A stretch of DNA of 64,000 nt from a bacterium (GCA_025782575.1 JALGYY010000025.1:138383-202382); one strand, 5' to 3'. Counted from the stretch's first letter, positions 1 to 64,000 are shown. Notes: generated by a model from the sequence alone, not told the origin. Numbers and translations are program-made.

Positions 1-2
1 GA

Positions 3-53
3 ATGGACGCCGGCGAGTTCAGCCGCACCAGGCGCATCATCCTCCTGAAATAA
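3..53 (+). CDS. 3' end of a secreted protein with FlgD/T9SS-like C-terminal sorting domain (partial)
   Basis: The first 53 bases hold an open frame ending in TAA whose last residues read MDAGEFSRTRRIILLK. This has the pattern of the last strand of the C-terminal Ig-like sorting domain seen three more times in the window, in genes ending at 13692, 15079 and 22657 (tails VHKVVLVK, VGRMVLLR, DTKKMILIR). The frame runs off the left edge, so the body of the protein is not visible. The family assignment rests only on the match of the basic-then-hydrophobic tail ending in K or R. Confidence 0.6.
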   Translation: MDAGEFSRTRRIILLK

Positions 54-162
54 CGGGCTTCACCAAAGAGTCTCTGCAGTCCGGATCTCCCCGCTCCCCC
101 TGAATCCGAGATCCCTGTTACTATTCAGTGCTGGCATCCAACCCAACGGAGACGAAGCGCTG

Positions 163-1059
163 GTGCTACCCAACTTCCTCGTAATAGGCGCCGGGCGATC
201 GGGTACGACGTCGCTGCATTACTATCTGGATCAACATCCGGATGTGTTCGTCCCCCGAGTGAAGTCACCGAGCCACTTCTATTGCCGGGGGCTTCGCCCC
301 TCGGACGATCCCAGGATCCGCCTGGTTACCCGTAACTTCTTTGTTCCTGACCCGGCCGACTACGAGGCACTTTTCGACGGCGCAAAGGGCAGGAAAGCGA
401 TAGGAGAAGTGTCGCCCGTCTATCTTGCTTCGCTCAACGTAGCACCCCGAATCGCGGCACGACTCCCCGGTGTCCGCCTGATCGCGATTCTTCGAAACCC
501 GGTCGACCGTGTACACGCTCGATTCGTCGCCCGTCTCCGGGACGGCCTCGAGAGACGACCCGATCTCGCCCAGGTCATTCGCGATGATCTGAAGCAGCCT
601 CTGATCAGGGAGGATGGCTCAGGTACTTATCTGGCGGCGGGGTTTTGCAGCCACATTCTTCAATCCTATTTCGACCGTTTTGACCGTGATATGATACGCG
701 TTCATCTGTTCGATGATTTTCGGACGGATCCGGCGGGCGTGATGGCCGACATTTTCGGCTTTTTACAGGTCGACCCCTCGTTCGCCCTCGATACGAGAGC
801 GCGGCACAACGCGAGCGGGGGGCTGATACGCAATCCGTTACTGCGCGAGATCTGGACACGATCAGCGCTCCTTCGCGCCCGGGCGCAGCCGTATCTACCG
901 GGTAGGTTCCGCCGGACGGTCTCTTCGGCAATCAAGCGGGATCTCGTCGCCGAACCGCTCGAACGAAAACTGCGGCAGGAGCTGATCGACATCTATCGAG
1001 AAGAGGTCGAGAGGCTCCAGGACATGTTGAACCGCGATCTTTCGCACTGGCTCTCGTAA
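163..1059 (+). CDS. Sulfotransferase (PAPS-dependent)
   Basis: 298 residues from a GTG start, the usual length of the bacterial sulfotransferase domain family. The 5'-phosphosulfate-binding loop GAGRSGTTS is at residues 9-17 and the 3'-phosphate-binding segment RNPVDR is at 111-116. The family transfers sulfate from PAPS to carbohydrate or other hydroxyls; the acceptor cannot be read here. There is no signal peptide, so it should act in the cytoplasm. It opens a run of glycan genes and is clearly similar to the reverse-strand copy at 2590-3513, including HFxxRxRDGLE-like and FLFDxFR-like blocks. Confidence 0.88.
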   Translation: MLPNFLVIGAGRSGTTSLHYYLDQHPDVFVPRVKSPSHFYCRGLRPSDDPRIRLVTRNFFVPDPADYEALFDGAKGRKAIGEVSPVYLASLNVAPRIAARLPGVRLIAILRNPVDRVHARFVARLRDGLERRPDLAQVIRDDLKQPLIREDGSGTYLAAGFCSHILQSYFDRFDRDMIRVHLFDDFRTDPAGVMADIFGFLQVDPSFALDTRARHNASGGLIRNPLLREIWTRSALLRARAQPYLPGRFRRTVSSAIKRDLVAEPLERKLRQELIDIYREEVERLQDMLNRDLSHWLS

Positions 1060-1168
1060 CGCCGGAGACACGACGCTGGAATTACCGATTCAAATCGTCG
1101 AAGTTTCCCTGCTCGGCTGGGTTTCATGGCCATGGGCAAAGCTGATCGCGAACGGACGGCTCCGCCGA

Positions 1169-2644
1169 ATGTTCCCGCACGTATTCTTTGCTCTCCTGTC
1201 TGTTGAACTCTTCTGTATCGCCTCAGCAATCTTGTTCGCTCTCTTCCTCCCGGTCGGCTTCCATCTACTGACTCTGGCGGCCGCTGTCTATCTCACTGTG
1301 GCCGCCTGGAGAAACCATGACGCCTCTCCCGGATCGGCCGGCCTCCCTCCCGGATCCCTCTCGATTGCCCGATCGATAGCAGCGCTGCCCGACCGGCGTT
1401 ACTATCAGGAACAGACCAGACGCCACGGCCCCGTCTTCAAGATGGCACAGTTTCATAGGCGAGTGATCTGTGTCACCGGCATCGAACGAAGCCACAAGCT
1501 CTTTCGGGATCATGCTTCTTCCATCGGACCTTGTCCGCTTCCGTTTTCCAGCGAAATTTCCGGCGGATTCCTTCGCTATATGAATGATGAAACGTACGAG
1601 CGCTACGGTCCTGCGTTTCGGAGAGCGCTCTCCGGTCCGATTGCCTTGTCGGCCGTTAACACGACACGATCGACAACGAAGCGGCAGCTGACTCTGATGG
1701 CAACCGACTGCGGCAAATCGTCGGAAGGTCGAGGAGTACGCCCCGCTGCTTACGTCGCCGAAATCGTTCACGATGCGCTTGCCGCCGCCCTCTTCGGGAG
1801 TACCCCCGACTCGGATTCCTACAATGAGATGAAGACGCTCTTTTCCGTCATGGATGAGCAGGATCTGAATCGCCGTCTGAGCAGGAATACGAAGTCAGCA
1901 CTCGCCGATCTTCGCTCGCTGGTAGAGAAGGAAGTCGAACGACTGCAGAGCCGCTCCGATCATGGAGAGCCGGCATGCGCCCTGACCGAGCTCCACCGAA
2001 CCGACCCGCAGATGCCGGACGCCGTCTGTATTGACAACCTCATCTTCATTTTCAAGTTCTCAACAGCCAATGTGCCGGGCCTTCTTCACTGGATCCTGCA
2101 GTTGCTCGGTGAGAATCCGGATTGGATCGGCAGGATTCGACAGGAGCGAAAAGAAGCAACGGACTCACGGAAAAACGATATTGTGAACCGCGTCATAATG
2201 GAAACATTGCGGCTCGCACAGAGCGAGTACCTGTATCGAACCATCAAGAGCGATTTTGAATTCGAGGGATTTCGATTCCCCAGGGGATGGTTGATCCGGC
2301 ACTGCGTATGGGAAAGCCATCGCGACCCCCGGATCTTCGAGAATGCCGAGCGATTTGACCCGGACCGTCACCTTCTGGAGGATTTTCCCAGGCAGGAATA
2401 CTCCCCTTTCGGTTGCCCCCACCATGGCTGCAACGGAGTGGTTCTCACCTATATGATCGCCCGGACATTTATCGAGGAACTAGCGGGATACGACTGGATA
2501 GCGTCCGGCGATTCCAAGCCCGAACGGGATTTCCGGCATTGGAGTCATTGGAGGCCGGGGGCAGGCTTCGGGGTGATTCTTCGGCCTGTTCAGTCTGAGT
2601 CGGCCGAGTCGGCTGAATCGCCCCGCCATGCCGAGAGATCCTGA
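1169..2644 (+). CDS. Membrane-anchored cytochrome P450
   Basis: The haem-ligand loop is SPFGCPHHGCNG, with Cys421 as the likely thiolate ligand, and the K-helix ExxR is E345-T-L-R348. The FDPDR segment before the haem loop is also typical. The N-terminus is hydrophobic (about residues 1-48), suggesting a membrane anchor, which is unusual for bacterial P450s. The I-helix region reads FKFSTANVPG rather than the usual AGxDT, recalling P450 classes with non-oxygenase chemistry; that is inference. The frame stays open upstream to a CTG at 1076 with GGAG at 1064-1067, so the true protein may be 31 residues longer. The 3' end overlaps the convergent sulfotransferase gene by 55 bp. Substrate unknown. 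Confidence 0.85.
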   Translation: MFPHVFFALLSVELFCIASAILFALFLPVGFHLLTLAAAVYLTVAAWRNHDASPGSAGLPPGSLSIARSIAALPDRRYYQEQTRRHGPVFKMAQFHRRVICVTGIERSHKLFRDHASSIGPCPLPFSSEISGGFLRYMNDETYERYGPAFRRALSGPIALSAVNTTRSTTKRQLTLMATDCGKSSEGRGVRPAAYVAEIVHDALAAALFGSTPDSDSYNEMKTLFSVMDEQDLNRRLSRNTKSALADLRSLVEKEVERLQSRSDHGEPACALTELHRTDPQMPDAVCIDNLIFIFKFSTANVPGLLHWILQLLGENPDWIGRIRQERKEATDSRKNDIVNRVIMETLRLAQSEYLYRTIKSDFEFEGFRFPRGWLIRHCVWESHRDPRIFENAERFDPDRHLLEDFPRQEYSPFGCPHHGCNGVVLTYMIARTFIEELAGYDWIASGDSKPERDFRHWSHWRPGAGFGVILRPVQSESAESAESPRHAERS

Positions 2645-3513
2645 CCGATGAGCTCCTCCAGTTGCAGAACGTCCTCACGAAAGAGGTCGACCAGCCGGGC
2701 GCGGAGCGTCGGGTCGAGTTCCGGCCTTGCCAGCTTCACAGCACGCAGCGGATGAACCGAATCCCGCACGAACTCCGGCCAGTAGGGCCGCATCCACGTC
2801 CGGATCGGTGCTGTTCCCGTCCACAAAAATCGAAGAGCCCGGTTTTCGATCACACCGGTCTGATTGTGCCTGTATGACATGGCGGTCTTGAAGCTCCCAT
2901 CGACGCCGAGAAATCCGTAAAGCTCCGCCATCAGGCCTCGTGAGTCCCTTCTGAAATTATCGAACAGAAATATCTTGATCCGCTCCCGCGGAAAGAGATC
3001 GTAGTAACCCTTTAGAAAGTGGTAATAGCGGCCACATCCAAGATAGCTCCCGAACGCGACATCATCGGGAAGTGGTTCAGAGAGCTCCCTGGTCACAACC
3101 GTCCCGAAATCAGTTCGCTCTTCCAGACCATCACGTCGGCGGCCCATGAAATGGGCATAGGCGCGATCGACCGGATCACGCAGAATGGCGACCAGCCTCG
3201 CTTCGGGACAGACCTCTCGAATGGCGCCGGGTGCACTCGTCGCCTGCAGATAGACAGGGGAGACTTCCCCGAGCACTTTTTCATCCCCCACCCCGTCGAA
3301 TAACTTCTCGTACTCCGCTCTGTTTGAGATCCACTGCCTGGCCATCGCCCGAAGCCTCGGCCCCTCTCGATCCGGTTGCCTCTCGTGGGAGACGAAGTAG
3401 TTGGGCGATTTTCTTGGTGACATGTAGATTTGCGGATGTTGCTTCAAGTAGCTATGAATCGAGGTCGTGCCGCATCGACCGGCACCGATTACCAGAAAGT
3501 CGGGGAGAGCCAT
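2590..3513 (-). CDS. Sulfotransferase (PAPS-dependent), second copy
   Basis: 307 residues with the 5'-PSB loop GAGRCGTTS at 10-18 and the 3'-PSB motif RDPVDRAYAHF. It is paralogous to the gene at 163-1059 over its full length. It is transcribed toward the P450 gene and overlaps its 3' end. Its start is 59 bp from the start of the divergent glycosyltransferase gene at 3573, so the two promoters must share that interval. The C-terminus is a short Ser/Asp-rich tail lying in the overlap. The acceptor is unknown; the setting suggests sulfation of a glycan. Confidence 0.88.
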   Translation of the reverse strand: MALPDFLVIGAGRCGTTSIHSYLKQHPQIYMSPRKSPNYFVSHERQPDREGPRLRAMARQWISNRAEYEKLFDGVGDEKVLGEVSPVYLQATSAPGAIREVCPEARLVAILRDPVDRAYAHFMGRRRDGLEERTDFGTVVTRELSEPLPDDVAFGSYLGCGRYYHFLKGYYDLFPRERIKIFLFDNFRRDSRGLMAELYGFLGVDGSFKTAMSYRHNQTGVIENRALRFLWTGTAPIRTWMRPYWPEFVRDSVHPLRAVKLARPELDPTLRARLVDLFREDVLQLEELIGQDLSAWRGDSADSADSD

Positions 3514-3572
3514 GACGCCACTGTATCAAACCGGGGTGGCAATGCGAACCTCCATGCTATCATGAGGCCCTC

Positions 3573-4631
3573 ATGATCACGCTGAATGTCATCTATACTC
3601 CTGGCACTCCCGGTCGGCTCCTCCCCTTCACGCTGTCACTCCTCCAGGGATCCGGCGTCAGGATACGGATCGTCGAGAACGGGTGTCCGCCGGAAGAGTC
3701 GCGACTGCTCCGTGCGGCGGCCGAGGTCGACGATCGAATTACCTATTATTCGCTCGGCGTCCCCGGTCCGGTCGAACATGGCCTCGCACTCAATCATCTG
3801 TTTGAGCGCTTCACTGAACCCTGTTTCGGGATGGTCGACTCTGACATGATTGCGAGCGGTGACTACATGTCCGGAATCCCCTCTCTGTTTCCAGGCAAGG
3901 CCGCGGTATTCAGCGGTTCACCCGTATGGGCGGCCGACAATGATATGGTCGTCAGGAAAAGCTGTACCTGGATTGGCGCCCGCCATCGAATATTGACGGA
4001 CGGCACGAGCGTCGGGAACTCCTACTTCGCCATCTATGACCGTGCCTTGCTCGAACCCGCCTGGCGGGCAGCCCCTCGAGGCTTCGGTACACACGACCGA
4101 TACCAACTATCTCGAAGCGTGCAGAAAGCTTTCGCCGAACGGGGGTGGCGATACGTCATGTTCGATACCGCTCGCGTACTGAATCTGCAACTCATCCTCG
4201 ACGGCCACGCGCTCGAGCATCTGATCCTGCCCACCCTGCATCATGTCGGAGGTTTCAGTGCGGAGAACTTTGCCCGGCGGAAAGATGATCTGGCTGCTCT
4301 GGCCGGTGCGACATTTCGGATCCTCCGATCGGACGACGGCCGACGGGTGCAGCGCTTCGTCGACGGCGCCCGCCATCGACTGTTTCTTACCCGTAGCCGG
4401 CGCGACCCGCGTCACGTCCGAATGAACGCCCACCGGCGGCTCGTCATCTCCCACATCCGCGAGGTTGTCGACGCGATCAGGTCCGGCGAGACCCCACCTG
4501 AGACTCCGATTACCGGCCTCCCCGATGTCGACAGCCATGTTGCCGCGCTCGTAGGCGCCATTGAAGATCGATATCCCATTGGTCTTGCGGCATCTGCCCG
4601 CACAAGCGCCCAGGTGTCCAGCCAGCGATGA
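3573..4631 (+). CDS. Glycosyltransferase-like protein (GT-A type), first of a tandem pair
   Basis: 352 residues. The N-terminus (ITLNVIYTPG, then RIRIVENGC at about 30) resembles the nucleotide-binding half of a GT-A fold, and the MVDSDM segment at about residue 90 is a DxD-like metal and sugar-nucleotide motif. A basic C-terminal third has no recognised domain. It is not a textbook GT2 family member, so the transferase role is inferred from fold-like features and the neighbours. The stop overlaps the ATG of the next, paralogous gene by 4 bp, so the two are probably co-translated. Confidence 0.6.
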   Translation: MITLNVIYTPGTPGRLLPFTLSLLQGSGVRIRIVENGCPPEESRLLRAAAEVDDRITYYSLGVPGPVEHGLALNHLFERFTEPCFGMVDSDMIASGDYMSGIPSLFPGKAAVFSGSPVWAADNDMVVRKSCTWIGARHRILTDGTSVGNSYFAIYDRALLEPAWRAAPRGFGTHDRYQLSRSVQKAFAERGWRYVMFDTARVLNLQLILDGHALEHLILPTLHHVGGFSAENFARRKDDLAALAGATFRILRSDDGRRVQRFVDGARHRLFLTRSRRDPRHVRMNAHRRLVISHIREVVDAIRSGETPPETPITGLPDVDSHVAALVGAIEDRYPIGLAASARTSAQVSSQR

Positions 4632-5656
4632 CCACATTTCATATCGTTTATACTGCGGGAACCATCGCTTCTCTTCTCCCATTCGCTTTCTCGCTGCTTC
4701 GCTCCCCCGCTGCCCGCTTTCTTCTCGTCGACAATGGATGTGGCCCGGATGAGTCGCAGTGTCTGCGATCCGTGGCGGACTCGGAGCCGAGATTCTCATA
4801 CTATCGACTTCCCTTTCCCGATGTAGCGCCCCACGGCACCGCCCTCGATCACCTGCTCGAACGGTGCACCGAACGGTTCTTTGCCATTCTCGACTCCGAT
4901 ATTATGGCGACCGGCGATTTTCTCTCCGAGCTCGCGGACCGTCCCACCCGCTTCGGCGCAATCTGTTCCGCCTGGCCGATCTGGATCGAGGACGGTGAAT
5001 CGGTATGCGCGGCATCGCAGACATTCGTCGGCGGTCCGTACCGTCAGTTGTCTGACGGCACCGAAGTGGGGGGCACCGGTTGTGCGATCTACGATCGAAC
5101 GGCTCTGGAAGACGCTCTTGGCCAGGTCCGAGCCGGGCTGTCGAATCAGACTTCCCACGCGCTCGGAGATGAGTTACGCCTCTCCTTCCAAAAGCGCGGC
5201 TGGAACTGCATCCGATTCGGTACGGCGCGGGTCGCCCATCTCCAGCTCGTGCTGCAGGGAAATCCCATCATCAACCGGCATTCCGATCACCTTCACCACA
5301 TCGGCGGAGTGAGCCACACTTCAGATGTCGCGCCCACGAGCCTCCCCTCCAAACTTCGTCGCGTCGCTTCGCTGTTTCTTCGGGGCGACAGGTCACCCGC
5401 GTCGAATCTCGTTTCCAATGTCAACCGACGATTCAGCGAGAGCGGACGGAAACAGGCAAGCACCTACCTGCGTAAACGAAAGGTGGTCCTCCACGCCGAG
5501 GCTGCGATGGATGCATTGCGCTGCGGAGATCCCCCACCGACGACTCCCCCGACCGGATCTCCCGAAGTCAATGGGCGTCTCGCGCTCTTCCTCGAGTCTC
5601 TCGTGCGAGATTATCCGGATCAGTGCGAGCGGCTGAGTTCGGTCACCCGCACATGA
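4628..5656 (+). CDS. Glycosyltransferase-like protein (GT-A type), second of a tandem pair
   Basis: 342 residues, a diverged paralogue of the gene just upstream. They share the FHIVYTAGT-like start, LLVDNGCGPDES, the ILDSDIMATGDF acidic motif, the VGGTGCAIYDR block and a basic C-terminus with a PPTTPPTG segment. The ATGA overlap with the upstream gene indicates translational coupling. The order suggests two sequential sugar transfers or a heterodimer, but the donor and acceptor cannot be inferred. Confidence 0.6.
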   Translation: MTTFHIVYTAGTIASLLPFAFSLLRSPAARFLLVDNGCGPDESQCLRSVADSEPRFSYYRLPFPDVAPHGTALDHLLERCTERFFAILDSDIMATGDFLSELADRPTRFGAICSAWPIWIEDGESVCAASQTFVGGPYRQLSDGTEVGGTGCAIYDRTALEDALGQVRAGLSNQTSHALGDELRLSFQKRGWNCIRFGTARVAHLQLVLQGNPIINRHSDHLHHIGGVSHTSDVAPTSLPSKLRRVASLFLRGDRSPASNLVSNVNRRFSESGRKQASTYLRKRKVVLHAEAAMDALRCGDPPPTTPPTGSPEVNGRLALFLESLVRDYPDQCERLSSVTRT

Positions 5657-5697
5657 TGGCCCGTCCCTCGATCCCTTGCTACGAAAGCTGGTGAGAT

Positions 5698-7212
5698 ATG
5701 CGGCCTGGTGACAGCCATTTCCGCACGTTTGACCTTCAGGAAGATCTCATCGGACGATCTGTGCGGGGAGGTACGGTTACGTTCATCGCACATGGACTCC
5801 GCTTTTTCCTGAACATCGGCTCAACAGTCATACTCGCGCGCATTCTCACACCACTGGATTTCGGCGTGATCGCCATGGTAGCCGCTGCCACAGGGTTTCT
5901 TACCATCCTGCGCGATCTGGGACTTGGCACCGTAACCGTACAGAGTGAGGTGATCGACCAGACTCAGGTGAGCACTCTCTTCTGGTTGAACATGATCTCA
6001 GGCACTGCCCTGGCGGTTATTATCTCTCTCGCCTCCCCCGCAATCGCGGCATTTTTCAACGAACCTAAACTGACTCCTGTCGGGATCGCCTTTGGTCTTC
6101 TGGCTATCATCGGATCGCTCGGAACACAGCATAGCGGTCTTCTTCGCCGACGCATGCGTTTCGGTGCTCTCGCCACTGTGGAGGTCAGCTCGCTCGCCGC
6201 CGGTTCGATCACAGGAGTGATAATGGCGATACTGGGTATGGAGTATTGGTCTCTCGTCGGCATGCGCGTCGCCTCTGAATCGACTCGCATCGGTTGCCTC
6301 TGGCTTTTCTGCGACTGGCGCCCCGATCGCTCGTTCGACTTTCGCGGGGTTCGCTCCAAACTGGCGTTCGGCGGCTTCATCACGCTCTCCCAGTTCCTGC
6401 GTTATGTGACACACCACGTGGACCGCCTTCTCATCGGCCGCGTCTTCGGCCCCGAATCTCTCGGGCTCTACGGACGAGCGCGGGGTTGGCTCGTCTCTCC
6501 CGCCCACCTGATCTCCGTTCCGATGTCAGGCGTCGCCATTCCTGTCCTGAGCCGTCTCCGCGGAGAGCCGGAGCGATTTCGTTCCTGGTTTCGAGCGGGC
6601 CAGGGCATCCTTGCCACTCTTGCCGTTCCTGCAGCCGCATTCCTGTTCGCCGACACGAGAACGGTCGTGCTGCTCATCCTTGGTGACCAGTGGATTGCGG
6701 CGATCCCGATATTCCGGCTTCTCGCCCCGGTCTCCATCGTCGCGATCGCACGCATCGGTTTTCACTGGTGCTACATCTCTCTGGGGCGGGCGGATCGTCA
6801 GCTGCGATGGGAGCTCGTAATGATGATCGCGACGATCATCGCGTTCCTGACAGGCATGCGATGGGGCGTGAACGGGGTGGCGGCCGCCTGGTCCGTCGTG
6901 AGCCTGCTTCTTGCCGTGCCGGGGGCGCTCTATTGCTTTCGCGGATCGCCTGTCGAATTCAGCGATCTCGCTACGGCATTCGCCGCTCCCCTCGCTGGTG
7001 CGATTCCCGGGGCGATTGCGGTTCGTCTCTTCTCAGCCTGGAGACCGATCGAAAGCACCCCGATCGCGATCGCAATCCACGCCACTCTTTTTCTCTCCGT
7101 CTATCTGGTGATCTGGATCGGATTGCCGGGGGGACGGGAACGGGCCAGACTCTTTATCGGTCTCGCTCGCCGGGTCCGGCAACCTCGAACAACCGAAGGA
7201 CGAGATAGGTGA
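5698..7212 (+). CDS. Polysaccharide flippase / lipopolysaccharide biosynthesis membrane protein
   Basis: 504 residues with about 12-14 predicted membrane segments and the MOP-superfamily (Wzx-like) opening: an amphipathic N-terminus, then ILARILTPLDFGVIAMV. This segment is typical of polysaccharide synthesis/flippase proteins that move lipid-linked oligosaccharides across the inner membrane. It follows the two glycosyltransferase-like genes by 41 bp and overlaps the next gene by 4 bp, which places it in one transcription unit with them. Confidence 0.85.
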   Translation: MRPGDSHFRTFDLQEDLIGRSVRGGTVTFIAHGLRFFLNIGSTVILARILTPLDFGVIAMVAAATGFLTILRDLGLGTVTVQSEVIDQTQVSTLFWLNMISGTALAVIISLASPAIAAFFNEPKLTPVGIAFGLLAIIGSLGTQHSGLLRRRMRFGALATVEVSSLAAGSITGVIMAILGMEYWSLVGMRVASESTRIGCLWLFCDWRPDRSFDFRGVRSKLAFGGFITLSQFLRYVTHHVDRLLIGRVFGPESLGLYGRARGWLVSPAHLISVPMSGVAIPVLSRLRGEPERFRSWFRAGQGILATLAVPAAAFLFADTRTVVLLILGDQWIAAIPIFRLLAPVSIVAIARIGFHWCYISLGRADRQLRWELVMMIATIIAFLTGMRWGVNGVAAAWSVVSLLLAVPGALYCFRGSPVEFSDLATAFAAPLAGAIPGAIAVRLFSAWRPIESTPIAIAIHATLFLSVYLVIWIGLPGGRERARLFIGLARRVRQPRTTEGRDR

Positions 7213-8837
7213 GCGGTCAGACTCCCCCCATTATTGTCACAGGCATGCACCGGTCGGGGACATCACTCGTGTCGAACCTACTGGGAGACGCCGGCGTCGA
7301 CATGGGACCGGGGAAACGAACCGGAAAGAAGTACTTTGAAGATCATGCGTTCGTCGACCTCCACCGGAAAATGCTGGATGTCTGTCTTCCCCGCGAAGTC
7401 CCGGGCATGGCCGACTGGGGATGGACGGAAGGCGGATCATTCGACAACACGGGGGCGACGAGGTTTGTGGATCAGGCCCGTGCCCTTACACGGAAGAGGG
7501 AGCGGGGACGGGGTGAACATTGGGGGTGGAAGGATCCTCGGACCACCCTCTTTCTGGAGTTCTGGGATGAGCTTATCCCCGATGCCCGCTATCTTCTGCT
7601 CTATCGATTCCCGTGGGAAGTGGCCGATTCCATGCAGCGCCTCGGAGCCGATGTCTTTCTCGATAACCCTGAATACGCTCACTCGATCTGGAGATTCTAC
7701 AACGAACGAATTCTGGCGTTCGCGAACCGGCACAGCGATCGCTGCCTCCTGGTCAGCGTGAACGGCCTGCGCCATCGGTTCGAAGAATTTCGTGTACTGG
7801 TCGAGCAGAAACTGGGAATCACTCTCGCTGGCTCCCTTCCAGACCGCGCGACCGGCCGGGATTCCTTCTTCTCCCCTCCTGAACGAGATCCCCTGGTCGA
7901 ACTCGTCGCGGAAGCGTCTCCCGAGTCGATTCGGATTCTACGCCAACTGGATCATGCTGCCGACCTTCCCGCCACGGGATTGTGGCACGACGGGACTCCG
8001 CGCCCGCTCCGACTGGTTCATCGCCCGGAAAAAGCCGGCGACGTGATCACATCGATCGTAATCGCCTGCTTCAATCATGGCGAGTTCCTGCTGGAAGCGG
8101 TAGCGAGCGCGGAGCGGAGCGTCCCCGCGGAAACGACCGAGCTGATCATCGTCAACGACGGCTCCGATCAGCCGCGCACTCTCGAGGTTCTGGCCGCTCT
8201 CCGCAGGTCAGGCTATCGAATCATCGATCAGGAACAAGGTGGATTATCGCGGGCGCGTAACAACGGCATTGAAGCCGCCACCGGCCGCTACATCCTTCCG
8301 CTGGATGCCGACAACCGATTGCTCTCCGGATATGTACAGAAAGGTAATCACATCCTGGATCGATCCCCCGAGATCGGTATTGTCTACGGGAGCCGCAGGA
8401 ACTTCGGGATGCGCGATCAGGTCGTCCACCCTCCTCTTCCCCGCTTTCCTGAGATCTGCTATCACAATCGGGTCGATGCGTGCGCCCTCTTCCGTCGGCA
8501 GGTCTGGATCGATTGCGCCGGCTACGACGAGAGCCTGGAAACATTGGAAGACTGGGAGCTCTGGCTCCACGCACTTGTATTGGGCTGGCGTTTTCATCAT
8601 CTACAGGAGGTGCTGTTCGAATATCGTGTCCGGCCGAATTCCAAAGTCAGAGCTACCGCGAAAGCCGGGGGCTCACGTGCGACCATCCGCTATGTACATG
8701 CCAAGCATGCAGAGGCACTGAAACCCTACCTCGCCGCCGGAACAGAAGGACCTCTCGCCCCCTTCCATCGTCTGATCCGCCGCTTGCGACGGGAGTGGAT
8801 CCGGCGAACCCACCGGAGCAGGGGCGTCCGCTCGTAG
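7209..8837 (+). CDS. Bifunctional sulfotransferase-like / family 2 glycosyltransferase fusion
   Basis: 542 residues from a GTG start overlapping the flippase stop. Residues 1-270 form a sulfotransferase-like domain opening with TGMHRSGTSLVSNLL (P-loop type 5'-PSB) followed by a GWKDPR segment. Residues 279-542 are a GT2 domain: VITSIVIACFNHGEFLLEA, VNDGSDQP, LSRARNNGIEAA and the DAD metal motif at about 366-368, then WELWLHAL. The two activities in one chain suggest that one glycan is both glycosylated and sulfated. No membrane segments are visible. Confidence 0.82.
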   Translation: MSGQTPPIIVTGMHRSGTSLVSNLLGDAGVDMGPGKRTGKKYFEDHAFVDLHRKMLDVCLPREVPGMADWGWTEGGSFDNTGATRFVDQARALTRKRERGRGEHWGWKDPRTTLFLEFWDELIPDARYLLLYRFPWEVADSMQRLGADVFLDNPEYAHSIWRFYNERILAFANRHSDRCLLVSVNGLRHRFEEFRVLVEQKLGITLAGSLPDRATGRDSFFSPPERDPLVELVAEASPESIRILRQLDHAADLPATGLWHDGTPRPLRLVHRPEKAGDVITSIVIACFNHGEFLLEAVASAERSVPAETTELIIVNDGSDQPRTLEVLAALRRSGYRIIDQEQGGLSRARNNGIEAATGRYILPLDADNRLLSGYVQKGNHILDRSPEIGIVYGSRRNFGMRDQVVHPPLPRFPEICYHNRVDACALFRRQVWIDCAGYDESLETLEDWELWLHALVLGWRFHHLQEVLFEYRVRPNSKVRATAKAGGSRATIRYVHAKHAEALKPYLAAGTEGPLAPFHRLIRRLRREWIRRTHRSRGVRS

Positions 8838-8951
8838 GAGGCGGACAGGAATCCGTCGACGGCTCCAAATCAGGGTGATACACTGTCAAACTCGTTTGAA
8901 CCGAGTATCAGTGAACGTGCAAATGACACGCATGTCAGAGGTTTTGACTCC

Positions 8952-9866
8952 ATGAAACTGAGCGAGTTGGTTGTTAGGGGCGCCCGGCGTCTCCGAACCG
9001 ACAACCTGGGTGTTTTTCTTAAAAGGGCGTGGAAGGTCTTCGGGCTGGAGTCCGCCGGCAGAAGCCGCGACATGCGTTACAACGCGATCCGCCGATCGGC
9101 CAAGGACGGTCTTATCGTCGCCGATATCGAGGGGAGCAGGATGTTCCTGAACGTGGCGGACGAAGGCATCTCCAAACAACTGGCGCTCGACAAGATCCGT
9201 GAGCCGGAAGCCACAAAGATGATCTGGGATTCCCTGGTCAGTGGAGAAGTGGTCGTCGATATCGGCGCCAACATCGGTTACTTCGCGCTGATCGAATCAC
9301 AGATCGTCGGCGAATCCGGATGTGTGTACGCCATCGAACCGGTACCGGGTAACGTCGAACTCCTTCGCCGCAACATAGACGCGAACAACTACACCAATAT
9401 CGAGCTCTTCCAGATGGGAATCAGTGAGAAGGCCGGTAAGGTCGAAATGTTCATCTCGAAAAAGTGCAACTGGAGTTCCATGATTTTCGATGAAGACAAC
9501 GAGGTTGTCGACCGAATCGAAGTAGACGTGGTCACGCTCGACGAATTTCTCGTGGGAAAGAAGGACCCTACCTTTATCCGCATGGATGTAGAGGGCTTTG
9601 AGTACGAAATATTGAACGGAATGGACAAGACCCTGGGAAAATATCCGAATCTGAAGTTCTTTATCGAAATCCACGCCCACCTGATGGGCCGGGAGAAGAC
9701 GATCGAATTCCTGGAGAGGTTCAAACAGAAGGGTTACGAGACTACCGGTGTTTTTCATCCGGAGCTCGATTTCAGTTATAAGACGATCGACGAGCTCATC
9801 ACCCACGAACAGTTTCTATCCGGGGAAATCTACGCTCTGCACGTCTTCCTGCAAAAGAAGTCCTGA
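8952..9866 (+). CDS. FkbM family methyltransferase
   Basis: 304 residues with SAM motif I VVDIGANIGYFALIE at about 96-110, the acidic EPVPGNVELLRRN motif and the FkbM signature RMDVEGFEYEIL. FkbM proteins are mostly O-methyltransferases of sugars or polyketides. It is separated from the sulfotransferase-GT fusion by 114 bp and runs in the same direction. Its tail is 12 bp from the convergent flippase at 9879. Methylation of the same glycan is a reasonable inference. Confidence 0.85.
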   Translation: MKLSELVVRGARRLRTDNLGVFLKRAWKVFGLESAGRSRDMRYNAIRRSAKDGLIVADIEGSRMFLNVADEGISKQLALDKIREPEATKMIWDSLVSGEVVVDIGANIGYFALIESQIVGESGCVYAIEPVPGNVELLRRNIDANNYTNIELFQMGISEKAGKVEMFISKKCNWSSMIFDEDNEVVDRIEVDVVTLDEFLVGKKDPTFIRMDVEGFEYEILNGMDKTLGKYPNLKFFIEIHAHLMGREKTIEFLERFKQKGYETTGVFHPELDFSYKTIDELITHEQFLSGEIYALHVFLQKKS

Positions 9867-9878
9867 TTTCCGCCCCAG

Positions 9879-11453
9879 CTACCTGAGTCCGATCAATCCC
9901 AGAATCTTCCGTCCCATGGGAAAGCGATCTCCTATCTTCCCGACGATTTCCCGGTCATAGTCGTCGATCAGATCGAGCTTCACAATGGCGGCATAGCAGA
10001 GAAGAACGAACGGGATGATGATCAGGGGCTGCCAATATAGCCCCGCTTGCCGCGCGACAAAATAGGCGACAGCCATAATAAGTGTGTCCACCAGAGCGAT
10101 CTTCAGGAATGACGCGTCGTAGATCTTCATTTTGATTTCTCGTTTGACGAAAACCAGTGCCAGAATATTTCGGAGAGAGAGGCTGAACGCCGTGGCGATC
10201 GCCGCGCCGAGAATTCCGTAGAGCTTGATAAGAACAATATTGAGAGCCACGTTCACCAGACTTCCGGTCAGGTCGGCGGCAAGAGTGAGTCTCGTCTTGC
10301 CGATACCGTTCAGGAGCAGTCCTTTCAGTCCCGTGGAACCGGTGACGAGGATCCCGATGGAGAGAAAGACGAGCACGACGGCACCGGAAACATATTCCTC
10401 GCCGTACAGAATGGTAAGGATTGTATCGGGAAAGGAGATGAACACCAGAAACACGGGAAAGCTGATCATGAAGATCCACTTGGTTACCGAAGCATAGAGC
10501 CGGCCGATCGCTTCAAAATCTTTTTCAAGAAAGAGTGCCGATACTGCAGGCAGGAAGACGAAACCGAACGAGTAGAGTATGAAGTTCAGAAGCTGCGCGA
10601 TGCTCATGGCCGAGAAGTAGTAGCCAACATCTTCCGCGGCGGCGAAGGCGCCCAGAATAAGCTGGGAGGACTGCGTCATGGCGAGGAGAATGAAGCTGCT
10701 CAGGGTGAGCGGCCACGAATAGGTGAGAATCTCCCGGGCCACCGGGATACGGTCTCCTCTCCCCTTAAAGGGAACGATCGCTTTCCGGACCGTAACTACC
10801 AGGGCGAACAGGGCGGCGCAAGCCGACGAGATGGTCCACGCCGTAAGAGCCCCGGTGAGACGAAATCCGACCAGGAGAAGGATCAGGAACACAACTGTAC
10901 GGGAAAGCCTGGCGACTACTTCCTGTATGAGTACAGGGAGTCTGGATTCCTTCATTCCCCGCAGGATCGACACGAAAATGTACATGAGCGCCGTGAAGGG
11001 GATCGACAGAGCGAATAGTCTGAGTACCCGTTGAAGATCCGGCTTGCCAAGGACGTTGGCCGAGAACCAGGGGGCGGCCACGATCAGGAGCAGGCCGAAC
11101 AGCACGCTTGAAATCAGGCCGAACAGGATACCGAAGGAAACGACGCTGATCAGTTTCCCGTAATCCTTCTCTTTCAGTGCCATCGACACGAATCGGGTGA
11201 TTCCGTCCTGCAGGCCGAACATGGAGATGATGACGAGGATCGTGGTGATGCTGAGGCCGAGATTGAAGAGGCCGTACTGCTCCGGACCGAGTATGCGAGC
11301 AAAGAGAACCTGGTTGAGGGTTCCCAGAACCTTCCCGATCATCAGACCGGCCAGAATCGTACCGCTCCCTTTGACCACGGAGGTCAGGGAACTCTGAGCG
11401 GCCGAACCGGTCGTCCTCTTGTCCGGCCCTACTTGACCCATTTCATCAGCCAT
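9879..11453 (-). CDS. Polysaccharide flippase (Wzx/MurJ-like MOP superfamily)
   Basis: 524 residues with about 14 hydrophobic segments and the family opening FARILGPEQYGLFNLGLSI. It is a second flippase, distinct from that at 5698-7212. Its 5' end overlaps the 3' end of the S9 peptidase gene by 25 bp; an in-frame ATG nearer the peptidase stop is an alternative start. It converges on the FkbM gene. The role, export of lipid-linked saccharides, follows from the family. Confidence 0.85.
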   Translation of the reverse strand: MADEMGQVGPDKRTTGSAAQSSLTSVVKGSGTILAGLMIGKVLGTLNQVLFARILGPEQYGLFNLGLSITTILVIISMFGLQDGITRFVSMALKEKDYGKLISVVSFGILFGLISSVLFGLLLIVAAPWFSANVLGKPDLQRVLRLFALSIPFTALMYIFVSILRGMKESRLPVLIQEVVARLSRTVVFLILLLVGFRLTGALTAWTISSACAALFALVVTVRKAIVPFKGRGDRIPVAREILTYSWPLTLSSFILLAMTQSSQLILGAFAAAEDVGYYFSAMSIAQLLNFILYSFGFVFLPAVSALFLEKDFEAIGRLYASVTKWIFMISFPVFLVFISFPDTILTILYGEEYVSGAVVLVFLSIGILVTGSTGLKGLLLNGIGKTRLTLAADLTGSLVNVALNIVLIKLYGILGAAIATAFSLSLRNILALVFVKREIKMKIYDASFLKIALVDTLIMAVAYFVARQAGLYWQPLIIIPFVLLCYAAIVKLDLIDDYDREIVGKIGDRFPMGRKILGLIGLR

Positions 11454-13516
11454 CCGACCACCTCTTCGTACCAGACTTCAGCGTTGGCCGGCTTCAGCAC
11501 CCAATGCCCCTCATCAGGGAAATGCAGAAATCGCGAGGGGACTCCCATCACCTGCAGCGCCGTGTACATGGCCAGACCCTCCGACATGGGACACCGGAAG
11601 TCCTGTTCACCGTGAACGACCAACATGGGTGTTCGAAAATCCTCTACGAACAGGTGCGGGCTGTACTTCAGGAATTTCCTGCGCTGGGTGTGGGGGAAGC
11701 CCCCATGTTCATGCTCCTCGAACCAGAGTTCCTCGGTTGTGTAGGACATCGTTTCGGAGTTGAAGATGCCGTCGTGACATACGAGAGCCTGGAATTTGTC
11801 TGTGTGACCGGCGATCCAGTTCACCATGAACCCGCCGAAACTCGCCCCCGCAGCTGTCATTCTATTCCGGTCGATGAACGTGAATTTGCGGGTCAGATAG
11901 TCGACACCTCGCATGATGTCCTCGTAGCATCGCCCTCCCCAGTCACCGGAAATCTGGTCGCTGAATTTCTGTCCGTAACCGGTGGAGCCCCGGGGATTGA
12001 AAAACGCGACCACCGCCCCTTTGGCAGCGAACATCTGAGCGCTCCATCGATAGTGAAAGTGGTCCATGAAAGCGCTCTGCGGACCGCCGTGAATGAGGAG
12101 AATCAGCGGGTAGGTTCCTCCTGAACGAAACTGCGGGGGCTTGATCAGAAAGCCGTGCACCGGTGTGCCGTCCGCCCCCTTGTACCAGTACTCTTCGGCC
12201 CCGTTCATCTTGACTCGAGTGATCGAGCGGCGGTGATGCGTCAACTTTCTCACACGGGCGCCCCCGTCTTCCGGCACCCCCGAAGGGGTCGGGCCAGCCA
12301 CCAGAAGGGGCTCGATCCCGTCCGCCGGCTTCAGGAGAAACAGCTCAGCCGGCTCGGAACAAGTCTCCCGCGTCACAAGCAGTTCCGGGCGGCCGTGAAT
12401 CACCCGCAGCAAGCCGTTGTAAGTGTCGCACGTCAGCTGTGTGATCTTGCGGCGCGCCGGATCGTAACGATAGACTGACTGTCTTCCCCGGTCGTGGGCG
12501 AGAAAGACGAGGCATCCGTCGCCTGTAAACTCGAAAGCGTGAGGGCTCCTGTCGAAACGGGGAAGCTGCGTTTCGGTTTTGCCCGTATTCCCATCCCAGA
12601 TCTTGATCCGGTTTCTGTCCGCTTCGTAGGCCGGCACTTCCATTCCCAGATAATAGATCTGCGTTCCGTCCGGAGAGTAGCGGGGGTGGGTATCACATGC
12701 TTCCGTTTCAGAGATACAGACCGCTTCCCCCTTCATCCGGATGCCACCAATCTCCTGGATGAAAATGCTGTTGTTCGTGGAGCGTGCCACGACTTCGTCC
12801 GGATTCATGACGAATGTGATCGCCTTGCCGTCGGGGCGAAAATCGAAGTCCCTTTCTGAGCCGAGCGACAGGGGCGGCGCATCGCAATCATGTGGGGTGA
12901 TGTCGTTCATGGCCTTGTTTGATATGTCTACCAGGAAGATGTGATTCCTGCGCCGCTCGCGCCACACATCCCAGTGCCGGAACAGGAGCTTGTCGGTCAC
13001 CCGTGCAGCGGATTTGGGGTTCGCCAGGCCGAATACATCGGCGTTCGTCGGCCCGGAAATCGGATCTTCCGACGCTTTCCTGCCCGGCTTGTAGTCATCG
13101 GAAACGACCACTTTGCGGGAGAAAGCGAGCCGCTTCGAGTCGGGCGCCCATACCGGTGTGGAGACGCCGCCGTAGCCGGATGTGACGGCCCTCGCCTCTC
13201 CCCCAGTAACCGGAATCACATAGAGCTGCTGACCCTGCTTCTTATTGCGATTGCTGACGAATGCGATCCACTTGCCGTTAGGCGACCAGGCCGGCTGATT
13301 GTGGTTACCCGGCCCCGGAGTCAATTCGCGGGCGCCGCCACCATCGATATCGAGAAGGCGGATCGTCTGATCCATCCGGTTCGCGGCGACGTTCGGCCTG
13401 GTGGCGACATAGGCGATCTTGCTTCCGTCCGGCGAAACAGCCGCCTGAGAGATTCGTTCGACAGCCATCAGATCTTTGAATGTCAGCGTTTTTTTCAAGG
13501 CCGTTCGTGGTGCCAT
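11429..13516 (-). CDS. S9 family prolyl oligopeptidase / acylaminoacyl-peptidase
   Basis: 695 residues. Residues 20-400 carry TolB/WD40-like blades (VSPDGSKIAYVATRP, AWSPNGKWIAFVSNRN, YSPDGTQIYYLG). Residues 450-695 are an alpha/beta-hydrolase with HGGP and AGASFGGFM; Ser559, Asp639 (GEQDF) and His671 (DEGHW) form the likely triad. There is no signal peptide, so it is probably a cytoplasmic oligopeptidase. The start is supported by AAGGAG about 7 bp before the ATG. The next gene overlaps its end. Confidence 0.92.
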   Translation of the reverse strand: MAPRTALKKTLTFKDLMAVERISQAAVSPDGSKIAYVATRPNVAANRMDQTIRLLDIDGGGARELTPGPGNHNQPAWSPNGKWIAFVSNRNKKQGQQLYVIPVTGGEARAVTSGYGGVSTPVWAPDSKRLAFSRKVVVSDDYKPGRKASEDPISGPTNADVFGLANPKSAARVTDKLLFRHWDVWRERRRNHIFLVDISNKAMNDITPHDCDAPPLSLGSERDFDFRPDGKAITFVMNPDEVVARSTNNSIFIQEIGGIRMKGEAVCISETEACDTHPRYSPDGTQIYYLGMEVPAYEADRNRIKIWDGNTGKTETQLPRFDRSPHAFEFTGDGCLVFLAHDRGRQSVYRYDPARRKITQLTCDTYNGLLRVIHGRPELLVTRETCSEPAELFLLKPADGIEPLLVAGPTPSGVPEDGGARVRKLTHHRRSITRVKMNGAEEYWYKGADGTPVHGFLIKPPQFRSGGTYPLILLIHGGPQSAFMDHFHYRWSAQMFAAKGAVVAFFNPRGSTGYGQKFSDQISGDWGGRCYEDIMRGVDYLTRKFTFIDRNRMTAAGASFGGFMVNWIAGHTDKFQALVCHDGIFNSETMSYTTEELWFEEHEHGGFPHTQRRKFLKYSPHLFVEDFRTPMLVVHGEQDFRCPMSEGLAMYTALQVMGVPSRFLHFPDEGHWVLKPANAEVWYEEVVGWLMKWVK

Positions 13517-13634
13517 GGGCTACTCCTTCTGATCAGAAACCGGTTCGACACCTAATTTATCAGGAAGGGATCGCGGGCGCCAGCCCGAGGCGGCCCGGTG
13601 CCAAAAGAGATCCGGGTTAGTCCGGGCAGACAAA

Positions 13635-13664
13635 GAAACGCGCCGCATCGGGGCGGCGCGTTTC
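13635..13664 (-). terminator. Hairpin terminator after the secreted endonuclease/phosphatase gene
   Basis: A perfect 12-bp inverted repeat, arms GAAACGCGCCGC and GCGGCGCGTTTC, encloses a 6-base loop. Read on the reverse strand the hairpin ends in TTTC followed by TTTG, a weak U-rich tail. It lies just beyond the stop of the reverse gene at 13692. Confidence 0.7.
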
Positions 13665-13691
13665 TGAATAATCATAGAAGCGGGAGATCGT

Positions 13692-14930
13692 CTATTTGAC
13701 GAGTACTACCTTGTGGACTTTGCTCTCGGCACCGGCCAAAAGCCGTAAAAAATAGACACCGGACTCAACCGGTCTGCCGGAGAGGTCCGTCCCCTCCCAC
13801 ACATGGCTCAGCTCGCCCGCAGGCTGCCATCCCCGGCTGAGAGTCGTCACCTCGCGACCGCTTACGTTGTACACGATAAGCGATACGACACCTGCCTCCG
13901 GAAGTGTAAATCTCACGGTCGTCCGCGGATTGAACGGATTCGGCGCGACGCTCAGCTGAAGCCTCATCTCAGGTACAGCGCCGGCAATGGTCGTCGCTTC
14001 CGGAGTGAAAAGCGTCATGAACACCGGGAGATGATCACTCGCCTGATGAAGTGCGGTAGCGATCGAGTCGGAAACCACGCCGTTCGCTCCGTTCACGATG
14101 TTCGTATTGAAATGCGCGCCATCCTGGCCGTAGGCGAGATAAGTGCCTGGCAGTTCCTCGATACCGGTTCCGTCGCTGAACTCCTCGCTCGTCAGAATCT
14201 GATCGAAACGGTCGTCCATGCCGCCCGTTGCGCCTCCTCCGAATGAGGTCGTACGCGTACTCTGCGTATGGATCGGCGCGAAACCGGCGTTGTCGTGCCA
14301 GGTCCCGGGCTGGTTGATCGGATCAGCGAGCTGCCCCGCCCCGGCTGAAAGCATGAGCTGATACGCCGGCTCACTCGACTTGTAGATATTGAAATCGCCC
14401 ATGAGAATAAACGGCATGGTGGAGTCGAGAGAATCGAGATCGTTTCTGAGTAAGGTCACCTCCGCTAGTCGTTTATTCTCGTTCGTGGTGCCGGTGCTCG
14501 CCTTCAAGTGACAGGTATAGATACGAAAAACCTCACCTGATGCGATATCTTCAATTTCCCACCAGTCGATCGAGCGAAGTGCGGTAGTAACAAAACCCGC
14601 GTCGATCACATTGACAACGCCGGTCCGATAATAGAGTGCGCGGTCGGAATCATTTCCATTATGGAAGAAGCCCATCGACCAGCCGCCCGGATCGATGACG
14701 TCGAGCACATCGTTCAGGAACCCGTTGGCGCCGGTCGTGTTGGTAACTTCCTGAGCGGCGATTATGTCGGGTGCGAGGCTCTGAATGACAGTCTGAAAGT
14801 GGGGATTTCTGACAGCCCCGGTACTGCCTGGATAATTCAGGATATTGTAGGAAACGATATTCAACTCTCCAGCAAATGCCGTAGAGCCGAGCAGGGCGAA
14901 GCAGGCAATAACGGATAACAAACGACGCAT
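13692..14930 (-). CDS. Secreted endonuclease/exonuclease/phosphatase family protein with C-terminal sorting domain
   Basis: 412 residues. A signal peptide (MRRLLSVIACFALLGSTAFA) is followed by an EEP fold at about 21-310, with VSYNILNYPG, the metal-binding Glu in IIAAQEV, GDFNIYK and the catalytic SDHLPVFM. The C-terminal 80 residues are a FlgD/T9SS-like Ig domain (NPFNPRTTVRF, VYNVSGREV, SGVYFLRL, ending VVLVK). The enzyme is probably exported and held at or released from the surface; whether it cuts nucleic acid or dephosphorylates lipids cannot be told. A strong AGGAGGGG lies upstream of the ATG. Confidence 0.88.
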   Translation of the reverse strand: MRRLLSVIACFALLGSTAFAGELNIVSYNILNYPGSTGAVRNPHFQTVIQSLAPDIIAAQEVTNTTGANGFLNDVLDVIDPGGWSMGFFHNGNDSDRALYYRTGVVNVIDAGFVTTALRSIDWWEIEDIASGEVFRIYTCHLKASTGTTNENKRLAEVTLLRNDLDSLDSTMPFILMGDFNIYKSSEPAYQLMLSAGAGQLADPINQPGTWHDNAGFAPIHTQSTRTTSFGGGATGGMDDRFDQILTSEEFSDGTGIEELPGTYLAYGQDGAHFNTNIVNGANGVVSDSIATALHQASDHLPVFMTLFTPEATTIAGAVPEMRLQLSVAPNPFNPRTTVRFTLPEAGVVSLIVYNVSGREVTTLSRGWQPAGELSHVWEGTDLSGRPVESGVYFLRLLAGAESKVHKVVLVK

Positions 14931-15078
14931 AGGGGTAACCCCTCCTGGTTGTCAGACAGAGCATATGTGGGGGATAAGCGCTTGTATAGTATACCACAGA
15001 TTGAGCGGAAAATGTTGTGCGGATACGATTCAGCCGCCGGGCGCATATGGGAGGAGGATCAGCCGAAATGGATGGAAA

Positions 15079-18000
15079 TCAGCGGAGAAGGACCATTCGG
15101 CCCACTGCGGATTCCCCTTCAAACGAAACCCTGACAAAATAAACGCCGGATGGGACGTCACGCCCCTCCCCATCCTCGCCCCGCCAGATCAGCTCATGAG
15201 GACCTGCCTCCCGCCGCCCATCGAGGATCTGACTGACCAGAACTCCGCGGATATCATAAATCCCGACCCGGACCTGGCCGGCGCGGGGAATGGCGAACCG
15301 GACGGTCCCACGGGCATTGAACGGATTCGGCACTACCGATTGGAGAGCGAGCCGCCGCGGAATTTCATCCGGCCGGATCGTACCATTCTCGATTCGGGGC
15401 CGTTTGACGTTCCCCTCGACGTCGAGCAACTCCAGCGCCAGCGGAACAAGAATGATCGGAGGAGCCTCTCTCCCCTTCAAAAGGGGTCCCTTCTCCCCCT
15501 CCCGGGGAAGGGCCAGGATCCGAAGATCGCTTTTACCCTGAATATCGTCGGTGAACCAGAAAACGGAGACTTCCCGGGCGGACTCATCCCATGCGATCCA
15601 ACTCCGATCGGGCTCCAGGAGTCTGAGTGATTGCACATCCCCCTCCTCGAGGCGCGCGGTCATTCGAAAGGCTCGAATCGGCGCGATTGTCTTGAGGATC
15701 AGTTCGGGCGGTGATCCGGCCACGAGAACAAATGACGCCGACTCCACACCCGCCTGGGGGGGAGCGATCGGACTCCGCTCCAGCAATTCCCGCCCGAGAA
15801 CAATGAGATCGGCAACGTTGATTCGGCCATCGAAGTTAGCATCGGCACCGAGGCTCTCTTCTGCGGTGGGGACGAAACGACCGAGCACCGCGTCGAGAAT
15901 CGCACCGGCGTCATCGAGACCAAGGTGGCAGCTCCAATCGACATCGCCAGGCGGACGCGGGGGTGGGAGGAACCTCACATAGAGGTCAATAGGATCACGC
16001 CCCGTCGGCACCGGGTTCATTTCGATCTGAAGTGTATCACCGAAAGCTTCCCCACACCGAAAGTCTCCGACCGAAGCGAAAATGCGAACGGTATCGCCGC
16101 TGTCCATACTTCCTGACGAAGGTGTCAAGTCGAGCCAGGCGGGGTCGGGCTCGATGGTCCAGGCGATCGTTTCGTCACCCTGATTCTTGATGACAAAACT
16201 GGAATCCGAGAACGTGCTGTCTGAATCATTCCCGAAAAACAGATTTTGAGAGCCATTTATGATTTCCAGTCCGGGAGCGACGCCGAGAGAGAAGCGGCGC
16301 ACGACGGACGGGCCGCCCGTCCCACATGCATTCACCGAGGATACCCTCCAGAAGTAGGTATCGAGATACTCCAGATCGGTGATGGTCAACTCCCGACTAT
16401 CGGTCACTACGGAAACGACAAGAGTATCGAAAGCGGCGTTGATGGATACCTCGACAAAATAGGAATCCACACCCGGCTCCAGGTTCCAGGTGAGTAATAC
16501 CGGCAGGTCGATATCCGCCTCACCATTCCCGGGAGTGAGCAGTGAGGGGGGCGGGCGCAATGAGTTCAACTTCCCGATCGGCCGGCACTGTCCCACGGTC
16601 TCCCCGCAATCGTTCACCGCGGCAATTTGATATAGATAACTCTTCCCGAGCTGGAGGCTGATGGTGTCGTCAAAGGAATTCGCCCCGATCCGGGGAGCAA
16701 CGAGCGCAATCTCTTCGAACGGATTCGACGGATTGTCTTTTCGCATGACCCTGAATGCATTGACCTGCTGAGTGAGCCCTTCAGGTGTAAGCTCCCACTC
16801 GAGTATGATGCGATCGCAAAGGTCATCGGTGGCACTGCAGTTTATCGGCTCGCTGGGAAGCGTACGGCGCCCCCCGACTACGATACAAGTGTCGGGCGCC
16901 ACCTCACAGACATTCCCGGCCAGAACGCCGTACTGCGCCGTATCGCCATGGGCAATAGTATCGTCGAGATAGCCGGTGGCGTTACCGGGAATGCTGTCGA
17001 TCAGCACCGGCCCGGGATACCGGAACACCTTGAGCCAATTGACGTCCGCGGAGAGAGTCGCCCCGCTCCAGTCCAGGATGACCCCCTCGCACGAATTAAA
17101 CGATGCCGAACACTCATTGGCGGCCGGCGAGGCGACAGGGCCGGGAATCCTGGCGACCACGGCACACGGACTACCGGCCCGGCCACATCCGTTGACCGAC
17201 AGTATCTCATACGTGAAATTAACGGCGGGGGGAACACTGCCGAAGCCGGCGGATGTTGAACCGGAGCCGAGAGAATCGATCACCTCGCCATCCCTCAGGA
17301 GAACATAGCCCGATGTCGCTTCGACGATCAAAGGCCACTGGATATTGATCGAGTCGCAGGTAACGATTTCGAACGAGCACTCTCCGACAGGGGGTGGCGG
17401 CGTATTGGCGGTCAATCCCGTATCGACAAGGCCGGGTGATTCCTCGCAATTGAAGGCACGGAACGTATACGCGGTCGACCCGTCGGGAGGTGTGTCGAAA
17501 TAGCGGAGCGAGTCGGCCGGGAGATCGATCGTAACCGGCGGATTACCCCTGACAATCCTGTATCCCCAGACGGGACCACCCTCTACGGGCGGCGTCCATT
17601 CCAGAAGAACGATCTCGCACAGGTCTTTCGACGCGCTGAACGAAGCGGGCGGGCCGGGCGCAATCAACGATTCCCCGTCATCCTCGCACAGTCCCGTGGA
17701 GTAACCGCATTTGTTCCAGGTTGCTACCCGGTAACGGGCGATCTCTCCCGGGGGTGTCGCCTCATCGATCATGGAAAACGGCGGGCCGGTCTTTACGGCG
17801 ATCGAATCATCATTCCTGTAAATAACATATCGGTTCACTACGCCCGGTTCGACCGGGGCCGACCAGGAGACCGTCACCCGACCACAAAGGGAATCGCTTG
17901 CCGCGCAGTCAACCGGAGGCGGAGGGAGTCCGATTCGCATGCCGGTGTCCGAGGGAGAAGCGCCCGAAACACCGCACAGGCTTCTTGTTCGGATGGAGTA

Positions 18001-20004
18001 GGAAACTACCTGTGTCGAGTCGACCGTGACATCCTGAAAGACCGGATCTTCGTTCTTCGCCACGGCGCCGATCGAGTCGCCGTCTCGATAGACGACATAT
18101 TCAGTGAAGTTGCCCCCCAGAGTGTCCCATGCAAGGCTCACGAATCCGCAGAGAGAGTCACTTGCAATCGGCGCGCCCGGAGTGGGCGGGACGGCACCCT
18201 TGAGCCCCATATCGGAACAGACCCCCACGGAGTAGCCACACTCGCTCCAGGCACGGACCTCGTAAACATGGAGGGTTTCGGCAACAGCAGAAGAGTCCCG
18301 GAAAATGGTCTCCACCATCGGCACGACTCCGATTGAATCGCCGTCACGAAACACGATGAACGAGTCGACGAATCCGGGTGCGGTCGAAGGGTTCCAGGTA
18401 AGAACCACTTCCTCGCAGAGATCGCGCGACGCGACACATGACCCTGGTGTGGGAGGTAATCCCAGGCGTCTCCCCGTGTCGGTGTCGGGATCGGAAGAGA
18501 GCCCGCACTCCCCGCGGGTACGGACAGTGTATGTGTAAATTATGGTGGAATCGGCATCGAAATCAACGAAAGCCGGACTCGAGACGCTCGACAGTGTTCC
18601 CACCGAATCGCCGTCACGAAAGACCACGTAATGAGAGAAACTCCCGACTGTCGAGTCCCAGGTCACGCTTACGAAACCACACTCACTGTCTGTGGCTTTT
18701 ACTCCTGATACTGTCGGTGGGTCTTCTTTTCTGGTACCGCTGTCCGGTGCAGCAAAGACATCGTTGCACAATCCGCTCGCCCCTACCTTGTACTCGTAGG
18801 TCACTCCCGCTTCCGCGGTCAAATCACGATAGGAGGTTGGAATGGGCTGCAAAAGAACGGCGAGGGCGCTCCCGTTTCTTCTGATGATATAGGAATTGCC
18901 TTCCGGCGATCCGACCGTCCACGTCAACACCACCACCCCGCAGGAATCATCACTGGCGCTGAAGGATCCGGGAGGGGCCGGATCAACGGGCACGACTCCC
19001 GTATCGGGTATCGAGTGTTCGCTCTGACCGCAGTCGGTCGCACCCCAGACTTCATAATGATAGGAAACGCCGGGTGCGGGGAGGGTATCGGTCCAACTGG
19101 TGCCCGACACATTGATCGTATCAACGGTTGACTGCCCTGTCTCCGTCCGCCCGATCTGATAACCGATGTTCCCGGCAGATGACGAATCACTCCATGACAA
19201 GACGATTCCCGAACATTCATCCGTGGAGGCCGTGAGACTGTATGGCGCGAAGAGGCTGTCACACCTCACACTCAGGTCATCAATAAACCACCCTCGAAAC
19301 GCATTTCTATCCCCATCTTTCGTATCAAAGACAAACCGGAACTGGAGTTCGCCGGTTGCCCCGCTCTCGAGAGAGAATGTCCTTTCCACCCAGACAGCCA
19401 ATGCTTGTGTGCCGCCCGAAGTGTTCGGCACTGCCGCTGAAACAGCGAGAGTATCCAGCGTGTCTTTGACCGAGCCGAGCAGCGCCCAACTGTTTCCCGA
19501 GTCGGTACTCGCCCAGACATCCATTTCATCGGAACCGAACAGGTCCAGCCCCTCGATCTCCCACCAGGTGCGAAACCGGAGAATGACCCGCTTGTTCGGC
19601 TGAGCCTGGATCACCGGTGTCCATGCGGTGTCGGCATGAGAGGTAAGGGACTGCCCGCCGTTTCCGGTAACCTGGGCACCATGATCCCAGGGCTCGACAT
19701 AAGTTCCGGTCGATTCCATCGATAGAACGAGCAGGCCGTCGCCATCGACTGCGGCCGGCCAGAACCCCGCATCGCCGAGTGAAGAAAGAGTGTCGCGGAT
19801 AAACGGTATGACGCGGACGCTGTCGGGAGCGGTCGAAACATGCCAGTCCCCCCCGAATGACCAATCGGCGGGCGTGGATTCGAACGACTCGTTGTGGGGA
19901 ATTTCGGGTGTCGCGGCCGCAACGGCGGCGGCGCCGAAAAAGAGAGACATGATCAGCGGGAGCGTGGCCACCCACATTCCCTTAGTTCGAATCAATAGGT
20001 CCAT
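15079..20004 (-). CDS. Giant secreted multi-fibronectin-III protein with dockerin-like and sorting domains
   Basis: 1641 residues. After a signal peptide (to about residue 31) comes a jelly-roll-like region (about 35-250, HNESFES...WSFGGDW), then about ten FnIII-like repeats of roughly 90-100 residues with the consensus ASxxxCxxVxLxW and mostly a second Cys in the last strands, so each repeat may carry its own disulfide. An eleventh canonical FnIII (LLTWNLEPG) follows, then a BACON-like domain (PAWLDLTPSSG), a dockerin-type segment (GDVDWSCHLGLDDA, DANFDGRINVADL) and the C-terminal Ig sorting domain ending MVLLR. It is probably a long surface adhesin or scaffold. Its 5' end overlaps the barrel gene by 13 bp. 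Confidence 0.85.
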   Translation of the reverse strand: MDLLIRTKGMWVATLPLIMSLFFGAAAVAAATPEIPHNESFESTPADWSFGGDWHVSTAPDSVRVIPFIRDTLSSLGDAGFWPAAVDGDGLLVLSMESTGTYVEPWDHGAQVTGNGGQSLTSHADTAWTPVIQAQPNKRVILRFRTWWEIEGLDLFGSDEMDVWASTDSGNSWALLGSVKDTLDTLAVSAAVPNTSGGTQALAVWVERTFSLESGATGELQFRFVFDTKDGDRNAFRGWFIDDLSVRCDSLFAPYSLTASTDECSGIVLSWSDSSSAGNIGYQIGRTETGQSTVDTINVSGTSWTDTLPAPGVSYHYEVWGATDCGQSEHSIPDTGVVPVDPAPPGSFSASDDSCGVVVLTWTVGSPEGNSYIIRRNGSALAVLLQPIPTSYRDLTAEAGVTYEYKVGASGLCNDVFAAPDSGTRKEDPPTVSGVKATDSECGFVSVTWDSTVGSFSHYVVFRDGDSVGTLSSVSSPAFVDFDADSTIIYTYTVRTRGECGLSSDPDTDTGRRLGLPPTPGSCVASRDLCEEVVLTWNPSTAPGFVDSFIVFRDGDSIGVVPMVETIFRDSSAVAETLHVYEVRAWSECGYSVGVCSDMGLKGAVPPTPGAPIASDSLCGFVSLAWDTLGGNFTEYVVYRDGDSIGAVAKNEDPVFQDVTVDSTQVVSYSIRTRSLCGVSGASPSDTGMRIGLPPPPVDCAASDSLCGRVTVSWSAPVEPGVVNRYVIYRNDDSIAVKTGPPFSMIDEATPPGEIARYRVATWNKCGYSTGLCEDDGESLIAPGPPASFSASKDLCEIVLLEWTPPVEGGPVWGYRIVRGNPPVTIDLPADSLRYFDTPPDGSTAYTFRAFNCEESPGLVDTGLTANTPPPPVGECSFEIVTCDSINIQWPLIVEATSGYVLLRDGEVIDSLGSGSTSAGFGSVPPAVNFTYEILSVNGCGRAGSPCAVVARIPGPVASPAANECSASFNSCEGVILDWSGATLSADVNWLKVFRYPGPVLIDSIPGNATGYLDDTIAHGDTAQYGVLAGNVCEVAPDTCIVVGGRRTLPSEPINCSATDDLCDRIILEWELTPEGLTQQVNAFRVMRKDNPSNPFEEIALVAPRIGANSFDDTISLQLGKSYLYQIAAVNDCGETVGQCRPIGKLNSLRPPPSLLTPGNGEADIDLPVLLTWNLEPGVDSYFVEVSINAAFDTLVVSVVTDSRELTITDLEYLDTYFWRVSSVNACGTGGPSVVRRFSLGVAPGLEIINGSQNLFFGNDSDSTFSDSSFVIKNQGDETIAWTIEPDPAWLDLTPSSGSMDSGDTVRIFASVGDFRCGEAFGDTLQIEMNPVPTGRDPIDLYVRFLPPPRPPGDVDWSCHLGLDDAGAILDAVLGRFVPTAEESLGADANFDGRINVADLIVLGRELLERSPIAPPQAGVESASFVLVAGSPPELILKTIAPIRAFRMTARLEEGDVQSLRLLEPDRSWIAWDESAREVSVFWFTDDIQGKSDLRILALPREGEKGPLLKGREAPPIILVPLALELLDVEGNVKRPRIENGTIRPDEIPRRLALQSVVPNPFNARGTVRFAIPRAGQVRVGIYDIRGVLVSQILDGRREAGPHELIWRGEDGEGRDVPSGVYFVRVSFEGESAVGRMVLLR

Positions 20005-21224
20005 TGGAGAGTCGTCAGGAGATCGAAACCGGTCAGGTCGACGGCACCGTCTTCCGCACTACCCGTCAGGAACGAAGCTCCCACACCCAGTTCGATTCCG
20101 CCTGCTGGTGAAAACTGCACACCACCTCCAAGGTCGAGCAGGTTTGCCGATCCGAGCAGTGCATCATCCGGTTTTTCGGCCGGGAACGAGTACTCGCCGA
20201 AACTGGAATAGACGGTATGGGCCAGGAGATCGACCCGTCCCCCCATCTTCTGCCTGTATTCGATTTGAAACTGCGTGAGGCCGCCGGGAAGTGACTGCAG
20301 CAGATACTCCTCCGTTGTAATGGCTTCGATATCCCCTTCCCCCACCCCACCGACTTCCGAGCCATCCCCTTTGATCACGATGAAGACCTGTGCGTCCAGC
20401 CGGCGAACGGAACCGAGCTCGACCCCTGAGCCGAGAATGAACTCCAGCTGTCCTCCCTCTTCATAAACATCCTCATCGTTCCGCTGGTCGGTTGCAAAAG
20501 CACGATATCGGCAGTCCCCCCGCCAGCTCATTCTGCTGCCGGCCCAATCGGTATCGATCTCGAGACCGGCCGAGACGAAGATCTCGTCCCCTGGTTTGAT
20601 ATCGATCTTCTCTCCGTCAATCTCCTGGAACGAGTATTCACCTTTATAGAGATATCCTGCGCCGATCGAAGCGGTCGGTCCCCCTGAACCGCCGAACGCG
20701 CGCGCGCCCGCGAGAAAGAGGTCGAGCCCCTCACCGAAGCGCTTCACACGCAAACCGAGTATCCGGTTCGCCACGATTCCCGCGACCACTTCCTGATCTC
20801 TCTCGATCTCGGCATTGCCCGTCGGCATGCTGACTCCACCACCGAGCCAGTAACGACCCTGGTCGAATCGCCTGGAAGCGGTCAGTTCCATATCGTGAAA
20901 ACCATTGAAATCGGATGATTCGGCGCCCTCAGCATTCGATCGGGAAGCGCCGATCAGGAGGGAGATTTCGGCCGCATCACCGAGAGGCTTCGTGACGAGA
21001 AGCGGCGCAGACACTTCCGTGATATCGAGATCAGGCGAACCGTCTTTCTTGAGCGTCAACGACCTGCTGGTAAAGGCGAATCGAGTGGTGAAAACCGGCA
21101 GCGGTTCGAGGCGAATCTCGATGTCCGGGGCTGATTGCGCCATCAATTCCGGGGCGGCCGGGAACATCTGAATCAACAGGGCAAGATTCAACGCGGCAAT
21201 CAGTCGGGATCGCGCGCTTCTCAT
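19992..21224 (-). CDS. Outer-membrane beta-barrel protein (transporter-like)
   Basis: 410 residues with a signal peptide ending near PELMAQSA and many alternating amphipathic strands. The last residue is an aromatic Tyr after TLQW, as in outer-membrane barrels recognised by BamA. No specific family signature was recognised. It lies between the TPR/CsgG-like lipoprotein (4-bp overlap) and the giant FnIII protein (13-bp overlap), so the three are one operon. A role in secreting or anchoring the FnIII protein is inference from that order. Confidence 0.7.
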   Translation of the reverse strand: MRSARSRLIAALNLALLIQMFPAAPELMAQSAPDIEIRLEPLPVFTTRFAFTSRSLTLKKDGSPDLDITEVSAPLLVTKPLGDAAEISLLIGASRSNAEGAESSDFNGFHDMELTASRRFDQGRYWLGGGVSMPTGNAEIERDQEVVAGIVANRILGLRVKRFGEGLDLFLAGARAFGGSGGPTASIGAGYLYKGEYSFQEIDGEKIDIKPGDEIFVSAGLEIDTDWAGSRMSWRGDCRYRAFATDQRNDEDVYEEGGQLEFILGSGVELGSVRRLDAQVFIVIKGDGSEVGGVGEGDIEAITTEEYLLQSLPGGLTQFQIEYRQKMGGRVDLLAHTVYSSFGEYSFPAEKPDDALLGSANLLDLGGGVQFSPAGGIELGVGASFLTGSAEDGAVDLTGFDLLTTLQWTY

Positions 21225-22525
21225 GGTTGATCCACCCTTACCGTTACTGTGGCACTTCCGATGCCGAGCGGTCGAACCACGGATATGTCATCCCTTTCTC
21301 CCGACGGCACGCTCGTCGCCGGCAATAGAAGGGCGGACGCTCGATCTAGCCTTCCACGCCTGGCCGCCAGTGCAGGCGCCTCCATTTCGGCACGCGCGAT
21401 AGCCGCTACCATTTCCTTTGTCCCGGCCATTCTCTCTCCACGTTCCTCTGCGAGAAAGAAAAGCGGGTCCAGCCGGATCGCCTCATCGAAAAGAGCCGCC
21501 GACCGATCATAGTCTTCCCGATCTTCGGCATCCATTCCATCGCAATACGCTAGGTATGCTTTGAAATTGGTGGTCGGGATTTCGCTGATCGCTTCCCGTT
21601 CTTTCCGGTCCAGCGGAAGATTAAGCTGTTCGGCCACACCGTAAACCATTCGTTTTTCCAGCTCGAAGAACTCGGACAACCGGCCGCTCAGCGATTGGGG
21701 AGATCCCACATTACCTGTCTGATTATTGACGAGGTAATAGTCGAAACGGATTTCTCCCTTTCCTTCCAGGGGTGTGATTGTCCCGCCCAGTGACCAGGCC
21801 GCTCCGAGCAAGGCATCCAGGGAGACCGCGGAGAGAGGATCGTAGCCTTGCCGCCTGCTCGCCTCGATTTCATTTTGAAGCTCTTCATAACGGAGACGCT
21901 CGACCAGGTGGAGCGTTTCGATCCTCGAGAGATCGCTGATCAGCTGCTCGGCGAGTCCTTTTCCCAGGTTTCCGAAGGTTTCCACCTCGGCCAGTACATC
22001 GAAATATCGAACGGCGAGAACGTTGGGAACCAGTTCTTCGGGATTGTCCAGTGAGCTTCTGGCCCGTTCCCCGTAGATGTGCCGAACGAGACGCGATATG
22101 CGGCCACGCATGGCACGCGCCACAAAAGTACGGCCCGCGGCTCTCGGGTAACTCCGATAAGCGGCAATTCCTTCGTTCCACTCCTCGAGCCCCTCGTGAG
22201 CCAGGCCGAGCAGAAGGGGAACCGCGTTGTCCTCGGGCAGAAGATCGCGTGCACGCTGGAGAGAGCCGACCGATTCGGAATAGAGGCCAAGTTCAAGCTG
22301 GGCCAGACCGAGATCGCGGTAGAGCATCCCTTCATCGGGCGACTCTTCAAGCTTCTGCTCCAGCAACGCCGCCGCCACACCCCAGTCTTCACTGTCGATG
22401 GCTCGCCTCGCCTCCGAGATCGGACCTGCGGCACAAGAAAGCAGAAGCGACGTCACCCCGATCAGGGAGAGTGCTCCCAGATGCAGATTGTGTCGCCCAA
22501 TCGAGAATCGGCTTATAGACAGCAT
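21221..22525 (-). CDS. TPR lipoprotein with CsgG-like domain
   Basis: 434 residues. An N-terminal hydrophobic segment ends in the lipobox LLLSC, so the mature protein should be lipid-anchored. TPR-like helices cover about 40-130 (DEGMLYRDLGLAQLELGLY). Residues 165-310 resemble the CsgG/FlgO fold: VLAVRYFDV, LGKGLAEQLISDLSRI, LVERLRYEELQNEIEASR. It is the first gene of the operon with the barrel and the giant FnIII protein. CsgG relatives form or support outer-membrane pores; here that is inference. Confidence 0.75.
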   Translation of the reverse strand: MLSISRFSIGRHNLHLGALSLIGVTSLLLSCAAGPISEARRAIDSEDWGVAAALLEQKLEESPDEGMLYRDLGLAQLELGLYSESVGSLQRARDLLPEDNAVPLLLGLAHEGLEEWNEGIAAYRSYPRAAGRTFVARAMRGRISRLVRHIYGERARSSLDNPEELVPNVLAVRYFDVLAEVETFGNLGKGLAEQLISDLSRIETLHLVERLRYEELQNEIEASRRQGYDPLSAVSLDALLGAAWSLGGTITPLEGKGEIRFDYYLVNNQTGNVGSPQSLSGRLSEFFELEKRMVYGVAEQLNLPLDRKEREAISEIPTTNFKAYLAYCDGMDAEDREDYDRSAALFDEAIRLDPLFFLAEERGERMAGTKEMVAAIARAEMEAPALAARRGRLDRASALLLPATSVPSGERDDISVVRPLGIGSATVTVRVDQP

Positions 22526-22601
22526 TCCGGTCCATTCCCTCCATTAGATCAACGCAGGAAAGACTCTACCACGTTCCTATTCCGCGCCCCCACCAAGAAA
22601 A

Positions 22602-22631
22602 GGCCCCGGAAGCGTGTGAGCTTCCGAGGCC
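22602..22631 (-). terminator. Rho-independent terminator of the thioredoxin-like gene
   Basis: A 12-bp GC-rich stem (GGCCTCGGAAGC / GCTTCCGGGGCC with one imperfect position) has a 6-base loop. Read on the reverse strand it is followed by TTTTCTT. It sits 26 bp past the stop of the reverse gene at 22657 and upstream of the lipoprotein start. Confidence 0.8.
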
Positions 22632-22656
22632 TCGAGAGCGGCGAATCCTGATGACC

Positions 22657-23727
22657 CTAGCGAATCAGGATCATCTTCTTCGTGTCGGAGGACTGGTTGG
22701 CATCGAGACGGTAGTAGTAGACGCCACTCGCCTGATCCCGGCCGTTGGCGTCCTTGCCGTTCCAGATTACATCGTGCGTACCTGCAGCCTGAACCGTGCC
22801 TACCAGCTTATCGATCAACCGGCCGCTCGGAGCGAAGATGGAGATCTGCACCGGGCCCCGCTCGTTCAGGTTGTAGCGGATCATTGTGGTGGGGTTAAAC
22901 GGGTTGGGGCGATTCTGCTCGAGCCTGGTCACGAGGCGGGGTAGTCCGTCATCGACGCCTACACCCAACGGCGGCTTGGCCGACCAGGACTGAATGACGT
23001 TGTGCGAACTCGGACGAATCACATATACGTTCGAGATAATCCGCTTCCGGATGTACTCGGCATCCAGCGGGTAGCTCCAGTCGAAGTGGTGCACGGAGCC
23101 CGGCGTCATTGTGATCGGCTCACCTACCACATGTCCGGGAACCATATCGCGCAGAATATAATAGTAAGTCGCATTTCCGGCTGCATTGCGGCGCCACTCT
23201 TCGCTCACCGCGAGAAGCACCTCACCGGACTGCTGGGCGAAAGTGTCTACTATGGTTACGTCAACACTCAGGAAGACGTCGGTAGGAGTACGATACTGTT
23301 GCACATCGATCGTAATCCCGCTGTTTCGCGCGAGCGCCGCGTCAAGCGTATCTCGAAACGCGTTGTACCACATGTGAGTCGCGAATGAATCACCTGGACA
23401 TGTGGCGCAGATGTTCTTCTCTTTTCCGTCGACAAAAAACGTCGGGACCGCGTTCACGCTATAGTGGTTGATCCGGTCCGTATTCAACGGAATGTCGAAG
23501 AGATAGAACTCGTCGGACGAAACAGGCCACCACCCGTGGGGCTTGACGGTGGTTACGAGATCGGCGTATTCGGTACCGAGGATCTTCCACGTCGAGTCTT
23601 TGACTGCCTCACAAGGGGGACACCCCGTGTTCGTGTAGTCCTCTACAAGGGGGCGACGCTGAACTGCATCAGCGGATACGGCGAGGGAGAGCAGCAGCGC
23701 GATTGCCACCAGGTGCCGAACTTTCAT
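22657..23727 (-). CDS. Secreted thioredoxin-like (Omp28-type) protein with C-terminal sorting domain
   Basis: 356 residues with a signal peptide ending SADA, then VEDYTNTGCPPCEAVKDS, a CPPC redox pair in a thioredoxin-like fold as in the Omp28-related family. The middle is a beta-rich domain. The C-terminal 80 residues are the Ig sorting domain (NPFNPTTMIRYNL, SGVYYYRL, ending ILIR). It is likely an exported thiol-disulfide protein placed on the surface. It has its own terminator. A partner could be the Cys-rich FnIII protein downstream on the same strand; this is inference. Confidence 0.8.
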   Translation of the reverse strand: MKVRHLVAIALLLSLAVSADAVQRRPLVEDYTNTGCPPCEAVKDSTWKILGTEYADLVTTVKPHGWWPVSSDEFYLFDIPLNTDRINHYSVNAVPTFFVDGKEKNICATCPGDSFATHMWYNAFRDTLDAALARNSGITIDVQQYRTPTDVFLSVDVTIVDTFAQQSGEVLLAVSEEWRRNAAGNATYYYILRDMVPGHVVGEPITMTPGSVHHFDWSYPLDAEYIRKRIISNVYVIRPSSHNVIQSWSAKPPLGVGVDDGLPRLVTRLEQNRPNPFNPTTMIRYNLNERGPVQISIFAPSGRLIDKLVGTVQAAGTHDVIWNGKDANGRDQASGVYYYRLDANQSSDTKKMILIR

Positions 23728-23877
23728 CTTGTATCCCTCCTGGGTTTATAATTGTGAGTGGAGCGTTTTTGCTGTTAGAATTCCCTCTAATATACCATAC
23801 GATGTTCTCTTTTTGAACCTGAATAATTGACCTACTTGTCTACAATTAGGGACACGAGCGAGACCTGTTCCGTTCTG

Positions 23878-24960
23878 TTACCGCGTTCGAGCCCGCTCGA
23901 GTAGATTACCGATCGTTTCCGCCACCAGGCGGCAGCCGAAAGGTGTGGCATGAATATGGTCCAGGAAGGGCTCATTCGCCGCACCGATAAAAGGGGCGAT
24001 CAGCTCGACTACCGGGGCTCCAGCCTCCACTGCTACCGACCGTATAATCGGTTGATATACAATGAGATCAGTCTCACTGCGGAGAACCTGATTGCGGTAA
24101 GGCCATACGATATAGATCACGGGAATCGATCGCTCGGCGCATACGTCATGAATGGCGAGCATGGTCTCGCGGAACTCGGCCGGCAACAACCGGGGATGTC
24201 TGATTTCCCGCTCATCGGGAGGCCTGCTTCCCGTAGTCGATTCGGGGAGGGGGGACTTTTCGCCCTGATCCTGTTTGCCGCCGATTCGACTGAGAATCGC
24301 CTTCAGTCCCAGATAGAGGCGACTCCATTCGAAAAGCCGACCCGCCCGCCCGATGTGAAGCGCCCGGGCGGTCTCTGAGTCGGTCCGGGAACTCCACCTG
24401 TCGGAATCATTAAAGCCGAACGAGACGATCACGAGGTCGGGCTCGAGAGCGAGTCCATTGGCTTCGAGGTACTGCAGGCCCTGAAACGAAGTATAGCCGG
24501 GAACGCCCGCATTGATCACTTCCGCGCCGCGACCGAGTGTCCGGTTCATCACTCGCTCGAGCTGGGCCGGCCAGGTCATCTCATTGGCGACACCGAGACC
24601 GAAGGTGCACGAGTTTCCGACGGCGAGCACACGATAACGCCCCTCCTTCTCCCCCACTTCACCGTTTCTGAGCCCGAGTGAATTCGTCGATACCATGAAA
24701 TCGACCGGGGTTTCGCGCATCTTCCCCTGCACTCGATGTTCGACAAGGTTCGGCCGGAGTCTCCAGAAGAGTTCATGGTCGAACTCCATCGTTTCGTTCA
24801 GCTGGGGAAGGCCGAGTATGTCGATGATATTGCGATGTTCGTCATACACAGAATCGTCCGACGGACGGTAAAAGACGCGGGCTGCCGTCTCCAGCAGCCC
24901 GAATACCGCGATCATGGTAACGATGCTGAATGCGATCCGCTTGGGAATGGTAATCTCCAT
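23878..24960 (-). CDS. SGNH/GDSL-type hydrolase with N-terminal membrane anchor
   Basis: 360 residues. A hydrophobic segment at about 8-28 anchors it or serves as an uncleaved signal. The SGNH blocks are visible: VLAVGNSCTFGLG (Ser block), VNAGVPGYTSFQG (Gly), VSFGFNDS (Asn) and DHIHATPFG near residue 333 (Asp-His). Such enzymes are esterases or glycan deacetylases. No neighbour shares its operon; the next genes on either side are more than 150 bp away. Confidence 0.82.
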   Translation of the reverse strand: MEITIPKRIAFSIVTMIAVFGLLETAARVFYRPSDDSVYDEHRNIIDILGLPQLNETMEFDHELFWRLRPNLVEHRVQGKMRETPVDFMVSTNSLGLRNGEVGEKEGRYRVLAVGNSCTFGLGVANEMTWPAQLERVMNRTLGRGAEVINAGVPGYTSFQGLQYLEANGLALEPDLVIVSFGFNDSDRWSSRTDSETARALHIGRAGRLFEWSRLYLGLKAILSRIGGKQDQGEKSPLPESTTGSRPPDEREIRHPRLLPAEFRETMLAIHDVCAERSIPVIYIVWPYRNQVLRSETDLIVYQPIIRSVAVEAGAPVVELIAPFIGAANEPFLDHIHATPFGCRLVAETIGNLLERARTR

Positions 24961-25142
24961 GGAAATGAGTAAAGCACATGGAGCGCCATGATCGGTTGGG
25001 TTAATGCCGCTTTCTCACGGGCTGCAGAAGTCGGGAGAGGGGTGCGAAACGATAGCTCCGGTGGTCTCATTTCGTTCTGCCCCGTATACTATGGATCTGT
25101 AGTCCAGAGACCCCCCTGCTACCCCGGCGGGAAAGGATCGTA

Positions 25143-26381
25143 ATGAGCGAATTAATTGATAACCGTGCCCATCGGATTCGTACGTTGAAAGGGATTGTCC
25201 TCGAATTCAGCGAGGGAGGTGACACGACCCATGCGAGGGCCCAGCTCCGTGCGCTTATGAAGGACGTGGATTCCACCGAAATCGCCGCGATGGAGCAGGA
25301 GCTGATCGCCGATGGAATGCCGATCGCCAAAGTGCAGTCCATGTGCGATGCCCATTCCGAACTGCTCCGCGACTTCGTGATCGAACCGCCGACGCCGGAC
25401 ATGGCGGCCGGTAATCCGGTAGAGACGTTTCGGCACGAAAACGTAGAGCTCGAGAAAGTGCTCGAAGAGTTGAAGAGCGGTTTCGGAAAGATCGAGAAGG
25501 GAACGGGGGGCGACGTTCTTCCGGCTTTAAAGACGTCATTCGCGAGGCTCACAGAGATTGAAAAGCACTACGCTCGCAAAGAGAATCTCATCTTCTCCGT
25601 TCTCGAACGACATGGTGTCAGTGGACCTTCGAAAGTCATGTGGGGCAAAGATGACGAGGTGCGCGAAAAAATCCGCGACCTTGGCAAAGCTCTCGACAAG
25701 GGCTGGGATTCCGACGACGACGGGCGTTCGGTAGTGAAGGAGATCGGCGCACCGGTGATCGGTGCGGTGACCGAAATGATTTCCAAAGAAGAGAAAATTC
25801 TACTCCCCATGTGTCTCGGCATGTTCACTGAAGACGAATGGGGAGAGATCTGGACCGAGTCCGATCAGTTCGGTTATTGCCTTGTGGAACCGAACCAGGG
25901 TTATCAGCCTCCGAAAGAGGTGGCGCCCGAACCGATTGATCTGACCGACGATGGCGAAATTGTCGGCGACATGGTCTTCCCTACAGGCGCGCTCTCGTTC
26001 GATCAGTTGCTCGGGATTTTCAGCCATCTTCCGGTGGACATCACCTTTGTAGATGCCGACAACCGTGTACGCTTCTTCTCGGAGGGGCCTGATCGGGTGT
26101 TCGACAGAACACCGGCGATCATCGGACGCAAAGTAGAACATTGCCATCCTCCCAAGAGTGTATCGACGGTGCAGCGGATCGTAGCGGACTTCAAGAGCGG
26201 CCGGCAGGACGTCGCTGAATTCTGGATCGAGCTCGGGGGAAAATTCATTCACATCCGTTACTTTGCCGTCAGGAACGATAAGAAGGAATTCCTCGGCACG
26301 CTGGAAGTAACGCAGGACGTGACCGCCATCCGCAAACTCGAAGGGGAGCGGCGCCTGCTGGACTACGATAGCCCGGCGTAG
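25143..26381 (+). CDS. DUF438 / hemerythrin HHE / PAS domain protein
   Basis: 412 residues in the known three-part layout: DUF438 at about 1-75, an HHE four-helix metal-binding domain at about 90-235 (ETFRHENVELEK, IEKHYARKENLIFSVLERHG, EEKILLPMC), and a PAS domain at about 285-410 (VDITFVDADNRVRFFSEG, FDRTPAIIGRKVEHCHP). It is soluble. Its relatives are proposed sensors of oxygen, NO or redox state with a di-iron site and a PAS ligand pocket; no output domain is present. GGAAAGGA precedes the ATG. Confidence 0.88.
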   Translation: MSELIDNRAHRIRTLKGIVLEFSEGGDTTHARAQLRALMKDVDSTEIAAMEQELIADGMPIAKVQSMCDAHSELLRDFVIEPPTPDMAAGNPVETFRHENVELEKVLEELKSGFGKIEKGTGGDVLPALKTSFARLTEIEKHYARKENLIFSVLERHGVSGPSKVMWGKDDEVREKIRDLGKALDKGWDSDDDGRSVVKEIGAPVIGAVTEMISKEEKILLPMCLGMFTEDEWGEIWTESDQFGYCLVEPNQGYQPPKEVAPEPIDLTDDGEIVGDMVFPTGALSFDQLLGIFSHLPVDITFVDADNRVRFFSEGPDRVFDRTPAIIGRKVEHCHPPKSVSTVQRIVADFKSGRQDVAEFWIELGGKFIHIRYFAVRNDKKEFLGTLEVTQDVTAIRKLEGERRLLDYDSPA

Positions 26382-26424
26382 TTCTGGAGTTCGGCGCAAC
26401 GGCAGCCTGGCGTAGTCCGGGCTA
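26369..26424. repeat. Short inverted-repeat element at the end of the DUF438 gene
   Basis: TAGCCCGG (26369-26376) and CCGGGCTA (26417-26424) form a perfect 8-bp inverted repeat 40 bp apart. Inside, GCCCGGCGTAGTTC (26371) is echoed as GCCTGGCGTAGTCC (26405). The element overlaps the DUF438 stop codon. Its ends resemble those of the element at 29337-29405. Confidence 0.4.
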
Positions 26425-26476
26425 GTTTCGGGGCGATCACCTTCCTCCGGCGCGTGGCCGGCAAAAGGAGTTTCCT

Positions 26477-26854
26477 GTGTGGCAGAAGGTGCTCGCGCTC
26501 GCACTCCTCGGCGCATGCGGGACACTCGCTCGCTATGCGCTCTCGGGACTCGTTCAGCGAGCCGGCATCGGCCTTTTGCCCTGGGGAACTCTTGCTGTCA
26601 ACGTAACCGGGTGCTTGCTTTTCGGCCTTGTCTGGGCACTCGCTGAAGAACGCCTGCTCATCAGCGGCCAGATGCGGGCTCTCGTTCTCATAGGCTTCTT
26701 CGGCGCGTTCACCACCTTTTCGACTTTTGCCTTCGAAACCGGCCAGCTCATTCGCGATTCAGAGTGGCTTTACGCCGGCGGCAATCTACTTCTGCAGAAC
26801 AGCCTCGGCATGATCGCCATCTTCGCCGGCGTAGCGATCGGACGATCGTTGTAG
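26477..26854 (+). CDS. crcB: CrcB/Fluc fluoride ion channel
   Basis: 125 residues from a GTG start preceded by AAAGGAG. Four membrane segments are visible and the family motifs are present: GACGTLARYALSG, GTLAVNVTGC and GFFGAFTTFSTFAFE. CrcB dimers export fluoride and protect enolase and pyrophosphatase. No fluoride riboswitch fold was recognised in the 95 bp upstream. The stop overlaps the ribosome binding site of the following lipoprotein gene. DUF190, its usual partner, is 2.1 kb downstream, beyond an HNH gene. Confidence 0.93.
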   Translation: MWQKVLALALLGACGTLARYALSGLVQRAGIGLLPWGTLAVNVTGCLLFGLVWALAEERLLISGQMRALVLIGFFGAFTTFSTFAFETGQLIRDSEWLYAGGNLLLQNSLGMIAIFAGVAIGRSL

Positions 26855-26864
26855 GAGGTGTCAG

Positions 26865-27278
26865 ATTCAAACGGTCATCAGACGGCCGGACTTTGCGAGT
26901 CGAACGATCGTATTGGCGCTGGTCGTTCTTCTCGCGATTACCGGATGCGGCCCGTATTACTCGCGCCCCGTCATTCGAACCGGATTGGCGATGTCACAAT
27001 TCACTGGAGACGATATCGGCAGGTCAGTCGTTATCGAACTGAAAGATGGGACCGGATATCGCGGAACGATCGTCTCGGTAACCGACACTCACATTTCCAT
27101 TTTCACTTCCACAACGGCTTACCCGATCCAGATTCCGATTGCCGAGATCCGCTCGGCTCACATCAAAGAAGTGAACGTGACTGAATTCCTGTTGATCGGC
27201 GGAATAATCGCTGCATTTATGGTCCTCGTGATCGCGCTGGCGAAGTCAGATTCCTTCTTCATCGGCGGCGGGCCCTGA
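26865..27278 (+). CDS. Small lipoprotein with Sm-like beta domain; apparent ATT start
   Basis: A perfect AGGAGG (26853-26858, overlapping the crcB stop) sits 6 bp before ATT at 26865. Reading from ATT gives 16 extra residues, including RR and a further R, before the hydrophobic VLALVVLLAITGC lipobox; this is a normal lipoprotein signal peptide. Starting at the TTG at 26913 would remove the positive n-region and leave no Shine-Dalgarno. The mature part has a short beta domain (VVIELKDGTGYRGTIVSV) resembling an Sm/SH3 barrel, then a C-terminal membrane helix. The function is unknown; the position implies co-expression with crcB. Confidence 0.7.
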   Translation: MQTVIRRPDFASRTIVLALVVLLAITGCGPYYSRPVIRTGLAMSQFTGDDIGRSVVIELKDGTGYRGTIVSVTDTHISIFTSTTAYPIQIPIAEIRSAHIKEVNVTEFLLIGGIIAAFMVLVIALAKSDSFFIGGGP

Positions 27279-27303
27279 GTTATGGGGACACAATACATAA
27301 CTC
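27277..27303. repeat. Small hairpin (REP-like) after the lipoprotein gene
   Basis: GAGTTATG and CATAACTC form a perfect 8-bp inverted repeat around an 11-base loop containing GGGACACAATA. It starts inside the lipoprotein stop codon. Similar sequence flanks REP-associated transposases in other bacteria (recollection, not a search); it could equally be a weak terminator. Confidence 0.35.
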
Positions 27304-27664
27304 CCGAGCAGAGGTTTTCAGGTCGCTCTCAGCGAGGAGGTGGTTTCCTGCATGATCTGAACCGCCCGGTCCCTTAACTCCTCAACCTCGCACTCCGACT
27401 ATCCTTTTCAATTATCTTGATCTTTTAATAAATATTGCTTGACACGTTCCTGGAGGTCGTCGCCTGGGTGTCCCGTGGTGCCCTGGGCAAATGCCGGTAG
27501 CGCTACACCGGTCAGGGCAGCTCGACTTGATGCAATCTCCTTGCCTGAATTCTTGATTCAATCGCCGGTCCTTCTTGTGGCGCCTCCCACGAAGCCCCAA
27601 AAGGCGATGGTAGAATATGTGCGGGGCTTGGATCGATAAGGGTGGTGACGCGGAGGGGATGAGC
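27304..27664. other. Intergenic region before the HNH endonuclease
   Basis: About 360 bp without a convincing gene; open frames here on both strands lack ribosome binding sites and family features. An AT-rich patch near 27405-27440 (TTTTAATAAATATTGCTTGACA) could hold a promoter for the HNH gene, since TTGACA is a -35-like hexamer, but no good -10 follows at 17 bp. Confidence 0.4.
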
Positions 27665-28822
27665 ATGAATACGACAAAGATGAATCCGGTACTGGCCGAT
27701 CTTTCCAACGATCAACTTATTCGCAAATGTGATACCGCAGTCAGGAGCGAGCAAGAACTGGGCATAGCCATTCTCGATTACCTGAATGAGATCGAGCGCC
27801 GTTCTCTCTATTTGAAGGAGGGCTACTCGTCGCTTTTTGATTACTGCACGCGCCGATGGAGGTACTCGCGCTCCAAAGCAGGCCGCTTCATCGCAGCCGC
27901 CAGATGTATGAATCGATTCCCGGCAGCACGGATTCTTCTATCCAATCGGGAGATCACCGTATGCGGACTTTCTAAGATCTCAGGGCTTATGTCGTATGAA
28001 ACTTCCGACAATCTGCTTCGGGAAGTTTCGGGGAAGATGTATGTCGAAATTGAGAAGATTGCTGCCTCCCATCGGACCGCACCAGTGATCCGGGATTTCG
28101 TGCGGCCCATTGGATTCCAGGCGCCGGGAGAAGACGAACGGGGGGAGGAAGATCAAGGAGACCTCTTTCAGGTGGTGAGTGAGATGACTCCCAATCGGTC
28201 CCAGAATGGGACTGGTTATCCACAGGTATCGACGCCGGCAACAGGAGAAGATCGATCCCAGAATAGGAGTAATCCCAAGCGAAAACCGGCGCAAAGATAC
28301 GAAATCCGGTTCTCCGCGAGCGAGGAGTTTCTAGAGAAATTGGAGCGCGCCAGGTCGATCTGCTCCAAACGCTGGAGCCTGGGAGCGATTCTGGAAAAGG
28401 GGCTTGATGAACTGCTCGAACGTCACGATCCTGAACGAAAGCAGGCTCGGCGGGAGAAGAGAGAGTCTCGAAAGAGGGTTGTGGCACCGGACACTCAGTC
28501 CGTACAGACTGCGCCGGACGGAGTAGGCGTCAAGAAGGGTCGCGCGCGCGAAGAACAGATAGCAGCCAAGCAGACTCGATCACCAAGTACTCGTTCCAGG
28601 TACATTCCCGCCCCTCTTCGTGACGCTGTATTCACTCGTGACAATGCGCAATGCACTTATGTCGGCGGGAGCGGCGTTCGCTGCGGGTCGACAGCCCATC
28701 TGCAGATCGATCACATCAATCCATTCTGTATGGGAGGAGAACATACGCTCGGCAACCTTCGCATCTTGTGCGGGAAACACAATCGACTGGCCGCGCGGGA
28801 GCTGTCATTGGCCGGTCGATGA
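27665..28822 (+). CDS. HNH endonuclease (DUF222/13E12-like N-terminus)
   Basis: The start at 27665 is chosen because GGAGGGG lies about 8 bp upstream; ATG 27659 is too close to it and earlier starts have no site. It has about 385 residues. The N-terminal 150 are helical (LIRKCDTAVRSEQEL, FDYCTRRWRYSRSKAGRFI). A variable basic linker follows, then a C-terminal HNH nuclease: CTYVGG, CGSTAHLQIDHINPFCMGG, NLRILCGKHNRLAA, with paired cysteines that probably bind zinc. Such genes are often present in many copies per genome and behave as mobile genes. It separates crcB from DUF190. Confidence 0.82.
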   Translation: MNTTKMNPVLADLSNDQLIRKCDTAVRSEQELGIAILDYLNEIERRSLYLKEGYSSLFDYCTRRWRYSRSKAGRFIAAARCMNRFPAARILLSNREITVCGLSKISGLMSYETSDNLLREVSGKMYVEIEKIAASHRTAPVIRDFVRPIGFQAPGEDERGEEDQGDLFQVVSEMTPNRSQNGTGYPQVSTPATGEDRSQNRSNPKRKPAQRYEIRFSASEEFLEKLERARSICSKRWSLGAILEKGLDELLERHDPERKQARREKRESRKRVVAPDTQSVQTAPDGVGVKKGRAREEQIAAKQTRSPSTRSRYIPAPLRDAVFTRDNAQCTYVGGSGVRCGSTAHLQIDHINPFCMGGEHTLGNLRILCGKHNRLAARELSLAGR

Positions 28823-28979
28823 GCGGGAAACACCCGACGAGAAAGCCGGGAGTGCCGACGGAACCGCGAGACCCACCCCCTCCCGGAACTCCGCTCGCCA
28901 CTGCCCGATAGTGGTAGGATGAAATCGTCTAATACACGGTTCATTTCGTCCCGGCAGGACTCCAATCAGGAGATGAGCG

Positions 28980-29324
28980 ATGGAAATCGGAACGGACGGC
29001 GAACTGCTTCGCATCTTCATCGGCGAGAAGGACAAGTATGAGGGCCGGCCGCTCTACGAAGCGATCGTCGAAGAGGCGAGGCGGCGGGGCATGGCGGGTG
29101 CGACAGTCTTGCGGGGCACACTCGGCTTCGGCAAGAACAGCCGGATTCACTCGGCGAAGGTGCTCAGGCTCTCTGAAGATCTCCCGATGGTGATCGAGAT
29201 CGTCGATAAGCCGGCACGGATCGAGTCGTTCCTGCCCGATCTCGACAACATGATCCAGGAAGGGCTTGTAACGCTTGAAAAAGTTCGGGTGCTCGTCTAC
29301 AAGCACAGCGAAAAAGACGATTAG
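28980..29324 (+). CDS. DUF190 PII-like protein (CrcB-associated)
   Basis: 114 residues in the DUF190 pattern: LLRIFIGEKDKYEGRPLYEAI, RGMAGATVLRGTLGFG and MVIEIVDKPARIESFLPDL. These trimeric ferredoxin-fold proteins resemble PII signalling proteins and are usually encoded beside crcB, where they may regulate fluoride export. Here the HNH gene comes between. GAGATGAG-type Shine-Dalgarno sequence precedes the ATG. The stop lies 12 bp before a short inverted-repeat element. Confidence 0.9.
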   Translation: MEIGTDGELLRIFIGEKDKYEGRPLYEAIVEEARRRGMAGATVLRGTLGFGKNSRIHSAKVLRLSEDLPMVIEIVDKPARIESFLPDLDNMIQEGLVTLEKVRVLVYKHSEKDD

Positions 29325-29336
29325 CAGACTGGCTCG

Positions 29337-29405
29337 CTAGCCTGGATTATTCACCAGAATTCGTCGCGAGGCCGGAGCAACATGCTGATGAGATATCCGG
29401 GCTAG
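29337..29405. repeat. 69-bp MITE-like element with terminal inverted repeats
   Basis: CTAGCCTGGATTAT at the left end pairs with ATATCCGGGCTAG at the right end: an 11-bp terminal repeat with one mismatch, bounded by CTAG on both sides. It fills the gap between the DUF190 and HMG-CoA lyase genes, and its right end supplies the stop codon of the reverse lyase gene. There is no coding capacity; it looks like a non-autonomous element or IS remnant. Confidence 0.5.
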
Positions 29406-30283
29406 AACTCGGGCACCTGGGAGAGTCTCGACGCCAGCGGCCGACCCAGATATTGCTCCAGCGGGCGGGCCGCTTCGATCACGCTATTAATATCCACGCC
29501 GACCTCCACCCCGCTCGCCCCGAACGCGAAGGCGAGGTCTTCGGTAGCGACGTTTCCCGATGCACCCGGCGCATAAGGACAGCCGCCGAGCCCCCCTGCC
29601 GAACCATCGAACGATGCGATTCCGTACTCTTTATAGGCGGTCAGTACATTGGCGATCGCCATGCCGTAGGTGTCGTGAAAGTGAAGCGCCACCGGGACCG
29701 CGCACGGAAGAAGCGCATCGAGCAGCGCCCGCACTTCAGGGGGCGAAGCCTTGCCGACCGTATCCGCGACTGAAAGTTCGCTCACCCCGAGATCGATCAG
29801 CTGTTTGGCTACATCGACCACAGCCGACGGCTCGATCTTTCCCTCGTAAGGGCACCAGATCGCCGTCGATATATAGCCGCGCACCGGCCTCTCCGATCGC
29901 TCGACCACCGGACGAAACCGTTCGATCGATTCTTTGATCGACGCGTTGATATTGTGTTTGTTGAACACTTCCGATGCAGCCGTAAAAACGGAGATCTTAT
30001 CGATATCGCAAGCCAGTGCGCGATCGAGTCCCTTCTCGTTCGGCACCAGGGCCGAATAAATCACTCCCGGAGCGCGATCAATCTTTAAAAAGACATCTTC
30101 GGCATCACCAAGCTGCGGAACCCATCGAGATGAGACGAACGAGGAGACTTCGATTTCGGCAACACCCGTCTTCCCGAGGCCGTTGACGAACGCGATTTTG
30201 GCATCAAGCGGAATGGTGTTCGGTTCATTCTGCAAACCGTCCCGCGGCCCGACTTCGATCAGGCGCAGGGTCCCGCGCTTCAC
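29402..30283 (-). CDS. Hydroxymethylglutaryl-CoA lyase
   Basis: 293 residues, full length. The substrate and metal motif EVGPRDGLQNEP is at about 11-22 and the C-terminal signature with the catalytic Cys, GGCPYAPGASGNVATED, is at about 228-244. The enzyme cleaves HMG-CoA to acetoacetate and acetyl-CoA, the last step of leucine breakdown. It is the last gene of the reverse operon, overlapping the biotin carrier gene by 4 bp. Its stop codon lies in the MITE-like element. Confidence 0.93.
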   Translation of the reverse strand: MKRGTLRLIEVGPRDGLQNEPNTIPLDAKIAFVNGLGKTGVAEIEVSSFVSSRWVPQLGDAEDVFLKIDRAPGVIYSALVPNEKGLDRALACDIDKISVFTAASEVFNKHNINASIKESIERFRPVVERSERPVRGYISTAIWCPYEGKIEPSAVVDVAKQLIDLGVSELSVADTVGKASPPEVRALLDALLPCAVPVALHFHDTYGMAIANVLTAYKEYGIASFDGSAGGLGGCPYAPGASGNVATEDLAFAFGASGVEVGVDINSVIEAARPLEQYLGRPLASRLSQVPEF

Positions 30284-30741
30284 TCCTGAACCAGTTGGAT
30301 CAGGATGTCACCGAGATCGACGAGATCCCCCACTTCGTGATTGACCCCTTCCACCTCGCCGTCTCTCGGAGATTCGATCCGGAACTCCATCTTCATCGCA
30401 GTGACGACCGAGAGTAGATCGCCCGCTTGCACGGAGTCGCCCGCTTTCACGTGAATCGACACGACCGTGCCGGTCATGGGGGAGCGGATCTCCTCGTCGT
30501 GGGTAGCGCTGCCCGCGTCGGGCCTGGCGAACTCCAGATAGCCGGTCGTGCCGGCTGCGGTCACCCAGATCCCCTTCCGGTCCCGTATAGCGGCGAACTG
30601 GAACCGTCCGTCCGGGGTCTGCACACGGTCTCCATCGAATGTGATCGGAATCGGTTCCTGGTCATCGCCGTTCTTGCAGATACGGAGCTCGTCATTGTGC
30701 AGCAGAAGCTCATAGATGTCGTCCCGCCAGACGAGCTTCAT
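30280..30741 (-). CDS. Biotin carboxyl carrier protein of an acyl-CoA carboxylase
   Basis: The start at 30741 gives a 4-bp overlap with the biotin carboxylase gene. It has about 153 residues. A biotinyl domain occupies the last 75, with the biotin-accepting Lys in VTAMKMEF and flanking glycine turns (SPMTGTVVSI, VKAGDSVQAGD). The first half (VWRDDIYELLL) matches the BT-domain-like part normally fused behind biotin carboxylase in MccA. It is therefore the detached C-terminus of a methylcrotonyl-CoA carboxylase alpha chain. Confidence 0.88.
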   Translation of the reverse strand: MKLVWRDDIYELLLHNDELRICKNGDDQEPIPITFDGDRVQTPDGRFQFAAIRDRKGIWVTAAGTTGYLEFARPDAGSATHDEEIRSPMTGTVVSIHVKAGDSVQAGDLLSVVTAMKMEFRIESPRDGEVEGVNHEVGDLVDLGDILIQLVQE

Positions 30742-32139
30742 CCGCCAACCCTCCACGACCCCAGCCGATCCCAAGGTGACGCAATCTTGTCTCCCGAGGA
30801 ACGGGGCTTCGGTTTCGTCGACAGAGCAGCAGCCCAGGCGGCCGGGTGAAGTTCCGTCGGATCGATATCAGGTAACGACGACGTAGAAAGATCGCACTCG
30901 ATAAACTCACGTGTCTCGAGAAGGGAGATCAGGTAATTGATATTGGTAGTCAGGCCGAGGAGTACGGTACTTCGAAGACCATCCAGAAGCCGGCGGCGCG
31001 CCTGCTCCCGGTCCGGTCCCCAGGCGATCATCTTGGCAAGCAGCGGATCGTAATGGGACGTCACTTCCATCCCTTCGGTCAGTCCGTGATCGACCCGAAT
31101 CCCCTCAGGCCAACGGAGCATCAGAATCGGGCCGCTTGTAGGAAGAAACCCGGCGTCCGGATTTTCCGCATAAAGACGCGCTTCGATCGCATGCCCGCGG
31201 GGTGGCAGTTTCGGGAGCTTCAGTTCCTCCCCCTGCGCGACTTCGATCTGTAACCGAACGAGATCGAGCCCGGTGATGAACTCGGTCACAGGATGCTCGA
31301 CCTGAAGACGGGTGTTCATTTCCAGAAAATAGTAGCTCCCGTCGGGAGGGACGAGAAACTCAACGGTTCCAGCACTCTGATAGCCGGCGGCCCGCGAGAG
31401 ATCACACGCAGATTGCTGCAGCTTCGCCCGAAGTTCATCGGTGATAGCCGCCGACGGCGCCTCTTCGATAATCTTCTGGAACCGTCGCTGCAGGCTGCAC
31501 TCCCGCTCGCCGAGGGCGAATACATTGCCGTGGCCATCTGCAATAATTTGAACTTCAATATGCCGTACAGGGGAGAGCAGCTTCTCGACCAGCATGCTGC
31601 CATCGCCGAACGCCGCTTCCGCTTCCCGCCGGGCAGAGGCGACCTGGGTGTCAAGATCGTCTTCGTTCTCAATGCGGCGCATCCCTTTGCCGCCGCCCCC
31701 CGCCGCCGCTTTCAGCATGACAGGCACGCCGAGCTCTTTCACGGCGGCCAGCAGTTCCTGCTCGCTGCCGACAGCACCGGAGGTACCCGGCACAACAGGC
31801 ACGCCCGCCTTCTCCGCCGCCAGTGAACACGATTCCATCGGCCGCACATCGATCGGCGAACTCCGCCCGCTCCGAGAGAAAGCCGTAGCCGGGATGAATG
31901 GCGTCCGCACCTGTGTCTCTGGCAGCCTGCAGCACGCGATCGACATTCAGATAGGATTCGGCTGCCGCCGCCGGCCCCACTTCAACCCCCTCATCGCAGG
32001 CGAGCACATGGGGAGCGCCGCGATCGGCCTCTGAATAGATCGCGACCGAACCGATTTCCATTTCGCGGAGCGTTTTTGCCACACGAACGGCTATCTCTCC
32101 CCGGTTCGCAATCAACACTTTCTTGAATGATCGGCTCAT
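30738..32139 (-). pseudogene. Biotin carboxylase subunit of methylcrotonyl-CoA carboxylase, broken by deletion and frameshift
   Basis: The first 470 bp encode a good biotin carboxylase start ([38 protein letters not shown]). Near 31812-31826 the frame changes: GIVFTG in one frame passes into [13 protein letters not shown] in another. Family members have about 20 residues here (around MGDK) that are missing, so about 60 bp are lost as well as the frame. The rest is intact: [27 protein letters not shown] and the C-terminal lobe. All other genes of the operon look functional, so an assembly gap is as likely as real inactivation. Confidence 0.8.
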
Positions 32140-32148
32140 GGGCGGGCG

Positions 32149-32946
32149 TTACTTTCCTTCTGTTTCGGCGATCCACGCGGGATCGCGCTTCTCGAGAAAG
32201 GCTCGAAGCCCCTCCTGTCCTTCGGGGGACGTGCGCACTCGGGCGATCGTCTCGGCCGAATGAGCCATCGCTTCATCCCGGCTCATGCCGGTCACATCCC
32301 GAATCAGTTTCTTTGCTTCGGCTATCGCGTTCGGTCCGTTCCGCATGATCGCGGAGACGATGGCGTCTACTGTAGCGGCCAGTTCGTCGATCGGCACCGC
32401 CTCATGAACGAGACCGATCTCTTTCCCTTTGTTCGCACCGAAAATTTCAGCAGTAAGAAAAAACCGGCGTGCTCGATTTCGACCGATCTTCGCGATTACA
32501 AAAGTCGATATCGCCGCAGGCAGAATGCCGAGCCGCACTTCGGTGAATCCGATCTTGGTTCCCTCCGCGGCGACCACGATGTCGCAAGCAGCGAGCAATC
32601 CGGCAGCACCGCCGAGAGCCGCTCCATGGGCCTGGCCGATTACCGGTTTCGGGCACTCGTCAACCGTCCGCAACATGCCGGCTAGCCGGGCGGTCTCCTC
32701 ACGATTCTCGTCGGCCGTCTTGTCGGCTGATTCGCGCATCCAGCCGATATCAGCTCCGGCGCAGAAGACCTTGTCGGCCCCTCGAAGTACAACCGCCCGG
32801 ATCGCGTTGTCACCACCAAGCTCTTCAAAAGCGCTCGTTAACTCGGCGATCATCCGGCCGTTCATTGCGTTTCGAACATCCGGCCGATGGAGAACAACGT
32901 GAGCAGCCGCGCCGTCCCTTTTCACCTGAATTGTCTCGAATGACAT
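32149..32946 (-). CDS. Enoyl-CoA hydratase (probable methylglutaconyl-CoA hydratase)
   Basis: 265 residues of the crotonase superfamily, with FCAGADIGWM (oxyanion hole and CoA site) and GAALGGAAGLLAACDIVVA. The position between methylcrotonyl-CoA carboxylase subunits points to hydration of 3-methylglutaconyl-CoA to HMG-CoA; the sequence alone cannot separate it from other enoyl-CoA hydratases. It starts 14 bp after the carboxyltransferase gene and stops 9 bp before biotin carboxylase. Confidence 0.88.
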   Translation of the reverse strand: MSFETIQVKRDGAAAHVVLHRPDVRNAMNGRMIAELTSAFEELGGDNAIRAVVLRGADKVFCAGADIGWMRESADKTADENREETARLAGMLRTVDECPKPVIGQAHGAALGGAAGLLAACDIVVAAEGTKIGFTEVRLGILPAAISTFVIAKIGRNRARRFFLTAEIFGANKGKEIGLVHEAVPIDELAATVDAIVSAIMRNGPNAIAEAKKLIRDVTGMSRDEAMAHSAETIARVRTSPEGQEGLRAFLEKRDPAWIAETEGK

Positions 32947-32960
32947 GCCGTTATCCTCAG

Positions 32961-34568
32961 CTACATGCGATATACGGGGTAACCGGGATCCTGGGGCGGT
33001 GCGTAACGCGCAACAGAAAGACAGAGCGCGATTGCGGCGCGGGTTTCCGCAGGATCTAAGATGCCGTCATCCCAGAGCCGGGACGTCGCATAATACGGAT
33101 GCCCTTCCGCCTCGTACCTCTCCCGGATGGTGGAGGTAATTTCCTCTTCTTCATCAGGCGAAAGAGTCTTTCCGTCACGGGCGAGCTGCTGCTGTTTGAC
33201 TGTCACCAGCACACTCGCAGCCTGGTCGGCCCCCATCACCGAAATGCGCGCGTTCGGCCATGTGAAAAGAAATCGGGGCAGATAACCTCGCCCGCACATC
33301 GCGTAGTTCCCGGCGCCGTGGGAACCGCCGATGATCAGAGTGAACCGGGGTACCGGAGCGGTGGCGACCGCCTGGACCATTTTTGCTCCGTCCCGCGCGA
33401 TCCCCCCCTCTTCGTATCGCCTCCCCACCATGAATCCGGTGATGTTCTGCAGAAAGATGAGAGGAATGCCACGCTGGCCGCACATCTCGATGAAGTGCGC
33501 TCCTTTTAGTGCCGATTCCGAAAAGAGGACGCCGTTATTAGCGACAATCCCGACCAGCACACCCATCCAGCGGGCATACCCGGTAACGAGCGTCGTTCCG
33601 TATTCCTGTTTGAATTCGTGAAAACGGGATCCGTCAACCAGCCGGGCGATTACCTCCCGGACATCATAAGGTTGCTTCCCGTCGGCGGGGATGATGCCGT
33701 AAATTTCTTCGGGAGCGTAGAGCGGGTCTTCCGGTTCTTCCATGTCGTACTCGAACGCGGTCGTCTGGGGAACGCAGCCTAGAATACCGCGCGCCTTTTC
33801 GAGCGCCGCATCATCGTCCGGTGCGAGATGATCGGTCACACCCGACACGCGGGAGTGCATTCCGGCGCCCCCCAGTTCTTCGGGGGTCACCTCTTCGCCT
33901 GTTGCCGCTTTGACGAGCGGCGGCCCGGCCAGATAGATCGTGCCGACACCATCGACGATTACGTTTTCATCGCACATGGCCGGCACATAAGCGCCTCCGG
34001 CCGTACACATTCCCATCACCACGGCAATCTGCGGAATACGCTTCGCCGACATCACCGCCTGGTTGTAGAAAATCCGACCGAAGTGCTCTTTGTCCGGAAA
34101 GACTTCATCCTGCATGGGGAGAAAAACGCCGCCCGAATCGACCAGATAGATTGTAGGAAGGTGATTTTCGAGTGCGATCTCCTGGGCGCGAATGTGCTTC
34201 TTGATCGTCATCGGGTAATAGGTTCCCCCTTTGACGGTCGCGTCGTTTCCGACGATCACGCACTCCCGGCCCGCCACCCGTCCGATGCCGGTGACGACTC
34301 CCGCCGAGGGAACGTTGCCCCCGTAGAGAGCGTGGGCGGCCATCGGGTTCAACTCGAGAAAAGGGGTATCGGGATCGATGAGCTTTTCGATCCGCTCCCG
34401 GACAAATAGCTTGCCCCGCTTGGCATGAAGGGCGAGCGCTTTTTCAGAGCCCCCCCGCCGCGCTAATTCGAGTTTATTCCGGAGATCCGCGATAATGCCG
34501 TCGTAACTATCCCGGTTCGCTTTGAATTCGGCTGAGGTCGGATGAATTCGTGTGGGCAATGGTTCCAT
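32961..34568 (-). CDS. mccB: Methylcrotonyl-CoA carboxylase, carboxyltransferase (beta) subunit
   Basis: 535 residues, the normal length for MccB/LiuB. It has the two crotonase-like halves of acyl-CoA carboxyltransferases, with [44 protein letters not shown] and [14 protein letters not shown]. It transfers CO2 from carboxybiotin to 3-methylcrotonyl-CoA. It is the first gene of the reverse leucine-degradation operon; AAGGAG precedes the ATG. No isovaleryl-CoA dehydrogenase is in the window. Confidence 0.93.
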
Positions 34569-34728
34569 GGAGTCACTCCTTCAACTCATTCTCGCATAAG
34601 AGGCTGAACAGGGTAAAGTTACATCGTGATGGGCGAGGCGGACGGCCTGGCGGGTCCCATTTCCTCGACCCTTTTGAGCTTTTTTGCGACCAAACGCCCT
34701 AGTAAGAGCGTCTCCATAATAAGGGCCC

Positions 34729-35319
34729 ATGAAACCAATTGAAGCGGAACATCGTTGGAGACGGTTGCTGGAGCTGCTCGCTCCTCTGCACGATCAGGCG
34801 CAGGCGACTGGCCGGCGGCTTTGCCGGACCTCCGGTGAGGGGGATGACCTCTTCCAGGAGTCGGTCCTGCGGGCCTTCGACAAGCTTTCTTCTCTGCGTG
34901 ACGAGAGCCGCTTCCGGTCATGGTTCTACGCCGTTCTCCTCTCCCGGCATCGGAGCCGGGTGAGACAGGGCTTCTGGCGACGGCTTCTTCCGCTCGAAGA
35001 TGAGCTGGAGCAGGGCCGGGAGCCGGTCGGCGAGGACGGCGGCGAGTGGGAAGAGCGCCATTTGATGGCGACGAGGGCGTCCCGGGCGCTCGCGACTCTT
35101 CCGGCCCCGCAGCGGGAAGCTGTGGTTCTGTTCGATATTGACGGATTCTCCGTGGACGAGGTGGCCGAGATACAGAAAACCTCGCCATCGGCTGTTAAGT
35201 CGCGGCTCTCCCGAGGGAGACAGAAGCTGCGCAGGTTTTACGAAAGGCTCGGTATGGAAGGGAAGGAGAGGCATGGCGATGAAGCGAATTCACTTCGATG
35301 CGCACGATCCTCGACATAA
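34729..35319 (+). CDS. RNA polymerase sigma factor, sigma-70 ECF-type
   Basis: 196 residues with regions 2 and 4 only. Region 2 runs about 20-85 ([37 protein letters not shown]); region 4 runs about 120-180 ([31 protein letters not shown], then [15 protein letters not shown]). It overlaps the next gene by 47 bp, the usual arrangement for a sigma factor and its membrane-bound partner. Confidence 0.9.
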
Positions 35320-36295
35320 GAACGGACCCGGTAAAGCGGGATCCGGTTCGCCCGTGAACAGCGGCGCTGAAAAAGAGATCAACCGCGCGATCAAGGGTGA
35401 CCTTCAGGCTCTCCACTATGTCAGCGCCGATCGACCGATTCCGTTGGCGCACACGAAGAACTTGCTCGCGGAGTATATCCGCGATGAAAATGAAAGAGGT
35501 TGGTTTATGAACGCATTTACTCGTATAGGCCGTCGCCCGTGGTTCGCCGGATCGCTTTTGACCGCGGCTATAGCGGTTCTCGTCCTGCTCGTTCCGTTCT
35601 CCTATGACCGGACGGTGGGGCAGGAAGTGAACCTGACCGTCGCCTCCCCCGAACTCACCCAGGAAGGTATAGGCCGGATCGCCAACGAGCTGGCCGGATC
35701 TCTTGGTGCGAACGACCTTACGATTCGCAATGCCGCCGGGGTGAATAGTTTTGTAGTGACCGCCCGCGTGGATGATCGTACTTCCGGCAAGGCGATGCGA
35801 ACGACCATGGCTTTCGCCCGCGCTCTCGAATCCGAAGGATATCGGGCCGAGGCCTCGGTAGAGCCGATCGTGGAACGGGTGTCGAGCAATGTTTACGCCG
35901 CCGGCTTTGACCGTGTCTGCTCCATTTCGATCGATGCGGTCGGACGTTCCGACAGCGAAGTGGAAGATGACATCCGAAATCAGCTCATTTCGTCAGGTTG
36001 CTTTGACAATCCTGAAGTCCGCTTCACCAGGAGCGGCGACACATCGACCATCACGATCCAGGACGAAAACTGTGATGTCGACGGAGGTGTCGGCGGATTC
36101 AAATGTGAGCTGAAAATCGAGGGAGATACGCCGAACGGTTTAGAGCACGAGATGCTCATGATCGAAGCCGAAGGGAAGACCGACGCCGAACTCGAAGCTT
36201 CCATTCGGGAACAGCTCGAAGCAAAGGGCATTTACGATGCCGATATTTCAGTGAGTGACGGAAAAGTTAAAGTGGAAATCCACAAAGAGCGGTAA
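35273..36295 (+). CDS. Single-pass membrane protein, probable anti-sigma partner
   Basis: The start at 35273 has GGAAGGAG directly upstream; the longer frame starting at 35138 lacks a site. About 340 residues: a cytoplasmic stretch of about 85 residues, one membrane helix ([20 protein letters not shown]), and an external part with two or three ferredoxin-like repeats of about 70 residues, rich in Asp, Glu and Ser, with Cys residues in pairs. There is no zinc-finger anti-sigma motif. Overlap with the sigma gene suggests an anti-sigma role; otherwise the family is not recognised. Confidence 0.65.
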
Positions 36296-36320
36296 GCGAA
36301 GTAGCAAGTGCTGAAAGTGA

Positions 36321-36362
36321 GCGGCCGGAACCTGGAAAGTGGGTTCCGGCCGCGTTTTTTTT
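36321..36362 (+). terminator. Rho-independent terminator after the sigma factor operon
   Basis: A perfect 12-bp stem, GCGGCCGGAACC with GGTTCCGGCCGC, and a 9-base loop are followed by G and a run of eight T. It is 25 bp after the stop at 36295 and 37 bp before the end of the convergent glycosyltransferase gene. Confidence 0.95.
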
Positions 36363-36398
36363 GGAGTGGTGGGTGGCGGTCGGTCGTTCGATGGGCGA

Positions 36399-37181
36399 TT
36401 ACTCCCTTGACTGCATTTTCCGCCGGATCAACTTGAGATCGGCTGGGGGGACAGGCTCCACCTTGAAGGCTCGGTCGTCGAGCATATACGAATAGTCGGA
36501 TTGAAAGGTGTTCTCGGGGTCTTCAAGGCGGTACTTTTCGACGCGGGCTTTCCGCATCTCCGGTGTCAAGCAACCTGTGTGGTAGGCCATGTGCGTCGGG
36601 TGAATAATACCGCGCGAACGTATGCCTGTTGGAAAGGCGGGCGTATGAAGCCTGAGCGCCGAATCGCGCAGCGTAACGCCGTCATAGAAAAACCAGTTTC
36701 GGCGCACCACCGGAAATGTCTTCTGTGACCAGATCCCGTCGACTCGGACTTCCCGCTCCGAATTCCAGAGATCCCTGAGCCGGAAGTGGCAGAAGTCGAG
36801 CTTCTCCGCCTCCATGCGGTCGATAACGTCGTCCACGTCGCGGCGACTCCGGAATCCGGGCGACAGGATGATGTCGTCGTCGAGAGAAACAACCCACTCG
36901 CACCCATGAACGAACGCGCGATAGAGAAGCAGGGTGAGATTGGCCGGGGCGTTCCACTGTTCGCCGTGGCGAAGTTGGATGTATTCGGTGCACTCGTCCT
37001 TGTGTGGAAAGGGCGAAGTGGAGTTGTCGTCCAGCACGATGGTCAGATCGCAGAGATCGCGCAGTGTTTCGAACACTGCGCTGGTGTCGGCGTAGTTCTT
37101 TGTGGCCAGCACGCCCGCTATGCGCCGCGGCCGCACAGGCTTCGGGCGGGGGTTCCTCAGCAATCGGAGCAAGGATTTCAT
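36399..37181 (-). CDS. Glycosyltransferase family 2-like protein
   Basis: 260 residues with a GT-A style beginning (IAGVLATKNYADTSAV, LTIVLDDNST) and the metal motif VSLDDDIIL at about 99-107. A His-rich stretch (GIIHPTHMAYH) follows in the acceptor half. No membrane segment is seen. It ends the three-gene reverse operon, overlapping the upstream glycosyltransferase by 4 bp. Donor and acceptor are unknown. Confidence 0.75.
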   Translation of the reverse strand: MKSLLRLLRNPRPKPVRPRRIAGVLATKNYADTSAVFETLRDLCDLTIVLDDNSTSPFPHKDECTEYIQLRHGEQWNAPANLTLLLYRAFVHGCEWVVSLDDDIILSPGFRSRRDVDDVIDRMEAEKLDFCHFRLRDLWNSEREVRVDGIWSQKTFPVVRRNWFFYDGVTLRDSALRLHTPAFPTGIRSRGIIHPTHMAYHTGCLTPEMRKARVEKYRLEDPENTFQSDYSYMLDDRAFKVEPVPPADLKLIRRKMQSRE

Positions 37182-38113
37182 GATCCGTTCCTGGTCCGGG
37201 TTGTATCGCGCAACTCAAGATAAGCGCCGTAGTAGAAGAAGCAGAGGAAGAGCAACAGGAAAGGCGAGAGGGAAACGAACCGTAGTCTGAGGCCGATCCT
37301 GCCGGACACTTCCCACCACTGACGTAGCTTCCGCCACAACAGCTCTGCCATCGCCAATAGAAACCCTCGCTCCACGAAGGCTTTTCGAGTCGGACCCGCG
37401 ATTCCTGACCGTAGATAGCTGCGCCCATAGCGGATTCGCTGACGGAAGTAGTCGAGCGTAGTGACCGCATCGTGATGAATCACCCGCTTCCGTAGAAAGA
37501 GATGGACCGGGATCCCGGCCTTCGCCATACGCTGCCCGAAATCGCCGTCCTCGCCGACTAGAAGCTGCTCGTCAAACCGGCCAACTTTCTCGAAAACTTC
37601 CCATCGGAACATGGCGGCACGGGACGCCGGCAACGTGTAGCTCCGGATCACGTCGCGACCCGCCTGGTCCGGAGGAACCTCCTGCCCGATAACCAGATCG
37701 AAATAGATTTTCTGTACCGGGCGCAGGAGCCTCGAACCCCGTGGATCCACATTGTGGGAGATCACCTGTGCATCCGGATATTGACGGAAGAACGCAGCCA
37801 CGTCTTCGAGATATCCGGGGGGCAGAACATAGTCATCGGCGATGAAGCCGACAAACGCGCCGGTCGAGGTTTTAAGTCCCAGATTTCGGGCGCTGGCGAC
37901 CCCCCGATGCTCCTGACGGACCGAAAGAATTTCGAGTGACGGATAGCGGTCGACGACTTCCTCAGCGGGCGGGTCCGATCCGTCGTCGACTACGATGATT
38001 TCCGGCCGAGGACCATTGCATCGAAGCGCCTCGATCGATTCGAGACAACGGGCCAGCGGAACGGGTCTGTTGTAGGTCATGACGATGAGCGAGATCGTTC
38101 CGGGAGCGCTCAT
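37178..38113 (-). CDS. Family 2 glycosyltransferase with C-terminal membrane region
   Basis: 311 residues with classic GT2 blocks: ISLIVMTYNRPVPLARCLESI, IIVVDDGSDPP, GVASARNLGLK, FIADDYVLP (DxD equivalent) and LVGEDGDFGQRM (the ED catalytic-base region). The last 60 residues hold a hydrophobic segment (FVSLSPFLLLFLCFFYYGAY), so it is probably anchored to the inner membrane. It overlaps both neighbours by 4 bp. Confidence 0.88.
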   Translation of the reverse strand: MSAPGTISLIVMTYNRPVPLARCLESIEALRCNGPRPEIIVVDDGSDPPAEEVVDRYPSLEILSVRQEHRGVASARNLGLKTSTGAFVGFIADDYVLPPGYLEDVAAFFRQYPDAQVISHNVDPRGSRLLRPVQKIYFDLVIGQEVPPDQAGRDVIRSYTLPASRAAMFRWEVFEKVGRFDEQLLVGEDGDFGQRMAKAGIPVHLFLRKRVIHHDAVTTLDYFRQRIRYGRSYLRSGIAGPTRKAFVERGFLLAMAELLWRKLRQWWEVSGRIGLRLRFVSLSPFLLLFLCFFYYGAYLELRDTTRTRNGS

Positions 38114-39303
38114 TTTCGGTCGCTTCGGGCGGAAGCAAAGCTAAGAAGCGCTTCCTGCAAAGCCTCACAGAGCGAACTTCCTTCGTCGAAGAGCGCGGCG
38201 GCATCGCCGTCAGGCGGTGCAGTGCCCACCGGCTCCGCGCCTGCGTACAGGTGGTGCGCTCGCCGGAGCGAGGAGACGACGCGGCAGAGCCGCTCGCGAG
38301 CGTCAGGAAAGGCAAGCGCGAGTCGAAGAGCGCTCGGGAGGAAGAGCGCTTCGAACAGGTAGACCTCGCGGGCGAGCGGCGCGGGCATCGGGCGGGGCAG
38401 CCGGCCGGACAGAACCTGTTCTGCCGGGAAGGGCCAGGCCGGGAATGCGTCACTCGGCAGGACGTACGTTACGGCTTCTTCGGGGTTCTGCTGAAGTGCA
38501 AGTTCACTGAAACGCTTTTCGAGTTCGGGATCGCTGAGGCCGTTCTCCAATAGGACGAATGTCGCGCGCTCGGTTCGGATGAATTCCGTTCCCTCACTCC
38601 CTCCTTCGCCAGGCTTGATCCCGTCCAGGATTCGGGAGGCTCCCCGTTCGATCGCGCGATAGACTCCCACAAGTGCAACACGCCGGTTCGAACAGGAAAG
38701 CGATGGCGTGCCTGGTCCCATTTGCTCTGCAAACCGGAACGTCTTCTTCACTCCCGCCTCGAAGCTATGTATGCGGTTGTTTGGATACAGGAATGCGTGG
38801 AACGCGGAGCCGGACCAGAGACAGAGTTGTGACCATGCGGCAGCAGCGCGGAGCCGCTCGTCGGTTCGGGGAATATGAGTGGCACTGGCTCGCCCGTTTT
38901 CGTCATGCCAGTTACGGGACTCGTAGAGCTCGCTGAACGATTCTACAACGGGCAGTTCCGACGTGAGAATCATGTGGCACCACCAGTCCCGAAGATTCGG
39001 GTTCCAGCGCCGGGCGTCCCGCATGGCCTTGTGGATGTGGGAGAGCATGTCGAATGAGCGTCCACCCCCATCGGTCAGAATGAGGGCAAGGTCGATGTCG
39101 CTCGAGAGAGGAGTAAACCCGCCGCGTACGAAACTGCCACGGACATAAACATCGCGAATGCCCGGTGTGGATTTCAGACGTTGAAACGTACGGCGGTTCA
39201 GACTACGGACAAGAGCCATTCCGAATGGACGGAACCACTGCTGAGACCCGAGCGACTGGAGCGAGCGCTTCGTCACCGCTCGCAAAGGGGCCGGGACAAT
39301 CAT
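38110..39303 (-). CDS. Nucleotidyltransferase-fold protein
   Basis: 397 residues. The motif YVRGSFVRGGFTPLSSDIDL at about 50-70 is the GSxxxG...DxD signature of the Pol-beta nucleotidyltransferase superfamily (MNT/kanamycin nucleotidyltransferase type). The remaining 300 residues are helical and not recognised. As the first gene of an operon with two glycosyltransferases, it might modify a sugar or lipid with a nucleotide, but no substrate can be read. Confidence 0.65.
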   Translation of the reverse strand: MIVPAPLRAVTKRSLQSLGSQQWFRPFGMALVRSLNRRTFQRLKSTPGIRDVYVRGSFVRGGFTPLSSDIDLALILTDGGGRSFDMLSHIHKAMRDARRWNPNLRDWWCHMILTSELPVVESFSELYESRNWHDENGRASATHIPRTDERLRAAAAWSQLCLWSGSAFHAFLYPNNRIHSFEAGVKKTFRFAEQMGPGTPSLSCSNRRVALVGVYRAIERGASRILDGIKPGEGGSEGTEFIRTERATFVLLENGLSDPELEKRFSELALQQNPEEAVTYVLPSDAFPAWPFPAEQVLSGRLPRPMPAPLAREVYLFEALFLPSALRLALAFPDARERLCRVVSSLRRAHHLYAGAEPVGTAPPDGDAAALFDEGSSLCEALQEALLSFASARSDRK

Positions 39304-39502
39304 GACACAGTCATTCGTCGTGTTTGGAACAACTGCCGGTAGGACGACGACAGGGCCCGGAGGGATTCAGCCGGTTCTGGATGAGGGCTTGCCACGGCCT
39401 TCGTACCTCCGTCTGCATGGTAGCGGTGCGGACTCTCGCCTTCCGGGCAGCACGACCGATCGTTCGCTGATTCCGAACAATAGTGATTCTAGGCCCATTC
39501 AT

Positions 39503-39532
39503 CCTGTGAGGCCAGTCTGAAGTGGCGCCATC
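39503..39532. repeat. Fragment shared with the IS3 remnant at 59.07 kb
   Basis: CCTGTGAGGCCAGTCTGAAG and the next ten bases (GTGGCGCCAT) match 59067-59096 with only a few differences. At the second site this sequence leads into the C-terminus of an IS3-family transposase. It is a short relic in the 236-bp gap between the nucleotidyltransferase and SRPBCC genes; nothing else was recognised there. Confidence 0.45.
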
Positions 39533-39539
39533 ACTCGAG

Positions 39540-39992
39540 CTAGCGCTGCTCCTGCTCAGTAGCCTGTGGAATGAACTGCGACAACTCTTCCAGAATGGCA
39601 CTCCAGCCACCTTCATGATTGTTCCGCGCCTCTTCGCTCGGAAAGCCGACATGGTGCAGTGTGAGCCTGGTTTCGTTCGGCCCGAGATCCTCGAAAGTAA
39701 GCGTCACGGTACTGTCCGGAATCGTATGATCTGAAAGCCAGGTGAATACCAGTTTCTCGTAAGGCTGAATCGTCTTGTACTCGCCCCGGTGAGATAATTC
39801 CTGGTCGCCGACCTTCATGATGATGTGGAACCCGCCCCCCTCTTTCGGGTCGACTTCCACCGGACAGTCCGGCATCCCTTTCATCGGCTTGATAAACCGG
39901 GCCAGCGCCTTGGGGTCCAGCCAGGCGTCAAACACCCTCTTCGCCGGTGCCGCAATTGTCCTGCTGATCGTCAACTCATTCGATTCACTCAT
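39540..39992 (-). CDS. SRPBCC / AHSA1-type START-fold protein
   Basis: 150 residues, full length for the AHSA1 family: LTISRTIAAPAKRVFDAWLD, then VEVDPKEGGGFHI, YKTIQPYEKLVFTW and the long last helix GGWSAILEELSQFI. These proteins have a hydrophobic ligand cavity; the substrate is unknown. The gene overlaps the upstream ArsR regulator by 4 bp, the common ArsR-SRPBCC arrangement. Confidence 0.85.
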   Translation of the reverse strand: MSESNELTISRTIAAPAKRVFDAWLDPKALARFIKPMKGMPDCPVEVDPKEGGGFHIIMKVGDQELSHRGEYKTIQPYEKLVFTWLSDHTIPDSTVTLTFEDLGPNETRLTLHHVGFPSEEARNNHEGGWSAILEELSQFIPQATEQEQR

Positions 39993-40357
39993 TGATTCTT
40001 CCCCTTTTCATTGTTTGGGTCTTCAACATAGTCGGCAAGTGCGTCGAGCCGCCTGCTCCAGAACCGCTTGTAAAAGTGAAGCCATTCGTAGGCGGCCTGA
40101 AGGGTCGTCCAGTTCACCTGGAGCCAGTGCTCACGCCCACTTACCCGCCGGGTGATGAGATTCGCATTCTCAAGCACCTTCAAGTGCTTGGACACGCCGT
40201 TCAGGCTCATCGAAAATGCCTTGGCGATGTCCGTTACCCTCAGGTCGCCCGCTTCCCGCATGAGACCGATAATCTCTCGCCGAGAAGGATCCGACAGTGC
40301 TCTGAATGCGCGATTGAGCGCCTCGTCCCGTTGGACGGTATGATTATATTCAACCAT
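39989..40357 (-). CDS. ArsR-family transcriptional regulator
   Basis: The start at 40357 gives 122 residues beginning MVEYNHTVQRDEALNRAF; the longer frame has no support. The winged-helix core is clear: LSDPSRREIIGLMREAGDLRVTDIAKAFSMS, then SKHLKVLENANLITRR. No metal-binding Cys motif is present, so it is likely of the non-metal type paired with SRPBCC genes. The start codon lies in the middle of a perfect palindrome, which points to autorepression. Confidence 0.88.
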   Translation of the reverse strand: MVEYNHTVQRDEALNRAFRALSDPSRREIIGLMREAGDLRVTDIAKAFSMSLNGVSKHLKVLENANLITRRVSGREHWLQVNWTTLQAAYEWLHFYKRFWSRRLDALADYVEDPNNEKGKNQ

Positions 40358-40371
40358 TTGGTTGAATATAA
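40344..40371. promoter_or_regulatory. Palindromic operator over the ArsR start codon
   Basis: TTATATTCAACCA (40344-40356) and its exact reverse complement (40359-40371) flank a 2-base centre: a perfect 13-bp inverted repeat. The initiator ATG of the ArsR gene is read out of this palindrome. The size and symmetry fit a dimeric winged-helix repressor controlling its own operon. Confidence 0.8.
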
Positions 40372-40408
40372 AGCAGATTGGGGGTGGGTGCAAGGGAAAA
40401 GGGTGTCC

Positions 40409-40955
40409 ATGCGGAAGATCAGAGAAGTACTTCGAATGAAGTGGGAGAAACAGATCAGCAATCGCGACATCGCGCAGCTGCTGTATCGCACCGAGCACGG
40501 TGGCGGACTATCTTCGACGGGCTCACGAGGCGGGCCTGCCCAGTCCATTACCGGCCGATCTTGACGAGGGCAGACTGGAGAAGCGTCTTTTCCCTCCCCT
40601 GCCCTCTATCCCGTCCGAAGAACGGCCCGAACCGGACTGGACGGGAGTCCACCTAGAAATGCGGCGAAAAGGAGTCACCCGCTTTCTGCTCTGGCAGGAA
40701 TACAAGGGGGATCACCCGACCGGTTATCAGTACAGCCAATTCTGTGAGCGATACAGCCAATGGCGGGGACGGCAGGATCCGGTGACGCGCCAGACCCACA
40801 AGGCGGGTGTGAAGCTTCTTGGGCACCGGCACGTCACTACGACCCAGATTTACGACAAGCGTCGCCGAACCACTAAGGAAAGCGCCTCACACTACGTTCC
40901 AGTTTACCGTTCGGCTCGGTGGGTCAAAGAACGTGACTCCATCGGAAAACACTAG
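40409..40955 (+). pseudogene. istA: IS21 istA fragment (frameshifted) joined to a tyrosine-integrase C-terminus
   Basis: Positions 40409-40807 encode the start of IS21 transposase IstA: MRKIREVLRMKWEKQISNRD, a frame change at about 40485, then STVADYLRRAHEAGLP, RRKGVTRFLLWQEY and SQFCERYSQWRGR up to QTHKAG. From there the same open frame continues with LLGHRHVTTTQIYDKRRR, the C-terminal box of a phage-type integrase including its Tyr nucleophile. Neither part is complete, so this is a recombination scar between two mobile genes. Confidence 0.75.
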
Positions 40956-40958
40956 CTT

Positions 40959-41294
40959 CTAACCTGTTCGCTGAGCGGCCTTGATGAAGTACCTCGTCAA
41001 GCGACTGGCGTCGCCGTCTTCTGGCTTCTCGAAAAGAGCATACCCTCTCTTCACGTGGCCCTTGGCAAAGTACTTCAACGGCTTGGCCTCACCGCTCGCG
41101 ATGAGCGCGCTGGCTTCTTCTTCCGAAAGCCTAAACGCTAGGCCCACTGGTGACCAAGACGCACAGATTGTTTCGTTGGCGTAGAGCGCAGCGCCATTGA
41201 AGAAGTGCCTCACTTCCAACTGCACCGCGAGCTGCTCTTGAAGCTTCAACTCACGGAGAAGAGTGGATAATTTAGCTACGTATTCGGTCGCCAT
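40959..41294 (-). CDS. TfoX N-terminal domain-like protein
   Basis: 111 residues. The central stretch (VRHFFNGAALYANETICASW, then GLAFRLSEEEASALIASGEA, KPLKYFAKG) follows the pattern of the TfoX/Sxy N-terminal domain, which also occurs alone in many bacteria. There is no competence C-terminal domain. It converges on the istA-integrase relic with 3 bp between them. Confidence 0.6.
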   Translation of the reverse strand: MATEYVAKLSTLLRELKLQEQLAVQLEVRHFFNGAALYANETICASWSPVGLAFRLSEEEASALIASGEAKPLKYFAKGHVKRGYALFEKPEDGDASRLTRYFIKAAQRTG

Positions 41295-41324
41295 GCTTGC
41301 TCAATGGGGGTCTGCCGCATCCCC

Positions 41325-41846
41325 CTAGGAAGGGGTCTCTTCCAGAGACTCCGGGTGCATGAGCTCTTGAATCGACGGTAGCCCTTGCTCCGTGCGCATC
41401 AGCCCAACTTGCCCGAAGTGGTAAATCTCGTGCCACACAAAAAACTCGAGCATGCCTCGATTGGTCTTGTCTTCGCCAGGCAACCACTCCGGGCCATCAG
41501 CAAGCAGCACCTTGTCAGAGAGTCCAGCAAGGGCTGAGTGAAGCTGCTCTCCAAGCTCATTCCACTGGGCCACGAGCTCGGCGATGGGCGGGTAGTCCTT
41601 GAGGTCTCTGGCCGGCGAGTTGCCGCCAAAGGTTTCGCCCCACGGATTGTCTTCTCGAGCGCCGAGGATGCTGAGTACGGTAGCGCGAGACGCCATGAGG
41701 TGTCCGACGATGAAGCTAATCGAGCTACCCTTACCGTCGCGCATGCGCTTGCCTGCTTGCTCATTTGAGAGGTCCCCCAGCACCATGCCAAGGGCTGATG
41801 TTGCGCTATCGAACTTGCCGGTGAGGCGATTGAGGTCTGAAGCCAT
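41325..41846 (-). CDS. DinB family protein
   Basis: 173 residues of a four-helix bundle with metal-ligand histidines in FIVGHLMASR and WHEIYHFGQVGLMR, the DinB/YfiT pattern. The family includes thiol S-transferases that use bacillithiol or mycothiol; the substrate is unknown. It lies 30 bp upstream of the TfoX-N gene on the same strand. Confidence 0.82.
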   Translation of the reverse strand: MASDLNRLTGKFDSATSALGMVLGDLSNEQAGKRMRDGKGSSISFIVGHLMASRATVLSILGAREDNPWGETFGGNSPARDLKDYPPIAELVAQWNELGEQLHSALAGLSDKVLLADGPEWLPGEDKTNRGMLEFFVWHEIYHFGQVGLMRTEQGLPSIQELMHPESLEETPS

Positions 41847-41869
41847 AGTAGAAATCTCCTAGTTTTGTT

Positions 41870-42062
41870 TGGTTTCCGCCGGTTTGTCGGACACGCTCAA
41901 ACTGTGCGTCCCTCAAGTGGATACCATGCCGTCAGGAATTGGACCGAGAGCGGTGTGAGCAAACCGAAGCATCGTCCCACCCTTAGCCTCTTCGAGACGA
42001 TACTGCAAGCAGGCTCGGCCGCGAAACCAGCGCCCGCCCAGAAAGGCCCTAGCGTGAGCGGC
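41870..42062 (-). pseudogene. Decayed duplicate of an SRPBCC gene
   Basis: About 140 bp (41876-42011) are closely similar to 42815-42954, the 3' part of the SRPBCC gene; both contain TCGGACACGCTCAAACTGTG and CTTCGAGACGATACTGCAAG. A second block (42018-42062) matches 43063-43109 (GCGAAACCAGCGCCCGCC). The roughly 100 bp between the blocks are deleted in this copy and small indels break the frame. It is a partial, dead duplicate lying next to the DUF899 gene. Confidence 0.75.
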
Positions 42063-42784
42063 TGTTCCTACGACCGTCTTCGTACTGGTCCTTCAGTTGA
42101 AGCCAGTGCATGCTATACGGCAAGTCGTCTTCGTCCCGGCCCCTTGGAACCAAGTCAAGCAGCTCGTAAGCGGCCATGAATTTCTCAAGACCGCGCGAAT
42201 AAACGGAGTATGTATGGTAGACGCCAGCTTCGTCCCTGGCGAACGCGCTGACCCCCGGCGCTTCTTTCATCGGAAACGAGCCTTCACTGTAGTTGTAGTA
42301 GCCGCTCTTGTTCTCGACCTCCTCTTCGGTGAGCAATACATGGAAGTCCCGGTTGAAATCGGAGTCTCCCTTAAGACACCCACTTGAAAGTCCATTGCAT
42401 ACGGTCTTTGAACGCTTGGAGTTTCTGCAATGGTGCGCTCGAAACCGCCGCGTAGGCCGTGTCTCGGTGAGCGATGTGGACTACGGAACGGTCCATGTGG
42501 TCGGCCATGAAAGAGCACGATTTGCAGCCCGCGTCCCAGTCCGGGTCGAACATGAAGTGCTGGATTATCAGTTGGCTCTTGTCCTCGAATAGCTCACTCA
42601 GTCTCACCGGCCCGTTCGGTCCGTCGAACGTGTATTCCTTCTCCAGCTTCACCCACGGCAGAGCTTGCCGCGCCTTCGTGAGTTCGTCGCGGACTCTGGA
42701 ATGAGCTTTCTCTTTCTCCAAGAGCTCAAGTCGCGCGGTGAGCCACTCATCTCTCGAGACCACCTTGACCGTTTTCGAAACCAT
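42049..42784 (-). pseudogene. DUF899 thioredoxin-like protein, interrupted by a frameshift
   Basis: Two adjacent frames make up one DUF899 protein. The first (42371-42784) has RDEWLTARLELLEKEKAHSR, LIIQHFMFDPDWDAGCKSCS and ends TFKWVS; the second (to 42049) continues DSDFNRDFHVLLTEEE, YHTYSVYSRGLEKF and LVPRGRDEDDLP. A single extra base in TCTTAAG at about 42380 would restore the frame. The family is thioredoxin-like and of unknown role. Either a sequencing error or a recent mutation is possible. Confidence 0.75.
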
Positions 42785-43248
42785 TATGGAGTCTCCGAAT
42801 TCCGTTTGGATTCTGCGGTTTTTCGGACACGCTCAAACTGTGCGTCCCAAGTGGATGCCATGCCGTCACGCATCCCGTCAGGTATTGGACCGAGGGCGGT
42901 GTGAACAAACCGAAGCATCGTTCCGCCCTCGCCCTCTTCGAGACGATACTGCAAGTTGTTCGACGTCGGTGAAGACATAAACAGCGGCCCACAGAGCTCA
43001 AGCAAGCTGGGCCGCTTGATTGCTTGCACGTGACCCCAGAAATGACCGTTCCCATCACCCAAGTCGCGAAACCAGCGCCCGCCAGGAAAGGCCTCTAGCG
43101 TGAGCGGCATCAAAACACCGTCCGGCCTTGCCATGTCGGGACCCAGGTGCTCAAGCAAAGCTTCAAAGGTGACGGCAATCGGCGCCTTGATGAGTAGCTC
43201 GCGCTCCAGGCGAAGCTCCAGGTGCGAGAGTTCTTTCGTGTCTGTCAT
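42784..43248 (-). CDS. SRPBCC domain protein
   Basis: 154 residues: LRLERELLIKAPIAVTFEAL, then TLEAFPGGRWFRDLGDGNGH and the long final helix GMRDGMASTWDAQFERVRK, a START/SRPBCC fold. It overlaps the ArsR gene upstream by 4 bp and abuts the DUF899 gene downstream, forming an ArsR-SRPBCC operon like the one at 39.5-40.4 kb. A decayed copy of its 3' half lies at 41.9 kb. Confidence 0.82.
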   Translation of the reverse strand: MTDTKELSHLELRLERELLIKAPIAVTFEALLEHLGPDMARPDGVLMPLTLEAFPGGRWFRDLGDGNGHFWGHVQAIKRPSLLELCGPLFMSSPTSNNLQYRLEEGEGGTMLRFVHTALGPIPDGMRDGMASTWDAQFERVRKTAESKRNSETP

Positions 43249-43583
43249 TTCTCATTCTCCTTCGCCCGACGCTCGGCCGAGACTCTGATTTGCTCCAGGT
43301 GATGGTCCCAGAATTGTTCCAGCCGATGAATCCACGTGGCAACCGGCTTGAGGCCCTCGGGGTTTGCCGAGTAGATGCGGCGGCGTCCGTTGCTACGCAC
43401 TTTCACAAGCTCCACCTGGCGCAACACGCGTAGGTGCTTAGAGACCGATGGTTGGTCGTAGCCCAGCAGTTCCACGACGTCGTTGACCGCGCGGTCGCTC
43501 TCACAAATCAGCTCGAGGATGGCGCGGCGACGAGGCTCAGCAATGGCGTTGAAGGCATCTGAAGTAGTCGAGGCTCGTGGCAT
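43245..43583 (-). CDS. ArsR-family transcriptional regulator, second copy
   Basis: The start at 43583 gives 112 residues (MPRASTTSDAFNAIAEPRRR). It has a winged helix with ILELICESDRAVNDVVELLG and QPSVSKHLRVLRQVELVKVR, and no metal-site cysteines. An imperfect palindrome lies just upstream; longer starts would place it inside the coding region. It is co-transcribed with the SRPBCC and probably DUF899 genes. Confidence 0.87.
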   Translation of the reverse strand: MPRASTTSDAFNAIAEPRRRAILELICESDRAVNDVVELLGYDQPSVSKHLRVLRQVELVKVRSNGRRRIYSANPEGLKPVATWIHRLEQFWDHHLEQIRVSAERRAKENEK

Positions 43584-43594
43584 GGCTGAACCAT

Positions 43595-43614
43595 ACATGC
43601 CCTCATGGGCATAT
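43595..43614. promoter_or_regulatory. Imperfect palindromic operator upstream of the second ArsR gene
   Basis: ATGCCC (43597-43602) and GGGCAT (43607-43612) flank TCAT, with partial extension of the symmetry outward (ACATGCCC / GGGCATAT). It sits 12 bp upstream of the chosen ArsR start, as expected for an autoregulatory site. Confidence 0.5.
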
Positions 43615-43718
43615 GTCAACCCCGCCACACCCTCTTTGCCACGACCCAGAATCACTTGCAATTTGCCAGCGACCTAACTACTCTAGCGGACACCATGCAA
43701 ACCGGAGGAGAGAAAAAG

Positions 43719-44069
43719 ATGACAACCACCATGGACACGGTAGGCGCGTTCTACGAAGCCTTCGGGAGTAAGGACTTCGACAAGCTCCGCTCGCTCCTAG
43801 CTGACGACTTCACTTTCAAGGGGCCCTTGATGTCGTTTGATGCCCCCGACGCTTTTGTCACGGCAATACGAGAGATGCCCTTCGAAGGCAATCCGGAAGA
43901 TTCACGCTTTATTGTTGATGGGAACAGCGTCGCCCACGCTTTCGTCTGGATGATATCTGCACCCGCAAAAGCAGAGATTCCGATGTGTGAAGTGCTCGAA
44001 GTCGAGGGTGGAAAGGTTCGCTCGTCAGAGCTCTTCTACGATTCGAAGCTGCTTCCCGAGGCGGGTTGA
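43719..44069 (+). CDS. SnoaL/NTF2-like protein
   Basis: The start at 43719 has GGAGGAGAG about 8 bp upstream and gives 116 residues. The sequence MDTVGAFYEAFGSKDFDKLR, LLADDFTFKGPL, then FVWMI and the final beta strands (VLEVEGGKVRSSELFYD) match the cone-shaped NTF2-like fold. Such proteins bind or isomerise small molecules; the substrate is unknown. It is followed immediately by a membrane protein gene. Confidence 0.78.
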   Translation: MTTTMDTVGAFYEAFGSKDFDKLRSLLADDFTFKGPLMSFDAPDAFVTAIREMPFEGNPEDSRFIVDGNSVAHAFVWMISAPAKAEIPMCEVLEVEGGKVRSSELFYDSKLLPEAG

Positions 44070-44071
44070 GC

Positions 44072-44476
44072 ATGAGGACGCTCGCTCTTGGTACACTTGC
44101 CTTTGTCGTCGCTTCATTCGCCACGCAAGCCACGTCGCACTTCGTCGTGAACGTCGACCACTACGCAAAGATTGGAATCCTTCGCGGGGAGCCGGTGATG
44201 GCACTGGGGTTTCTAACGATGCTGGTGCAGGGCGCAGTGCTGTCTTTTCTCTACTCTCGACTCACTTGGCCGCCGCGCACCATGCTTAGCGCACTTCGTT
44301 TCTCGTGGCTAATGGGTGCTTATCTAGCTTCCTACATCGCCCTTGCCGAAGCCGCCAAGTACAGCGTTCCAAGCATCACATCGTGGATGACAGTCGAGCT
44401 CAGCGCTTCGGCCATTCAGTTCACGCTCTTTGGCATTCTCCTCCACCTGGTCGTTCGCCGACACGAAGCGGGGTAG
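44072..44476 (+). CDS. Small four-helix membrane protein of unknown function
   Basis: The ATG at 44072 lies 2 bp after the preceding stop; a TTG at 44066 is an alternative. It has 134 residues with about four membrane segments (LALGTLAFVVASFATQA, ALGFLTMLVQGAVLSFLY, WLMGAYLASYIALAEAA, ASAIQFTLFGILLHLVV). No family was recognised. It lies between the NTF2-like and HxlR genes on the same strand. Confidence 0.65.
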   Translation: MRTLALGTLAFVVASFATQATSHFVVNVDHYAKIGILRGEPVMALGFLTMLVQGAVLSFLYSRLTWPPRTMLSALRFSWLMGAYLASYIALAEAAKYSVPSITSWMTVELSASAIQFTLFGILLHLVVRRHEAG

Positions 44477-44482
44477 GTTTCA

Positions 44483-44917
44483 ATGCGTCGCCAGGAGGGA
44501 CCAAGCAGACGCTCGCGTTGCCCGCTAAATGCGTCGCTCGAAGTCTTTGGTGACTCGTGGTCGCTCATGATTGTGCGGGACCTGATGTTAAGGGGAGCGC
44601 GCACTTTTAACGAATTCCTCGACGGCGGAGAGGGCATCGCTACGAATATCCTTACGAACCGGCTGCAGCGGCTCGCCGCTGAGGGCATCCTCATCAAGGC
44701 GCGGTCCACAGCGGATCATCGCAAGTATTTATACAGGCTCACCGAGAAGGGTATCGACCTCGCACCAGTTCTAGCGGAGATGATTGTTTGGGGAGCCCGT
44801 TATGAAGACACGGACGCGCCACCTGCTGTGATTCGAGAAATGGAGTTGCACCCCGAGGAGTTTCTATCGCAGGTCAGAAAACAGTGGAAGAATCGTCGCT
44901 CGGAGCCGGGCGGTTAG
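44483..44917 (+). CDS. HxlR-family transcriptional regulator
   Basis: 144 residues with the HxlR core: CPLNASLEVFGDSWSLMIVR, then FNEFLDGGEGIATNILTNRL, LAAEGILIKAR and YRLTEKGIDLAPVLAEM. The first Cys matches the redox-sensitive Cys of several members. It starts 6 bp after the membrane protein gene, so the NTF2-like, membrane protein and regulator genes are one unit. Confidence 0.88.
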   Translation: MRRQEGPSRRSRCPLNASLEVFGDSWSLMIVRDLMLRGARTFNEFLDGGEGIATNILTNRLQRLAAEGILIKARSTADHRKYLYRLTEKGIDLAPVLAEMIVWGARYEDTDAPPAVIREMELHPEEFLSQVRKQWKNRRSEPGG

Positions 44918-45035
44918 GCCCAGAACTCGGATGACCCGCAGGTCGTACGGAAGAAGTAGGCACCGTAGGCACCAACACGATGGCGGACGTTCGACATTCT
45001 CAGAATTCTTCAAAACATCTTGTTTTCCCGGGACC

Positions 45036-45053
45036 CTCTACTTAGGCGTAGAG
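45036..45053. promoter_or_regulatory. Small inverted repeat upstream of the short ORF and cytochrome gene
   Basis: CTCTAC and GTAGAG flank a 6-base centre (TTAGGC). It lies 30 bp before the start of the 45-residue ORF in the 165-bp promoter gap after the HxlR gene. It could be an operator; the evidence is symmetry and position only. Confidence 0.3.
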
Positions 45054-45082
45054 TGTATCTATGGAAGGAGGAAGGCCGCAAG

Positions 45083-45220
45083 ATGTCCGCCAAATATCGC
45101 CCCTGTTCCGAAGACTGGATTCAGCGCGGCCGCCCCATCAAGCGCGCTCAGGAACTCGGCTTCACACTGGACGAACCCACCGATTGGACACTCTGGGCTA
45201 ACCGAGTGCGTGTCTTCTAA
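45083..45220 (+). CDS. Hypothetical 45-residue protein upstream of the cytochrome gene
   Basis: The ATG at 45083 is preceded by a strong GGAAGGAGGAAG at about 8 bp. The product is soluble and charged, containing YRPCSEDWIQRGRPIKRAQE, and ends WANRVRVF. The stop is 8 bp before the cytochrome c start, so the two would be co-transcribed. No family is recognised; support is the ribosome binding site and the spacing. Confidence 0.5.
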   Translation: MSAKYRPCSEDWIQRGRPIKRAQELGFTLDEPTDWTLWANRVRVF

Positions 45221-45228
45221 GGGGGCTC

Positions 45229-46506
45229 ATGCCAATGCTCCGGCGCCCATCTCTCCTCATTCTGGCAGCTGCTGTAGCCGCGGGAGCTTGGTTGCGCCCA
45301 CAGTCCTCAACAAGCGAAACAGCTTCCGACCAAGCTAAGGGAACTACCGTGACGCCACTCACGCGCTCGTGGGAGCGCGCCGTGCCCGCGCAGGATACCC
45401 CCGATGGGCTCGAAACTCTTCGGGCGGCTGAATGTGGCGAGTGCCACTCGGCCATCTACGAAGAGTGGAAGACAACGGCACATGCCCTCGCCCTGGAGGA
45501 TCTTCAGTTTCAAGCAGAATGGAGGAAAGACGACAACCTCTGGCTCTGCCTCAACTGTCATACGCCGCTCGAGAACCAACTGGAACGGATCGTCACGGGC
45601 CTCAAGAACGGCGACTTCCGTAGCCCCGTAGCACATCCGAACGATCGGTTCGATGCAACTTTACGCGACGAGGGGATTACATGCGCTGCATGTCACGTGC
45701 GGGATGGCACCATTCTTGGACCAGGTCTGGCCGAGGATGCTCCACATCCTGTAGCCAGCGGAGCCGGTCTTCTTTCCCAACAGATGTGTGAGGGCTGTCA
45801 CAATGTTCAGGAGCAGCTGAGCGAGACATTGATTTGCACCTTCGCGACTGGTGACGAGTGGCGCGCGAGTGGCCTCGCGGAAGAGGGAAAGGGATGCATC
45901 GACTGCCACATGCCGGCCGTCATGCGCCCCCTAGTCGAGGGGGGGGACGTGCGCCCCGGACACGAACACACGTGGATGGGTGCTGGAGTCGCCAAGCTCC
46001 CCCAACTCGTCGAGCCACTTCGTATGGCCCACGTGCCCGGATACGACGTTGAGGTTCGAGCGCGGCGTACCTCCTCGGACACGGGAGAGAAGGTGTTGAT
46101 CGACGCGTCAATCATGAACGCACGGGCTGGGCACGAGTTACCAACGGGAGACCCAGAGCGCTTCATCACGCTTGACCTTGTTCTCCTGGACGATAGCGAC
46201 GTATCGCATTGGAGCCATACGGAGCGGATCGGTGAGCTCTGGGAGTGGGCCCCAGAGGCGAAGCAGATCTCCGACAACAGTCTCAAGCCCGGCGAACGAC
46301 GCGAGTTCCACTACGCCGTGTCTCTTTCGCACGGAGTCGACGATCTCCTCTTTGTCGAAATCATTGCCCGCAACCATCGGATGACGGAGGAGAACGCCCG
46401 GGCAATGGGGATCTACGGCCGCTACCCGCTGGCGGTGGAGACCATCCATCAATACGTGTCCGTCGTAGAAGCCCGGGAAGAGCGCAAGGTTCATGAACAA
46501 TGGTAA
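45229..46506 (+). CDS. Secreted pentaheme c-type cytochrome (cytochrome c554-like)
   Basis: 425 residues with an N-terminal hydrophobic export segment and five CxxCH haem sites: CGECH, CLNCH, CAACH, CEGCH and CIDCH, all in the first 230 residues. The order and the GITCAACH and KGCIDCHMP context are typical of the cytochrome c554/NapC-associated multihaem family. The last 150 residues are beta-rich (GHELPTGDPERFITLDLVL). It is probably a periplasmic electron carrier; its redox partner is not in the window. Confidence 0.88.
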   Translation: MPMLRRPSLLILAAAVAAGAWLRPQSSTSETASDQAKGTTVTPLTRSWERAVPAQDTPDGLETLRAAECGECHSAIYEEWKTTAHALALEDLQFQAEWRKDDNLWLCLNCHTPLENQLERIVTGLKNGDFRSPVAHPNDRFDATLRDEGITCAACHVRDGTILGPGLAEDAPHPVASGAGLLSQQMCEGCHNVQEQLSETLICTFATGDEWRASGLAEEGKGCIDCHMPAVMRPLVEGGDVRPGHEHTWMGAGVAKLPQLVEPLRMAHVPGYDVEVRARRTSSDTGEKVLIDASIMNARAGHELPTGDPERFITLDLVLLDDSDVSHWSHTERIGELWEWAPEAKQISDNSLKPGERREFHYAVSLSHGVDDLLFVEIIARNHRMTEENARAMGIYGRYPLAVETIHQYVSVVEAREERKVHEQW

Positions 46507-46546
46507 CATTTCATGCTAAAGACATTCACGTGGCTTGGGCACGGCA

Positions 46547-49500
46547 TCACTCGGTCCGAACAGCTCTCGCCAGACCGCGTTCCTTCCATAGTGCAAAGAT
46601 CGCAGGATAGACCGTCAGTTCGAGCAGAAACGAAGTCACAAGCCCCCCGACCATGGGTGCAGCAATCCGCCGCATGACATCCGCCCCAGTTCCTGTGCTC
46701 CAAAGAACGGGAGCGAGCCCAATCATCGTGGTCATCACCGTCATGAGCTTGGGTCGAATGCGCCCGGCCGCCCCCTCAACAATGGCCTGCCCGAGATCCT
46801 CAAACGTCTTGACGTGGCCGTTCGCTACGCGCCGCCGGTGCGCCAGTTTGAGGTACAAGAGCATCACCACTCCAGTTTCCGCGTCGAGCCCGGCAAGAGC
46901 GATGAGGCCAACCCAGACCGCGACGCTCATGTTGTAGTCGAGGAGATAGAGAAGCCAGATGGCGCCTATCAGGGAAAATGGCACAGCAAGGAGCACGATT
47001 CCCGTTTCCACAAGCGACCTTGTGTTCAAGTAGAGAAGCACGAACACGAGCAGTAACGTGATGGGCACTACAACGATGAGCCTCGCCTTCGCGCGCTCGT
47101 AGTAACGGAACTGGCCCGCCCAGCCGAGGCGTACGCCAGGCGGAAGAACGACCTGGTCTGCCAGAACGCGCTTTGCGTCGTCTACGTAGTCCGCAACCGG
47201 CAACTCTCCGGTGTCTACGAACACGAAGCCGACAAGTTTTCCGTCTTCGCTACGAATCATCGGCGGCCCAGTAGTGAAGCTGATATCTGCGACCTGAGAG
47301 AGAGGTACCTGCGCCCCCGTTGCGGTCGCTACCAGCGTCTTCCCAAGAAGCTCCGGGTCATCCCGAAACTCCCGAGCATAACGAACATTGATGGGATAGC
47401 GCTCCCGGCCCTCTACGGTTTCGCTGATGTTCATTCCGCCAATCGCGGACATCACGACCTGGTTCACATCGCGAACACGCAGCCCGTGTCGGGCCGCATT
47501 CTCCCGATTGACGGTAATGTCGACGTAGAAGCCCCCCGTTGACCGCTCCGCGAATGCGCTTCTCGTGCCCGGAATGGCAGAGATCGCGCGCTCAATCTCG
47601 AGAGCCGCCCTCTCGATCGTCTTCAGGTCATCTCCAAACACCTGAATACCGAGAGGACTTCTGATTCCCGTCGCCAGCATCTCGGTTCGAGTCTGAATCG
47701 GCATCCACCAGATGTTCGGCATTCCAGGATACTGAAGCTCCTCATCCATCTCTTGGATGAGCGCCTCCCAAGTGAGCCCCGCGCGCCATTCTGAACGCGG
47801 CTTCAGCACGACTGTCGTCTCGACCATTCCAATAGGGGCTGGGTCCGTAGCTGTCCGCGCACGGCCCATTTTTCCGAACACGCTTTCGACTTCCGGAAAC
47901 TCCTTCAGCTGACGGTCCATCGCCTGGAGAACATTGGAGGCCTCCGTAATGGACATTCCCGGCGGCGCAGTCGGCATGTAGAGGATCGCTCCTTCGTTTA
48001 GTGGCGGCATGAACTCTCGGCCGAGCCCGAGGAAAGCTGGCACGGTCGCGCCCATCAGCAAGAGCGCCACGATAACAACGGCGTATCGGAATCGGACAAC
48101 GAACCGCACGACCGGCGTGTAAAGCCAAACCAGTAGCCGGTTGATTGGATTCTGCTCCTCGCGGAGAATCTTGCCGCGGACAAAGAGAGCGGCGAGCGCC
48201 GGAGTTAGCGTCACCGCGAGAATTGCTGCGAAGCCCATCGAGTAGGTCTTCGTGAACGCGAGAGGCTTGAAGAGACGACCTTCTGTTGCTTGGAGCGTGA
48301 ACACGGGCATGAAGGACACGGTGATGACGAGAAGAGAGAAAAAGATGGAGGGACCGACTTCTTGCATGCCGAGGATGACCGCGTCGAGCCGGGACCCTCT
48401 TCGGCCGGCAGCCGCCCAGTCGGCAAGCTTCTTGTGAACATTCTCGATGAGAATAATCGACGCATCCACCATCGCGCCAACCGCCACGGCGATACCGCCA
48501 AGCGACATGATGTTCGCCGTCAGGCCCTGGTAGTACATCGGGATGAATGCCAGGAGCACCGCGACCGGAAGAGTGATGATTGCGACAAGCGCGCTTTGTG
48601 CGTGAAGCAAGAAGAGGAAGATAATCACGCTGACGACTATCATCTCTTCAAGAAGAGTGTGCTTGAGCGTTTCGATTGCCTCCTCAATGAGGCCCGCCCG
48701 GTCATAGGTAACGACGAGCTCCACGCCTTCCGGGAGGCTGGTTCGCACCTCTTCAAGGCGCACCTTTACGCGGTCAATTACCTTCAGGGCATTCTCGCCG
48801 TAGCGCATTATAACGATGCCGCCGACGACCTCGCCCTCGCCGTTTAGCTCCGCAACGCCCCGCCGCATCTCCGGCCCAAGAGCAATCTGTGCCACGTCTC
48901 GAAGATAGACGGGCACGCCCCCCTGACCGCTCACTCGCAGGGGGACCATCTCCAGATCCTCGACCTTCTCAACGTACCCGCGGCCGCGAATCATCTGCTC
49001 GTGGCCTGCAATCTCGATTACGCGGCCACCAACGTCCTCGTTCGACTCGCGAACCGCTTTGATAACCTCGGCCAGGGAAATGCCGTAAGAAACGAGTCGG
49101 TCCGGGTCGAGGGTAATCTGGTACTGCTTAACGAAACCGCCTACGGAGGCGACTTCCGCCACCCCCGGCACGCTCTCGAGGGCGTAGCGCACGTTCCAAT
49201 CCTGGAGAGAGCGAAGCTCCTGCAGGTCATGCTGTCCGCTCCGGTCCACGAGCGCATACTGAAACACCCACCCGACTCCCGTAGCGTCCGGCCCAAGGGT
49301 GGGCACTACGCCCTCGGGGAGCTCGGCCTGAACCGTGTTCATGTATTCGAGCACACGGCTGCGCGCCCAGTAGATGTCGGTGTCGTCCTCGAAAATGACG
49401 TAGACAAAGGAGAGGCCAAAGAACGACTGGCCACGCACGAACTTCACCTTGGGAGCCGAGAGAAGCGCCGACGTGATGGGAAAGGTTATTTGGTCCTCTA

Positions 49501-49711
49501 CCAGGTCGGGGCTCTGCCCCGGCCATTCTGTGAAGATGATTACCTGGACATCGGAGAGGTCGGGAATCGCATCGAGGGGCGCTTCCCGAAGCGAATACCA
49601 TCCCCAAACCGCCAGCGCGGCAACAAAGAGAACGGTGAAGAGAGGATTCCGCGCTGAGACACCGATGAGCGCAGCGATCGGTCCCCGCGGAGAGTCAGGG
49701 CTAGTCCTCAT
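46547..49711 (-). CDS. cusA: Heavy-metal RND efflux pump, inner-membrane CusA/CzcA type
   Basis: The start at 49711 (MRTSPDSPRGP) is chosen; it overlaps the adaptor by 11 bp. It has about 1054 residues with RND topology. HME-family features include DLSDVQVIIFTEWPGQSPD, AVGAMVDASIILIENVHKKL and TEMLATGIRSPLGIQVFG, where the Met matches the CusA metal-relay Met. It exports monovalent (Cu, Ag) or divalent metal; the Met points to the Cus side, but this is not decisive. The gene converges on the cytochrome gene. Confidence 0.93.
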   Translation of the reverse strand: MRTSPDSPRGPIAALIGVSARNPLFTVLFVAALAVWGWYSLREAPLDAIPDLSDVQVIIFTEWPGQSPDLVEDQITFPITSALLSAPKVKFVRGQSFFGLSFVYVIFEDDTDIYWARSRVLEYMNTVQAELPEGVVPTLGPDATGVGWVFQYALVDRSGQHDLQELRSLQDWNVRYALESVPGVAEVASVGGFVKQYQITLDPDRLVSYGISLAEVIKAVRESNEDVGGRVIEIAGHEQMIRGRGYVEKVEDLEMVPLRVSGQGGVPVYLRDVAQIALGPEMRRGVAELNGEGEVVGGIVIMRYGENALKVIDRVKVRLEEVRTSLPEGVELVVTYDRAGLIEEAIETLKHTLLEEMIVVSVIIFLFLLHAQSALVAIITLPVAVLLAFIPMYYQGLTANIMSLGGIAVAVGAMVDASIILIENVHKKLADWAAAGRRGSRLDAVILGMQEVGPSIFFSLLVITVSFMPVFTLQATEGRLFKPLAFTKTYSMGFAAILAVTLTPALAALFVRGKILREEQNPINRLLVWLYTPVVRFVVRFRYAVVIVALLLMGATVPAFLGLGREFMPPLNEGAILYMPTAPPGMSITEASNVLQAMDRQLKEFPEVESVFGKMGRARTATDPAPIGMVETTVVLKPRSEWRAGLTWEALIQEMDEELQYPGMPNIWWMPIQTRTEMLATGIRSPLGIQVFGDDLKTIERAALEIERAISAIPGTRSAFAERSTGGFYVDITVNRENAARHGLRVRDVNQVVMSAIGGMNISETVEGRERYPINVRYAREFRDDPELLGKTLVATATGAQVPLSQVADISFTTGPPMIRSEDGKLVGFVFVDTGELPVADYVDDAKRVLADQVVLPPGVRLGWAGQFRYYERAKARLIVVVPITLLLVFVLLYLNTRSLVETGIVLLAVPFSLIGAIWLLYLLDYNMSVAVWVGLIALAGLDAETGVVMLLYLKLAHRRRVANGHVKTFEDLGQAIVEGAAGRIRPKLMTVMTTMIGLAPVLWSTGTGADVMRRIAAPMVGGLVTSFLLELTVYPAIFALWKERGLARAVRTE

Positions 49712-51443
49712 CTGGCGCACTCCAATACTCAAGGGCCGAGCGTATGCGGCTCTCCGCGGCAACGAGGAAGTTACCCGAGGTGACGACTTCGGCTCCCGGG
49801 CTCAGCCCGCTCAGCACCTCGTAGTAGGCGCCGCTCTTCGCCCCAAGCTCGACCTCTTGGGGCCGAAGCCGCCCCTCTCCCAGGTCGAGAAAGACCAAAC
49901 GTCGCGGACCGGTGTAGACGACCGCAGAGGCGGGCACTTGAGTGCGTTCTCCAAGGTCCACTTCGAGGCTCACGTTGCCATACATACCGGGACGAAGCTC
50001 AAGCTCGGTGTTGGAGAGTTCCACGCGAATCCGTCCCGCTCGCGTGTCTTCGTCGAGATAGGGGTATACGTAGCTGACGCGCCCCTCAAAACTGCGGCCC
50101 GGTCGATACGGAAGCGTGACATGAACCCTCTGGCCCTCCGCTACGTAATGGAGGTCACCCTCGTAGACTTCGGCTTCGACCCAGACCGTGTCCAAGGCGG
50201 CGATTTCGTAGAGAAGTTGCCCTGCCTGAACGTGGTCGCCCTTAACGACGTGCTTGTGGATGACGTATCCCGATGTGGGGGACTTTATCGTCACAGCCTC
50301 TTGAACCATTCCCCGCTGGCCGATGGCGTCGACTTCGGACTCGTCCAAACTCCAGAGAAGAAGCCTTTGTCGCGCAGCTCGCACGATTCCGTCCGCGCGG
50401 TCAGGGCGCCCCGTCCCGCGAGCGCTTGCTTGAGACCGAAGCGCCTGAAGATACTCTTCTTGGGCCACGTAGAAATCCGGACTGTAGACGGTGAAGAGCG
50501 CTTCGCCGCGTTCCACGCGCTGTCCGGTCCTGTTCACGAGCAGCTCTTCAATCCAGCCGGGGATTCGAAGCGTCACGTTCTCGAGGCGTGTTTCGTCATA
50601 GGCAATCTTCCCGACCGCCCGGACCAAAAGCTGCATCGGCCGCCGCACGACAAGGCCTGTCTTCACGCCGATGCGCTGGCGACGAACCTCATCAATCATG
50701 ATGACGCCCGTCTCCATCTCCGCACGAGTCACCGGTGTCAGGTTCATGTTGCAGATGGGGCACGTGCCGGGGGCGGCTTCTTTGACCGATGGGTGCATCG
50801 AGCACGTGTAGTGAGCAATCTCCTCGTCCCCGTGGAAATGGCTCTCCTCGTTAGGCTCCGTAGACTCAGGCTCAGCTTCGGGTGCCAGTGATTGGCTCGG
50901 CCTGCTCCATTCTGAACCTGTGCCGCAACGAAGCATCTGCTGTCCCATGTATGGGTTCTCGATGGTGTCTGCTTCCTGAAACCACTTCTGGTAGCCCTCA
51001 GCCATGGGGCAGAGGAAGATATGAAGCCCCTCTTGAAGGCGCCCATCCGAGGACGCAGCGCCAACAAGCGCTTCGCTCAGGTCACCAAAGCGAAGGCGGG
51101 CCGCCTGCAGGTCTTTGCTGGTGCCAAGAGCATCAGCGGCGTCGACTGCAGTGCCAAGTTGCTCCCGAGGGGAACCGGGGAGCTTTTGCTCCCCTTCCAA
51201 CACGCCGGAAATGGCGTGCGCCACGCTGTCGCAATGGGCCTTCAGCCCCTCGATGTTGTCGCTCGCAAGGAGCGCGCGCACGTCTTCGTACTGATTGAGA
51301 ACGCCCCGGAGTTCTTCGAGCCCGGCCGGGGAGAAGTTATGCCCCTTGTCGTCTGCATCCTCTGCCGCGGCGCCGACCAACGTTGCCACTGCCGCGCACA
51401 TCACAACGAGAAACCCCATCACGCGAATGGTTTTCGTAATCAT
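49701..51443 (-). CDS. cusB: RND efflux periplasmic adaptor (CusB type) with DUF3347 and metal-binding domain
   Basis: The start at 51443 overlaps the TolC-like gene by 4 bp. It has 580 residues: signal peptide, then a DUF3347-like helical domain ending IFLCPMAEGYQKWFQEAD and NPYMGQQMLRCG, then a heavy-metal-binding YHS-like domain (YTCSMHPSVKEAAPGTCPIC), then the HlyD-type lipoyl, hairpin and barrel domains (VERGEALFTVYSPDF, GYVIHKHVVKGDHVQAGQLL). DUF3347 at the N-terminus makes it longer than E. coli CusB. Confidence 0.92.
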   Translation of the reverse strand: MITKTIRVMGFLVVMCAAVATLVGAAAEDADDKGHNFSPAGLEELRGVLNQYEDVRALLASDNIEGLKAHCDSVAHAISGVLEGEQKLPGSPREQLGTAVDAADALGTSKDLQAARLRFGDLSEALVGAASSDGRLQEGLHIFLCPMAEGYQKWFQEADTIENPYMGQQMLRCGTGSEWSRPSQSLAPEAEPESTEPNEESHFHGDEEIAHYTCSMHPSVKEAAPGTCPICNMNLTPVTRAEMETGVIMIDEVRRQRIGVKTGLVVRRPMQLLVRAVGKIAYDETRLENVTLRIPGWIEELLVNRTGQRVERGEALFTVYSPDFYVAQEEYLQALRSQASARGTGRPDRADGIVRAARQRLLLWSLDESEVDAIGQRGMVQEAVTIKSPTSGYVIHKHVVKGDHVQAGQLLYEIAALDTVWVEAEVYEGDLHYVAEGQRVHVTLPYRPGRSFEGRVSYVYPYLDEDTRAGRIRVELSNTELELRPGMYGNVSLEVDLGERTQVPASAVVYTGPRRLVFLDLGEGRLRPQEVELGAKSGAYYEVLSGLSPGAEVVTSGNFLVAAESRIRSALEYWSAPDED

Positions 51444-52840
51444 TTCGCTTTCTCCTCTTCCTTCGCCCATGGGAGCCGCCCGACTGCGCGCCAAAGCTCT
51501 GCCGCTCGACGGTGGGCATCGGCGGTCGCTATTTCAGCCCCGAGCTCAACTGTTCGTAGGTTCTTTTCGCCCTCAATTACCGCCAGAAACGTGTTCTGAC
51601 CCGACTCAAAGCCTGAGCGAGCGGCCGCTAGCTGGTCGTTTGCGACAGGTATCAATCGCTCTCGGTAGAGCGTTAGGACGTGGCCCGCTTCAATCGCCCG
51701 CACGCGGGCTTGCTCGACGTGGACGCGGACCTCGTCCGCTCGTTTCTCAAGCTCGCTCTGTCTGCGGGATAGTTCTGCTTGGGCCTGTTCGGTCGCAGCA
51801 CGACGGCGGCCAAGCTGAATCGGGAGGTTGATGGACAATCCAACCGTGACCCGATGCTCGGGCTGCCCCCACATCGAGTTGTAGCTTCCGCCGAGCGTGA
51901 GGTCGGGATAGTACTCGCGTTTCTGAAGGCTGAGCGCTGACTCTGCGCCGCCAATACGTGCGCTTGCGGCCTGCAGCTCCGGTCGCGCACGAAGGGCTTC
52001 CTCTTCAAGCGCCGCTGCCGTGCGACTCGGTAGCGGTGGGGGAGGCTCCCGAGAGGGTGGGCGCGGAAGGTGCGCTTGCGGCGCGCGACGCAGAAGGCCG
52101 TTCAACTGAGCAACGACTACAGTGCGTTGAGTTCCGAGAACTATACGTTGGTGTTCGAGGTGCGCGAGCTCTACTTCTGCCTGCAGCGGGTCCTGCAACG
52201 ACGCGCGTCCAGCTGCATAGCGCGTCTCGGCGCTGTGCTTTAGCTCTTCGACAAGGGATAGGTGCTCCTCGTTTACCTCAAGGGAACGCTCTGCTGCGTA
52301 GAGCTCATCGAAAAGCGTCGATGCCATCAGCGCGAGCGTTAGTCGCGTTGCCTCGTAGTCATACTGAGCCGCTTCGGCTTCGGCGAGCGCAACCATCCCC
52401 CTCAGCCCACGCTTTCCTGGAAACGGAAACCTCTGGGTGACGCCAACTACCTCGCCGAAACGCGCGTCCCCTGCGCCGATGCTTCGCGGCGCGAAGGTGT
52501 ACCCGACGCTCGGGTCATCGAGCGCCTTTTCTTGTGGATAACGGGCCAGTGCTCCACGCCACGCCTGCCGGGCCGCCTCAATCGAGGGGTTCCGCTCTAG
52601 CACAAGCCGGACGAGCCCCTGTCGCTCGAGCACGTCGACACCTGCAAAGAGAGACTCCACTGGCGTCCCGACCGACTGTTCCACTGTTAAGCCTGGACTC
52701 AACCTCTCGAACTCTGATAGATGCGCTTTGTATCGCTGCCCAACGCCTCCTGCCGCGCATCCGGTTACCGCAAACGCTAGCGCGACCAGCGATAGACACC
52801 CCCCAATGGAGGTGGCGCAATGCCTGATATTCTTGTCCAT
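51440..52840 (-). CDS. Outer-membrane efflux protein, TolC/CusC family lipoprotein
   Basis: The start at 52840 (MDKNIRHC) gives about 466 residues. The signal sequence ends in the lipobox VTGC. The two outer-membrane efflux repeats are visible (LVLERNPSIEAARQAWRGAL, VGVTQRFPFPGKRGL, LRARPELQAASARIGGAE, LTLGGSYNSMWGQ). It is the channel of the tripartite metal pump with the two genes downstream on the same strand. Confidence 0.9.
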   Translation of the reverse strand: MDKNIRHCATSIGGCLSLVALAFAVTGCAAGGVGQRYKAHLSEFERLSPGLTVEQSVGTPVESLFAGVDVLERQGLVRLVLERNPSIEAARQAWRGALARYPQEKALDDPSVGYTFAPRSIGAGDARFGEVVGVTQRFPFPGKRGLRGMVALAEAEAAQYDYEATRLTLALMASTLFDELYAAERSLEVNEEHLSLVEELKHSAETRYAAGRASLQDPLQAEVELAHLEHQRIVLGTQRTVVVAQLNGLLRRAPQAHLPRPPSREPPPPLPSRTAAALEEEALRARPELQAASARIGGAESALSLQKREYYPDLTLGGSYNSMWGQPEHRVTVGLSINLPIQLGRRRAATEQAQAELSRRQSELEKRADEVRVHVEQARVRAIEAGHVLTLYRERLIPVANDQLAAARSGFESGQNTFLAVIEGEKNLRTVELGAEIATADAHRRAAELWRAVGRLPWAKEEEKAK

Positions 52841-52962
52841 ATTCCTCGCTCCACACACAGATTGGCTCCCCCAAACATATTGTGGGAGCATCACAGAGCA
52901 CGCGACGCGGGCGCGAATCGCCCGGTGCGGTCACGAACCCAAGAAGACCTGTTGTGTGGAAC

Positions 52963-53355
52963 TCAGATTAGGAAGGAACAGAAGCGGAGGAATCGCGGAG
53001 GACCAGCGCGGGGCACCGGTGGTCGACTCTGCGCCAGGAATGGGGTGCCCGTGGCGAAATCCGTCGAGGGTAGCGGAGACAGAGCGACAATCGACTGTGT
53101 AGAGTCAACCGTAGGAACTTTGAAAGCTGAGGCCGGCTGCGTGGGCGGGTTGTCTGCGATTTCAACGGTGCAGCATCCGCAGCTCTCTCCGGCCGGGCTT
53201 TCGCTCGGACACGCCTCGGCATCGCAGCAGCAAGACCGATGCACCTGGCCATCCATGTCGCACCTGTAAAGGAACTGCTGCGCCATGGAGCCCTGGGGCG
53301 CCACAAGCGCGAGAAGCACGAGTATTCGAATCACGCGTCCAAGCATATCGTTCAT
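52963..53355 (-). CDS. Small secreted Cys-rich protein of unknown function
   Basis: 130 residues. A signal peptide ending PQGSMAQ is followed by a Cys cluster (YRCDMDGQVHRSCCCDAEAC, ESCGCCTVEIAD) with eight Cys in about 35 residues and His nearby, then a Pro/Ser-rich tail ending in basic and aromatic residues. It lies 122 bp upstream of the metal efflux operon on the same strand. The Cys-His cluster suggests metal binding in the periplasm; no family was recognised. Confidence 0.65.
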   Translation of the reverse strand: MNDMLGRVIRILVLLALVAPQGSMAQQFLYRCDMDGQVHRSCCCDAEACPSESPAGESCGCCTVEIADNPPTQPASAFKVPTVDSTQSIVALSPLPSTDFATGTPFLAQSRPPVPRAGPPRFLRFCSFLI

Positions 53356-53531
53356 ACTCTCATCCTAGCCCGAGGGTTCCGGCTGTGCAAGCGGGGTCCC
53401 TTCTGATCCGGTCGACCACCCAACGCATTTTCTTGAGGGCCCCCCCGCGCGCGCGACCCTCGCCCTAGAGGACGAGCCGAAAACTGAATCTCCTCGGTTT
53501 CTCCGAAGACCCCGTTATCTGAGTACCCTTG

Positions 53532-54146
53532 CTATCCTCTACGTAGCGCGTACCCGGCTTTTTCCACCGCCGCGCCGAGGGCGTCTCTCGTCGGGGGATT
53601 CGCGGTGTCGACAATGACATGAGCCGCTTTCTCGCCGTAGCTTACGTTGGCTGCTTTCACGCCGTCGACCTCTAGAAGCGCTTTCTTGATATGAACAGCG
53701 CACCCTTCGCAAGTCATCCCCTCGATGGCCAGAATAACCTCGCTACCAATGCCCTCCTCGGCGATAGCAACGGTGTCACCGCCCCCAAGGAGAAGCCCAA
53801 TGTAGTTTGGGAAGAGCGCGAAGCCAACAACTGCTACCGTAGCTACCCAGAGCATCGTGCGGTTCAGCCGGCGAAGTTTCGCGTTTGGCATCTCACAAGC
53901 TGTCCCGGGGGCGCATTTCTCTTTCCGAAAATAGCTCAAGTAGAATCCCGCCGCGAGAAGCACCGCCGTTACTCCGAGAAAGAGCGGGCGCGCCTTCTCA
54001 AAAGTCGCCGAGACCCCTGCGGCCGAAACCCCGAAAACAAGGAGCAACAGCGGAAGCCAGCAACAAGCCGAAGCGACGATCGCCGCAAGAACTGAGCCGC
54101 CCACTGCCAGACTCGCGGCCCGGCTGGATTCAGATTTTGCGTTCAT
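53532..54146 (-). CDS. merT: Mercuric transporter MerT fused to a MerP-like HMA domain
   Basis: The start at 54146 overlaps the upstream gene by 4 bp. It has about 204 residues. The MerT part has VLAAIVASACCWLPLLLL, with the vicinal Cys28-Cys29 in the first helix, a second Cys pair in KCAPGTACEM, and three or more helices. The last 70 residues are an HMA domain (VILAIEGMTCEGCAVHIKKA), equivalent to periplasmic MerP. One chain can thus bind Hg(II) outside and carry it in to MerA. Confidence 0.92.
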   Translation of the reverse strand: MNAKSESSRAASLAVGGSVLAAIVASACCWLPLLLLVFGVSAAGVSATFEKARPLFLGVTAVLLAAGFYLSYFRKEKCAPGTACEMPNAKLRRLNRTMLWVATVAVVGFALFPNYIGLLLGGGDTVAIAEEGIGSEVILAIEGMTCEGCAVHIKKALLEVDGVKAANVSYGEKAAHVIVDTANPPTRDALGAAVEKAGYALRRG

Positions 54147-54448
54147 TCCGTACTCCTTTTTGACAGTGCTTCTACAAGGAGTTTTTTCGATGGTACTCCT
54201 GAAGTGCCATACATCCTGCACCCGAATGCATAATTGGTACTATTTCGGGCACTGGGATCCACGTCGACGCCATCTACCTGAACCGTTGGCGAGCCGAAGA
54301 AACGCAGGCGTTCAACGTCTTCTGCGCCACCCACCTCGACAGTTTCAACGGTGACGTCTGTTCCCGTCTCAGCAGCCACCTCACGAATCAATGCGAGCGT
54401 TGGCTCGTGATTGGGACAGCCCTCGAAGTAAAGAACCTGCACCTTCAT
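54143..54448 (-). CDS. Thioredoxin-fold protein of the mercury operon
   Basis: The start at 54448 has GAGGAGGTAAGG upstream; the longer frame would run into the promoter. It has 101 residues: VQVLYFEGCPNHEPTLALIR, then ERLRFFGSPTVQVDGVDVDP and ALFGC-like YAFGCRMYG. This small thioredoxin-like family with a CPNH motif often accompanies mercury genes. It has one Cys in the active-site position and a second near the C-terminus, so a thiol or Hg-transfer role is inference. It is the first gene after the left mer promoter. Confidence 0.78.
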   Translation of the reverse strand: MKVQVLYFEGCPNHEPTLALIREVAAETGTDVTVETVEVGGAEDVERLRFFGSPTVQVDGVDVDPSARNSTNYAFGCRMYGTSGVPSKKLLVEALSKRSTE

Positions 54449-54490
54449 TGTCCTTACCTCCTCTTGGTGTATTCCAACCTTCTTCCACAA

Positions 54491-54522
54491 AACATACACC
54501 TTGAAGTTGGGTTGAGGGTCAA
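54491..54522 (-). promoter_or_regulatory. MerR-type promoter/operator, left arm
   Basis: Read on the reverse strand: TTGACC as -35 (54517-54522), TATGTT as -10 (54491-54496) and a 20-bp spacer, longer than the standard 17 as MerR-family activation requires. The spacer holds the dyad-like element at 54498-54519 (ACCTTGAAGTTGGGTTGAGG on the + strand). It drives the thioredoxin-fold and merT-merP genes. Confidence 0.85.
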
Positions 54523-54547
54523 GGGGTGGGATTCCGTTCAATTTCAA

Positions 54548-54982
54548 TCACTTAGACTTTCTTCGGGGACGCTTTCTTGCAGTAACGCCCAGATTTTCTA
54601 TCACGGGGCATTCCTCCCCCCTCTCGACCGCCCCACACGCCCGAAGGAAGGACCTGAGAACACTTCGAACGTGTCGGAGTTCTTTCATTTGCGCTTCGAC
54701 GCTCCCGAGCCTTTCTAGAAGAAGCTCTCTGACCTCTTCGCACGGGCTGGTGACGCCATCGCGGAAGGAAAGGAGTGTCTTAATATCTCCCAGAGTAAGA
54801 CCGGAAGCCTGGGCTGCTCGGATGAAGCGAAGCCGCTCGACATGTTCGTGGTGGTAGTACCGGTAGTTCGATGCGGTCCGGCCTCCGGGCTGCAACAAGC
54901 CTTCTTTCTCATAGTAACGAATGGTCGAAGGGGGTGCACCTACCTCCTTCGAGACCTCGCCGATAGTAAGTCCTTGGGCCAC
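54548..54982 (-). CDS. merR: Mercury-responsive regulator MerR
   Basis: 144 residues, the exact length of Tn501-type MerR. The N-terminal winged helix is LTIGEVSKEVGAPPSTIRYY, with RTASNYRYY behind it. The three Hg(II) ligands are present as Cys81, Cys116 and Cys125, one residue offset from Cys82, Cys117 and Cys126 of Tn501 MerR, in GACGxxxRGEECPVI-like context. It lies between two similar MerR-type operators, one on each side, and should act on both. Confidence 0.95.
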   Translation of the reverse strand: MAQGLTIGEVSKEVGAPPSTIRYYEKEGLLQPGGRTASNYRYYHHEHVERLRFIRAAQASGLTLGDIKTLLSFRDGVTSPCEEVRELLLERLGSVEAQMKELRHVRSVLRSFLRACGAVERGEECPVIENLGVTARKRPRRKSK

Positions 54983-55100
54983 GCTCTGTGCTCCTTGAGT
55001 GAGTTAAAGTCAGCTTCAATGTTACCGGTAAGCACCCGACCACGTCCAGGGTCGCCCTCCTCATAAAGAGACGGAGAGAGTACACGCCCCATAAAAAGCC

Positions 55101-55132
55101 TGGACCTTAAAGTTGGGTTTAATGTGTATGAT
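55101..55132 (+). promoter_or_regulatory. MerR-type promoter/operator, right arm
   Basis: TGGACC (-35, 55101-55106), a 20-bp spacer and TATGAT (-10, 55127-55132). The spacer element at 55104-55125 begins ACCTTAAAGTTGGGTTTAAT and differs from the left operator at only about 5 of 22 positions. Transcription would start near 55139, 40 bp before the first gene of the rightward mer arm. Confidence 0.85.
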
Positions 55133-55178
55133 TGTAAAAACGACGAGAGGGTGGCGAAACCTTAAACACGAGCATGAT

Positions 55179-55760
55179 ATGGCAAGAGGACGAAAATATG
55201 GTTCCGTTGCATGTCTTGTCCTGTCGGGTATCTTCCTGGGGCCAACAGACGCGCCGGCAGAATGGTTCGACATCGGCTCCGGCCAAGCCATCACAATCGT
55301 CTGCAAGGCCGATTCGCTCAGCACCATCGACTTTCCCGCCTACCCCTTCGGCGAATTCTGGCCGCCTGGGACACTTACCTTCGCCGATCTCGTTAAGGAA
55401 TCACTCGATGGAGCGGCGGCGGCCTACACAGCCACCTTTGACGACGCGGGTTGTGGGTGCGGCGGCTATCCCGAAAAGCCGATATCCTACGTTTTTCACT
55501 ACGACAACGCTTCCCCTGGCTCACCGGAGGACAGCCTCGTTCTCTACACCGGCTTTCCCGACGGCGGTATGTGGGAGGTCGTGGGGGAAGCTTTGCAGGA
55601 TACTTCTACTAATACCTTTGCGCTGACGATTGAGGGCGGATACATCCTCGGAAACCGGAACTATGCGATCGCCTTATCACCCCCCTCCGCTTCGACTCCT
55701 CCGGACGAAGATCGTGCCGCTTCCTGGGGCAAGATTAAAAGTCTATTTCGCGATGAATAA
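55179..55760 (+). CDS. Unrecognised exported protein, first gene of the rightward mer arm
   Basis: The start at 55179 (MARGRKYGSVACLVLSGIFL) gives a signal peptide cleaved near DAPAEWF; the longer frame would begin inside the mer promoter. It has about 193 residues. The mature part is beta-rich, Gly/Pro/Asp-rich and contains a compact DDAGCGCGGYPEKP Cys cluster that could bind metal. No family was recognised. It is directly downstream of a MerR-type promoter and overlaps the next gene, so it should be induced by mercury. Confidence 0.7.
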   Translation: MARGRKYGSVACLVLSGIFLGPTDAPAEWFDIGSGQAITIVCKADSLSTIDFPAYPFGEFWPPGTLTFADLVKESLDGAAAAYTATFDDAGCGCGGYPEKPISYVFHYDNASPGSPEDSLVLYTGFPDGGMWEVVGEALQDTSTNTFALTIEGGYILGNRNYAIALSPPSASTPPDEDRAASWGKIKSLFRDE

Positions 55761-56688
55761 GCTGATCTGCCTTGCCCCACTAGTTTGCGTGCTCGTTTCG
55801 GCGGCGCCGGTCCGGGGACAGGGTTGCTGTACACCCGGCTCAAGTCCGCTGGGCGGTCTCTCGGGTGGGGCTTTGCATTCTCGGCAGCTGGAGGTGGGAT
55901 TTGCGTTTGAAGGTTACCGGCTTCACCAAGGTTATGAGGGAAGCGTTCAGGTACAAGATCCCGCTCGACGGGAGAGCACCGTTTATTCGACTACCGCCTT
56001 CGCCCGGTTTGGGATTTCGAGTCGCGCCGCGTTGATCCTGCAGTTGCCCCTTGAACATCGCCAGCGCTCGGCCCCTGCAATCCCGGAGAAGGGTCAGCCA
56101 AGTCACGACTTCTCGAATACGGCGATTGGTGACTTAACAACCCTGTTCATGATCCAAGCCCTGCCCATACACGGGCCCTCCGCCGCCACGGTTAATCTCG
56201 GGCTCGGGGTTAAGTGGCGGACCGGCCACGATGATCGCAAACAAGACGGGCTTCGCTTGCCAGTCGAACTTCAAACAGGCACCGGATCAAACGATCCGGT
56301 CTTCGCTTTGGTGGCCTACCGGCTCTTTACCTGGGGTTCCGTCTCGGGGAGTGCCGTTATCCGGACTCCGCAGAGGGGTCGGTCGGGGTATCGGTTTGGG
56401 CGGGAGCTAAACTACGACGTGCTCGCCCTCTTGTCCCTTGGGACGCGATGGAGCCTCGGCTCCGAGATTCGCGGGCGCAGCGCCAGCGCCGACGACTTCA
56501 GGGATGTGACGAGGGAGAATACGGGCGGTTCCCGCCTCCTGGTCGGTCCGCGCGCAATATACGCCTTGGCATCGGCGCCACTTACAATTGAGGCTGCCTT
56601 TCTCTTACCAGCCTGGCAAAACCTGACCGGCGAACAACTCGGCGTGAATGAACAGGCCACGATTGGTCTTCGATGGCGAACTTTCTAG
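55753..56688 (+). CDS. Outer-membrane beta-barrel protein of the mer arm
   Basis: The start at 55753 overlaps the preceding stop by 8 bp. It has 311 residues: signal peptide (MNKLICLAPLVCVLVSAAPV), then GQGCCTPGSS with a vicinal Cys pair at the mature N-terminus, followed by repeated amphipathic strands and a C-terminal Phe (LRWRTF), the barrel signature. No family was recognised. Its place between a mer promoter and merA implies a role in mercury handling at the outer membrane; the vicinal cysteines could bind Hg(II). This is inference. Confidence 0.7.
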   Translation: MNKLICLAPLVCVLVSAAPVRGQGCCTPGSSPLGGLSGGALHSRQLEVGFAFEGYRLHQGYEGSVQVQDPARRESTVYSTTAFARFGISSRAALILQLPLEHRQRSAPAIPEKGQPSHDFSNTAIGDLTTLFMIQALPIHGPSAATVNLGLGVKWRTGHDDRKQDGLRLPVELQTGTGSNDPVFALVAYRLFTWGSVSGSAVIRTPQRGRSGYRFGRELNYDVLALLSLGTRWSLGSEIRGRSASADDFRDVTRENTGGSRLLVGPRAIYALASAPLTIEAAFLLPAWQNLTGEQLGVNEQATIGLRWRTF

Positions 56689-56708
56689 AGAATAAGGAGA
56701 GACAGTAG

Positions 56709-56734
56709 ATGATAATCATTTCGATAATCATGAT
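56709..56734. promoter_or_regulatory. Direct-repeat/palindrome site upstream of merA
   Basis: GATAATCAT occurs twice (56711-56719 and 56723-56731), and ATGATAATCAT is itself a near-palindrome. The 12-bp periodicity and GATAAT units resemble a Fur-family box. It lies 42 bp before the merA start, inside the mer transcript, so a second control input is possible. Confidence 0.35.
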
Positions 56735-56775
56735 TTAGTAGGCGGCAATCAGCAGAAATTGGGAGGGACCACCCC

Positions 56776-58416
56776 ATGACCGAAAATAGAACGTACTCGA
56801 TCGAAGGCATGACCTGTGACCACTGCGCTCAGTCCCTTGCGGAGGCCCTGCGGGCCGTACCTGGAGTGAAGACAGCAGAGGTCAGTTTCAAGCAGCGCAG
56901 AGCGAAGATCGAGGCAGAAGCCGGCGTGGATGACGAGAGAGTTTTTGATGCCGCGAACGCGAATGGTTTTCGAGCCAGCCTGGCTGCCGGCTCCGGAGCG
57001 AAAGGGACACGTTCTGACGAAATGAACTTCGACCTGGTCGTCATCGGCTCGGGTGGCGCTGCCGTTGCAGCTGCGCTTGAAGCCTCGGGCCTCGGCGCCT
57101 CGGTTGCTGTCGTGGAACGAGGAACCATTGGAGGGACTTGCGTTAACGTGGGGTGTGTCCCATCCAAAACACTGATTCGTGCAGCCGAATCACTCCACCG
57201 CGCTCAAAGCACCCCCTTTCAAGGAATATCTGTCCGGGGTGGTCTCATAAATTACAAGGAAGTTTTGGAACAGAAGGACGAACTCGTGGGGAATCTGCGT
57301 CAGGCAAAGTACATAGACATCCTCGATGCCACCCCGGGAATTTCGCTTGTTAAGGGAGAGGGAGCCTTTGTCGCCAGGGGCAAACTCCGCGTCGGTAACA
57401 GGGTTCTCCGTTCTGACCGCTTTGTCATCGCTACAGGTTCCAGCCCTAGCGTCCCGCCTATTCCTGGTCTCTCGGACTCCGGGTTCCTTACCAGCACCGA
57501 ACTTATGGACCTCAAAGAACTGCCGGCCGAACTTCTCGTTCTCGGGGGCCGATATGTCGCCCTTGAGCTCGCACAGGCATTCTCCCGGCTCGGTTCGCGC
57601 GTTACGATCATTCAAAGAAGCAATCACATCCTTCCCACGGAGGATGATGATCTTACCGAAGCGCTCTCCGGGTATCTATCCGAGGAGGGAATCGACGTAA
57701 TAACCGGTGCGCTAACAACTGCTGTTCAGCGAAACGACGCAGGATACCAACTCAAGGTCACCGTTCAGGGTCGGTCGAAGACGTTCAGCGGCTCCCATCT
57801 TTTCGCCGCTACCGGCAGGCGGCCCAACACAGCGGCGCTGCACCTCGACACGGTTGGCGTTGCGATTGCTTCAGACGGGACCATTACAGTTGGGGACCAT
57901 CTTGAAACTTCCGTCCCGGGCATATTCGCAGCCGGCGACGTCATTGGTAACCCCGCATTTGTCTACACTGCCGCTTATGAGGGCCGGGTCGCGGCAAGGA
58001 ACGCGCTGAACGGCACGCGTGAAGCGCGGGATTACAAAGCGCTCCCCTGGGTTGTCTTCACCGATCCTCAGGTCGCGGGAGTGGGGCTCGACGAGCGGAC
58101 GGCTGCGGAAGCCGGTATTGCGGTCGATGTGGCGACACTCCCTCTCTCCGCGCTTCCCAGGGCACTTGCCGCACGAGACACGCGGGGCTTTATCAAGCTC
58201 ATTAAAGAGAGGGGGGGGGAGCGTCTTCTTGGTGCCAGAATTCTCGCGCCCGAGGCAGGAGACATCATCATGGAGCCGGCGCTTGCTATTCGCCACGGAA
58301 TCAGTGTGGACGACCTTGTGGGGACGTTTCACCCTTACCTCACACAGGCGGAGGGTATTCGGCTTGCCGCACAGTCGTTCAACAAAGATGTTTCGGAGCT
58401 TTCTTGCTGCGCGTAA
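56776..58416 (+). CDS. merA: Mercuric reductase MerA
   Basis: 546 residues. An N-terminal HMA domain (SIEGMTCDHCAQSL, Cys14 and Cys17) is followed by the FAD site VVIGSGGAAVAAALE, the redox pair GGTCVNVGCVPSK (Cys122, Cys127), the NADPH and dimer domains, and the C-terminal Hg-binding pair Cys544-Cys545 in SCCA. All key residues of the NADPH-dependent reduction of Hg(II) to Hg(0) are present. GGGAGG precedes the ATG. Confidence 0.97.
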   Translation: MTENRTYSIEGMTCDHCAQSLAEALRAVPGVKTAEVSFKQRRAKIEAEAGVDDERVFDAANANGFRASLAAGSGAKGTRSDEMNFDLVVIGSGGAAVAAALEASGLGASVAVVERGTIGGTCVNVGCVPSKTLIRAAESLHRAQSTPFQGISVRGGLINYKEVLEQKDELVGNLRQAKYIDILDATPGISLVKGEGAFVARGKLRVGNRVLRSDRFVIATGSSPSVPPIPGLSDSGFLTSTELMDLKELPAELLVLGGRYVALELAQAFSRLGSRVTIIQRSNHILPTEDDDLTEALSGYLSEEGIDVITGALTTAVQRNDAGYQLKVTVQGRSKTFSGSHLFAATGRRPNTAALHLDTVGVAIASDGTITVGDHLETSVPGIFAAGDVIGNPAFVYTAAYEGRVAARNALNGTREARDYKALPWVVFTDPQVAGVGLDERTAAEAGIAVDVATLPLSALPRALAARDTRGFIKLIKERGGERLLGARILAPEAGDIIMEPALAIRHGISVDDLVGTFHPYLTQAEGIRLAAQSFNKDVSELSCCA

Positions 58417-58461
58417 CGGCAATTTTGTGACCGGAATCCTGTCTCAAGTAGGAGAAGCATT

Positions 58462-58971
58462 GTGAGGTGTAGATCATTTTTCCTTTCGGTCGCCTTTGTC
58501 GCATTGTCGGTGGCCAGGGTGGCTGCGGCCGAGCGCGTATTCATCCACTTGACGGATAATTTTAAAGAAAACGATGGGCCGGTCTGCGTCGCCTTCAACG
58601 TGGCCTGGGGGGCGCTTCGAGAGGGACACGATGTCGAGATCTTTTTTGACCAGGACGCGACCTACGGGATCAAGCAGTGGGAGGCGGGAAAGACAGACCT
58701 CGGCCTCTATCCTCTTCCTGAAGATCTCAAAGATTTGCTTGTCGGGGCTTTCGGCGTAGACCGCGAAACCATACCCTCGGACTACCAGGAATTCCTCGGC
58801 TTTTTAAGTCAACAAGGCGCCTCTGTTACGGCAAACGGCTTTTGGAACGCCCTTACGAAGGTGGAAAATACAATCAAGGGCAAAGAGAATCTTCTTCCAT
58901 TTGTTGAGCCGCTAACTCTTGAGGAATTGGTCGACCACCGGAGAACCGCGACTGTATACTTGAGGTTCTGA
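58462..58971 (+). CDS. Exported DsrE-like protein of the mer arm
   Basis: 169 residues from a GTG start with AGGAG upstream, 45 bp after merA. A signal peptide (ending VARVAAA) is followed by RVFIHLTDNFKENDGPVCVAFNVAWGALREGHDVEIFFD, the pattern of DsrE/DsrF-fold proteins. A single Cys (GPVCVAFNVA) lies in the first helix, where sulfur-transfer relatives have other residues. It may trap or relay Hg(II) or sulfane sulfur in the periplasm; that is inference. Confidence 0.72.
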   Translation: MRCRSFFLSVAFVALSVARVAAAERVFIHLTDNFKENDGPVCVAFNVAWGALREGHDVEIFFDQDATYGIKQWEAGKTDLGLYPLPEDLKDLLVGAFGVDRETIPSDYQEFLGFLSQQGASVTANGFWNALTKVENTIKGKENLLPFVEPLTLEELVDHRRTATVYLRF

Positions 58972-59066
58972 GCAAGGTGGTCCGGGCCTCGCGGTCATTC
59001 ATGTGGCCCTGAAGAGGGTGGCCGAATTCAGCCGGAATCAGTGGCCGAATCGTGTTGGAATATGCA

Positions 59067-59293
59067 CCTGTGGGCCAGTCCGAAGTGGCGCCGTCGCCGA
59101 CTCATACGACAACGCGCTGGCAGAGACGATCATTGGTCTCTACAAAGCGGAGGTGATTCATCGAAGGGCTCCGTGGCGGAGCGTCGATGCGGTAGAGTGG
59201 GAGACACTGAATTGGGTTAGTTGGTTCAACTCTCGTCGACTACTCGGATCAATCGGATGGATTCCACCCGTGGAATTCGAAGCAGAGTACTGA
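59067..59293 (+). mobile_element. IS3-family transposase remnant (C-terminal end of OrfB)
   Basis: The open frame reads ADSYDNALAETIIGLYKAEV, then EWETLNWVSWFNSRRLLGSI and PPVEFEAEY before a stop. This is the last 70 residues of the IS3/IS150-type DDE transposase, including the catalytic Glu region. The rest of the gene and the ends of the element are missing. It marks the right boundary of the mer island. Confidence 0.8.
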
Positions 59294-59842
59294 CGAAGCC
59301 AGGCCAAAGAGGCCGAGAAACTGGTACTCACATAACGGGGTCTTCGGAGAAACCGGGGAGATTCACTCCCAGCCTCCCCGGGTATGTGCCGCGTGGCAGT
59401 CGCGGGCTTAGCAGGGGCGGAAATTACGCTTCTGCAATTCGATCTAGTCTTGGGCACTACGGGTCGCCTTAATAGGTTGGCCGACTGGTAAATATAAATA
59501 GGTAAGCAGACACGTAGGGCTCATGTGGGGAGAAGTGCCCTGTAGTGGCCAGAATCACCATTCGACTCTGGGCTGTGACAGGATCCTGAGCTACAAGCTG
59601 GCCTCACTCCGTCAGAATCCTCGAACAGCCCCAGAATGCCGGGCTAATCATTCTAAATACATTCGATGCTGCGCCGGACGCGCTATTCCATATGGAGAGG
59701 ACCGCTTCTCAATGCCACGGAAATACTATTGGGCAGGGTCCGGATCGCAGCCTAAAGTGCCAGCCGAGTTGGCCGATCTCAAGAACAGGAGAGTCCGCGT
59801 TGGGCTGAATGGGTCTCTGGACCCCCGAGGGGAGGATTTTTA
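59294..59842. other. Intergenic region between IS3 remnant and cupredoxin operon
   Basis: About 550 bp with no convincing gene. It includes the hairpin repeat at 59352-59386. The open frame starting at 59523 has no ribosome binding site and no family features and is judged non-coding. The promoter of the cupredoxin operon should lie here, but no clear -35/-10 pair was found. Confidence 0.5.
59366..59386. repeat. Extragenic palindrome-like repeat, copy 1
   Basis: The 21 bases starting CTCCCAGCCTCCCCGGGTAT are found again exactly at 63858-63878. Here the sequence pairs with ACCGGGGAG at 59352 to form a hairpin. Read in reverse it looks like the CATxCCCGxGGAGGCxGGGA class of extragenic repeats. 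Confidence 0.55.
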
Positions 59843-60550
59843 TTGGAAGCCACCGACAAGACAGTCCTGCGAATCTTCCGTAGCGTACTTATGGGCATTG
59901 TTTTTCTGACCCCTATCACTCTATCGGCTCCCCTCGCCACTGAAACCGGTTCGATTCAGGGAACGATCCGAATCGTAAGTGAGATTCCGGAAGAGGTTAC
60001 CATCAACCCTTATCCCGGAATGGCCCGCGCTTCCACGGATACGGAAGGGCAGAGCGCTCATCAGCCCGGCACAATGCAAAACGTCGTGGTATACCTTGAG
60101 AATGTTAACCCGCCGTTCACTATATCACCTCCATCGAACCCCTTCCTCCGCCAAATAAATATGCGGTTTGATCCAGCCGTTCTTCCCATTCTTGCAGGGC
60201 AGGACGTCAGCTTTCCAAATCAGGACAGTTTCTACCATAACGTATTTTCGTATTCTCCGACGCGGCGCTTCGACCTGGGTCGATATGCCAACGGTGACTC
60301 GCGAACCGTCCGCTTCGACAAACCGGGTCGCGTGCAAGTTTTCTGCGAGATCCATTCGGATATGGCAGCAGTCATCCTTGTTCTTGAAAACCCGCACTTC
60401 ACCGTCCCCGATCAGGAAGGGGGCTTCCACCTGACCGAAACTCCAGTCGGAAAACAGAACCTGGTCGTATGGCATCCTGATATTGGCAGTCGATCTGTGG
60501 ATGTGAGGGTCTCTGCAGGCAACACGACAAAAGTGGAATTAGAGTTGTGA
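59843..60550 (+). CDS. Exported cupredoxin-like protein (MauL-like)
   Basis: 235 residues from a TTG start with GAGGGGAGG 7 bp upstream. A signal peptide or anchor is followed by a cupredoxin fold with type 1 copper ligands His132 (FYHNVFS), Cys168, His171 and Met174 (VFCEIHSDMAAVI). A carboxypeptidase-regulatory-like tail (FHLTETPVGKQNLVVWHP) follows. Such proteins are annotated as methylamine-utilisation or plastocyanin-like. The stop overlaps the kinase start by 4 bp, so it is tied to a signalling gene. Confidence 0.85.
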   Translation: MEATDKTVLRIFRSVLMGIVFLTPITLSAPLATETGSIQGTIRIVSEIPEEVTINPYPGMARASTDTEGQSAHQPGTMQNVVVYLENVNPPFTISPPSNPFLRQINMRFDPAVLPILAGQDVSFPNQDSFYHNVFSYSPTRRFDLGRYANGDSRTVRFDKPGRVQVFCEIHSDMAAVILVLENPHFTVPDQEGGFHLTETPVGKQNLVVWHPDIGSRSVDVRVSAGNTTKVELEL

Positions 60551-62409
60551 GACAAGCTCGAGCCCCGGCTATGAATATTAGCCCCTATTCGGACAGCTCG
60601 ACCTATGCTGAGAGTTCAGGCAGTAGAAGAGAAGGCGTTCCCAGAATACTTGCCAGGAAGATTTTCGCACTTACACTAATACCAACGGTTATCGTTACCG
60701 CTGCTGCGGTTCTCCTGATTCACGTCCAGGTAGGCAAACAGATTCGTGAGCAGGGAGTGCAGCAACTGAATACAGCCAGCGCAGTTCTGAGAGACGTGCT
60801 TCACGAAGAGGGGCAATACCTCCTTACACAAGCTGGAATCGTGGCTCGCGATCCCAAATTTTTCGCCATGATCGCACATCCGGGGATCGAGCGCGATGAA
60901 AGCTATCGCCGCACCCTGGAAGAGCTATCCGCAGACTTTGAGCAAGCATTGCAGGGCGACCTTTTTGAAATCATCGATATTGACGGAGCGGTTCTATATC
61001 GCTCCGGATCGCCTACCGCTTATCTCTCACAAATCACCAAGGGACCGGACTTCGAGGCGGCACTAAGCATGAGGCCGTCAACCGGGACGATGGCACTCAA
61101 GGGGAAGCTCTTTCACGTCAGTACAATGCCTGTGATAGCCGGCAACCGTCTCGTAGGGATTCTACGTCATGGTAAGATCATGGATAGTGACCTCGCCAAC
61201 CGACTCAAAGGCTCGACTAATTGCGAAGTGTCATTTCTTCTTCGAGGACTTGTGGTTGCTACATCCCACGAAGGAACTGAAGATGGTAACTTTATTACCT
61301 CGGAGATACCGCTCCCTCACCCCTTCAAGAATGACGTTTGCTCAGCGTTACTTGAGCGATCAACCACTTCGGATTCCATTTTTCTGGCAAAACTTCGTAA
61401 TCGCCTGATCACCATTGGCTTTTTCACCTTCGTCCTGGTCTTCATCCTCGCTCGCTGGGTTACGGTCAGGATCAACGGGCCGGTACAACAGCTCGTGGAG
61501 GCTGCGGAGAGGCTGGAGAGCGGCGAAGGAGAGATTCCGATTGAGATACGGACCGGGGATGAGCTTGAGTACCTCGGCAGACGTTTCGAGGAAATGCGGA
61601 CAGCACTTCGCAACCGGATCGAAACACTCAAGGAAGTGGATCGGATGAAGTCTACTTTCCTTGCACTCGCGTCCCATGAACTGAGGACACCGGCCACCAT
61701 AATCAGCGGTTCCGTTCAACTCATCAGCTGCATGGATGGGTCGAGTGAGGATCTGACCCTGCTCGAAGAGGTTATGCCGGCGCTGGCCGACGGTGCGAAA
61801 CGACTAGAGCGTGTTTTGGAAGTGATCACCGATATGTCGCTCATAGATCGCCGTGAGGCCGATATGAAACGCTCGCGCATCAACCTGCACGAGCTGATTG
61901 TCTCGTTGGAAAACGGTTGGAAAAAATATCGAGACGACCGCGAGCATGATATTACCCTCGAGTTTGCCGACACGTCTCTACACATCGACGGGGATCCGAG
62001 TCGCGTCGCTCAGGTGATCGACATTCTGGTGCACAATGCGATTCGATACACACCAGACGGAGGAAAAATCGACATTCACGTTCTTCCCGCCGGCGACAAT
62101 GTTCGAATTGGAGTTCTCGACACCGGAATCGGAATTCCCGATGATGATCGCGATCGTGTGTTCGAGCAATTCTATGAATCTAAAAATGTCATGTCCCACA
62201 GCTCAGGAGAAGTAGATTTCGGATCTTCCGGATTGGGTATGGGACTTGCAATCGCCAGGTCTATCATGGAAATGCACCAGGGGAGAATCTGGTACGAACC
62301 CCGTGAAGGTGGTGGGAGCCAGTTTCAGATCGAGTTCCCGGTAGCGCGAGGGCCACGCGAGGTACGAACCGAAATGAATGAGCTGGTAACAGGCTCCGCT
62401 GGTGTATGA
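60547..62409 (+). CDS. Transmembrane sensor histidine kinase
   Basis: 620 residues from a GTG start (an ATG 24 bp further in is an alternative). TM1 is at about 39-61; a periplasmic Cache-like sensor of about 220 residues follows (IDIDGAVLYRSGS, GKLFHVSTMPVIAGNRLVGIL); TM2 is near 288-308; then HAMP, HisKA with His377 (SHELRTPAT), and HATPase with N-box HNAIRYTPDGG, DTGIGIPDDDR and SGLGMGLAIA. No response regulator is in the window. Its partner may lie beyond the right edge. Confidence 0.92.
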   Translation: MRQARAPAMNISPYSDSSTYAESSGSRREGVPRILARKIFALTLIPTVIVTAAAVLLIHVQVGKQIREQGVQQLNTASAVLRDVLHEEGQYLLTQAGIVARDPKFFAMIAHPGIERDESYRRTLEELSADFEQALQGDLFEIIDIDGAVLYRSGSPTAYLSQITKGPDFEAALSMRPSTGTMALKGKLFHVSTMPVIAGNRLVGILRHGKIMDSDLANRLKGSTNCEVSFLLRGLVVATSHEGTEDGNFITSEIPLPHPFKNDVCSALLERSTTSDSIFLAKLRNRLITIGFFTFVLVFILARWVTVRINGPVQQLVEAAERLESGEGEIPIEIRTGDELEYLGRRFEEMRTALRNRIETLKEVDRMKSTFLALASHELRTPATIISGSVQLISCMDGSSEDLTLLEEVMPALADGAKRLERVLEVITDMSLIDRREADMKRSRINLHELIVSLENGWKKYRDDREHDITLEFADTSLHIDGDPSRVAQVIDILVHNAIRYTPDGGKIDIHVLPAGDNVRIGVLDTGIGIPDDDRDRVFEQFYESKNVMSHSSGEVDFGSSGLGMGLAIARSIMEMHQGRIWYEPREGGGSQFQIEFPVARGPREVRTEMNELVTGSAGV

Positions 62410-62434
62410 GTTCCCGGAACTGTGAGGTTGAATA

Positions 62435-63649
62435 ATGTTAGGAAGGCTAGCGATTTCATGGCTCACATCGACAGCGCTCCTGATTGTCATGACAACTTCG
62501 GTGTTCGCAGCCGGCTTGAGCCATGTGCGCCTACGGGGAACACTGCAAACCACCGCGCGGGGTGAAGAGCAGGCCCTCAGCGCGAATCAATTCAACCGAG
62601 GTGATACGACCTACGACTATCTTATCTTCCGACTTCATCTCGAGGCCGCGCCAAGCGATCGTCTGCAAATTATTTCCCAGATTATGTATAACGACTCGTT
62701 CAGCAAAGACTTCGCTCTGTATGGTGCTTATTTCCTATACGAAGCACTGGAACAGGGGCGGCTCTATTTTGAAGCGGGAAAAATCCCGTCTCCATTCGGA
62801 ACGTTTGCAGCGAGAAGCTATCCGGACAAAAACCCCTTGATAGGCATTCCCCTCATGTACTACTACCATAGCCCATTGCTTCGCCGGACGATCCCGTCGA
62901 GCGCTGATGATCTTCTTGCTGTGTATGGCCAGGGGCAGGATGGGCTCAACGGCTATCCCGCCGGCCTTGGGAGCCAGCCATTCACTTCCCGCGGATTACC
63001 AATTATCTACGACGCCTGCTGGGACCTGGGCAGCGTTCTTCTAGGTGCGAAGAGCCCGTTCGAGTATCGCTTTGGAGTAGTGCTCGGGGCTCCCGGGGGA
63101 CCGGAGAGCAACAATGTTGACTCGAACGACAACAGGACGGTCATTGGCCGATTCGGATTGGCACCTTCGGCTGGGATTCGATTGGGCATCTCCGGGGCTA
63201 GGGGATCATATCTGGCAAACAGCCTTGACCCCGTACTTCCGACCAACTCGGTCGCGGAAGACTACAAGCAGACTGTCATTGGTTGCGATTTCGAAGCGAG
63301 CCGGGATCGCTGGATCGTGCGATCCGAGGCGGCTCTAAATAGTATTGAATCTCCATTCATCTCTGAGAACCTGAATAGTAAATCCTGGTATGCAGAATTC
63401 GAAACCAAGCCCTGGGCCGGTAGCGGTTTTGCGGCACGGTGGGATGAGCTCATATATGGCCAGATCAAGGGCTCCGACGGGATGGACCACCACTGGGCTG
63501 AGTCGATTCGCAGGCTCGAAATCGGGTCTTACTATTGGATCACCGCCGACCTGGTAGTCAAAGCGAACGTTCAGTGGAATTCCCTCGGTGCAGGCTCGTT
63601 TGGTCCCGGCGATCCATTGGAAAGCTTGCAGGTAGTTGCTCGGTTCTAG
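62435..63649 (+). CDS. Outer-membrane porin-like beta-barrel protein
   Basis: 404 residues with a signal peptide ending SVFAAG and amphipathic strands throughout (LHLEAAPSDRLQIISQIMYN, GRLYFEAGKIPSPFGTFAAR). It ends LQVVARF, with the terminal Phe of outer-membrane barrels. The GKIPSPFGTF block recalls porins of the phosphate-selective or alginate-like type, but no specific family is claimed. It follows the kinase by 25 bp in the same operon. Confidence 0.72.
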   Translation: MLGRLAISWLTSTALLIVMTTSVFAAGLSHVRLRGTLQTTARGEEQALSANQFNRGDTTYDYLIFRLHLEAAPSDRLQIISQIMYNDSFSKDFALYGAYFLYEALEQGRLYFEAGKIPSPFGTFAARSYPDKNPLIGIPLMYYYHSPLLRRTIPSSADDLLAVYGQGQDGLNGYPAGLGSQPFTSRGLPIIYDACWDLGSVLLGAKSPFEYRFGVVLGAPGGPESNNVDSNDNRTVIGRFGLAPSAGIRLGISGARGSYLANSLDPVLPTNSVAEDYKQTVIGCDFEASRDRWIVRSEAALNSIESPFISENLNSKSWYAEFETKPWAGSGFAARWDELIYGQIKGSDGMDHHWAESIRRLEIGSYYWITADLVVKANVQWNSLGAGSFGPGDPLESLQVVARF

Positions 63650-64000
63650 GAGAGATGCCCGACAGCTTTCTATCCCTGTGCCTCCAAATAAATCCGTCTG
63701 TGTTGTACTTGCAGAAGGTACGGAGAAGCTCGCTCTAACCAGCGAGACCCAGAAACGTACGCCTACCACCCAGCCATTCTGCTCCAACCACAGGGCCACG
63801 GCGGCCCAACACCCAAAGAAAATCCCGCCTGAGCCACAAGGGCGAAAACGGGTCTCTCTCCCAGCCTCCCCGGGTATGACGCTTATGCAAACTGATATGG
63901 AACGGCCCCAAAGCAAGGGTTTTCTCTTCCGGGCCTCTTCTGGATTTTACATTACTATCCTCATTCGTTGATCTCCGGCAGCGGATGTCGGGAGTCGCTT
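63650..64000. other. Intergenic right edge
   Basis: 351 bp with no gene that can be supported; the open frames here, including a reverse one of 193 residues reaching into the barrel gene, show no family features. It contains the second copy of the extragenic repeat (63858-63878). The downstream gene is beyond the window. Confidence 0.5.
63858..63878. repeat. Extragenic palindrome-like repeat, copy 2
   Basis: An exact 21-base match to 59366-59386 in the same orientation. The flanking bases are only weakly similar, so the shared core is probably a short dispersed repeat rather than a duplicated gene segment. Confidence 0.55.

Follow-up and report, generated by a model that had tools for sequence, protein, structure and literature searches.

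A single MerR-type repressor-activator probably runs a two-armed mercury regulon through two matched operators, A and C, which lie on either side of its own gene and belong to opposed promoters. Textbook mer operons are run from a single switch, whereas here the sensor gene stands between two. The leftward arm carries a DF-family thioredoxin-fold gene and a fused merTP, and the rightward arm carries two genes for predicted exported proteins (exp1 and exp2), merA and a further predicted exported gene. The features of the locus are given below, numbered from the first nucleotide of the window, the whole 64-kb stretch of bacterial DNA that was analyzed.

53485..53527 (-) and 59323..59365 (+): IS3-type 43-bp ends, an inverted pair, 95% complementary
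53532..54146, minus strand: merTP, a MerT domain and a C-terminal HMA (MerP-like) domain in one ORF, 204 aa
54143..54448, minus strand: DF-family thioredoxin-fold gene, 101 aa, with Cys11 and Cys77
54491..54522, minus strand: promoter/operator A of the left arm, TTGACC and TATGTT with a 20-bp spacer, dyad at 54498-54519
54548..54982, minus strand: merR, 144 aa, GTG start
55001..55022, minus strand: site B, a weak dyad resembling an operator, 18 bp in front of the merR start
55101..55132, plus strand: promoter/operator C of the right arm, TGGACC and TATGAT with a 20-bp spacer, dyad at 55104-55125
55179..55760, plus strand: exp1, 193 aa, predicted to be secreted, with a CGCG motif
55753..56688, plus strand: exp2, 311 aa, a predicted beta-barrel of the outer membrane, with CCTPG close to the N-terminus of the mature protein
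56776..58416, plus strand: merA, mercuric reductase with an N-terminal HMA domain, 546 aa
58462..58971, plus strand: predicted exported ORF with no family assigned, 169 aa, earlier called 'DsrE-like'
59003..59293, plus strand: 3' remnant of an IS3-family transposase (NF033516 and rve_3)

Two matched operators flank merR

MerR-family factors bind dyads within 19-20 bp promoter spacers and hold the promoter closed, until metal binding leads to a DNA distortion that aligns the two hexamers (PMC9909328). Promoters A and C are both of this type, each with its dyad inside a 20-bp spacer, which bears out the claim of the initial annotation that such a promoter is present on both flanks of merR. Operator A is placed as are the operators downstream of merR in related loci. 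In operator C, the -10 hexamer matches at five of six positions, and the -35 hexamer (TGGACC) is poorer. The 22-bp elements had been described as almost the same, with about 17 of 22 positions identical; the agreement is 18 of 22 when both are read on the same strand, and only about 12 of 22 in the direction of the promoters, since only the half-sites match in that direction, the 6-bp center being inverted. The two regions also share a 25-nt direct repeat (54489-54513 and 55095-55119) that is 80% identical.

The core motif common to A and C has exactly these two exact sites in the window, where 0.04 sites would be expected at up to three mismatches. The genome-wide search proposed in the initial annotation gave the same picture, as A and C are the only exact matches in 4.88 Mb, accompanied by four others with three mismatches each, which is about the number given by a reversed-pattern control. 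With a promoter-shaped pattern, the whole genome yields A, C and one match with three mismatches.

An independent measure was provided by a 32-bp matrix built from 22 operators of other loci, with no sequence from the window, these operators having been found by a generic scan for MerR-type promoters beside the merR genes of related loci. Over all positions and both strands of the window, A ranks first (32.4) and C second (20.3), while the maxima of 60 simulated windows average 6.3 and reach 19.1 at the highest. A version of the matrix that includes A was applied to 525 kb of related loci, and at a score of at least 19 it found 65 sites near merR-type genes and none elsewhere; since many of the former had trained the matrix, the informative part is the zero elsewhere. 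It is highly improbable that the A/C match is due to chance or to a shared repeat with no regulatory role. Their best agreement does occur on the same strand despite the opposed promoters, as in a plain duplication, but the top two matrix ranks, the genome-wide uniqueness of the motif and the placement of the elements inside 20-bp spacers all argue against such an explanation, as does the recurrence of the two-sided arrangement in another locus, L132.

The strength of the two operators is unequal. A falls within the range of the training operators (31.5-43.9) and C below every one of them, and this low score, together with the poorer -35 hexamer, leaves room for a weak response of arm C, or for none; the low score of C is the main doubt about this arm. 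Alternatively, only the left arm might be activated by MerR, with C being a copy that curbs merR and has either decayed or become purely repressive, and the right arm being transcribed from another promoter. The drifted right half-site of C, the appearance of a direct duplication and the presence of a left arm only in the nearest relative, L170, are in line with this proposal, as is the score itself. However, C retains the 20-bp spacer and five of six positions of the -10 hexamer, the same TGGACC -35 is found in the sole operator of L170, which scores 24, and a generic promoter scan found no sigma-70 promoter of normal spacing near exp1. Activation of the left arm alone seems unlikely to us, and control of both arms through A and C is the reading that we prefer.

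The regulator and its metal

The regulator is a member of the MerR-family metalloregulators, with a winged helix-turn-helix and a dimerization helix, and it exceeds the cut-offs of both Pfam models, MerR_1 (PF13411, 80.3 bits) and MerR-DNA-bind (PF09278, 64.4 bits). The three cysteines that had been named as Hg ligands are present at the corresponding positions (Cys81, Cys116 and Cys125, with a C116-C125 spacing of 9), but they are not diagnostic of mercury, as the closest solved structures, PbrR691 and CadR, both have equivalent cysteines. The score for the Hg-responsive MerR model TIGR02051 (103.2 bits) is below its curated cut-off of 150.85, and among the NCBIfam models the protein stays below the cut-offs for MerR, ZntR, CadR-PbrR and CueR alike. 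Given these scores and the nearest structures, the three cysteines alone do not specify mercury.

A regulator that mainly answers a soft metal other than mercury (Pb, Cd, Zn or Cu), with mercury genes recruited under its control, would fit its equal closeness to the ZntR, MerR and CadR-PbrR models, its nearest solved structures and the operator ends, which resemble those of the CadR/PbrR type. Yet merTP adjoins the regulator both here and, together with the DF gene, in many relatives, merA lies on the other arm, and the spacing of 9 between C116 and C125 fits MerR, even if it fits PbrR691 too, so that we consider a different principal metal quite improbable. The assignment to mercury rests on merTP and merA.

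Proteins encoded by the two arms

The left arm had been described as a thioredoxin-fold gene followed by merT and merP, and this order stands, with the modification that MerT and MerP are fused in one ORF and that the thioredoxin-fold gene belongs to the DF family. In the fusion, MerT (PF02411, E 5.5e-15) and HMA (PF00403, E 1.2e-12) both pass the Pfam cut-offs, and the match to the NCBIfam MerTP_fusion model (NF033556) reaches 101.8 bits, which is below the cut-off of 180. Its cysteines are Cys28-Cys29, Cys78, Cys84 and Cys146-x2-Cys149. The DF gene passes NF049942 (116.5 bits versus a cut-off of 70) and matches Thioredoxin_3 weakly, below the cut-off.

On the right arm, MerA is recognized by TIGR02053 (554.4 bits versus a cut-off of 454.45), and has the redox motif CVNVGC, the HPYLT motif and a C-terminal Cys544-Cys545 pair. 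The description of this arm in the initial annotation as two exported genes, merA and a further gene is retained, but the second exported protein is a predicted outer-membrane barrel and the 'DsrE-like' label of the last gene is unsupported. PF02635 has no match at E<=10 across the whole genome. The last ORF has no match in Pfam, NCBIfam or the plasmid search, a PDB sequence search gave chance-level matches only, and its single-sequence AlphaFold model, with a pLDDT of 46, is too poor to be of use. For exp1, there is no Pfam or NCBIfam match and no homologue in any of the fetched loci.

The exp2 protein is likewise recognized by no Pfam or NCBIfam model and has no match in the plasmid search. 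Its AlphaFold model (pLDDT 78.7, pTM 0.77) is a clear barrel, and Foldseek aligns it to FapF and to a COG4313 channel (E 3.5e-10 and 1.1e-9, TM 0.65-0.75) at an identity of only 10-14%; these models lead to the prediction of an outer-membrane beta-barrel. According to profile searches, many of the mer loci that were fetched contain a relative of exp2, including L062, L079, L034, L172, L178 and L179, a recurrence that is not an enrichment figure, as the loci were chosen for holding merA or merR. Such a barrel, found in mer loci of several phyla, could be a missing outer-membrane step in mercury handling. The same genome has a third merR-type gene (L099, contig 49) that is directly followed by an exp2-type barrel gene and has a MerR-type promoter upstream. 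In the gap between exp2 and merA (56709-56738), there is a mini-ORF (MIIISIIMI) that has a good Shine-Dalgarno sequence and contains two GATAATCAT repeats resembling a Fur box.

A weak site upstream of merR

With a symmetric 22-bp matrix that was not trained on it, site B, which is absent from the initial annotation, ranks third in the window. Simulated windows give about 1.2 sites of this quality each, and the expectation for the gap between merR and exp1 is about 0.004. Another matrix, with downstream operators alone as its training set, was applied to the upstream regions of 26 relatives. In 12 of these, the best site (score at least 5) precedes the conserved IGE codon by 31-41 bp, and such a score occurs at any position in 2.8% of random 160-bp stretches. 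In two of the 12, L129 and L179, the upstream site is a full promoter. These findings suggest that site B is probably an autoregulatory operator, weak in the window, through which MerR may control its own gene.

Proposed mechanism

According to the model that we favor, MerR, transcribed leftward, would bind the dyads of A and C in the overlong spacers of the two opposed promoters and, without metal, keep both promoters closed. Binding of Hg(II) by Cys81, Cys116 and Cys125 would cause MerR to underwind the spacers, and both promoters would open. Promoter A would then provide the importer MerTP together with the DF protein, and promoter C would provide exp1, the putative exp2 outer-membrane channel, MerA and the further exported protein. 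As one regulator would open both arms, uptake (by MerTP, and perhaps the channel) and reduction (by MerA) are expected to rise together, and site B would probably let MerR limit its own synthesis. What the analysis establishes is the set of genes and promoters, the specificity of the elements and the layout in comparison with other loci, whereas the metal, the binding of MerR, induction, autoregulation and the roles of the exp proteins are inferences.

Related loci and the origin of the second arm

Among the 35 merR loci closest to the merR of the window, 22 have a downstream, co-directional operator only. In a tree of 69 MerR proteins, the window falls in a supported subclade of 37 rows (99/91) that is dominated by the layout with a downstream operator, and its MerR adjoins that of L170 (99/99), a one-armed locus from the same family. 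The merR gene of L170 is 76% identical and is accompanied by an operator (TGGACC-20-TATCTT), the DF gene and merTP; its 18 kb contain no merA, no exp genes and no divergent operator. Since L170 is one-armed and the layout with a downstream operator dominates the subclade, the left arm appears to have been inherited as a module, and the merA arm to be what is new. Judged by this comparison, the merR-A-DF-merTP block is the older part and arm C was added later.

Two-armed loci are found elsewhere as well. In L132, strong sites (38 and 39) flank merR, with the DF gene on the left and MerC on the right, and these two are the only matches of at least 16 that a generic scan found in 13.3 kb; its neighbor in the tree, L133, is one-armed. 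In L179, which sits on a long branch and is not part of the subclade, the divergent arm encodes an HMA protein together with a barrel of the exp2 type, the co-directional arm leads to MerT, and the divergent site is weak (19.4). On the tree, the two-armed label needs two changes within the subclade, and both two-armed loci of the subclade have one-armed sisters, which makes a repeated gain of the second arm likely, gain being likelier than loss, short of proof. The initial annotation considered two separate arms unusual; this is true to the extent that a single operator region is found in most of the related loci that were surveyed, but the downstream operator is the norm of the subclade, and L132 and L179 are two-armed too. 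Within this survey, it is the divergent, merA-carrying arm and not the downstream operator that sets the locus apart. In the same genome, a second merR-DF-merT cluster (L003/L098, contig 17) has its operator upstream of merR, not downstream.

A broader generalization can be offered only tentatively. The subclade might be characterized by a main operator downstream of merR and a weak autoregulatory site upstream, with divergent operators having been gained repeatedly and having placed genes for reduction or for outer-membrane channels under the control of the one sensor, and the exp2-type barrel might be an unrecognized recurring mer component. The locus offers a way to test how operator copying lets a MerR-type regulon grow.

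Relation to known mer systems

The classic mer layout has one operator region between divergent promoters. Systems of the Tn21/Tn501 type, in which merR is divergent from merTPAD, likewise combine a MerR-type activator, a promoter with an overlong spacer, MerT and HMA transport, and MerA. In contrast to their single operator region between divergent promoters (PMC3466566), the locus described here has a second operator downstream of merR, two arms and a fused merTP. In their survey of 272 operons, Boyd and Barkay (2012) recorded merR as divergent in 143 cases and as co-directional (termed convergent) in 52, and distinguished those two classes only (PMC3466566). In the open-access literature, no description of a merR between two matched operators was found. 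Close counterparts are the loci of the same subclade with the order merR-operator-DF-merTP (L170, L133, L137, L139 and others), which share the downstream operator and the left-arm genes, and L132 and L179, where merR also lies between divergent and co-directional MerR-type promoters but the content of the right arm differs (MerC in L132, an HMA protein and a barrel in L179). The switch mechanism is classic, but the two-sided arrangement is new and rare and appears to have arisen more than once.

More than one regulated mer transcript per locus is present in Streptomyces lividans, with two divergent operons, and in TnMERI1 of Bacillus megaterium, with merB3 and a main operon. The S. lividans genes are under ArsR control (PMC3466566), that is, under a repressor of another type than the MerR-type regulator found here. 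In TnMERI1, whose gene order has been described (PMC6920998), the operators are reported to be co-directional and a second merR is present, in contrast to the opposed operators and single merR of our locus. In the golTSB cluster of Salmonella, the gene of a MerR-family regulator lies between the controlled genes golT and golB (PMC3739760, PMC8264917); the regulator is thus placed among its targets as it is here, but the system responds to gold/copper, is co-directional and lacks a reductase.

Borders of the mer block and neighboring sequences

The mer block is enclosed by the 43-bp IS3-type inverted repeat, the right copy of which lies 3' of the truncated IS3-family transposase. A related end (89%) is present on contig 37 of the genome. 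A mobile element with intact ends was considered and rejected, as no target duplication was seen by eye and the transposase is truncated. Just beyond the left IS end, a small cysteine-rich ORF (52963-53355) encodes a predicted exported protein with no family assigned, and a large RND-type efflux set with pump, membrane-fusion and outer-membrane parts adjoins the mer block on the minus strand (46547-52894). Farther to the left, a MerR-type promoter-like site (45030-45061) has a matrix score of 10.3, above the simulated mean and below the simulated maximum, and lies upstream of a CxxCH-containing cytochrome-like ORF (45229-46506).
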